DNA of 41,076 bases, from contig CANPWY010000003.1 of NCBI GenBank assembly GCA_947585215.1, positions 1 to 41,076 of the forward strand, in the 5' to 3' direction. Under the pieces are notes generated by a model. It was not told where the DNA came from and did not search any database. It was given only the letters and a program-made list of their open reading frames with translations. The translations under genes were made by a program, and so were the position numbers. Source of the DNA: an uncultured Clostridia bacterium. Lineage in GTDB: Bacteria > Bacillota > Clostridia > Oscillospirales > JAAYOS01. Within the stretch, counting starts at the first letter, position 1. Each line of letters opens with the position of its first letter. Shown piece after piece: positions 1 to 41,076 of the stretch.

Positions 1-1
1 T

Positions 2-2626
2 ATGGCACGAGAACTCCCGAAGGCATACGAGCCTCAGGGCGTCGAAAAGCGCATCTACAAGATGTGGCGGGACGGCGGTTACTTCAAGCCGTCCGACGAC
101 CCCGAAAAGAAGCCCTTCACCATCGTCATACCGCCCCCGAACGTCACGGGTCAGCTCCACATGGGTCACGCCCTCGACGAGACGTGGCAGGACATCCTCG
201 TGCGCTTCAAGCGCATGCAGGGCTACGCCGCGCTGTGGGTGCCCGGCACCGACCACGCCGGCATCGCCACGCAGATAAAGGTCGAGGAGTATATCCGCGA
301 GAACGAGCACAAGACCCGCTACGACTACGGGCGGGACAAGTTCATCGACCTCGTCTGGGACTGGAAGCGCCGCTATGAGGGACGCATCCACGAGCAGCTC
401 GCGGCTCTCGGCTCGAGCTGCGACTGGTCGCGCGTCCGCTTCACTATGGACGAGGGACTTTCCCGAGCAGTGCGCGAGGTGTTTGTCAACCTATACAACA
501 AGGGGCTCATCTACAAGGGCAGCCGCATAATCAACTGGTGCCCGCACTGCCGCACCGCCCTCTCCGACGCGGAGGTCGAGTACAGCGAGCAGAACGGCCA
601 TTTCTGGCACATCCGCTACCCCGTCAAGGGCTCGGACGAGTACGTCACTATTGCCACCACCCGTCCCGAGACGATGCTCGGCGACAGCGCCGTCGCCGTT
701 CACCCGGACGACGAGCGCTACCGTCACCTCGTCGGCAAGACGCTCATCCTCCCGCTCATCGGGCGTGAGATACCTGTCATCGCCGACGAGTACGTCGAAA
801 AGGACTTCGGCACCGGCTGTGTGAAGATCACTCCCTGCCACGACCCGAACGACTTTGAGGTCGGCAAGCGCCACAACCTCGAGGAGATACTGATCCTCGA
901 CGAGGACGCGCGCATCATCAACGGCGGCAAGTACAACGGCATGGACCGCTACGAGGCGCGCGAGGCGATAGTCGCGGACCTCGAGGCCGGCGGCTATCTC
1001 GTCAAGGTCGAGGAGCACATCCACAACGTCGGCGAGTGCTACCGCTGCGGACACACCGTCGAGCCGATAACCTCCGCGCAGTGGTTCGTGAAGATGGCGC
1101 CGCTCGCAAAGCCCGCAATCGAGGCCGTCGAGAACGGCACGATACAGTTCATCCCGAAGCGCTTCAACCGCACCTATCTCAACTGGATGGATGGCATCCA
1201 CGACTGGTGCATCTCCCGTCAGCTCTGGTGGGGGCACCGCATACCCGCGTTCTACTGCGACGAGTGCGGAGAGGTCACCGTCTCCAAGGAGGACATCACC
1301 GTCTGCCCGCACTGCGGCGCGCCCGTTCACCAGGACGAGGACGTGCTCGACACATGGTTCAGCTCGGCGCTCTGGCCGTTCTCCACGCTCGGCTGGCCGG
1401 AGCAGACTGAGGACTTCAAGCGCTTCTTCCCCACCGACGTGCTTGTGACCGGCTACGACATCATCTCCTTCTGGGTGAGTCGGATGATATTCTCGTCGCT
1501 CGAGCACACCGGCCGCGAGCCGTTCCACACCGTCGCGATTCACGGCCTCGTGCGCGACGCACAGGGGCGGAAGATGAGCAAGTCGCTCGGCAACGGCGTC
1601 GACCCGCTCGAGGTCATAGCAAACTACGGCGCGGACGCGCTCCGCGCGTCGCTCGTCATAGGCAACGGCCCCGGAATGGACATGCGCTTCACCGACGAGA
1701 AGGTCTCGAACATGCGGAACTTTGCAAACAAGCTCTGGAACGCGAGCCGCTTCGTGCTGATGAACCTCAACACCGAGGACACGACCCTTCCCGCCGAACT
1801 CCGCCCGGAGGACAAGTGGATACTTTCGAAGCTCAACGCCCTTGCCGCCGACGAGACCCGCAACCTCGACCACTACGAGTTCGGCCTTGCCATGCAGAAG
1901 ATTTACGACTTCGTCTGGGGCGACTTCTGCGACTGGTATATCGAGCTCACGAAGCCGCGTCTCCAGTCGGAGGATCCGTCCGAGGGCGAGAACGCACAGC
2001 GCGTGCTTCTCTACGTCCTCGGCGAAGCGCTGAAGCTTCTGCACCCGTTTATGCCGCACATCACCGAGGAGATTTGGCAGTACCTCCCCGGCCGTGAGAC
2101 GCCGCTCATAGTCGCCGACTGGCCGCAGTTCCGCCCGGAGCTCGACTTCTCCGCATACGAGTCGGAGGTCGAGGCCGTCATGGACGCGATACGCGCCGTC
2201 CGCGCGCGCCGCGCCGAGATGAACGTTCCGCCGAGCCGCAAGGCGCACCTGCTGATAGTTGCGGAGAACGACGCGGTCTTCCGCGAGATGGACGCGCTCA
2301 CGAAGCGCCTCGCTTTCGCCTCCGACATCGAGTACGCCTCCTCCGCGCCCTCCGATTTGAAGGGCTATTCCACGGCAGCCACCCCCGCCGCGCACATATT
2401 CATGCCGACGGGCGACCTCGTCGATATAGCGAAGGAGCGCGAGCGTCTCTCCGGCGAGCTTGCAAAGGCGAAAAAGCAGCTCGAAAGCATCGAAAAGAAG
2501 CTCGCAAACGAGGGCTTTGTGTCGAAGGCTCCCGAGGCCGTTGTCGCGGCGGAGCGTGAGAAGGCCGCAAACGCCGCCGCGCTCATCGCCCGCCTCGAGG
2601 AGAGCCTGAAGGCGCTCGAGAACTGA
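2..2626 (+). CDS. valS: Valine--tRNA ligase
   Basis: 874-aa ORF; class I aaRS motifs [15 protein letters not shown] and [15 protein letters not shown]-terminal coiled-coil arm. Confidence 0.98.
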
Positions 2627-2634
2627 CATCCATC

Positions 2635-2658
2635 GGGGAGCCGCCGGCGCGGCTCCCC
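2635..2658. repeat. 10-bp hairpin between valS and folC
   Basis: GGGGAGCCGC-CGGC-GCGGCTCCCC; no U-tract follows. Confidence 0.5.
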
Positions 2659-2681
2659 TCTCAGCGAAAGGACGGGAAAGC

Positions 2682-3968
2682 ATGAACTACGAAGAGGCTC
2701 TTGAATATATACACTCGATAAAGAAATACAACACGAAGCCGGGTCTTCGCCGAATCGAAAACCTCCTTCGCGAGCTCGGAAATCCCGAGAAAAAGATGAA
2801 TTACGTCCACGTCGCCGGTACGAACGGCAAGGGCTCCGCCACCGCGATGAGCGCTTCCGTGCTCGAGGCGGCGGGGTACAGAACCGGCTCGTTCATCTCC
2901 CCGTTCCTCGAGCGGTTCAACGAGCGGATGCAGGTCTCGGGCGAGCCGATACCGGACGACGCTCTCGTCTCGCTCACAGAGCGCGTGAAAGCCGCCGCAG
3001 ACCGCATGGCGTCCCACGGCCTCACGCACCCAACAGAGTTCGAGTTTCTTACGGCGATGGCGTTTGAGTATTGGGCGGAGAGCGGGTGCGATTTCGTATC
3101 GCTCGAGGTCGGCTTGGGCGGACGGCTCGACGCGACGAACGTTGTCTCCTCCCCCGCCGTCACGATAATCGGCCCCATTTCCTTTGACCACACGCATCTG
3201 CTCGGGAACACGCTCACCGAGATAGCCTACGAGAAGGCTGGCGTGATAAAGCCCGGCGGCCGCGTCGTCTGCTACGTCGAGCAGGCGGACGAGGCGCGGC
3301 GCGTCATCGAAAGCGTCTGCCGCGAGCGCCGTGCGGAGTTCATCTCTCCCGACGCGTCAAAGATAGAGTACATCTCCGAGTCGCTGGGTTCAAACCGCTT
3401 CCGCTACGACGGGCTTGAGGTAAACCTCCCGCTCACCGGCCGCCATCAGGTGAAGAACGCCGTCGGCGTCATAGAGGCGATGAGAGTCCTCCGCCGCTCC
3501 GGGTACCGCATCACCGATGAGGACATCGTGCGCGGGCTGGAGCAGACGAAGTGGGTCGGGCGGCTCGAGACCGTCCGCCGCGACCCGCTCACGATAATCG
3601 ACGCGGCGCACAACCCGGACGCCGTCCGCGTCCTCTCCGAGAGCATCGACACGCTGATGAAGGACCGCAGGATAGTCGCCGTCATGGGAATGCTCGCGGA
3701 CAAGGACTATAATTTCTGCATCCCCGAGATAGCGAAGCGCGCGGACGCGTTCGTCGCGTGTACGCCGACGAGCGGGCGCGCGCTCGACGCGGAGGACGCC
3801 GCCGCAGTCGCGCGGGAGCACTGCCGCTCGGTCGAGGTCGTGCCGGACATCGGCGCGGCGGTCGAGCGCGGACTTGAGCTCACCGGCCGCGACGACATTC
3901 TGCTTATCTGCGGCTCGCTCTACGTCATCGGCACGGCAAAGACGCATCTGAGGACGCTCGACCGGTAA
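2682..3968 (+). CDS. folC: Bifunctional folylpolyglutamate synthase/dihydrofolate synthase
   Basis: YVHVAGTNGKGSATAMSASVLEAAGYRTGSFISPFLERFNERMQV; Mur-ligase-like; adjacent to valS as often in Firmicutes. Confidence 0.96.
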   Translation: MNYEEALEYIHSIKKYNTKPGLRRIENLLRELGNPEKKMNYVHVAGTNGKGSATAMSASVLEAAGYRTGSFISPFLERFNERMQVSGEPIPDDALVSLTERVKAAADRMASHGLTHPTEFEFLTAMAFEYWAESGCDFVSLEVGLGGRLDATNVVSSPAVTIIGPISFDHTHLLGNTLTEIAYEKAGVIKPGGRVVCYVEQADEARRVIESVCRERRAEFISPDASKIEYISESLGSNRFRYDGLEVNLPLTGRHQVKNAVGVIEAMRVLRRSGYRITDEDIVRGLEQTKWVGRLETVRRDPLTIIDAAHNPDAVRVLSESIDTLMKDRRIVAVMGMLADKDYNFCIPEIAKRADAFVACTPTSGRALDAEDAAAVAREHCRSVEVVPDIGAAVERGLELTGRDDILLICGSLYVIGTAKTHLRTLDR

Positions 3969-3981
3969 ATATTGCAATAAC

Positions 3982-4029
3982 ACATCACCCGAGGGCAAAG
4001 TTGTTCTTTTATCTGCCCTCGGGTGATGT
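3982..4029. terminator. 16-bp perfect inverted repeat (folC terminator and/or operator of the downstream gene)
   Basis: ACATCACCCGAGGGCA ... TGCCCTCGGGTGATGT; right arm abuts TATAAT at 4030-4035. Confidence 0.6.
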
Positions 4030-4082
4030 TATAATTATCGTAAACAGTACCGTGCAAATAAAAATCGACAGGAGGAGCATTC

Positions 4083-5345
4083 ATGAAACTGCCGGAGGGA
4101 TTTTTCATCGGCGCCGCGACCGCGGCGCATCAGGTCGAGGGCAACAACACAAAAAGCGACTGCTGGACGGAGGAGCACCTTACGCACACCAGCTACGCCG
4201 AACCGAGTGGAGACGCCGTCGACCACTACAACCGCTACGCCGAGGACATAGCGCTCCTTGCGGAGGCAGGTCTCAACGCCTACCGCTTCTCTGTTGAGTG
4301 GGCGCGCATCGAGCCGGAGGAGGGTCACTTCGACGACAGCGAGGTCGAGCACTACCGCAAGGTCATCGAGTGCTGCCGCAGTCACGGCGTGAAGCCTATA
4401 GTCACGCTCCACCACTTCTCGAGCCCCGCGTGGCTCATCACGCTCGGCGGCTGGAAGAGCGAGCGGACGCCGGAGCTCTTCGCACGCTACGCCGAATACG
4501 TCGCGCGCGAGCTGCTCGAGGGCGTCGAGTACGTCTGCACGATAAACGAGGCGAACATGGGCTTCCAAATTCAGAAGGTTATGGAGGACATGATGAAGGC
4601 GTCGGCGCGCGAGGGTGCGGTGCAGGTCGGCATCTCCACCGACATGGAGGCGATAATGGCGGGCGCGGTCGAGCAAGCGAACGCCTTCGGCGTCGAGCCG
4701 GGGAAGGTGAACACCTTCGTCTCCCCGCGCACGGCGGAAGAGGAGGAGCTTGTCATGCGCGCCCACCGCGCGGCGGTGAGCGCGATAAAGGCTGTCCGTC
4801 CCGGGATAAAGTGCGGGCTCACGCTGTCGCTTTTTGACTACCAGCCGCTCCCCGGAGGAGAGGAGCAGAATAACCGTCTCTGGCAGGAGGACTTCGGAAA
4901 CTATCTGCCCTTCATCGAGCAGGACGACTTCCTCGGCGTACAGAACTACTCCCGCAAGCGCGTGGACGCTTCCGGCGCGCTCGAGCCCGCCGACGGCGCT
5001 CCCCTCACCCAGATGGGCTACGAGGACTACCCCGCCTCAATAGCGGGAGTTCTGCGCCGCGTGGCAAAGCACTTCCGGGGTGAGCTCATAGTCACCGAAA
5101 ACGGCATCGCGACCTCGGATGACGCGCGGCGCTGTGAGTTCCTGCGTGAGGCTGTCGCGGGCGTCGCGGCCTGCGCCGCCGAGGGCATACCGGTGAAGGG
5201 CTACTGCTGTTGGAGCCTGCTTGACAACTTCGAGTGGCAGCTCGGCTTCTCGAAGACCTTCGGCCTCATCGCCGTCGACCGCGCAACGCAGACGCGCCAT
5301 CCCAAGGAGAGCCTGTCGGTGCTCGGGTCGCTTGCGAAGTCGTGA
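4083..5345 (+). CDS. Glycoside hydrolase family 1 (beta-glucosidase-like)
   Basis: FFIGAATAAHQVEGN, FSVEWARIEPEEG, LHHFSSPAWL, TINEA, VTENG, WSLLDNFEWQLGF. Confidence 0.93.
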   Translation: MKLPEGFFIGAATAAHQVEGNNTKSDCWTEEHLTHTSYAEPSGDAVDHYNRYAEDIALLAEAGLNAYRFSVEWARIEPEEGHFDDSEVEHYRKVIECCRSHGVKPIVTLHHFSSPAWLITLGGWKSERTPELFARYAEYVARELLEGVEYVCTINEANMGFQIQKVMEDMMKASAREGAVQVGISTDMEAIMAGAVEQANAFGVEPGKVNTFVSPRTAEEEELVMRAHRAAVSAIKAVRPGIKCGLTLSLFDYQPLPGGEEQNNRLWQEDFGNYLPFIEQDDFLGVQNYSRKRVDASGALEPADGAPLTQMGYEDYPASIAGVLRRVAKHFRGELIVTENGIATSDDARRCEFLREAVAGVAACAAEGIPVKGYCCWSLLDNFEWQLGFSKTFGLIAVDRATQTRHPKESLSVLGSLAKS

Positions 5346-5387
5346 AGCTTTGCAGGGCGCGTCCCGAAAATAAACCTTTGACGGTCG

Positions 5388-5421
5388 GACGGTCGGAGAG
5401 CCGCAGGGCTTTCCGACCGTC
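5388..5421. terminator. Hairpin downstream of the GH1 gene
   Basis: GACGGTCGGAGAGCC-GCAG-GGCTTTCCGACCGTC. Confidence 0.5.
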
Positions 5422-5429
5422 TCCTGTGA

Positions 5430-5458
5430 TTGACAGCGGAGCCGCCGTGTGCTACAAT
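5430..5458 (+). promoter_or_regulatory. Predicted sigma70 promoter of pepF
   Basis: TTGACA - 17 nt - TACAAT. Confidence 0.75.
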
Positions 5459-5507
5459 CGTTGCAGATGTACGATTTTACCGAATTACAACGTAAAGGAG
5501 TTTAGTT

Positions 5508-7310
5508 ATGACCGAGAACAGAGCCGATATACCCGCAAAGTACAAATGGGACCTGAGTGCTATCTACCCCGACATGGACGCCTTCAACGCGGACTATGCC
5601 CGTGCCGAGGAGATGATAGCCGCGTTCCCCGCGCACGAGGCGACGATGACGAAGTCCGCCGAGGGACTTCTCGCCGCGCTCGAGGACTCGCAGGCGCTCA
5701 GCCGTCTTATAAGCAAGCTCTTCGAGTACGCGAGCCTCAATTCCGACCTCGACACCGGCGACAACACCTTCCTCGCCCTCTCCGGCAGGATGATGAACCT
5801 TGCAAACGCCGCGGGCGCCGCAGACTACTTTGTCTCCCCCGCCCTCATCTCCATTCCGGACGAGACGCTTGAGAAGTGGTACGCGGAAAAGCCCGAGCTC
5901 CGCGCCTACGAGCGGACGATATACGAGAGCCGCCGCTATAAGAAGTACACCCTCTCCGACGAGAACGAGAAGCTTCTCGCAAACCTCCGCCGCGGCATGG
6001 GCGGCCACTCCGGCATCCGCTCGGTCTTTGCGAACGCCGACCTCGACTTCGGCTATATCCGCGGCGAGGACGGCAAGAAGACCCACCTCACCGACGCGAA
6101 CTACGTCGCGTTCCTGATGAGCCCCGACCGCCGCGTCCGCCGCGCCGCGTTCACGAAGATGTACGAGACCTACAAGCAGTTCGGCAACACCTTCGCCGCG
6201 CTGATGAACGAGTACGTCAAGGAGCGCACCACCGTCTCGAAGGTGCGCGGCTACGACTCAAGCCTCCAGTGCTCCGTCTTTGACGACGAGGTCACGCCGG
6301 ACATATACAACAACCTCGTCGACACGGTGAATAAGAACCTCCCCGTCCTCTACGACTACTACAAGCTCAAGAAGGAGGTCCTCGGCCTCTCGAAGTACCA
6401 CCTCTATGACATCTACACCCCCCTCATTGGCTCGAGCACGAAGAAGTACAGCTACGAGGAAGCAGTCGAGGAGGTTCTCGACGCGGTGAAGGTTCTCGGA
6501 AGCGAGTATCACGACACCCTCGAGGATGGTCTGAAGAACCGCAAGTGGGTCGACGTCTACCCCAACAAGGGTAAGCAGAGCGGCGCTTACAGCGCCGGCA
6601 GCTACGACACTCAGCCCTATATCCTGATGAACTACACCGACACGCTCGAGGACGTGTCCACGCTCGCGCACGAGTCCGGCCACTCGATGCACTCCTACTT
6701 CTCAAAGATAAGCAACACCCCGCAGGATTCGCGGTACACCATCTTTGTCGCGGAGGTCGCCTCCACCGTCAACGAGCTTATCTTCTGCCACAAGAAGCTC
6801 CGCGAGTCTGCAAGCGACGATGAGAAGCTCTCCATTCTCAACCAGATAATGGAGACCTACAAGGGCACTCTCTTCCGCCAGACGATGTTTGCGGAGTTTG
6901 AGCGCGACATGCACGCCATGAGCGAGGCGGGCGAGACGCTCACGAAGGACCTGCTCTGCGAGAAGTACTATGAGATAGTGAAGCGCTACTTCGGGCCGGG
7001 CGTCGTCTGCGACGCGGACATCGCCTACGAGTGGATGCGTATTCCCCACTTCTATATGTTCTTCTACGTCTACCAGTACGCGACCTGCATCTCCGCCGCC
7101 TCGAGCATAGTTAAGCGCATCGAGAGCGAGGGCGAGGCTTATATCCCGCACTACCTCGACTTCCTGCGCTGCGGCGGCTCGAAGAGCCCGCTCGACAGTC
7201 TCAAGGTCGCGGGCATCGACCTCACTGACCCCGCCGTCATTGAGGACGCCATAGCCGACTTTGCCGACACCATAAAGCAGTTCCGGGAGATCTACAACGC
7301 CGCAAAGTAA
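5508..7310 (+). CDS. pepF: Oligoendopeptidase F (M3 family)
   Basis: 600 aa; zinc motif HESGHSMHSYFS and M3B features. Confidence 0.95.
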   Translation: MTENRADIPAKYKWDLSAIYPDMDAFNADYARAEEMIAAFPAHEATMTKSAEGLLAALEDSQALSRLISKLFEYASLNSDLDTGDNTFLALSGRMMNLANAAGAADYFVSPALISIPDETLEKWYAEKPELRAYERTIYESRRYKKYTLSDENEKLLANLRRGMGGHSGIRSVFANADLDFGYIRGEDGKKTHLTDANYVAFLMSPDRRVRRAAFTKMYETYKQFGNTFAALMNEYVKERTTVSKVRGYDSSLQCSVFDDEVTPDIYNNLVDTVNKNLPVLYDYYKLKKEVLGLSKYHLYDIYTPLIGSSTKKYSYEEAVEEVLDAVKVLGSEYHDTLEDGLKNRKWVDVYPNKGKQSGAYSAGSYDTQPYILMNYTDTLEDVSTLAHESGHSMHSYFSKISNTPQDSRYTIFVAEVASTVNELIFCHKKLRESASDDEKLSILNQIMETYKGTLFRQTMFAEFERDMHAMSEAGETLTKDLLCEKYYEIVKRYFGPGVVCDADIAYEWMRIPHFYMFFYVYQYATCISAASSIVKRIESEGEAYIPHYLDFLRCGGSKSPLDSLKVAGIDLTDPAVIEDAIADFADTIKQFREIYNAAK

Positions 7311-7334
7311 ACGGCGCGACGGAGGCATCGAATA

Positions 7335-7364
7335 TCCGGCGGGAAGACTTGTCTTCCCGCCGGA
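7335..7364. repeat. 14-bp perfect hairpin between pepF and the GT-C-like gene
   Basis: TCCGGCGGGAAGAC-TT-GTCTTCCCGCCGGA. Confidence 0.6.
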
Positions 7365-7385
7365 CGACTGAAAGGATGTGACCCC

Positions 7386-8819
7386 ATGCAGACGGCCGAA
7401 AAGTGGCTCTCGCGCTGTTTTCTCGCGGCATTTCTCATAGCGGCGGCATCGCTTCTGCTCCGAAGCTCGGTCTGCGCCATAGCAAGCGTTCTGTGCGCCT
7501 TTACCGTTCTGCTGAGGCACCGGCCGAAGCACTTTACGCTGTGGCTCGCGGCGGCATGCGTACTTGTGCGGCTCCTCTCGGTGCTCGTTATATCGCCGCC
7601 GATAGTCTCGGACTTCGGGGCTCTGTATGACGCGGCGGAAGGTCTCACGCACGGCGACCGCTCCGCAATGGACACCGCATACTTCCTCCTCTGGGCGTAC
7701 CAGACGCCGTTTGTGCTGTTCGAGGCAGCGATCCTCACCGTCTGGAACGACCCGATGGCGATAAAGCTCGTGAACGTGCTTCTCTCCTCGGGAACGGTCG
7801 TACTCATGTATCGAATCCTCCGCGCATACGTCCGGCCGGCCGCGGCGGAGACCGCGAGCCTCGCCGCCTGCGTGTTCCCGTTTTTTGTGACACTGCCCGC
7901 CGTCCTCACAAACCAGATACCCTCGCTTTTCTTCCTTGTGCTCGCGGTGTGGCTCCTCATCTCGCCGGATACCGAAAGGCTCCGTATATGGCGCTTCCCG
8001 CTCGCGGGACTCGCCGCCGCCGTCGGCAACCTCATGCGTCCGGAGGGGCTTATCGTCCTTGTCGCGCTCGCGGCGTGGGCGCTCTTTAAGCTCCTCTCCG
8101 AGCCGTCTCTGCGGAAACGCGTCCTCGCCGGGATGCTTGCCCTCCTGCTTGTGTACTTCGCGGTGGGAAAGGGTGCGGACCTCGCCGTCCGCGCGTCCGG
8201 GCTCAATATCCACGGCACCGCAAACGAATATCCCGGCTGGAAGTTCGTGTGCGGGCTCAACTACAGCGGAGGCGGCGGCTATTCAAACGACGCATGGTCG
8301 CGCCTGTCTGCCACTTTCGACTCGGAGCACCGTCCGACCGAGGCGACATCTGTCCTTCAGAAGCAGATCATTCGCGAGAACCTCCCGAAGTCGCCCGCGG
8401 AGTGGGGCGCGTTTATGCTTCGCAAGGCCGACGCTCTCTGGACAAGCTCCGGGCTCAGTTGGGCGCTCGGACATATCGACCTCACAAGCTATGCAAAGAA
8501 CCTGCTCATAAGCTTCACCGAGACCTTCGACCGCTCGCTGTTTTTCACGGCGCTCGCGCTCGCCGCGCTCGGCCTTGCGGCAAGAAAGCGCTCGGCGGAC
8601 GAGCTGATGCCCTATTTTGTAGTGTTCGCGGCGTTTGTCGTGTTCCTCTTTATCGAGGTTCAGCCGCGCTATGCATACCTGCCGCAGATATTTGTGTTCA
8701 TGGGCATGGGTTTCGGGCTCGATTTCCTTGCGGAGAAGTTCGGCGGCGCCGTCGGGAAGACGCCGCCGGTCGAAGCTCCCCGGCTTCCGGAGGACGGCCC
8801 CGTGTCTTCGGAGAAATAA
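7386..8819 (+). CDS. Multi-pass membrane protein, GT-C/GT39-like glycosyltransferase
   Basis: About 10 hydrophobic segments; SDFGALYDAA acidic motif after the first TMs typical of the GT-C fold. Confidence 0.65.
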   Translation: MQTAEKWLSRCFLAAFLIAAASLLLRSSVCAIASVLCAFTVLLRHRPKHFTLWLAAACVLVRLLSVLVISPPIVSDFGALYDAAEGLTHGDRSAMDTAYFLLWAYQTPFVLFEAAILTVWNDPMAIKLVNVLLSSGTVVLMYRILRAYVRPAAAETASLAACVFPFFVTLPAVLTNQIPSLFFLVLAVWLLISPDTERLRIWRFPLAGLAAAVGNLMRPEGLIVLVALAAWALFKLLSEPSLRKRVLAGMLALLLVYFAVGKGADLAVRASGLNIHGTANEYPGWKFVCGLNYSGGGGYSNDAWSRLSATFDSEHRPTEATSVLQKQIIRENLPKSPAEWGAFMLRKADALWTSSGLSWALGHIDLTSYAKNLLISFTETFDRSLFFTALALAALGLAARKRSADELMPYFVVFAAFVVFLFIEVQPRYAYLPQIFVFMGMGFGLDFLAEKFGGAVGKTPPVEAPRLPEDGPVSSEK

Positions 8820-8830
8820 CGGCTTGCAGT

Positions 8831-8858
8831 GCGGCGGGCGCGACATCGCGCCCGCCGC
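8831..8858. terminator. Strong hairpin (probable terminator)
   Basis: GCGGCGGGCGCG-ACAT-CGCGCCCGCCGC. Confidence 0.55.
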
Positions 8859-8901
8859 GCTTTGCATCCCGTCCTTTTTCGGCAGAATGACAAAATACGG
8901 C

Positions 8902-8930
8902 TTGCAAAAAGGCCGGCGTTAATGTATAAT
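8902..8930 (+). promoter_or_regulatory. Predicted sigma70 promoter of the carboxylesterase
   Basis: TTGCAA - 17 nt - TATAAT. Confidence 0.7.
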
Positions 8931-8991
8931 CGGTATAGTATTACGGCATCGCAAGGTGCAGGAAATAATTATCGGAGGAGGATCATCCGCA

Positions 8992-10551
8992 ATGGGAAAA
9001 ACCTTTGTATGTGACGAATCGACGACAGTAAAGACCAAGGCCGGTCTGCTCCAGGGCTTCAAGGTCGACGACATGTACGCCTTCTACGGCGTGAAGTATG
9101 CCGACTCGAAGCGTTTCCAAATGCCCACGCCGGTGGAGCCGTGGGAGGGCGTCAAGACCGCTCTTGCCTACGGCTACGTCAGCCCGATGCTCGGTCAGGA
9201 CAACCCTTCGAACGAGCTGCTCGTCCCGCACCGCTACTGGCCGCTCGACGAGAACTGTCAGTATCTGAACGTCTGGACGCAGTCCCTCTCCCCCGACGCG
9301 AAGAAGCCGGTCCTCTTCTGGCTGCACGGCGGCGGATACGCGGCGGGCTCCTCGATAGAGCAGATAGCGTATGAGGGCGACAACATGAGCCGCCACGGCG
9401 ACTGCGTCGTCGTCACGATAAACCACCGCCTGAACATACTCGGCTACCTCGACCTCTCCCCGTTCGGCGAGAAATACAAGAACTCCGGCAACGCCGGCCA
9501 TGCGGACATCGTCGCGGCGCTCCAGTGGGTGCATGACAACATCGCGCAGTTCGGCGGCGACCCGGACAACGTCACCGTCTTCGGACAGTCCGGCGGCGGC
9601 GGAAAGGTCAGCTGCCTGCTCCAGACCCCTGCGGCGGACGGACTTTTCCACCGCGGGATAATCCAGAGCGGCGTCGCGAGCGGAAGCCTCCTCGGCGGCG
9701 GCGAGCGCACCGAGGAGCAGAACGGCCGCGAGATAGTGAACGCCATGCTCCGCGAGCTTGGCCTGCCCGAGAACGACCCCGAGCCGCTCGAGACGATCCC
9801 CTACGCCGACCTCGCCGCCGCGTACAACAAGGCGGCTCCCGCCATCCGCGCGAAGGGCGGCTACACCGGCTGTGCGCCGATAGCGGACGACTACTATGTC
9901 GGCGACCCGATGATATACGGCTTCACCGAGCACGCAAAGACCGTTCCGATAATGGTCGGCACCGTCATGTGCGAGTTCCTCGGCTTTGCTCCCGCCGGCC
10001 CGAACGAGAACGACGAGGAGGCCACCCTTGCCGACATGAAGAAGATATTCGGCGAGTACGCGGATAAGGCGGTCGAGCTCTACCGCAAGGCGTTCCCCGG
10101 AAAAAAACTCGCGTATCTCGCGAAGCTCGACGGACTCTTCCGCAAGGGCTCGTGGGAGTACGTCATGAAGAAGGCGGAGGTCTCGAGCGCGCCCGCCTAC
10201 TCCTACATGTTTACATACGAGTTCCCCTACGGTGGCGGCAAGCCCGCGTGGCACTGCTCCGAGATACCGTTCGTGTTCCACAACGCGGAGCGCGTCGCGG
10301 TTTGCAGCGGCGGCGAGGACGTAGAGAAGATGCAGGAGAACATCTTCGAGTCGTGGATGTCCTTCGCGCGCACCGGAAACCCGGGTCATCCCGGCATACC
10401 CGAGTGGAAGCCCTGCACCGGTGACGAGGAGCGCTGCATGAAGATGGATAAGACCTTCACGCAGGACACGAACTTCGACCACGAGCTGATGGAGATATTC
10501 CTCGAGCACGGCCCGAAGTTCGGCTTCGGCGAGGTCAAGGCTGAGCACTGA
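8992..10551 (+). CDS. Carboxylesterase type B family protein
   Basis: PVLFWLHGGGYAAGSS, FGQSGGGGKVSCLLQTP, AWHCSEIPFVF. ATG at 8992 chosen because GGAGGAGG lies just upstream (the track uses 8956). Confidence 0.9.
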   Translation: MGKTFVCDESTTVKTKAGLLQGFKVDDMYAFYGVKYADSKRFQMPTPVEPWEGVKTALAYGYVSPMLGQDNPSNELLVPHRYWPLDENCQYLNVWTQSLSPDAKKPVLFWLHGGGYAAGSSIEQIAYEGDNMSRHGDCVVVTINHRLNILGYLDLSPFGEKYKNSGNAGHADIVAALQWVHDNIAQFGGDPDNVTVFGQSGGGGKVSCLLQTPAADGLFHRGIIQSGVASGSLLGGGERTEEQNGREIVNAMLRELGLPENDPEPLETIPYADLAAAYNKAAPAIRAKGGYTGCAPIADDYYVGDPMIYGFTEHAKTVPIMVGTVMCEFLGFAPAGPNENDEEATLADMKKIFGEYADKAVELYRKAFPGKKLAYLAKLDGLFRKGSWEYVMKKAEVSSAPAYSYMFTYEFPYGGGKPAWHCSEIPFVFHNAERVAVCSGGEDVEKMQENIFESWMSFARTGNPGHPGIPEWKPCTGDEERCMKMDKTFTQDTNFDHELMEIFLEHGPKFGFGEVKAEH

Positions 10552-10660
10552 GCGCGGCTCCCGAGCTTGTATTTTAACATCTGCCCCGCGGAAGCGGTCT
10601 TCCGGCGGGGCTCTCAATTCGGGCTGAACGTCGTTCCGCCCACGGGAAGGAAGAACGGAT

Positions 10661-10879
10661 ATGTTGGCAAAACTGAAGAAAATACTCAAGATAGCGCTCG
10701 AATATCTCACGGCGATACTGCTCCTCGTCGCGTACATCTTCGGGCACGTCTTCAACTGGAAGAACTCGCCGTGGCTCGTGCTCGGCGTCGTCTGGGCGTG
10801 CGTTGCGACGTGGGACCTCGTGCGTTTCATCCTCGCGGAGCGCAAGCTGAAGCAGGCCCAGGAAAGCATCAAAAGCTGA
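10661..10879 (+). CDS. Small membrane protein of unknown function (72 aa)
   Basis: Two hydrophobic segments (IALEYLTAILLLVAYIFGHVF; WLVLGVVWACVATWDLV); GGAAGG-type SD upstream. Confidence 0.6.
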   Translation: MLAKLKKILKIALEYLTAILLLVAYIFGHVFNWKNSPWLVLGVVWACVATWDLVRFILAERKLKQAQESIKS

Positions 10880-10910
10880 AATGGGACGGCGCAGACGCGC
10901 TGCCATTCTA

Positions 10911-10950
10911 AAAACGCACGGAGAGGCGATGTTGCCTCTCCGTGTGTTTT
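10911..10950. terminator. Bidirectional intrinsic terminator
   Basis: AAAACGCACGGAGAGGC-GATGTT-GCCTCTCCGTGTGTTTT with U-runs in both orientations; lies between convergent genes. Confidence 0.85.
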
Positions 10951-10973
10951 TTCTTTTGCCCGCTTCCGTCGGG

Positions 10974-12706
10974 TCACGATTCCGTCACTATCCCGCTCTC
11001 GGTGAGACGGAAGTCGCTCACCGGCTCATCCGATACGGCGAATGTCTCGCCCGACTCGGTGTCAAAGCGCGTGAGGACGCCGGAGCGGTCCACGTAGAAG
11101 ATGCTCCGTCCGTCGTAGGCGACGTTGCGGTTTGTGGGAATGTCGAGCGGGCTCATCCTGCCCGTGCTTATCTCCACGCGGCGGCCGCCCGTGCCGAGGA
11201 CGTAGATATATTCGTCGTCCACAATGAAGTCCGACCGGCCGAGCAGATCCGGCGTGCCGCCGCCGATGTCTATTCCGAAGACCGTGGCTGAGTGACCGTC
11301 TCGAAGACGACCTCGGTTTTGAAGGTGTCCAGATCCACGCGCAGGAGCGAGGCGACATACGTCTTTCCCGAGTCGTCTGCAAGGCTCCAGCCGACGGACT
11401 CCGAGAACTCCCGTCGGAAGTAGACGTATCTGCCCCGGGCAAAGAAGGGTTCGATGTACACCGCGCCGTCCACCGGAGCGAGCGGGTCGAGCGGGAGCGC
11501 CGTGACATTGCCGTCCCCGTCGCGCACTACCGGCCGCCCGTTCTCCGACGTGACCGTGAGGCCGCCGTACTCGTATGCGGCGCTGTCGCGGCTGTTGTAT
11601 ATGACATCCTCCGGCGGCTCGGCGTCTCCGCACCCGCCGAGCAGGAGACACAGCGCTAGGCCGAGCGCGGCGGCCTTCGGCAAAGCCCCGCGCCCGCCGC
11701 CGATGGCGCCTCCGTACCGCCGTCTCAGCAGAAGCAGGCAGACGGCAATGACAAGCGCCGCGCCGAGTGAGACCGCCGCCGTCTGCGCCGCCGTCGCCTC
11801 GCGGAAGACCGTGACGGTGCCGCCCGAGGCGGCGTCTGCGGCATACTCACTGCCGCGAAGGAATCCCACCGGCATCATCAGCGAGGACGGGAGCGGGAGC
11901 GCGTACTGCGTCTTCTGCCCGAGCCCTATCCACGGGAGAACGGCGACGGCGCTTGAGAGGAACGCCGCGAGTGCGAACCGGCGGCAGTACGCCGAGATGC
12001 AGAGCGTCACCGCCGCGAGCTCGAGCGCGCCGAGGAGCCGAAGCGTCGCCGCGAGCGCTTCCGCGCCCGCGAGCGTCAGCGCTTTCTCCGCGCCGCCGAA
12101 GGCTTCCACACTCTGCATCGGGTAGTCCGAATGCGGGAGGCCGTACTTCGCGGCGCAGAACGCGAGGCGGATGAGGTCGGTCGAGAGTGACAGCGCGGCG
12201 GTTGCGGCGAGCGTGAGCGCCGTCTTCTGCAAAAGGAAGAGCCGCCGTCCGTTCCGCGAGGTGAGCACGAGGCTCTCCATGCCGCTCGCCGCCTCGCCGC
12301 AGTAAACCGGCACCGAAAGAAGTATTATCGCCGCCGCGAGCGGCAGGTCTAGCGCTCGGTCGCGCAGGAGAGACGCCCAGCCGTTCGCGTCGAGGAAGAA
12401 GCGGTTCTCCCTCCCCTCGTTCACATAGCGGTACTGCTCGTAGATGACGTCAAGGCCCTCGGCGTACCGTTCGTCCGCGCCGCGAGCGGCCTCGCGCTCG
12501 AGATAGTCCGCCTTTTCCCGCGTCCACGCGCCGTCCACCTGCTCGAGGTAGTGCAGGTACTGCTCGCGGTACAGCTCGGCGTCCGAATTGGCGGGAAAGT
12601 CGGTGAGGGCACAGAGAAGCAGCTCCGCCGCGAGGAACAGCGCCGCGATGACCGCGCCTCGGTTCGTTCGGAGCATCTTCCGGATCTCAAAATGCAGGAG
12701 CGTCAC
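10974..12706 (-). pseudogene. ABC-2-like permease fused to a lipobox/propeller-like C-terminal domain, with an internal frameshift
   Basis: GTG start at 12706 overlaps the upstream TGA (GTGA), SD AAGGGGG. Frame 0 runs to a stop at 11270; homologous-looking sequence (VFGIDIGGGTPDLLGRSDFIVDDEYIYVLGTG...NVAYDGRSIFYVDRSGVLTRFDTESGETF) continues in another frame to 10974. Confidence 0.65.
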
Positions 12707-13908
12707 GCGAGCACCCCCTTCCGTATGTTGTTCTTGCCGCCGAGGAACAGCGCGAGCGCGGCGGCGGTGAGTCCGAGGAGCGCAGACATAACGATCGCCG
12801 CCTGCCACGTGAGCACCGGCACGCCGAGGACGTTTATAAACTCCGTCCTGCCGAAAAGGAGCCGGTTTATGATGACGCAGTACGGGTTCGCGGCCTTGAG
12901 CAGGGCTTCGGATGAGTACCCCCACCGCACCCCCGCCGCCGTACAGAGCAGGAAAACCCCCGCGCCCGCGGCAAACGGCAGAAGTGCGTGCCGCCCCGCC
13001 TCGCTTATGAGCAGGAACACCATCCCAAGTGCCCAGAAGCCGAGGGCGCGCGTGAGGGCGCTCACCGCGTAGAAGCCGAGAAGCGTCATACCGACCGACG
13101 CCGCCGACATCGTCCCCTCCGCGTAGACGGGGAGTCCGTTCGCCTCCGAGAGATTCAGAACGAGCCCGAAGCCGAGATAGTCCACGGTGGAAAACCACAG
13201 CGGCACCGCGAGGGTGAAAACCGTCGCCGCCGCGAGCTTAGCGAGGATGCTCGACGAGCCTCCGCCGGGCGTCGCGAGCATCAGCTCGTCCATGCGGCAC
13301 TCCCTGTCCCGCGCAAACGTCTGGCACAGCGCGTAGAGCAGGATGAGGAGTGCGAGCACGGCGGAGAAGTCGTAGGTGAGAAGGAGCCTGTACCCCTCGG
13401 TGTAGCGAAACTCCGTGACGGCGCGGCCGGAGTATATCCGCGCGACGGCGGCGTTCATCCGCGCCTCATAGCTGCAGCCGAGGCGCGTGTACAGCGCCTC
13501 GTTCTCCCGCGCGAGGCGCACGACCGTCTCCGCGTCCCCGCGGCAGTTATAGAAGCGGCGCATTGGCGAGACGAAGTACCGCTCGAGCAGGTTGCGGTCG
13601 CTGTAATAGTTGCCGGTGAGCGTGCCCTCCACGTCGCTCCGCGTGGTGGCGGTGATGTCGTTTGTTATCCACTCGAGCGGCTTGTAGAGGTCGAGCAGTG
13701 CGTCTATCTTGTCAAGAGTTATCTCCCCGCTGTAATTGCCGTACTGCTCGCGGCAGACCCTTGCCCAGACCTCGTCAGTCCGCAGGAGAGAAGCGTCGTC
13801 CGCCACGGCGCGGATCTTCGCGAGGTCGAGGACGGTGAACACCGCGAGCGCTGCGAACACCGGCGCGCGGAGAAAGAGCTTTCGGAGCTCAAAGCGGAAA
13901 AGTCTCAC
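12703..13908 (-). CDS. ABC-2-like transporter permease
   Basis: MRLFRFELRKLFLRAPVFAALAVFTVLDL with a large extracytoplasmic loop then five or more TM segments; downstream of an ABC ATPase. Confidence 0.8.
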   Translation of the reverse strand: MRLFRFELRKLFLRAPVFAALAVFTVLDLAKIRAVADDASLLRTDEVWARVCREQYGNYSGEITLDKIDALLDLYKPLEWITNDITATTRSDVEGTLTGNYYSDRNLLERYFVSPMRRFYNCRGDAETVVRLARENEALYTRLGCSYEARMNAAVARIYSGRAVTEFRYTEGYRLLLTYDFSAVLALLILLYALCQTFARDRECRMDELMLATPGGGSSSILAKLAAATVFTLAVPLWFSTVDYLGFGLVLNLSEANGLPVYAEGTMSAASVGMTLLGFYAVSALTRALGFWALGMVFLLISEAGRHALLPFAAGAGVFLLCTAAGVRWGYSSEALLKAANPYCVIINRLLFGRTEFINVLGVPVLTWQAAIVMSALLGLTAAALALFLGGKNNIRKGVLA

Positions 13909-14774
13909 AGTCCCGCCTCCCCGAAGTGCGCAAGGAACACGTCCTCAAGGTTCGGCTCCGCCGGGACTGCGCCGGGGTGTGGCTTTGCCCGCGAAACGAT
14001 GCGGAGCATCACGCCGTTCTCACCGCGCTGCATGTTGCTTATGATGGAGCGGTCGAACGGAGCGAGGTCAGCGTCCTCCGGCAGAGTCACCGTCCAGACG
14101 AGCCCCGCACACCCGCGCTCGAGCACGCGCGGGCTGTCCTTGCATATCAGCCGCCCCTCCTTCAGGATGACGACCTCGTTTGCTATGAACTCCACGTCGG
14201 AGACGATGTGCGTCGCGAGCAGTACCGTTCTGTCCTTCGAGAAGCGGGATATGAGGTTGCGGAAGCGTATCCGCTCCTGCGGGTCGAGCCCCGCCGTCGG
14301 CTCGTCGAGAATGAGTATCGCCGGGTCGGAGAGCATAGCCTGCGCTATTCCCACGCGCTGGCGCATACCCCCGGACAGCGCGCCTATCTTCTTCTCCTTT
14401 GCGTCCGAAAGATTCACTATTTTAAGAAGCTCGTCCGCGCGCCGCCGTCCCTCCGCCGCCGGGATGCCCTTCAGAGCGGACATATAGTCGAGGAAGTCGG
14501 CTACGGTGAAGTTGCGGTAGAACTCCGGGTACTGCGGGAGATATCCAATCTTTGCGAGGAACTCCCGCCCGAGCGTTTTCACGTCCGCTCCGTCGACCGT
14601 TATTCTGCCGCTGTCCGGACGATTGAGGCCGACGAGGATGCTTATCAGCGTGGTCTTGCCTGCGCCGTTCGCCCCGAGGAGACCGCAGACTCCGTCCCCG
14701 AGCGTGGCAGAGAAGTCGCGGAGGGCATACCGTCTGCGGTAGCTCTTCGAGATATTTTCAAATTTGATCTCCAT
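13905..14774 (-). CDS. ABC transporter ATP-binding protein
   Basis: Walker A GANGAGKTT, signature LSGGMRQR, Walker B ILILDEPTAGLDP, H-loop ATHIVSD. Start at 14774 preceded by GTGAGG. Confidence 0.95.
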   Translation of the reverse strand: MEIKFENISKSYRRRYALRDFSATLGDGVCGLLGANGAGKTTLISILVGLNRPDSGRITVDGADVKTLGREFLAKIGYLPQYPEFYRNFTVADFLDYMSALKGIPAAEGRRRADELLKIVNLSDAKEKKIGALSGGMRQRVGIAQAMLSDPAILILDEPTAGLDPQERIRFRNLISRFSKDRTVLLATHIVSDVEFIANEVVILKEGRLICKDSPRVLERGCAGLVWTVTLPEDADLAPFDRSIISNMQRGENGVMLRIVSRAKPHPGAVPAEPNLEDVFLAHFGEAGL

Positions 14775-14782
14775 GCCGCGCC

Positions 14783-16876
14783 TCACTCAAACGAGAGCAC
14801 AACGACCCGCGCGGGGACGTCCGCATAGCCGCCGAGCTTCACAAGGCACAGCTTGAGGTCGTCCACGAGCACCACGTCCGGCGCGCCGCCGAAGACGGCG
14901 CTGTCATCGTCTGTTATGGTGTACTCGAGGCGCAGACTGTCGTCCTCAGTGCCGTATATCCTCACCGTGAGTTCGCCGTCATAAGCGGTCGTAACAAAGT
15001 ACCCGCCGTCGCGCGAGACGTACAGGTCTCCCCTGCCCTCCTGCGCGGAGTGCTTGAAGACCGTGTACGACAGGTCGTTCATGTCCGCGATTGCCATCGC
15101 TCCGGAGGCGACGAAGAAGTTTTCGTTGAAGAACAGCTTTCCCCCGGCGTATCCCACCGCGCCCTGCGAGTCGAAGTCCTCAAACGACGCGCAGGCAAAG
15201 CCGCTTCCGTCAATGCCGACACTGCCGAAGCAGGAGCCGCCCGCAAAGATCACCCTCGAGGAATCCTCGTCAAACCACATATTTGTGACGAGCGCGAGGC
15301 CGCCGTTCTCCTCACGGTGCTCGGCGTCAACCGTGCGGAGGAGCTCCGCCTCCCCGCCGTCCCTGTTGAGAAGATAGATCCCTCCGTCCATGATGCTGAA
15401 CGCAACGTGTCTGCCGTCCGGAGACACGGCATAGCTCATGATGTGCCGGCCCTCGCCTGTGGGATCGGTGAGGGAAAGCCTGTCGGTCTCGGCAAGCGTT
15501 GAGTCCAGGAACACACAGACGGTTTCGCCGCGTTCACCCGCCCCGAGTGAGACGGAGGCCTCCCCGCCGCTTGCCGCCTCTCCTACGGCGCAGAACCCGC
15601 CCACCGTCGGGAAATACTCAGCGCCGGTAAGCTCGGGAAGTGAGCCTTCGGCCACGACCGTGCCGGAGGCAAGGTCGTAAAGGCACAGCCCGTCCGTCTT
15701 TCGTATCAGTATCTCGCCGCCCTCGCCGTACCACAGCGCGCGGACGGAGCCGTCCATGACCTCCTCGAGGTCGAGTGGCGTGCCGTCCGGAGACGCTTCC
15801 GCCGGCGGTGCGGAGACATCCGCGCCGCTCCCGCCCTGCCGCACGAACGCGAGAGAGCTGCTTTTTATGAACTCGGAGCGTCCCTCGCCGGATACGGCGA
15901 CGGCGTAGAAGGTCGTTATATCCTCAAGCTCGCTCACGCGGACGTCCGCTTCAACACGCGCGACCTTGCCCTTCTCGAGCGTTATCTCCCAACAGTCCGC
16001 CGTCCCGTCGCCGAGCGGAGCGTGATCCGCATAGAACGACACCTGTAAGGTTGTCCCCGGCACCCCGCAGAGCTCGAAAGCGACTCGGACGGAGTCCCGT
16101 CCCGTCGTATCGAGGTTGTCGTAGACCTTCTCGCCGTCGTAGGTGACAAACGTCATCACCTCGGTATCGAGCCGATCGAGCGGCGACTTCCCGCCCGAGG
16201 TCAGTCCTCCGCTTTCAAGGTTTCGCTCGATAAACTCCTCGGTCATGAGCTCGTTGGATACCGCGACGTTTTCGAGCAGTACGTCCGCCGGTGCGGACGC
16301 GCCGCCCTCCGGCGGGTCCGCGTTGAAAATGATGTCATATCCGGCGGACGCCGCGCCCTGATAGAAGCCGTAGCCGGAGGAATTTACCATGTCCGGCTTG
16401 AACTGCGGGTAGTAGATGCTCGCTACCGTCGCCCTCACAGTTTCTCCGGAGCTTCCTGCGGCGGGAATGAAGGACAGGTCGAAGCGGCGCTTCTCGTCGT
16501 CGTTTTGGAGATCGAAGATGTGCATATAGGCGTACTCGCCCTCTCCGTCTATCCGATAGGGCTGCGGGACGCCGTTCATGTACACGAGAAGGCCGATATT
16601 CTTCCCGGAACCGCTGCCGGTGACGTAGTAAGGGATGCTGAGCTCTCCGCCGTCGTACGTGACGACGCTCTCACCGCCGTCCGGGAGGTCGATGCCGTGA
16701 CCCATCGAGCCGAGCACGTCCGGCGGACCCTCGTAGTCGAAGGGGTTCTCCGCGGACGGCTCCGTGCTCTGCGAGGCGGGACTTGCCGACGGCCCCGTCT
16801 CGGCGGCGCATCCGCAGAGCAGGGCCGCGAGCACGCACGCCGCCGCAACTAATATTGCTATAACATTTGCTTTCAT
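14783..16876 (-). CDS. Lipoprotein with a C-terminal beta-propeller-like region
   Basis: Signal peptide MKANVIAILVAAACVLAALLCGC (lipobox); repeats such as MSYAVSPDGRHVAFSIMDGGIYLLNRDGGEAELL. Confidence 0.8.
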   Translation of the reverse strand: MKANVIAILVAAACVLAALLCGCAAETGPSASPASQSTEPSAENPFDYEGPPDVLGSMGHGIDLPDGGESVVTYDGGELSIPYYVTGSGSGKNIGLLVYMNGVPQPYRIDGEGEYAYMHIFDLQNDDEKRRFDLSFIPAAGSSGETVRATVASIYYPQFKPDMVNSSGYGFYQGAASAGYDIIFNADPPEGGASAPADVLLENVAVSNELMTEEFIERNLESGGLTSGGKSPLDRLDTEVMTFVTYDGEKVYDNLDTTGRDSVRVAFELCGVPGTTLQVSFYADHAPLGDGTADCWEITLEKGKVARVEADVRVSELEDITTFYAVAVSGEGRSEFIKSSSLAFVRQGGSGADVSAPPAEASPDGTPLDLEEVMDGSVRALWYGEGGEILIRKTDGLCLYDLASGTVVAEGSLPELTGAEYFPTVGGFCAVGEAASGGEASVSLGAGERGETVCVFLDSTLAETDRLSLTDPTGEGRHIMSYAVSPDGRHVAFSIMDGGIYLLNRDGGEAELLRTVDAEHREENGGLALVTNMWFDEDSSRVIFAGGSCFGSVGIDGSGFACASFEDFDSQGAVGYAGGKLFFNENFFVASGAMAIADMNDLSYTVFKHSAQEGRGDLYVSRDGGYFVTTAYDGELTVRIYGTEDDSLRLEYTITDDDSAVFGGAPDVVLVDDLKLCLVKLGGYADVPARVVVLSFE

Positions 16877-16942
16877 ATACAGACGCTCCTTTCCTGTGTC
16901 TGAGGTCTATCATAGAAGGCAAATGTCAAAAAACAGACAAAA

Positions 16943-16987
16943 TTTGCGGGCGGAGCCCGCCGCTTTGCGGCGGGCTCCGCCCGCAAA
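16943..16987 (-). terminator. Terminator of the ilv-leu operon downstream of ilvA
   Basis: 21-bp perfect stem TTTGCGGGCGGAGCCCGCCGC-TTT-GCGGCGGGCTCCGCCCGCAAA; on the minus strand followed by AAATTTTGTCTGTTTTTT. Confidence 0.85.
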
Positions 16988-16999
16988 CCTCACGGAGTA

Positions 17000-18196
17000 T
17001 TACTCCGTTATCTTAAATCCTGCCTTTGTCAATTCTGCGCGGATTTCCTCTATCTGCTCAAAGTCGCGGGTCTCCATGCCTATCGTGAGGAAGCAGCTCG
17101 CTATCGCCATGTTGGCGTCCGAGCGCTCGTGGTGAACGCTCACGACGTTCGCACCGCACCTCGATATTATCTCGCTCACGCCGACGAGCTGGCCCGGCTT
17201 GTCCTCGAGCGCTATCTGGAGCGTGGCGTTCCTTCCGGAGGTCACGAGGCCGCGCGTTATCACGCGCGAGAGTATGTTCACGTCGATATTTCCGCCGGAG
17301 AGGACGCAGACTACCTTTTTCCCAGCTATCGGCAGCTTGTCAAACATCGCCGCCGCGACGCTCACTGCTCCCGCGCCCTCGGTGATGAGCTTCTGCTTCT
17401 CGATGAGCGCGAGTATCGCCGCCGCCGTCTCGTCCTCGCTCACGGTGACGATGTCGTCGACGTACTTGCCTATCATGTCAAACGTTATATCGCCCGGGTG
17501 CTTGACGGCGATGCCGTCGGCAAAGGTCTCCACCGCGCCGAGGGTTATCGGTTTGCCCGCGCGGCGGCTCTCGAGCATGCTTGCCGCGCGCTCCGCCTGC
17601 ACGCCGTACACTTTGACCTCCGGACGGAGGTGCTTTATCACATAAGCCACGCCGGAGATGAGTCCGCCGCCGCCTATCGGCAGAATAACGGCGTCGAGGT
17701 CCTGAAGCTGGTCGAGTATCTCGAGCCCTACGGTTCCCTGTCCCGCGATGACCTCGTCGTCGTCAAACGGATGGATGAAGGTCATGCCGGTCTCGTCGCG
17801 GAGACGGACGGCCTCGGCATACGCGTCGTCATACGTCCCGGGGACGAGTCGCACCTCAGCGCCGAGCGCCTTTGTCGCCTCGACCTTGCTTATCGGCGCG
17901 CCGTCCGCCATGCAGACGATGCTCCGTATGCCGTTCTTCGTCGCGGCAAGCGCCACGCCCTGCGCGTGGTTTCCCGCACTGCACGCGATTATCCCGGCGC
18001 GCTTCTGCTCCTCCGAGAGTCGGCTTATCTTGTAGTAGGCGCCGCGAAGCTTGAAGCTTCCGGTCACCTGAAGGTTTTCGGTCTTGAGGTATATCTGCGA
18101 GCGCGTCGAGAGCTTCTCCGAGTAGATGAGGTCGGTCTTTCGCGCGACCCCTTTCAGCACGAACGCCGCCTGATACACCTTGTCAAGTGTCACCAT
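17000..18196 (-). CDS. ilvA: Threonine ammonia-lyase with C-terminal ACT-type domain
   Basis: PLP motif TGSFKLRGAYYK, SAGNHAQGVA, GGGGLISG; C-terminal ALEDKPGQLVGVSEIISRCGANVVSVHHER. Confidence 0.94.
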   Translation of the reverse strand: MVTLDKVYQAAFVLKGVARKTDLIYSEKLSTRSQIYLKTENLQVTGSFKLRGAYYKISRLSEEQKRAGIIACSAGNHAQGVALAATKNGIRSIVCMADGAPISKVEATKALGAEVRLVPGTYDDAYAEAVRLRDETGMTFIHPFDDDEVIAGQGTVGLEILDQLQDLDAVILPIGGGGLISGVAYVIKHLRPEVKVYGVQAERAASMLESRRAGKPITLGAVETFADGIAVKHPGDITFDMIGKYVDDIVTVSEDETAAAILALIEKQKLITEGAGAVSVAAAMFDKLPIAGKKVVCVLSGGNIDVNILSRVITRGLVTSGRNATLQIALEDKPGQLVGVSEIISRCGANVVSVHHERSDANMAIASCFLTIGMETRDFEQIEEIRAELTKAGFKITE

Positions 18197-18199
18197 ATC

Positions 18200-19498
18200 C
18201 TAACCCCTATCCGAGTTTTTTGCCGCGAGCATATCCACAAACTGCTGAGCCGTCCGCCCGGAGACGCCTCCGTGGCGTATCTCCCAGCGGTTTGCCTCGA
18301 GCAGCAGAGTCTTCTCGTCCATGTCTATGCCGCGCCGCACGGCAAGAGTCCTCACTATTTCGTAGAACTCCTCGCGCGCGGGCGTTGAGAAGTTTATCAG
18401 TATCCCGAACCTCTCCGCAAGCGACAGCTTCTCCTCCATCGTGTCCGAGCGGTGGATGTCGCCGTCGTGCTCCATGTCGCTTCGGTCGTTCCACGTCTCC
18501 TTTATGAGGTGGCGGCGGTTCGACGTGGCGTAGATGAGGACGTTTTCCGGCTTCAAAGCTATGCCGCCCTCTATGACCGCCTTGAGGAACTTGTACTCGA
18601 CCTCGTGCTCCTCGAAGGACAGGTCGTCTATGAACACGACAAAGCGGTAGTTCCGCTCTCTCAGCCGGCTCATCAGCGGCGCGAGCATTCCGAACTGGTG
18701 CTTGTATATCTCCACTGCGCGAAGACCGCGCTCCGCGTACTCGTTTATTACGGCGCGGACGCTCGTGCTCTTGCCGGTGCCGCTGTCGCCGTAGAGAAGG
18801 ACGTTATTCGCGCTCCTTCCCGAGACGAATGCCTCGGTGTTTTCGACGAGCGCCGCCTTCTGCCGCTCACAGCCTACGATGTCACTGAGGCGCGCGGAAC
18901 CGTCCCCGCGAGCGGGGATGAGCTCTCCCCCGTCGCCTATGCGGAAGGCGCGGTCGAGCGCGAATATTCCCGCGCCGTACTGCCGGTAGAACTCGGTCAC
19001 TATGCGGTACGCTTCCTCCTCGTCCTCCGCCGCGGCCATATCGCGCGCGAGCGCGGTTATCCTCTCCCCCGACTCGCGCCGCTCCGCACAGCCCGCGGGC
19101 AGGCGGAAGTCGGACACGGCGGAGAAGCAGTCAAGGCCGAGCTCGCTTTCGAGCTTCGAGAAGTCGTACCGGAAGAGGCGCAGAAGGACGGCGAGGTCGC
19201 GCTTTGCAAGCCTCTCCGTGCCGCCCGCGCCCTCCGCGCCGCGACGCTCGCACGCGAGCGAGAACGGGTTCTCGTCGGTCGCTATCCTCAGCGCGAGGCA
19301 ATCCTGCCAGAGGTTTCCCTCGAGACCGCAGCGCACGGCGAGCTCCACCATACCGCGAACGCACGCGTTTATCGCGCGGACGACCGTGAACCTGTCCTCG
19401 CCGCGCTTCTTTGTCTCGAGCGCGGCGCAGAGCGCTTCGAGTATGCCGTCCCTGCGGCTGCCGCCGTAGAGCAGCAGCCGCGAAGTCTCCTTATACAT
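18200..19498 (-). CDS. AAA ATPase, DUF815-like
   Basis: Walker A YGDSGTGKST, FVVFIDDLSFEEHEVEYKFLKAVIEGG, IYATSNRRHLIKETWNDR. Confidence 0.85.
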   Translation of the reverse strand: MYKETSRLLLYGGSRRDGILEALCAALETKKRGEDRFTVVRAINACVRGMVELAVRCGLEGNLWQDCLALRIATDENPFSLACERRGAEGAGGTERLAKRDLAVLLRLFRYDFSKLESELGLDCFSAVSDFRLPAGCAERRESGERITALARDMAAAEDEEEAYRIVTEFYRQYGAGIFALDRAFRIGDGGELIPARGDGSARLSDIVGCERQKAALVENTEAFVSGRSANNVLLYGDSGTGKSTSVRAVINEYAERGLRAVEIYKHQFGMLAPLMSRLRERNYRFVVFIDDLSFEEHEVEYKFLKAVIEGGIALKPENVLIYATSNRRHLIKETWNDRSDMEHDGDIHRSDTMEEKLSLAERFGILINFSTPAREEFYEIVRTLAVRRGIDMDEKTLLLEANRWEIRHGGVSGRTAQQFVDMLAAKNSDRG

Positions 19499-19505
19499 GG
19501 TTTCG

Positions 19506-20570
19506 TTATTCCACCGTCGTTCTCCAGCCGAACTCGTCCGGGAGGACGCCGGTCTGGATTCCGGTCACTGTGTCATAGAGGCGCTGGCTGACGGGGCCGA
19601 TGTTCCCGTCGCCTATCTGCATGACCTCGTCCTTGAAGCGGAGCTTTCCGACGGGCGAAATGACCGCCGCCGTGCCGGTGCCGAAGACCTCCTCGAGCGC
19701 GCCGGACTTCTGCGCCGCGATGAGCTCGTCCACCGAGATCTTCCGCTCCTCCGTGGGAAGACCCCAGTGGCGGCAGAGGTGCAGGACCGAGTCGCGCGTG
19801 ATGCCGGGCAGGATACTGCCGTTCAGCATCGGCGTGACTATCTTCCCGTCTATCTTGAAGAAGATGTTCATCGCGCCGACTTCCTCTATGTACTTACGCT
19901 CCACGCCGTCGAGCCAGAGCACCTGAGAGTAGCCGGAGTCGTGCGCCTTGACCTGCGCCGCGAGGCTCGCGGCGTAGTTGCCGCCGGTCTTCGTGAAGCC
20001 GACGCCGCCGCGCACCGCGCGCACGAAGTCGTCCTCTATCCAGATACCGACCGGAGCAAGGCCGCTCTCGTAGTACGCGCCGCTCGGCGAGAGGATTATA
20101 ACGAACAGATAAGTCTCGCTCGGCTTTACTCCGAGGAACGGGTCGGTCGCTATGATGAACGGGCGGATGTAGAGCGAGGTACCCGCCTCGGTGGGTATCC
20201 AGTCCTCGTCCACCTTCACGACGGTCTTGACGGCCTGTACGAAGTCCTCCTCGGGGATAAGCGGGATGCAGAGACGCTCGTTTGAGCGGTTGGCGCGCTT
20301 CGCGTTCATGTCCGGGCGGAAGAGATAGCTCTTCCCGTCCGCGCCTCGGTACGCCTTGAGTCCCTCGAACATCTCCTGTCCGTAGTGGAACACCATCGCC
20401 GCCGGGGAGAGGGTGAAGTCCGCAAAGGGTACGACGCGCGGGTCGTGCCAGCCCTTCCCCTCGGTGTAGTTCATGACGAACATGTGGTCGGTGAATATCT
20501 TGCCGAATCCGAGCGGGCCCTGCGGCTTCGCCTTCGGCTTGTCGGTCTTTACTATCTTGATGTCAAGCAC
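19506..20570 (-). CDS. ilvE: Branched-chain amino acid aminotransferase
   Basis: HYGQEMFEGLKAYRG, SAYYESG-like region, EEVFGTGTAAVISPVG. GTG at 20570 chosen because GAGGTGATC lies upstream (the track uses GTG 20579). Confidence 0.94.
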   Translation of the reverse strand: MLDIKIVKTDKPKAKPQGPLGFGKIFTDHMFVMNYTEGKGWHDPRVVPFADFTLSPAAMVFHYGQEMFEGLKAYRGADGKSYLFRPDMNAKRANRSNERLCIPLIPEEDFVQAVKTVVKVDEDWIPTEAGTSLYIRPFIIATDPFLGVKPSETYLFVIILSPSGAYYESGLAPVGIWIEDDFVRAVRGGVGFTKTGGNYAASLAAQVKAHDSGYSQVLWLDGVERKYIEEVGAMNIFFKIDGKIVTPMLNGSILPGITRDSVLHLCRHWGLPTEERKISVDELIAAQKSGALEEVFGTGTAAVISPVGKLRFKDEVMQIGDGNIGPVSQRLYDTVTGIQTGVLPDEFGWRTTVE

Positions 20571-20595
20571 AACGATCACCTCAAATTCGGACTGC

Positions 20596-21666
20596 TTACA
20601 GTCTCTTTATTATCTCCCCGGTCATTTCGGTGCAGGTGAGGGCTTCGCCCTCGCCGACAAGTATGTCCGCCGTGCGGAGGCCCTCCTCGAGCACCGCGCC
20701 GACCGCGCCCTCTATGGCGTCTGCCTCGCGCGTGAGGCCGAAGGAGTAACGGAGCATCATCGCGGCGGAGAGCACCGTCGCGATAGGATTTGCCTTGTTC
20801 TGCCCCGCGATGTCCGGCGCGGAGCCGTGTATCGGCTCGTAAAGTCCCCTTGTCCCGCTTCCGAGCGAGGCGGAGGCGAGCAGGCCTATCGAGCCGGTTA
20901 TCTGGCTTGCCTCGTCGGAGAGTATGTCGCCAAACATATTCGACGTCACTATGACGTCAAACTTGGACGGGTCGCGGACGAGCTGCATCGCGGCGTTGTC
21001 CACGAGCATATCCGCAACCGTGACGTCCGGGTACTCCTCCGCCACGCGGTGGACCGTCTCGCGCCAGAGGCGCGAGGTCTCGAGGACGTTCGCCTTGTCG
21101 ATGCTCGTGACGTGACAGCGGCGCTTACGCGCCGTCTCGAACGCGACGCGCGCTATCCGCTCTATCTCGTAGACGCTGTACGCCTCGGTGTCGTACGCCT
21201 CCGGGCCGTACTTTCCCTCACGCCGGCCGCGCTCTCCGAAGTAGATGCCGCCGGTGAGCTCGCGCACTATCACGAGGTCGATGCCCTTACCCACGATGTC
21301 CGCGCGGAGGACGCACGCGTCCTTCAATGCGGGGTAAATCTTCGCGGGGCGGAGGTTCGTGAAGAGCTCCATCGCCGCGCGAAGGCCGAGCAGCGCCTTC
21401 TCCGGGCGGATGTCGCCCGAGAGCCCGTCCCACTTGGGTCCGCCGACCGCGCCGAGCAGGACGCTGTCGCTCTCAAGGCAACCACGCACCGTCTCCTCCG
21501 GAAGCGGGATGCCGAATTTGTCTATCGCCTCGCCGCCCGCGGGGTACGCGGTGAAGTGAAAGACGTGGCCGAACTTCTCGCCGACCTTTTCGAGCACCGC
21601 GACAGCGCTCTCCACTATCTCGGGGCCTATTCCGTCGCCCTTGATGAGCGCAATATTGTATTCCAT
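20596..21666 (-). CDS. leuB: 3-isopropylmalate dehydrogenase
   Basis: [62 protein letters not shown] overlaps the leuD stop (TGATG). Confidence 0.96.
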
Positions 21667-22166
21667 CAGTCCTTCGCCCCCGTCTGCTTTGCCTTGATGT
21701 ACTTCAGAAGTCCGCCGCTCTCGATTATCCCCTGTATGAACTCGGGGAAGGCGGCGGCCTTGAAGGTCTCGCCCGTCGTCTCGTCGGTGATGACGCCGGT
21801 TGCGAGGTCGACCGTGACGGTGTCTCCGCTCTTTATCTTCTCGGCGGCCTCCGGGCACTCGAGAATGGGAAAGCCGATGTTTATCGCGTTGCGGTAGAAG
21901 ATGCGCGCAAAGCTCGCCGCTATGACGCAGGACACGCCGCTCGCGCGTATCGCCAGCGGCGCGTGCTCACGGGAGGAGCCGCAGCCGAAGTTCGCGCCGC
22001 CGACCATGATGTCGCCGGGGTGCATCTTATGCACGAACTCGGGGTCGATGTCCTCCATGCAGTGGCGCGCAAGCTCCTCCGGGGAGGGCGAGTTCAGATA
22101 GCGGGCGGGGATTATGACGTCGGTATCCACGTTGTCCCCGTACTTGAAAACCGTTCCCTTGATCAT
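21666..22166 (-). CDS. leuD: 3-isopropylmalate dehydratase small subunit
   Basis: [33 protein letters not shown]. Confidence 0.96.
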
Positions 22167-23437
22167 TTTGACGCCTCCTCAAGCTCATATGGCGACGCCA
22201 CGCATCCCGCGACGGCGCTCGCCGCCGCGACGGCGGGGCTCGCGAGTATGACTTCGCTCTTCGTGTGTCCCATCCTGCCGACGAAGTTGCGGTTAGTGGT
22301 CGTGACCGCGCGCTCGCCCGCGCTCATGACGCCCATGTGTCCGCCGAGGCAGGGCCCGCAGGTCGGGGTGGAGAGAGCGCATCCGCTCTTTATGAATATC
22401 TCCGCAAGTCCCTCGGTAAGGCACTGCAAATATACCTCCTGCGTCGCGGGTATGACGATACAGCGGACACCCGGGGCGACCTTCCTGCCCTTCAGTATCC
22501 CCGCCGCCATGCGCAGGTCGGAGATGCGTCCGTTCGTGCAGGAGCCTATGACGACCTGGTCGATGTGCAGTCCCTTCACCTCGTCCACGGTCTTCGTGTT
22601 CGAGGGGAGGTGCGGCATGGATACGGTGGGCTTCAAGGTCGAGAGGTCTATAGTGACCTCACGCTCATACTCAGCGTCCTCATCGGCTTCGTAGACCTTT
22701 ATCGGACGGTCGAAGCGTCCCTTAACATACTCGAGCGTCTTCTCGTCGACCGGGAAGATGCCGTTCTTGCCGCCCGCCTCTATGGCCATATTCGAGATGG
22801 TGAAGCGGTCGTCCATCGAGAGCGACGCGACGCCGGGGCCCGTGAACTCTATCGACTTATAGAGCGCGCCGTCCACGCCGATAAGACCTATCAGGTGGAG
22901 TATCACGTCCTTGCCGCCGACGTACTTCGGCAGCGTTCCCACGAGGTTCACCTTTATCGCGGAGGGCACCTTGAACCAGTTCTCGCCGGACGCCATTCCC
23001 GCCGCCATGTCGGTGGAGCCGATGCCGGTCGAGAACGCGCCGAGAGCGCCGTAGGTGCAGGTGTGCGAGTCCGCGCCGACGACGCAGTCGCCGGGGCCGA
23101 CGAGCCCCTGCTCGGGGAGCAGAGCGTGCTCGATGCCGACGGTTCCCACGTCGTAGAAGTGAGTGATACCGAAGCGGTGCGCGAATTCGCGCGCCGTGGC
23201 GCAGAGCTCCGCGGACTTTATGTCCTTGCAGGGCGTGTAGTGGTCGAGAACTATGACTATCTTGTCCCTGTCGAATACCTTGTCAAAGCCCGCCTCGTCG
23301 AATACGTTTATCGCCACGGGGGTCGTGACGTCGTTGCCGAGGACTATGTCGAGCTTGGCCTCAATGAGATCGCCCGCCTTTACGCTCGGAAGTCCGGCGT
23401 GGGCGGCGAGGATCTTCTGCGTCATTGTCATTCCCAT
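22163..23437 (-). CDS. leuC: 3-isopropylmalate dehydratase large subunit
   Basis: [50 protein letters not shown]. Confidence 0.96.
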
Positions 23438-23441
23438 ACGC

Positions 23442-24992
23442 TTATTCCTCCTTTGCGGGCTCCGCCGCCATGCCCGCGGCGCGCATCTTGTTGAGCGCCG
23501 TGAGGTAGGCGGTGATGCTCGCCTCGATTATGTCGGTCGAAAGTCCCTTGCCGGAGTAGCTTCTGCCGCCGGCGGAAAGCTTCACCGTGACGTCTCCGAG
23601 GGTGTCCTTGCCCTCTGAAATGGAGTTTATCGAGTAGATGTCGAAGGTGTGCTCGCCCGGCTTCACTATCCCGTCTATCGCCTTGAAGGAGGCGTCTATC
23701 GGCCCGTCTCCGAGCGCGACGCCCTCGAACTTCTCGCCGTCGAGCTTGAGGCAGACGGTGCTCGTGGAGGTGGTGAAGTTGCTCGTGTGCGCCGCGAACC
23801 AGTCGAGCTCGTAGCCGGAGACGCTCTCGTCGGTGCGGGAGCGGTGCATGACTATCGCCTCGATGTCCGCGTCGTTTATCGACTTTTTCTTGTCGCAGAG
23901 CACCTTGAACTCCTCAAAGCAGCTGACGAGCTCCTCCGGGCCGAGATTGTAGCCGAGCTCGTGCAGGCGGCTCTCGAAGGCGTGCTTGCCGGAGTGCTTG
24001 CCGAGGACTATCGAGTTCGCGTGTATGCCGACGGCCTCCGGGGTGAGTATCTCGTAGGTCATGCGGTTTGCGAGGACGCCGTGCTGATGTATCCCCGCCT
24101 CGTGCGCGAAGGCGTTCTTGCCGACTATCGGCTTGTTTATCGGCGCGGTCTGACCGATGATGTTATAGACGAGCTTGCTTGCGCGGTAGATTTGCGTGGT
24201 GTCGAGACGGGTGTTCGCGCGGTAGACGTCCGGGCGGGTGTGGAGCGCCATGACTATCTCCTCGAGAGCGGAGTTTCCCGCGCGCTCGCCGAGGCCGTTT
24301 ATCGTGCACTCGACCTGCCTCGCGCCGCCGAGGACGCCGGCAAGCGAGTTTGCCGTCGCCATACCGAGGTCGTTGTGGCAGTGGACCGAGAACTCCACGC
24401 CGTCGGGATGCTCCACCCCGGCCATGACGTACTCGATGAGCGCGCGCATCTCCGCCGGCGTGGTGTAGCCGACGGTGTCCGGGAGGTTGATGACGGTCGC
24501 GCCGCACTTTATGGCGGCGTTCACTACCTTGCGAAGGAAGTCCCAGTCGCTTCTGGTGGCGTCCTCTGCCGAGAACTCGACGTTTTTGCAGTACTTCGCG
24601 GCGTAGGAGACCATTTTCTGCACCGTCTCGTACACCTCGTCCGGCGTCATGCGGAGCTTGTACTCCATGTGAAGCGGGCTCGTCGCGATGAAGGTATGTA
24701 TGCGCGGGTCTGCCGCACCCTTCACCGCCTCCCACGCGGCGTCTATGTCGCCGACGGTCGCCCGCGCGAGGGACGCGACGGTGCAGTCCTTGACGGTCTC
24801 CGCTATCGTCTTCACCGACTCGAAGTCGCCGGGGGACGAGATGGCAAAGCCCGCCTCTATGACGTCCACGCGCAGCTTCTCGAGCGCGCGCGCGACCTCT
24901 ATCTTCTCGCTGAGGTTCATGCTGCAGCCCGGCGACTGCTCGCCGTCCCGCAGGGTCGTATCGAATATTTTTACCTTATTCATCTTAGTCAC
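23442..24992 (-). CDS. leuA: 2-isopropylmalate synthase
   Basis: [37 protein letters not shown]-terminal LeuA allosteric domain. Confidence 0.96.
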
Positions 24993-24998
24993 CTCAAG

Positions 24999-26663
24999 CT
25001 ATACCGTAAGAATGGCGCCCTTGTCGGCGGAGGATACGAGCTTCGCGTATCTCGCGAGGTAGCCCGTCTTCACCTTCGGCTCGGGCGGCGTCCAGCGGGC
25101 GCGGCGGGCTTCAAGCTCTTCGTCGGACACCTCGATTGAGATCGAGAAGCCGCGTATGTCTATCGAGATGATGTCGCCCTCCTCAATGAGCGCGATATTG
25201 CCGCCCGCGGCGGCCTCCGGGCTGACGTGGCCAATCGCCGCGCCGCGCGTCGCGCCGGAGAAGCGTCCGTCGGTGATGAGCGCGACGCTCGAACCGAGCC
25301 CCATTCCGACTATCGCGGAGGTGGGATTCAGCATCTCGCGCATACCGGGGCCGCCCTTCGGTCCCTCGTAGCGGATAACGACAACGTCGCCGGGGTTTAT
25401 CTTCCTTGAGTAGATGGCGGCGATGGCGTCCTCCTCCGAGTCAAAGACGCGCGCGGGGCCGCGGTGCGTCATCATCTCCTCCGCGACGGCGGACTGCTTT
25501 ACGACGCACCCGTCCGGGGCGAGGTTCCCCTTGAGGACGGCTATGCCGCCCGTCGGGGAGAACGGATTTTCCGCCGGACGGATGATCTCCGTGTCGAGAT
25601 TCTTCGCGTCCTTCAGGTTCTCCTCCATCGTCCCGCCGGTGACGGTCAGGACGGAGAGGTCGAGCAGGTTCTTCTTTGTGAGCTCCTTCATGACGGCGTA
25701 GACGCCGCCCGCGCGGTCGAGGTCCTCCATGAAGGTGTCCCCCGCCGGGGCGAGGTGGCAGAGGTTCGGCGTGCGGCGGCTTATCTCGTTCGACATGTCG
25801 AGGCTTATGTCGATGCCCGCCTCGTGCGCTATCGCAGGAAGGTGCAGCATGGTGTTTGTGGAGCATCCGAGCGCCATATCGACCGTCTCGGCGTTGTGGA
25901 ACGCCGCCTCGGTCATGATGTCGAGCGGGCGGATGTTCCGCCGCACGAGCTCCATCACCTGCATGCCGCTCTTCTTTGCAAGCCGGATGCGCGCCGAGTA
26001 CGGCGCGGGGATCGTGCCGTTGCCGGGGAGCGCCATGCCAATAGCCTCCGCGAGGCAGTTCATCGAGTTTGCGGTGTACATTCCCGAGCAGGAGCCGCAG
26101 GAGGGGCAGGCGTTCTCCTCGTAGTCGGTGACGCCCGCCTCATCGAGCGTGCCCGCGTGGTAGGCTCCGACCGCCTCGAACATGTGGCTGAGGCAGGTGC
26201 GGCGGCCGTCCTTGAGGTGCCCCGAAAGCATCGGCCCGCCGGAGCATATAACTGTCGGGACGTTTATCCGCGCCGCCGCCATGAGCAGCCCGGGAACGTT
26301 CTTGTCGCAGTTCGGTATCATCACGAGGCCGTCGAACTGATGGGCTATCGCCATGGCCTCGGTGGAGTCGGCAATGAGGTCGCGCGTGACGAGCGAGTAC
26401 TTCATGCCGATGTGACCCATCGCGATGCCGTCGCAGACGGCTATCGCCGGAAACATTATCGGCGTTCCGCCCGCAAGTCGGATGCCGGCCTTCACCGCCT
26501 CCGCTATCTTGTCGAGGTGCATGTGTCCGGGCACGACCTCGTTATACGAGCTGACGACGCCGATTATCGGCCGCGCCATCTCCTCCTCGGTGAGCCCGAG
26601 GGCGTAGAGCAGGCTGCGGTTCGGAGCCCGCTCCACCCCCTGTTTGATATTCTGAGAATTCAT
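24999..26663 (-). CDS. ilvD: Dihydroxy-acid dehydratase
   Basis: [60 protein letters not shown]. Confidence 0.97.
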
Positions 26664-26676
26664 AATCCCTCCGCGC

Positions 26677-28228
<1,552 letters not shown>

Positions 28229-28239
28229 CTTCTCACCTC

Positions 28240-29952
28240 TCAGGAAACTATGAACTCGGTGATATGCGCGCCGCCGCTCACCATCGGGCGCACCATCTCG
28301 TCGGTATCTATAGCGCAGTCTATGACGTAGCCGTGGCCGTACTCCCGCGCCTCCGCTATAGCCCGCTCGAGCTCCGCGACGTTCGAGACCCTGCATCCCT
28401 TCAGCCCGTAGGCCTCCGCGAGCTTCACAAAGTCCGGCGCGAAGTCGAGCGTGGTCTGGCTGAATCGTTTGTCGTATATGAGGTTCTGCCACTGGCGCAC
28501 CATTCCGAGCGTCCTGTTGTCAAAGACGAAGGTTATTACCGGGATGTCGTAGTGCTGCTCGGTGGCAAGCTCGTTGCAGTTCATGCGGAAGGAGCCGTCT
28601 CCGGTGATGTGTATGACCGTCTTTTCGGGGTTTGCGACCTTCGCGCCTATCGCCGCCCCGAGGCCGAAGCCCATCGTTCCGAAGCCGCCCGAGGTGAGGA
28701 GTTGACCGGGATAGTCGAAGCGGAAGTGCTGTATCGCCCACATCTGGTGCTGTCCTACGTCGGTGGAGACGATGGTGTCCTGCGGCATGAGCCGCGCTAT
28801 GGCGGTGAGTATCTGCTTCGGGGTGAGGGTGTTGCCGCCCTCGTCGTACTCGGTCTCGGTCTTGAAGGAGAAGACGTACTTCTTCCACTCGGCGTGGTCC
28901 TGCGGCTCGAGGCGCTCGTTGAGTCTGCTCAGCACCAGCGCCGCGTCCCCGACGATGTGGTGGTCGGTCTTTACGTTCTTGTTTATCTCCGCGCGGTCGA
29001 TGTCTATCTGGACGATCTTCGCCTGCGCGGCGAAGCTCGAGGGCTTGAGCGCAACGCGGTCGCTGAAGCGGCACCCGACCGCCACGAGCAGGTCGCACCC
29101 GTCGCAGGCCATGTTGGAGGCCTGCGTGCCGTGCATGCCTATCATGCCGGTGACGAGCGGGTTCCGCCCGACTATGCCGCCCGCGCCCATGACGGTTATC
29201 GCCACGGGAGAATCTATCTTCTCGGCAAACTCGGTGAATTCCTTCTGCGCCCTGCCCCGGACGACGCCGCCGCCGCATATCAGGAGCGGCTTCTTCGAGG
29301 CGCGTATCATGTCCGCGAGAATGTTGATGTCGCGGTCGTTCGGCTCGGGCGCGCGGAAGTCGTGCGAGGCGCGCTTGATGAGCGCGGCGAGGCGTCCGTT
29401 GTTCGCGTGCTCGCTTCGCGGTATCGAGGTAAACTCCGCCTCCTCCGCCGTGACGTTCTTGAGTATGTCAATGAGCACCGGTCCCGGACGTCCGCTCCGC
29501 GCTATCGCGAACGCCTCGCGGACTATGTCCGCGAGCTGAGCGACGTCCCGCACGAGGTAGTTACACTTTGTTATCGGCATGGTGATACCGGTTATGTCGA
29601 CCTCCTGGAACGAGTCCTTGCCCATGAGGTTTTCGCTGACGTTGCAGGAGATGAACACCACCGGGGACGAGTCCATGTAAGCCGTGGCTATGCCGGTGAC
29701 GAGGTTCGTCGCGCCCGGGCCGGATGTTGCAAAGCACACGCCGACTTTTCCGGTGCTCCGCGCGTAGCCGTCCGCTGCGTGTGCGGCGCCCTGCTCGTGC
29801 GCGGTGAGGATGTGGCGGATCTTCCCGTCATACCGGTACATCTCGTCGTACACGTTCAGTATCGTTCCGCCGGGGTATCCGAAGACGGTGTCCACTCCCT
29901 GCTCGAGAAGACACTCCATCAGTATTTTCGCGCCGGTCATTCTCATGCGCAT
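28240..29952 (-). CDS. ilvB: Acetolactate synthase large subunit
   Basis: GVDTVFGYPGGTILNVYDEMY; GDGSFRMNCNELATEQHYDIPV (TPP-binding). Confidence 0.96.
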   Translation of the reverse strand: MRMRMTGAKILMECLLEQGVDTVFGYPGGTILNVYDEMYRYDGKIRHILTAHEQGAAHAADGYARSTGKVGVCFATSGPGATNLVTGIATAYMDSSPVVFISCNVSENLMGKDSFQEVDITGITMPITKCNYLVRDVAQLADIVREAFAIARSGRPGPVLIDILKNVTAEEAEFTSIPRSEHANNGRLAALIKRASHDFRAPEPNDRDINILADMIRASKKPLLICGGGVVRGRAQKEFTEFAEKIDSPVAITVMGAGGIVGRNPLVTGMIGMHGTQASNMACDGCDLLVAVGCRFSDRVALKPSSFAAQAKIVQIDIDRAEINKNVKTDHHIVGDAALVLSRLNERLEPQDHAEWKKYVFSFKTETEYDEGGNTLTPKQILTAIARLMPQDTIVSTDVGQHQMWAIQHFRFDYPGQLLTSGGFGTMGFGLGAAIGAKVANPEKTVIHITGDGSFRMNCNELATEQHYDIPVITFVFDNRTLGMVRQWQNLIYDKRFSQTTLDFAPDFVKLAEAYGLKGCRVSNVAELERAIAEAREYGHGYVIDCAIDTDEMVRPMVSGGAHITEFIVS

Positions 29953-30005
29953 TTCCTCCTTTGTTTTCCCTGCCGTCCCCGGCCGCTCCGCGCTTTTCCC
30001 GCAAA

Positions 30006-30045
30006 TTAAAAAGCCCTGCGGCCTAAAAGCTAGACCGTAGGACTT
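30006..30045 (-). terminator. Intrinsic terminator/attenuator upstream of ilvB
   Basis: Minus strand AAGTCCTACGGTCTA-GCTTT-TAGGCCGCAGGGCTT then TTTAATTT: 15-position stem with one A/C mismatch and two G-U pairs. Confidence 0.85.
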
Positions 30046-30100
30046 GCAAAAATCTCATTCATTCTGTCGGCTTTGAATATCCAACCGTACTTTTTGCAGT

Positions 30101-30196
30101 TCAGGCACAACTTTTAGCGCTATTTTCACATTTCGACTCGGAAAGGAAAATAACGGCTAGTAGAAGTATGGATATCGCGACAAAACCGAGAGACAT
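30101..30196 (-). CDS. Putative Ile/Leu/Val-rich leader peptide of the ilv-leu operon (31 aa)
   Basis: MSLGFVAISILLLAVIFLSESKCENSAKSCA; between a strong promoter and the attenuator. SD is weak (GGGCGG), which limits confidence in the start. Confidence 0.65.
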   Translation of the reverse strand: MSLGFVAISILLLAVIFLSESKCENSAKSCA

Positions 30197-30248
30197 ATCT
30201 GATACCGCCCAAACCCGGAGACCCGTGGCGTCTCCTGTTGTTTTTCGC

Positions 30249-30277
30249 ATTATAGCACGTCCCGGCGGCGTTGTCAA
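30249..30277 (-). promoter_or_regulatory. sigma70 promoter of the ilv-leu operon
   Basis: Minus strand TTGACA (30277-30272) - 17 nt - TATAAT (30254-30249), exact consensus hexamers. Confidence 0.9.
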
Positions 30278-30582
30278 TAGTAATTTTATTCGCGGCAAAT
30301 CGCGCTCGCTTCGCTCGCTTACCAATTTGCCGCGAAAGCACCGTGCAGAGCTATGCTCTGCACGGTGCTTTGCGCTGCGCTACGCGCCGAGTTTTCCGCC
30401 TACGGCGGAAAATCGACGCACGCTACGCGATATGTGTTTTTTCCGACGTACACGCCGCCGGAAAAAACGGATTGGAATTTATTTCGCCGCTTACGCGGCG
30501 AAACTCTGCGAGGCGGACGCGGCCAAGCCGCTCCGCGCTGGTTCGCGCGGTTGATGTTGCCGCAGGCAACATCGCGCAGGCA

Positions 30583-30828
30583 AATCACATTCAAGGTCGG
30601 CTTTGCCCGCGAAGCGGGTAAAGCTCACGAGGGCTGAATATGTTCCGATGAGGAATATGTCGGCGCCCTCGTGTTCCGCGCCTGTTCGCGCGGTTAAAGT
30701 TGTTTGCCGAAGGCAAACAACTTTGCGGAGCCCAATCACGTTCAAGGTCGGGCTTTGCCCGCGAAGCGGGCAAAGCTCACGAGGGCTGAATATGCTTCGA
30801 TGAGGAATGTGTCGGCGCCCTCGTGTTC
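30583..30828. repeat. Two imperfect tandem copies of a ~95-bp hairpin element (30583-30676, 30734-30828)
   Basis: Shared AATCAC(A/G)TTCAAGGTCGG(G)CTTTGCCCGCGAAGCGGG(T/C)AAAGCTCACGAGGGCTGAATATG...GTCGGCGCCCTCGTGTTC. Confidence 0.85.
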
Positions 30829-30835
30829 GGGAGCG

Positions 30836-30919
30836 AGCATTTCAATCAAAGGGATCCCAAAGCGGCGTGAAACGCCGCTTTGGGAAAGCATTTCAATCGA
30901 AAGGGGTCCCAAACGGCGC
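30836..30919. repeat. Direct repeat, two ~32-bp copies at 51-bp spacing
   Basis: AGCATTTCAATCAAAGGGATCCCAAAGCGGCG / AGCATTTCAATCGAAAGGGGTCCCAAACGGCG. Confidence 0.75.
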
Positions 30920-30957
30920 TTTGCGCAGTTTGGGATTTGGCGAACTCTGCGAGGCTG

Positions 30958-30986
30958 TTGACCGCTCCGCGCGAACGTGGTATTAT
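30958..30986 (+). promoter_or_regulatory. Predicted promoter of the MocR-like gene
   Basis: TTGACC - 17 nt - TATTAT. Confidence 0.65.
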
Positions 30987-31029
30987 TGTTGTATCTTGTA
31001 ACATCAAAATTGGGAGGTCAGTTCTCCGA

Positions 31030-32127
31030 ATGAGATACACTATCGACAGGGCGGGCAAAGTCCCCGCGTACATCCAGCTCTACCGCGAACTGCGGGAGGA
31101 CATCGTGAAGGGCGTGTACCCTTACGGCAGTCGGCTCCCGTCCAAGCGGACGCTCGCGGAAGAGTCTGGCGTCGGGACGGTGACGGTCGAGAACGCCTAC
31201 GCTCTGCTCTGCGACGAGGGCTATGCGGAGCCGCGCGAGCGAAGCGGGCATTTCGTCATCTTCCGCGAGTCGGACGGCTTTGAGGAACCGGCAGAGAGTC
31301 CTCGCCGTGCCGCCGCGCCGAAGCCCTCCGGCTCCTACGCGCCGGAGTTTCCGTACACGCTCCTCGCAAAGACCATGCGCCGCGTACTCGGCGACCGTCC
31401 CGAGGACGCGCTCTTCGGGCGCGCCCCCGGCGCGGGACGCACCGAGCTCCGCGAGGCGCTCCGGCGCTACCTCGTCCGCAGCCGCGGCATAGAGGCGGAC
31501 ATCTCGCAAATAGTTATCGGCTCCGGCGCGGAATATCTGTACGGCCTTACGGTGAGACTGCTCGGGCGGGACAAGGTGTACGCCGTCGAATCGCCGTCCT
31601 ATCGAAAGATCGAGCAGGTTTACCGCTCCTCGGACGTGCGGTGCGAGCTGCTTCCGCTCGGCGCGGACGGCATAGAGAGCGCGGCGCTCCGGGCGTCCCG
31701 CGCAGACGTGCTGCACATCACCCCCTACCGCAGCTTCCCGAGCGGCGTCACGGCGTCCGCCTCGAAGCGCCACGAATATCTCCGCTGGGCGGAGGTTGGC
31801 CGGATAATAGTGGAGGACGACTTCGAGAGCGAGTTTTCGGTATCCCGCAAGCCGCAGGAGCCGCTGTTCTCTACCGCGCCGGACGGCCGCGTGATATACA
31901 TCAACACCTTCTCGCGCACCATCTCCCCCGCCCTGCGCATCGGCTATATGGTGTTGCCGAAGCGTCTCGTCCCGGAGTTTTCGGAGAAGCTCGGCTTTCT
32001 CTCCTGCACGGTGCCGACATTCGAGCAGCTCGTCCTCGCGGAGCTTATCACGAGCGGCGACTTCGAGCGGAACATCAACCGCGTCCGCCGGAAGAAGCGC
32101 CGCGAGCTCGCGGAAAAGCAGGTGTGA
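31030..32127 (+). CDS. GntR/MocR-type PLP-dependent regulator, C-terminally short
   Basis: N-terminal wHTH VPAYIQLYRELREDIVKGVYPYGSRLPSKRTLAEESGVGTVTVENAYALL; aminotransferase-like IIVEDDFESEFS and INTFSRTISPALRIGYMVLP; ends at RRKKRRELAEKQV. Confidence 0.85.
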   Translation: MRYTIDRAGKVPAYIQLYRELREDIVKGVYPYGSRLPSKRTLAEESGVGTVTVENAYALLCDEGYAEPRERSGHFVIFRESDGFEEPAESPRRAAAPKPSGSYAPEFPYTLLAKTMRRVLGDRPEDALFGRAPGAGRTELREALRRYLVRSRGIEADISQIVIGSGAEYLYGLTVRLLGRDKVYAVESPSYRKIEQVYRSSDVRCELLPLGADGIESAALRASRADVLHITPYRSFPSGVTASASKRHEYLRWAEVGRIIVEDDFESEFSVSRKPQEPLFSTAPDGRVIYINTFSRTISPALRIGYMVLPKRLVPEFSEKLGFLSCTVPTFEQLVLAELITSGDFERNINRVRRKKRRELAEKQV

Positions 32128-32157
32128 GCGCGTCCGCGTCCGTTGGCACACGGGCGA

Positions 32158-32192
32158 GGCTCGGATCTTTCCTGCCGGCGCAGATCCGAGCC
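32158..32192. terminator. 11-bp perfect hairpin after the MocR-like gene
   Basis: GGCTCGGATCT ... AGATCCGAGCC; no strong U-tract. Confidence 0.45.
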
Positions 32193-32285
32193 GAAGCACG
32201 TTAAAATATGCGCCGCGAGGCTTCCCTTATATTGTATAAATTTAACAAAAGTGGGGCATGGAGCGGCTTTCGGAGCCCTCCGGCG

Positions 32286-32314
32286 TTGAAATCGCTCCGA
32301 AACGGTGATATAAT
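32286..32314 (+). promoter_or_regulatory. Predicted promoter of the MATE gene
   Basis: TTGAAA - 17 nt - TATAAT. Confidence 0.75.
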
Positions 32315-32380
32315 TGTTTTTTGCAAGTATATTATAACCCGGCCATGGCGGCACGGGGTCAAGTTTCGGAGTGATTTGAT

Positions 32381-33811
32381 ATGGGCAGTTCGGGCAGCCG
32401 TCTCGGAGGCATAAGGGAATACCTCGGGGACAAGGAATTCTATCTCAACATCGCAAAAATAGCGATACCGATATCGCTTCAGCAGCTCATCACGGTCGGC
32501 ATAAACCTCATGGACACCGTGATGCTCTCGAGCATGGGGGACGCGCAACTCTCCGCGTCCAGCCTCGCAAGCCAGTTCATCAACCTGTTTCAGATATTCT
32601 GCATGGGCATTGGCATGGGCGCCTCCGTCCTCACCGCCCGCTTCTGGGGCATGCAGGACAAGGAGGGTCTCCGCAAGGCGGTGACGATAATGCTCCGTAT
32701 ATGCCTCGCGTTCGCGTCGGTCTTCACCCTCGCGACGATAATTTCCCCGGAGCTCATCATGCGGATATACACCGACAGCCGCGTGACGATAGACTACGGC
32801 GTGTCCTACCTCCGCTGGGTGCTTCCGACCTACTTCTGCATGGGTCTCTCACTCACCTGCACGATAATCCTCCGGAGCGTCGGACAGGTCAAGATCCCGC
32901 TCGTCAGCTCTATCATCGCGTTCTTCATAAACATCTTCTGCAACTGGGTGTTCATCTTCGGCAAGCTCGGCGCACCGCGCATGGAGATAGCCGGCGCGGC
33001 GCTCGGAACGCTCATCGCGCGCATCTTCGAGCTCGTCTTCATCTGCGGCTACTTCTTCTTTAAGGACAAGCGGATAGGCTACCGCTTAAAGCACCTCCGC
33101 ATGAAGTGCCGCGACATGACGGGTGAATATCTCAAGATAAGCATACCCGTCCTGATAAGCGACGGGCTTCTCGCCCTCGGAAACAACTCGGTCGCCATGA
33201 TAATGGGACGCATCGGGGATGCGTTCGTCGCGGCAAACTCGGTGACGATGGTCGTCCAGCAGCTGAGCTCGGTGCTGACGCAGGGCATATCGAACGCGAG
33301 CGGCATCATCACCGGCCACACGATGGGGCGCGGCGAGTACGAAAAGGCGCAGAAGCAGGGCTACACCTTCCTCGGCCTCGGTCTCGTGCTCGGACTCGTC
33401 GCGGCGGGGGTCATACTTCTTCTGCGCGGGCCTATCATCAACTACTACAAGGTCACGCCGGAGGCGAAGACGATAGCGTGGGAGCTGATGGACTCGATAA
33501 GCTTCATCATAATCTTCCAGGCGATGAACTCGATACTCACCAAGGGCGTCCTCCGCGCGGGCGGCGACACGCGCTTCCTCATGGCGGGCGACATACTGTT
33601 CCTGTGGGTGGCGTCGATACCGCTCGGCGCGCTCGCGGGGCTAGTGTGGCACTGGTCGAGCTTCTGGATATACACGATGCTCAAGATAGATCAGATAATA
33701 AAGTGCTTCTGGTGCTTCTTCCGTCTGAGGAGCAGGAAGTGGATGAAGAAGATAAACTCCGCCACGGCGCAGGAACAGCCCGCGCCCGCCGTGCCCGAGG
33801 CGGCGGAGTAA
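32381..33811 (+). CDS. MATE family efflux transporter
   Basis: ISLQQLITVGINLMDTVMLSSMGDAQLSASSLASQFINLF; 12-TM NorM/MATE-like pattern. Confidence 0.93.
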   Translation: MGSSGSRLGGIREYLGDKEFYLNIAKIAIPISLQQLITVGINLMDTVMLSSMGDAQLSASSLASQFINLFQIFCMGIGMGASVLTARFWGMQDKEGLRKAVTIMLRICLAFASVFTLATIISPELIMRIYTDSRVTIDYGVSYLRWVLPTYFCMGLSLTCTIILRSVGQVKIPLVSSIIAFFINIFCNWVFIFGKLGAPRMEIAGAALGTLIARIFELVFICGYFFFKDKRIGYRLKHLRMKCRDMTGEYLKISIPVLISDGLLALGNNSVAMIMGRIGDAFVAANSVTMVVQQLSSVLTQGISNASGIITGHTMGRGEYEKAQKQGYTFLGLGLVLGLVAAGVILLLRGPIINYYKVTPEAKTIAWELMDSISFIIIFQAMNSILTKGVLRAGGDTRFLMAGDILFLWVASIPLGALAGLVWHWSSFWIYTMLKIDQIIKCFWCFFRLRSRKWMKKINSATAQEQPAPAVPEAAE

Positions 33812-33898
33812 GCGGGGTCTCGCTCCGCAGGCGTCGAGACGTAGCCGCCGACATTTGTCTGCGGCGCACCCATGCGGCCGCACGATTCCTTGCAAAAC

Positions 33899-33938
33899 AA
33901 AACCTCCCCTGCGCGACATCGCGCAGGGGAGGTTTTTT
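33899..33938. terminator. Bidirectional intrinsic terminator
   Basis: AAAACCTCCCCTGCGCG-ACAT-CGCGCAGGGGAGGTTTTTT between convergent genes. Confidence 0.92.
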
Positions 33939-33952
33939 CACGACAGATATTA

Positions 33953-36106
33953 TCAATACCACCCGAAGAGCCGCAGGAGCCTCTGCCAGAAGTTCAGCTG
34001 CTCCGTCTCCTGCACGGGCGCGCTGTCCTCAGACTCGACTGTTATCGGCTCGGTCTTGATGACAAACTGCACGCTTTCGACGTTCGTGTTCTCGTCCGAC
34101 ACGAACGAACCGGTCTCAGCGTCCCCTCCGGTGAAGGACGCGAGGAGCGAGTCTATCTTTTCGTCTATCGTACTGTCGATGCCGGTCGTGGCCTCACGGA
34201 GCGCCGCCGTGCCGTCCTTGAGCTCGGACACGCCGTCGTAGAGCGTGACCGTTCCCGCAAGGAGGTCGCGCGCGCCGCCCGAAAGCTTCGACGCTCCGCC
34301 GCCGAGTTCCTTTGCGCCCGCGCCGACCGCGTCCACGCCGTTAAACAGCGCTCCGGCGTTCTCGACGAGCGCCGCCGCGCCGGTGTGGAGCGCGCCGCTC
34401 GCCGAAGCAAGCTGTTCCGCGCCGGAAACTACCTGCGCATACCCCGCGGCTATCTGCTTCACGCCGTCGGTGTAGCCCGCTATGCCCGCGTCGAGCGTGG
34501 CGTACTCCGTGACGAGCGTCGTCACCGCGTCCGCGAGCGGCGCCATGTTGACGGCTAGGTTTCCGAGCAGGTCGACAAGCCCCGCTATCTGCTTATCGAA
34601 GGCCGCATAGCCCTCCGCGAGCTGCTTTGCGCCGGTCTCGAGCGCTTCGGCGTTCTCTCCGAGGGTGTTAAGATACGCCTCCGCGCCGTCTATCGCGCCG
34701 CCGTTCGCGCCTATCAGCGCGATAAGTCCCTCAAACTGCGCTATCTGCGCCTCGAGCGACGAGGTGTCCGCCCCGGCGCGCTTCAACGTCTCCGCCTGCG
34801 TCTTCAGCTCCGTGACCGACGCAGTGAGCTGCTGCACTGCAGCGGCGTTCTGCTGCTTCAGCGAGTCGATGTCGAGCCCGTTCTGCTTCATCGCGGCCTT
34901 GTACGCCTCAAAGCTCAAGGCCTCGCGAAGCGCCGCCGCACCGGAGGCGAGCTGTTCCGCCGCCGACTTTATCTCGCCGGACGCCGCCGCGAGTGCGGAG
35001 AGGTCCTGCGACGTGACGGTGACGCCGTCGAGCGCCGTCTGGAGCTGACGCAGACCCGCGAGGAAGGCCGCGGAGCCGCCCTTCAGCGTGTCGGACTGCG
35101 TATCGAGCGCGTTCAGCGCCATCTGTATCTCGCCCGCGCCCATGTTGAGCTGCTTTATGCCGAGGTCAAGCTGTTCCGCGCCGGAGACAAGCTGTTCCGC
35201 TCCGCTCCTGAACGCCGTCGACCCGGCCGTCACCTGCTCCGCCGCGCCCGAAAGCTCGGCCGCGCCGCTCGCGAAGGTCGTTACACCGCCGCTGAGCTGT
35301 TCCGCGCCGCTTTTTAGGGCTCCGACGCCGTCGAGGATGCTTCCCGTGCCGTCGTCCAGCTCGGCTATGCCGCTTTCGAGCTCTCCGAGACCACCGAGCT
35401 CGCCCGCGACGTCCCCGAGGTCGAGCGAGAGGTTCAGCGGAACGCCGTTTATCGAGACGCCGTCCATCTCAAAGTCGGTGACGTCCGCCGTTATGACTAT
35501 GTCCGCGCCCTGCCCCGGAAGGATGGTGTAGGTGAGCTGTTTGGAGCGTCCCGCGTTCGCTATAGTCGCGCCCTCCGCCGTGATGTTCGAGCACTTCCCG
35601 GTGTCGAGCGTGAGCGACGTCTGGAGCGCGAACGCGTCAAAGAACGCCCCCTCACATTCGGGGTTCTCGGTTATCTTCATTGTTATCCGAAGCGCCCCGC
35701 TTCGTCCCGCGAGCGACTGCGCGTCGGTCTCCTCTCCGTCGAGGAAGTAGTGTATCGAGATATTCCACGGCAGCGAGGGGTCGGTCATCTTTCCCTCATA
35801 GTAGAGTTTGTCCGCGTTCGTGTCGACGCTCACCGCGCCGCCGGAACAGCTTATCGGGTCGGTGGTCGTCATGTTCCGGACGCTCTCGTAGCTGCCGTAG
35901 TCGACGGCGCGTCCGTTTTCGTCCGGGTAGAGGATGTTTACAACGTTCACCTCGAGGAGCTGTCCGTCGCCCGCGAGGTTCGCGTAGACGACCTCCTCCT
36001 TCTCGGTCGCGGGCTCCGCCGCGTTCGTCGGCGGAGTGAACGCGAACACGCACATTATGAGCACGAGCGCCGCGGCCGTCACGCGCAAAAAGTTCCGATT
36101 TTTCAT
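33953..36106 (-). CDS. Secreted YhgE/Pip-like protein with xxxLxxG-type heptad repeats
   Basis: Signal peptide MKNRNFLRVTAAALVLIMCVFAFTPPTNAA; many SGAEQL/xxxLxxG repeats; 4-bp ATGA overlap with the upstream MMPL gene. Confidence 0.8.
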   Translation of the reverse strand: MKNRNFLRVTAAALVLIMCVFAFTPPTNAAEPATEKEEVVYANLAGDGQLLEVNVVNILYPDENGRAVDYGSYESVRNMTTTDPISCSGGAVSVDTNADKLYYEGKMTDPSLPWNISIHYFLDGEETDAQSLAGRSGALRITMKITENPECEGAFFDAFALQTSLTLDTGKCSNITAEGATIANAGRSKQLTYTILPGQGADIVITADVTDFEMDGVSINGVPLNLSLDLGDVAGELGGLGELESGIAELDDGTGSILDGVGALKSGAEQLSGGVTTFASGAAELSGAAEQVTAGSTAFRSGAEQLVSGAEQLDLGIKQLNMGAGEIQMALNALDTQSDTLKGGSAAFLAGLRQLQTALDGVTVTSQDLSALAAASGEIKSAAEQLASGAAALREALSFEAYKAAMKQNGLDIDSLKQQNAAAVQQLTASVTELKTQAETLKRAGADTSSLEAQIAQFEGLIALIGANGGAIDGAEAYLNTLGENAEALETGAKQLAEGYAAFDKQIAGLVDLLGNLAVNMAPLADAVTTLVTEYATLDAGIAGYTDGVKQIAAGYAQVVSGAEQLASASGALHTGAAALVENAGALFNGVDAVGAGAKELGGGASKLSGGARDLLAGTVTLYDGVSELKDGTAALREATTGIDSTIDEKIDSLLASFTGGDAETGSFVSDENTNVESVQFVIKTEPITVESEDSAPVQETEQLNFWQRLLRLFGWY

Positions 36107-38166
36107 TTTACTGTCGCCTCCCGCGATTCCTTGTGTTTCTTTCGTATGATGAAGCGGTCAAAGAGCATCAGTATCCCCGGCAGTACGAACAGGACTATCA
36201 CGAGCGAGAATATCGCGCCGCGCCCTATCAGCACACCAAGCTGTGCGATAAGGCGGTTCGAGGAGAAAATACCGAGCAGGAAGCCCGCGACCGTGAGCAC
36301 GCTCCCCGACGTGAGTATCGACGCGAGGGTGTTCGAGACAGTCATCACCACCGCCTCCCGCTTATCGAGCTCCGCGCGGTTCTCACGGTATCGGTCGGTG
36401 AAGAGTATGGCGTAGTCGACCGTCGCGCCAAGCTGCATCGAGCTGATGATAAGGTACGCTATGTAGAAAAGCTGTGAGCCCGCGAAGTACGGCACTGCGA
36501 GGTTTATCCATATAGCCGTCTCTATGCACACGACGAGTATCACCGGCAGCGCTATCGAGCGCATCATGAGCAGCAGGACGACAACTACCGCGGCTATCGC
36601 GACTGTGTTCACCTTGAACATATCGCTCGTGACCGTCTGCTTTAAGTCATAGGTGCTGACGCCGTTGCCGACGAGGTAGTATTCGTCGGGATAGAACTCC
36701 TGCGCCGTGTCACGTATCTGCTGAACGAGCGCGAAGGTCTCCTCGCTCTCGACAGGTACGCCTACAGCAAGCACCATCCTGCTGTAATGCTCGCTCTCGA
36801 GCTGGCCGAGCGTCGCCTCGTCGAGGAACTCCGGCGGGATCTCCGCGCCCGCCATATCCACATACGAAACTATGCTGTTCATATAGGGCAGAGACTTCAG
36901 CGCCGTGGAGAGCTCGGTCTGCTTTGCCGTGTCCCCCTTCGGGACGAGCAGGACGAAGGTGTCGTTCCTGCCGAAGATGTCGTCTATGGCCTCGGTGTCA
37001 CGGGTGTAGCGGCTGTCGTCGCTGAACATCTTCGAGGAGCCGTAGAGGAAATCGTTCGCGTTCGAGGCGAGGCAACTCGGAACGATAAGCAGGACGAATA
37101 TGCAGACCATCGGTATCGCCGCGCGGCGGATGAACCGTCCGAAGCCCTTGAAGCTCGGCAGGAGCGAGCGGTGGCGGGTCCTGTCCATCAGCTTATAGCA
37201 GGCGAGTATCAGCGCCGGCATGAAGAGGAAGACGGTGATAAGGCTTATCGCTATGCCCTTCGCGAGCGCTATGCCGAGGTCGGGGCCGAGCCCGAACTGC
37301 ATGAGCACGAGCGCGAGGAAGCCTATCACGGTCGTGAGTCCGCTCGAGAGTATCGACGAGGCGGACTTGCAGAGCGCGTCCGTCATGGCGCTCTCCGCGT
37401 CCTTCCCGCCCGCGCGGCACTCCTCGAAGCGGTGTATGAGGAACACCGAGTAGTCAAGCGACACCGCGAGCTGTAGGACACTGCCCGCCGCGTTCGTCGC
37501 AAATGACACCTCGCCGAATATCGCGTGCGTGCCGTTGTTGATTATTACCGCGACGCCTATGCCGATAAGCACGAGCACCGGCTCCGCCCAGGAGCGGGTA
37601 GTCACCGTGAGCACGGCAAGCACGAACAGCACCGCTATCACGGTTATTATCTGTATCTCGGCGGCACTGCCGCTCATCGCGTCCGCTATCGACACGGCGG
37701 CGCCTGTGACGGCGTTCGAGTCGCCTATGACCTCGCGGATGCCCTCGACGGCCTCTATCTCCCGCGCGTCGGCTATGGTGACGGTGAAGAGCGCGTCGCC
37801 GTCCTTGTAGTAGCTCTCGAGCGTGCCCTTGTCCATGGTGGAGAGCGGCACGGCGATGTCCGCCGCGTCGTCAAGCCACATCACGCTCGTGACGCCGTCC
37901 ACCGCCGCGAGACGTTCCTTGTACTCCAGCGCCTCCGGTATGCTGACGCCGCGCACCATCACCCGCGCGTTCGGTATGCCGCTCGCGAACTCCTCCCGCA
38001 TGACCTCGAGGGACACGGTGGAGTGCGTCCCCGCCGGCAGGTACTCGTCCATGGCGTAGTTGACCGAGACCGTGTTCTGGAGTACGAGGCAGACGACGAA
38101 CAGCACGGCAAATATCACGAGCATCAGCTTTCTGTGCCCGACCGTCCATTCAAAGAAGCGTCTCAC
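36103..38166 (-). CDS. MMPL/RND family transporter
   Basis: Two repeats of TM bundles; LAVSLDYSVFLIHRFEE and MQLGATVDYAILFTDRYRENR are characteristic of MMPL. GTG start at 38166. Confidence 0.9.
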   Translation of the reverse strand: MRRFFEWTVGHRKLMLVIFAVLFVVCLVLQNTVSVNYAMDEYLPAGTHSTVSLEVMREEFASGIPNARVMVRGVSIPEALEYKERLAAVDGVTSVMWLDDAADIAVPLSTMDKGTLESYYKDGDALFTVTIADAREIEAVEGIREVIGDSNAVTGAAVSIADAMSGSAAEIQIITVIAVLFVLAVLTVTTRSWAEPVLVLIGIGVAVIINNGTHAIFGEVSFATNAAGSVLQLAVSLDYSVFLIHRFEECRAGGKDAESAMTDALCKSASSILSSGLTTVIGFLALVLMQFGLGPDLGIALAKGIAISLITVFLFMPALILACYKLMDRTRHRSLLPSFKGFGRFIRRAAIPMVCIFVLLIVPSCLASNANDFLYGSSKMFSDDSRYTRDTEAIDDIFGRNDTFVLLVPKGDTAKQTELSTALKSLPYMNSIVSYVDMAGAEIPPEFLDEATLGQLESEHYSRMVLAVGVPVESEETFALVQQIRDTAQEFYPDEYYLVGNGVSTYDLKQTVTSDMFKVNTVAIAAVVVVLLLMMRSIALPVILVVCIETAIWINLAVPYFAGSQLFYIAYLIISSMQLGATVDYAILFTDRYRENRAELDKREAVVMTVSNTLASILTSGSVLTVAGFLLGIFSSNRLIAQLGVLIGRGAIFSLVIVLFVLPGILMLFDRFIIRKKHKESREATVK

Positions 38167-38258
38167 AGCGCGCCGCCTCCCTCCGTCATATCCGATATGT
38201 ACATACTCTGTCTCCTTTCTTTTTCCGCAGACAGATTTACGATACTCCTATAAATATT

Positions 38259-38287
38259 ATTATAACACCCGCCCGCGCAAAAAGCAA
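38259..38287 (-). promoter_or_regulatory. Predicted promoter of the MMPL operon
   Basis: Minus strand TTGCTT - 17 nt - TATAAT. Confidence 0.65.
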
Positions 38288-38320
38288 CGCCGTGTATTCT
38301 TATTCGGGGCTATGTTATGC

Positions 38321-38349
38321 TTGAAAATGCTCACGGACGGTGTTATACT
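38321..38349 (+). promoter_or_regulatory. Predicted promoter of the moxR operon
   Basis: TTGAAA - 17 nt - TATACT. Confidence 0.7.
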
Positions 38350-38392
38350 GATTTTGAAAGCTATACAATTTTAATAAAGGAGTTGTCTGTAT

Positions 38393-39367
38393 ATGGAAAT
38401 CTCCGGTATTACCTCCCTCGCCTCCAAAATATCGGAAAATATCGCAAAGGTCATCGTCGGCAAGAACGACGTGATAAAGCTCGTCACGACCGCGCTCCTC
38501 GCGGGCGGTCACGTCCTGCTCGAGGACGTTCCCGGCACCGGAAAGACGGTACTCGCAAAGAGCCTTGCCCGCTCGGTCGCGGGCGACTTCCGGCGCATAC
38601 AGTTCACCCCCGACCTCCTGCCGAGCGACGTCACCGGAACGAGCGTCTTCGACCAGCAGAAGCTCGAGTTCGAGTTCAAGCAGGGGCCGGCGTTCACGAA
38701 CATCCTTCTCGCCGACGAGATAAACCGCGCCACGCCGCGCACGCAGTCCGCCCTCCTCGAGTGCATGGAGGAGCGGCAGATAACGGCGGACGGCGAGACC
38801 ATGCCCCTCCCCGCCCCGTTCTTCGTTATAGCCACGCAGAACCCGGTGGAGATACAGGGCACCTTCCCCCTGCCCGAGGCGCAGCTCGACCGCTTCCTTA
38901 TGAAGCTCTCGATGGGCTACCCCGAGGGCGCGGACGCCGTCACGCTCATCGACCGCTTTATAGAGGCGAGCCCGCTCGAGGAGATAACCTCCGTCGCCAC
39001 GACCGAGGAAATTCTTGACGCGCAGAGGAGCTTTTCAAAGGTACACGTCTCCGCGCCGGTGCGCGAGTACATAGCCCGCCTCGCCTCCGAGACGAGGAAG
39101 GGCGCGGACGTCTCGCTCGGCGTGAGTCCGCGCGGCGTGCTCGCGATGCTCCGCGCGGCGCAGGTCGCCGCCGCCGTCGAGGGACGTGCCTACGTCCTGC
39201 CCGACGACGTGAAGATGCTCGCCCCGCACGTCTTTACCCACCGCATGATAATGCGCGGCGGTCTCTCGATGGGCGCGGCGAAGGCGCGCGAGCGTATCGA
39301 GCAGATACTTGCGAACACTCCCGCCCCCACCGAGGACCCGTCGCTCACCGGCATGATCGAGGCGTAA
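38393..39367 (+). CDS. MoxR family AAA ATPase
   Basis: LLEDVPGTGKTVLAKSLARS; LLADEINRATPRTQSALLECMEERQIT; SPRGVLAMLRAAQ. Confidence 0.95.
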   Translation: MEISGITSLASKISENIAKVIVGKNDVIKLVTTALLAGGHVLLEDVPGTGKTVLAKSLARSVAGDFRRIQFTPDLLPSDVTGTSVFDQQKLEFEFKQGPAFTNILLADEINRATPRTQSALLECMEERQITADGETMPLPAPFFVIATQNPVEIQGTFPLPEAQLDRFLMKLSMGYPEGADAVTLIDRFIEASPLEEITSVATTEEILDAQRSFSKVHVSAPVREYIARLASETRKGADVSLGVSPRGVLAMLRAAQVAAAVEGRAYVLPDDVKMLAPHVFTHRMIMRGGLSMGAAKARERIEQILANTPAPTEDPSLTGMIEA

Positions 39368-39378
39368 AGAGGCGCAAA

Positions 39379-40500
39379 ATGGGCATAGTCTGGTTCATTT
39401 TGATAGTCGGCGCGCTTGTGCTGATACAGATGGAGTTCTTCCACCTGTTCGTGCTGAGAAAGGTGGAGTACCGCCGCTACTGGCAGAAGAGCGAGGTCTA
39501 CGAGGGCGACAAGAACGAGATGGTTGAGGTGCTCGAGAACCGCAAGAGTATCCCGATACCGTGGCTCCGCGTCGAGAGCCGCATTTCGCCGTACATCCGC
39601 TTCGGCAAGGAAGTGAATTACGACGTACTGCACGACCAGTTCCACCGCAGCTCGTTCTTCCTTCGCGGCTACAAGCGCATACGCCGCCGCCACGAGGTCA
39701 CCTGCGTCCACCGCGGATGGTACGTTCTGAGGCAGGCGTCCCTCACCGGCGGCGACCTCTTCGGGCTCATGCGCCGTTCGCGGGAGATCGAGGGCGAGAG
39801 CGAGCTCTACGTCTACCCCGCGCCGATCTCCCCCGGGGAGAGCATCGAGTCGCTGAAGTTCCAGGGCGACATCACGATGCGGCGCTGGATACTTCCCGAC
39901 CCGATACTCGTGAGCGGCATCCGCGACTACCTCCCCGGAGACCCGCAGAAGGACATACACTGGCGCGCCACCGCCCGCGCGGGAAAGCTCCAGGTCAAGG
40001 TGCGCGACTACACCGTCTCGCCGAAGGTGCTCATTATATTAAATGTGCAGTTCAGCGAGATACTCTGGGGCGCGATGGAGCCGGAGCAGCAGGAGTTTAT
40101 CGAGCGCGGGGTGCGGATAGCGTCCTACCTCGCGACATGGGCCGTGGAGAGCGGCATGGAGTGCGGCCTTCTCTGCAACGGTCAGCGTGCAGACGACCGC
40201 GAGCACACAATAGACATTCCCATTGCCGGCTCGCGCTCACAGCTCGACGAGATAATGCACGCGCTCGCAAAGCTCGAGATAGTCTGCCACACCACCTTTA
40301 CCACATATCTTGACAGCCTTATCGAGTCTGCCGAGAGCGGCCTTGACATAGCGATTATCACGGCCTACGAGTCGGACGCTCTGCGCGAGCGCGCGGAGGC
40401 TCTGCGGCTTCTCGGCAACAGCGTACAGTTCATCCCGATAGTATCCGAGGCGTCGGAGGAAAAGGAGGCGGAAGGCGTTGACGAAGAACAAGCCGTTTAA
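39379..40500 (+). CDS. DUF58 domain-containing protein
   Basis: IRDYLPGDPQKDIHWRATARAGKLQVKVRDYT motif; directly after moxR. Confidence 0.92.
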   Translation: MGIVWFILIVGALVLIQMEFFHLFVLRKVEYRRYWQKSEVYEGDKNEMVEVLENRKSIPIPWLRVESRISPYIRFGKEVNYDVLHDQFHRSSFFLRGYKRIRRRHEVTCVHRGWYVLRQASLTGGDLFGLMRRSREIEGESELYVYPAPISPGESIESLKFQGDITMRRWILPDPILVSGIRDYLPGDPQKDIHWRATARAGKLQVKVRDYTVSPKVLIILNVQFSEILWGAMEPEQQEFIERGVRIASYLATWAVESGMECGLLCNGQRADDREHTIDIPIAGSRSQLDEIMHALAKLEIVCHTTFTTYLDSLIESAESGLDIAIITAYESDALRERAEALRLLGNSVQFIPIVSEASEEKEAEGVDEEQAV

Positions 40501-41076
40501 TGAGGCGTTCAACGCCGTCATGACGGCGTTGATAGTCCTGCCGATGCTTGTCACGATAGAAAAACTGCTCATGCCGGACGCGGCTCCGTGGATGGGCGTC
40601 CTCTCGCTCCTGACGACGTTCGTGTGCTACCCCGTCGGGCGTCTTCTCCGAAAGAAGGACCGCCAGACGGCGCTCACCGTCGGCGTCGTCGTGAGCGCGT
40701 TCACTCCTCTCCCCGCACTCATACTCTTCACGGCGAGCATAAATATCTTTTCGAAGGTGGCGCTGTACCTTCTCACTGTGCTCAGCGCCATGACGGCATT
40801 CCTCATCCCGCTCATTCACGGAGGCTCGCTCCCGAACGGAAAGTGGTTCATCGCGGGTATCGGAGCCTACGTTCTCGCGATAGTCATCGGAGGGGAGAAT
40901 GCCGCGAGCTACTCCCTCGCGCTCAACATCTGCTCGGTGATTCTGCTCATCACCACCCTATTTGTCTTCAACATTAAGGGTCTTGCGGACGCCACATCGC
41001 CCGGTCAGCACCGCGTCCGCTTCCCGAAGGGTATGCGGCAGAGCAATATGCTGATACTCGCGTTCTTCGTCGTGCT
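40478..41076 (+). CDS. Multi-pass membrane protein, incomplete at the window edge
   Basis: Open frame from TTG 40478 (SD AGGAGGCGGAAGG) to the window end with no stop; LTKNKPFNEAFNAVMTALIVLPMLVTIEKLLM...; absent from the ORF track. Position suggests the transglutaminase/TgpA-like member of moxR-DUF58 loci. Confidence 0.7.
   Translation, partial: MTKNKPFNEAFNAVMTALIVLPMLVTIEKLLMPDAAPWMGVLSLLTTFVCYPVGRLLRKKDRQTALTVGVVVSAFTPLPALILFTASINIFSKVALYLLTVLSAMTAFLIPLIHGGSLPNGKWFIAGIGAYVLAIVIGGENAASYSLALNICSVILLITTLFVFNIKGLADATSPGQHRVRFPKGMRQSNMLILAFFVV

Follow-up and report, generated by a model that had tools for sequence, protein, structure and literature searches.

A predicted leader-peptide attenuator upstream of a clostridial ilv-leu operon and its relatives in gut Clostridia

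Accounts of branched-chain amino acid (BCAA) control in Bacillota usually centre on CodY and T-boxes. The window analysed here (the whole stretch of 41,076 nucleotides from an uncultured Clostridia bacterium) carries the gene set ilvBNCD-leuACDB-ilvE-[DUF815]-ilvA, which comprises the whole branched-chain pathway. CodY (PF06018) was not found in this 91%-complete genome, and its five T-boxes all lie outside the window leader, with the genes behind them including valS- and pheS-like synthetases (identified by eye). How, then, is this operon controlled? An earlier note on the same DNA had proposed ribosome-mediated attenuation by a leader peptide. Comparative evidence bears out that class of mechanism, though not the core switch as first drawn, in which the antiterminator was misidentified and the protector helix was missed. 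We consider it very probable that a translation-coupled transcription attenuator controls the operon through ribosome stalling at Leu, Ile and Val codons.

Anatomy of the ilvB leader

The features of the leader and operon are collected in Table 1. The consensus promoter that had been noticed before is present by direct reading and regular-expression search, and is followed by a leader ORF that extends from an ATG at 30196 to a UGA at 30103-30101, as read directly and by script. Nine of 14 residues in the peptide are Ile, Leu or Val, as previously stated; an equally dense ATG-initiated ORF appeared in 0/3000 dinucleotide shuffles of the leader, and in 18/3000 when GTG and TTG starts were allowed. 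The Shine-Dalgarno sequence is weak in the window leader, as the earlier note had cautioned, and in the window genus, though clear AGGAG/GAGG motifs are found in most relatives. In most leaders segment 1 falls at about codon 14, a spacing with which the ATG at 30196 agrees.

Table 1. Features of the ilvB leader and its operon, in window coordinates
Feature	Position	Strand	Basis or remark
Promoter TTGACA-17-TATAAT	30277-30249	-	sequence reading and regex
Leader ORF MSLGFVAISILLLAVIFLSESKCENSAKSCA, predicted, 31 aa	30196-30101	-	stop included; sequence, script, conserved spacing
Segment 1, proposed protector 5' strand, AGCCGUUAUUUUC	30158-30146	-	within Leu/Ala/Val/Ile/Phe codons
Segment 2, whole	30127-30104	-	at ORF end
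Segment 2, first half, GAAAAUAGCGCU	30127-30116	-	partner of segment 1; family helix 91% paired
Segment 2, second half, CUAAAAGUUGUGCC	30117-30104	-	proposed antiterminator 5' strand; inside ORF
Candidate nested antiterminator extension, 5' strand, ACUGCAAAAA	30100-30091	-	
Candidate nested extension, 3' strand, UUUUUGCAAGU	30052-30042	-	
Intrinsic terminator hairpin GUCCUACGGUCUA-gcuuu-UAGGCCGCAGGGC	30043-30013	-	U-run 30012-30008
Segment 3, GGUCUAGCUUUUAG	30036-30023	-	top of terminator 5' arm, loop, first 3'-arm bases
ilvB, first controlled gene	28240-29952	-	Pfam
ilvN, ilvC, ilvD, leuA, leuC, leuD, leuB	20596-28492	-	Pfam
Aminotransferase class IV (ilvE-like), DUF815 ATPase, threonine dehydratase-like (ilvA)	17000-20579	-	Pfam; probable continuation of operon

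Two other possible starts were seen. An ATG at 30251-30249 shares bases with the -10 box (TATAATG). It is in the same reading frame as the leader ORF and would open a 49-codon ORF if transcription began further upstream; we rejected this start because it precedes the point where the transcript is expected to begin and disrupts the conserved codon-14 spacing. Separately, an AGGAG at about 30230 precedes a possible ACG start. Upstream of the promoter, positions 30281-30776 hold a succession of GC-rich palindromes, perfect or nearly so (for example 30335-30371 and 30696-30724), with arms of 9-17 nt and loops of mostly 3 nt, possibly an interspersed palindromic repeat family. At the far end of the operon, a DUF815 AAA ATPase gene sits between the ilvE-like and ilvA-like genes.

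Within the leader, segments 1 and 2 (AGCCGUUAUUUUC with GAAAAUAGCGCU) can form a helix of 12 bp with one bulge, and segments 2 and 3 (CUAAAAGUUGUGCC with GGUCUAGCUUUUAG) a helix of ten pairs, one mismatch and three pairs; the UGA stop codon lies directly 3' of segment 2. The helices 1:2 and 2:3 and the terminator are mutually exclusive because both helices draw on segment 2 and the terminator apex is itself segment 3. Since segment 3 adjoins the terminator 3' arm without a linker, 2:3 and the full terminator should be unable to coexist. Folded as a single structure, the whole leader has ordinary stability (z = -1.28), so total energy is uninformative and the signal lies in comparative covariation.

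Comparative evidence for a three-segment switch

For 80 leaders whose terminator was good, we used the terminator loop as bait and searched the 200 nt upstream of it, with no prior assumption, for an ungapped complement. In most leader-type loci the best match lay in the C-terminal codons of the ORF (loop/leader pairs include CUGAAAGUU/AACUUUCAG, GCCAAAAGU/ACUUUUGGC, GUUAAUGUU/AACAUUAAC and GCCAAACGUC/GACGUUUGGC). All three segments are conserved across dozens of gut Clostridia, among which the common version of helix 1:2 pairs AGCAUUAUUC with GAAUAGUGCU.

Taken alone, the window gives a modest per-sequence shuffle p of 0.07 for 2:3, and the case therefore depends on the family. When leaders were exchanged between species, native 2:3 pairing scored 20.05 against 15.33 +/- 0.41, with a maximum of 16.82 in 5000 permutations. 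The corresponding values for 1:2 (19.81 native, 17.81 exchanged, sd 0.51) are less instructive because the 1:2 sequence is so conserved. In an alignment of 38 leaders (A1), helix 1:2 is 91% paired with both sides changed in 6/11 pairs, helix 2:3 is 80% paired with both sides changed in 7/9, and the terminator, which the earlier note had called strong, is 89% paired with double changes in 13/13. The 26 double-change cells of helix 2:3 were reached in 0/500 shuffles, a statistic inflated by the kinship of the sequences and to be read with the fact that leaders entered the alignment and covariance model partly for their pairing. Sliding the partner by one column clearly lowered the pairing of 1:2, 2:3 and the terminator alike. 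Both helices and the terminator thus show covariation; 1:2 is the putative default OFF state and 2:3 the putative antiterminator.

Ile, Leu and Val make up 68% of control-zone codons in 40 leaders, and the rare Leu codon CUA accounts for 43/119 Leu codons in the control zones (36%), compared with 4/243 (1.6%) in the window's operon. Rare CUA Leu codons are likewise found in the control region of leuL. Most IlvB relatives carry a short ORF with an Ile/Leu/Val core and an NSAKSCA-like end, usually behind a good Shine-Dalgarno sequence. The segment 2 RNA is nevertheless retained in five loci (L062, L066, L098, L102 and L108) whose ORF ends upstream of segment 2 or part-way through it, and in L051, where the ORF carries a frameshift compared with the sister locus L048. 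Conservation of segment 2 where it is frameshifted or untranslated indicates that selection acts on the RNA, and the recurring NSAKSCA peptide is therefore accounted for by RNA pairing.

These observations suggest how the leader may work. After RNA polymerase starts at the promoter, a ribosome would enter the 31-codon leader and, if Leu-, Ile- or Val-tRNA were scarce, would stall in AUA-UCC-AUA-CUU-CUA-CUA-GCC-GUU-AUU and mask segment 1. Free segment 2 could then pair with segment 3 as it emerges, before the terminator 3' arm exists, and 2:3 would block the full terminator and let polymerase continue into ilvB. With ample charged tRNA, the ribosome would reach the stop codon and either cover segment 2 or have passed so that 1:2 re-forms; segment 3 would be free for the terminator, and transcription would end.

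Folding models of the leader with and without a ribosome agree with this scheme in part. With the RNA 3' end at 30023, P(1:2) is 0.97-1 and P(2:3) is 0 when the RNA is free or the ribosome sits at the stop, and P(2:3) rises to 0.98, 0.80 and 0.78 for a ribosome at Ile10, Leu11 and Leu13, respectively; this simple model yielded no 2:3 when the stall was placed at Val15 or beyond. For full-length RNA at equilibrium the terminator is preferred in every ribosome state, so the ON state would have to be kinetic, as in other attenuators.

The earlier note had assigned the antiterminator role to ACUGCAAAAA:UUUUUGCAAGU, which a ribosome at the stop codon would cover and a stalled one would free. The complementarity is there: the stem is a 10-bp complement, ranks 1/39 in the exchange test for the window, where it is strongest, and has a family mean slightly above exchange (12.76 against 11.49 +/- 0.36). 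However, a good version occurs in few relatives, a motif search for TGCAAA/TTTGCA found it not conserved among them, its overlap with the terminator arm is only 2-4 nt, and the helix that covaries is 2:3. We judge it unlikely that this stem is the key antiterminator; it fits best as an extension nested inside 2:3 that probably lengthens the antiterminator in the window genus. The further stem proposed between 30175-30164 and 30092-30077 draws on spacer sequence that lacks conservation in the family alignment.

A constitutive terminator that happens to follow a chance hydrophobic ORF would suit the weak Shine-Dalgarno sequence and ordinary fold stability, but we regard it as very improbable given the ATG-ORF shuffles, the conserved spacing from start to segment 1, the covariation in dozens of leaders and the association with ilvB and leuA. 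Equally hard to credit is a functional small membrane peptide with incidental RNA features, for which the hydrophobicity and recurring NSAKSCA-like end might speak: I, L and V replace one another freely in the peptide core, and the end is lost to frameshift or early stops in the loci described above, where the RNA is conserved. A T-box, ppGpp or other ligand riboswitch lying below detection would be in keeping with the T-boxes found by Rfam before ilvB in nine relatives and at five sites elsewhere in the window genome, and with the ppGpp riboswitches by which certain Firmicutes regulate ilv genes (PMC10272879). Against it, neither the window nor the scanned leader-bearing relatives gave an Rfam match, no T-box sequence is present, and the conserved parts are a coding region and a terminator apex; we give this reading almost no weight. 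The leader is real and most likely functional, and the ribosome-mediated attenuator remains our preferred account of it.

Distribution and evolution of the leader family

Searching the window leader against Rfam 15 yielded no match at the gathering cut-off, T-box and enterobacterial leader families included, and none meaningful at E<=10; for the T-box (RF00230), neither a covariance match nor the UGGNACCGCG box was found, in line with what had been reported before. No Rfam family for this leader type was found in the leader-bearing relatives scanned, and the L041 leader likewise had no match at E<=10.

The leader is shared by three other genomes of the window genus (IlvB 98-99% identical), and IlvB proteins 73-83% identical occur in numerous MAGs of gut Clostridia and in a small number of cultured strains. 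The order-mates L018, L023 and L025 have IlvB only about 50% identical, yet a short NSAKSCA-type ORF is present. A covariance model (R1) has a single site in the window genome and identifies leaders before 57/80 related ilvB genes (E <= 1e-7). Across the order, with the window genus and training set left aside, it matched 11 loci (E<1e-6). Each of these precedes ilvB; about half are near-copies of training leaders and the others (L155, L156, L157, L158 (= L018), L159 and L161) are not. Apart from one at L023, weaker matches in the order are ordinary terminators. Among 392 genomes sampled across the class, the convincing matches fall in other orders, where they precede leuA-like genes (L118, L119, L120, L122) or ilvB (L128, L131) and have Ile/Leu/Val-rich ORFs; a 399-genome phylum sample held no convincing match beyond the window. 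The leuA-like genes behind the Leu/Ile-rich leader ORFs of L118, L119, L120 and L122 are distant and belong to another order, and in L118-L120 the ORF ends in NSAICR/NSAVCR.

Some related ilvB genes carry a T-box, detected by Rfam in L010, L015, L017, L019, L021, L026, L028, L043 and L056 and by T-box sequence in L014, L038 and L042. Neither T-box nor attenuator was detected in five close relatives (L060, L072, L074, L084 and L088), which may have some other control or have lost it. MAGs labelled Chloroflexi/Anaerolineaceae (L096, L103, L104 and L112) encode IlvB nested among clostridial sequences with the attenuator absent, attributable either to horizontal transfer or to mis-binning.

On an exploratory IlvB gene tree (FastTree), T-box and leader states require at least four changes. 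The window IlvB groups with Oscillospiraceae- and Lachnospiraceae-labelled MAGs and is far from the IlvB of its own family (50-53% identity, one of those with a T-box); one congener of the window genome has only a distant IlvB (48%). Operon and leader were likely acquired horizontally. More broadly, we think there is a good chance that these leaders form an undescribed, uniform BCAA attenuator family widespread in gut Clostridia (Oscillospiraceae-, Lachnospiraceae-, Evtepia- and Parasporobacterium-type, plus the window's order), with an antiterminator that attacks the terminator apex, several exchanges with T-boxes on ilvB and travel between lineages with the operon.

Many gut Clostridia appear to rely on ribosome-mediated attenuation of the classical type, through a well-defined RNA. 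As the RNA family is missing from Rfam, ilv/leu leaders in gut Clostridia have probably gone unannotated. Where one of two close IlvB relatives has a T-box and its counterpart an attenuator, they form a natural pair for studying tRNA-switch replacement, and the cultured carriers Evtepia gabavorous KLE1738 and Clostridium viride DSM 6836 make the mechanism testable.

Relation to known attenuators

We classify the leader as an undescribed RNA family with a known type of mechanism, trp/ilv-type attenuation; the open-access literature, to which our search was confined, held no description of this clostridial leader family, and Rfam no match. The enterobacterial ilvGMEDA, ilvBN and leuABCD leaders likewise combine a BCAA-codon peptide, protector/antiterminator/terminator logic and CUA Leu codons. 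The clostridial leader differs from them in phylum, in having segments 1 and 2 mostly inside the ORF, in using the terminator apex as an antiterminator strand and in matching no Rfam leader model.

Within Firmicutes, attenuation of ilv genes is less unusual than the earlier note had stated: the S. aureus ilvD attenuator is experimentally supported, and others are predicted in L. lactis and Streptococcus (PMC5794164). The S. aureus system shares with ours a Bacillota ilv-leu operon, the lack of a T-box, a BCAA-rich leader peptide, a terminator and a proposed antiterminator; by its description it is set apart by ilvD as first gene, action alongside CodY and an antiterminator that uses the terminator U-tail (PMC5794164). 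Histidine leader-peptide attenuators in C. difficile and its relatives and in Erysipelotrichales similarly serve Firmicutes without the usual regulator, but they belong to a different operon and are a different RNA (PMC9413887).

Analogous leaders precede actinobacterial ilvB (PMC1262725, PMC10272879). The uORF motifs ilvB-II (Corynebacterium) and ilvB-OMG also represent uORF-based attenuation before ilvB, and in ilvB-II the hairpin loop participates in the antiterminator, as proposed for the window leader; these motifs differ in lineage and consensus (PMC10272879), and no Rfam family scored on the clostridial leaders. The ilvB T-box (RF00230) senses the same charged tRNAs before the same gene and alternates with the attenuator among close IlvB relatives. 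It does so by binding tRNA directly, without translation, and is absent from the window leader, where the proposed sensor is a translating ribosome.
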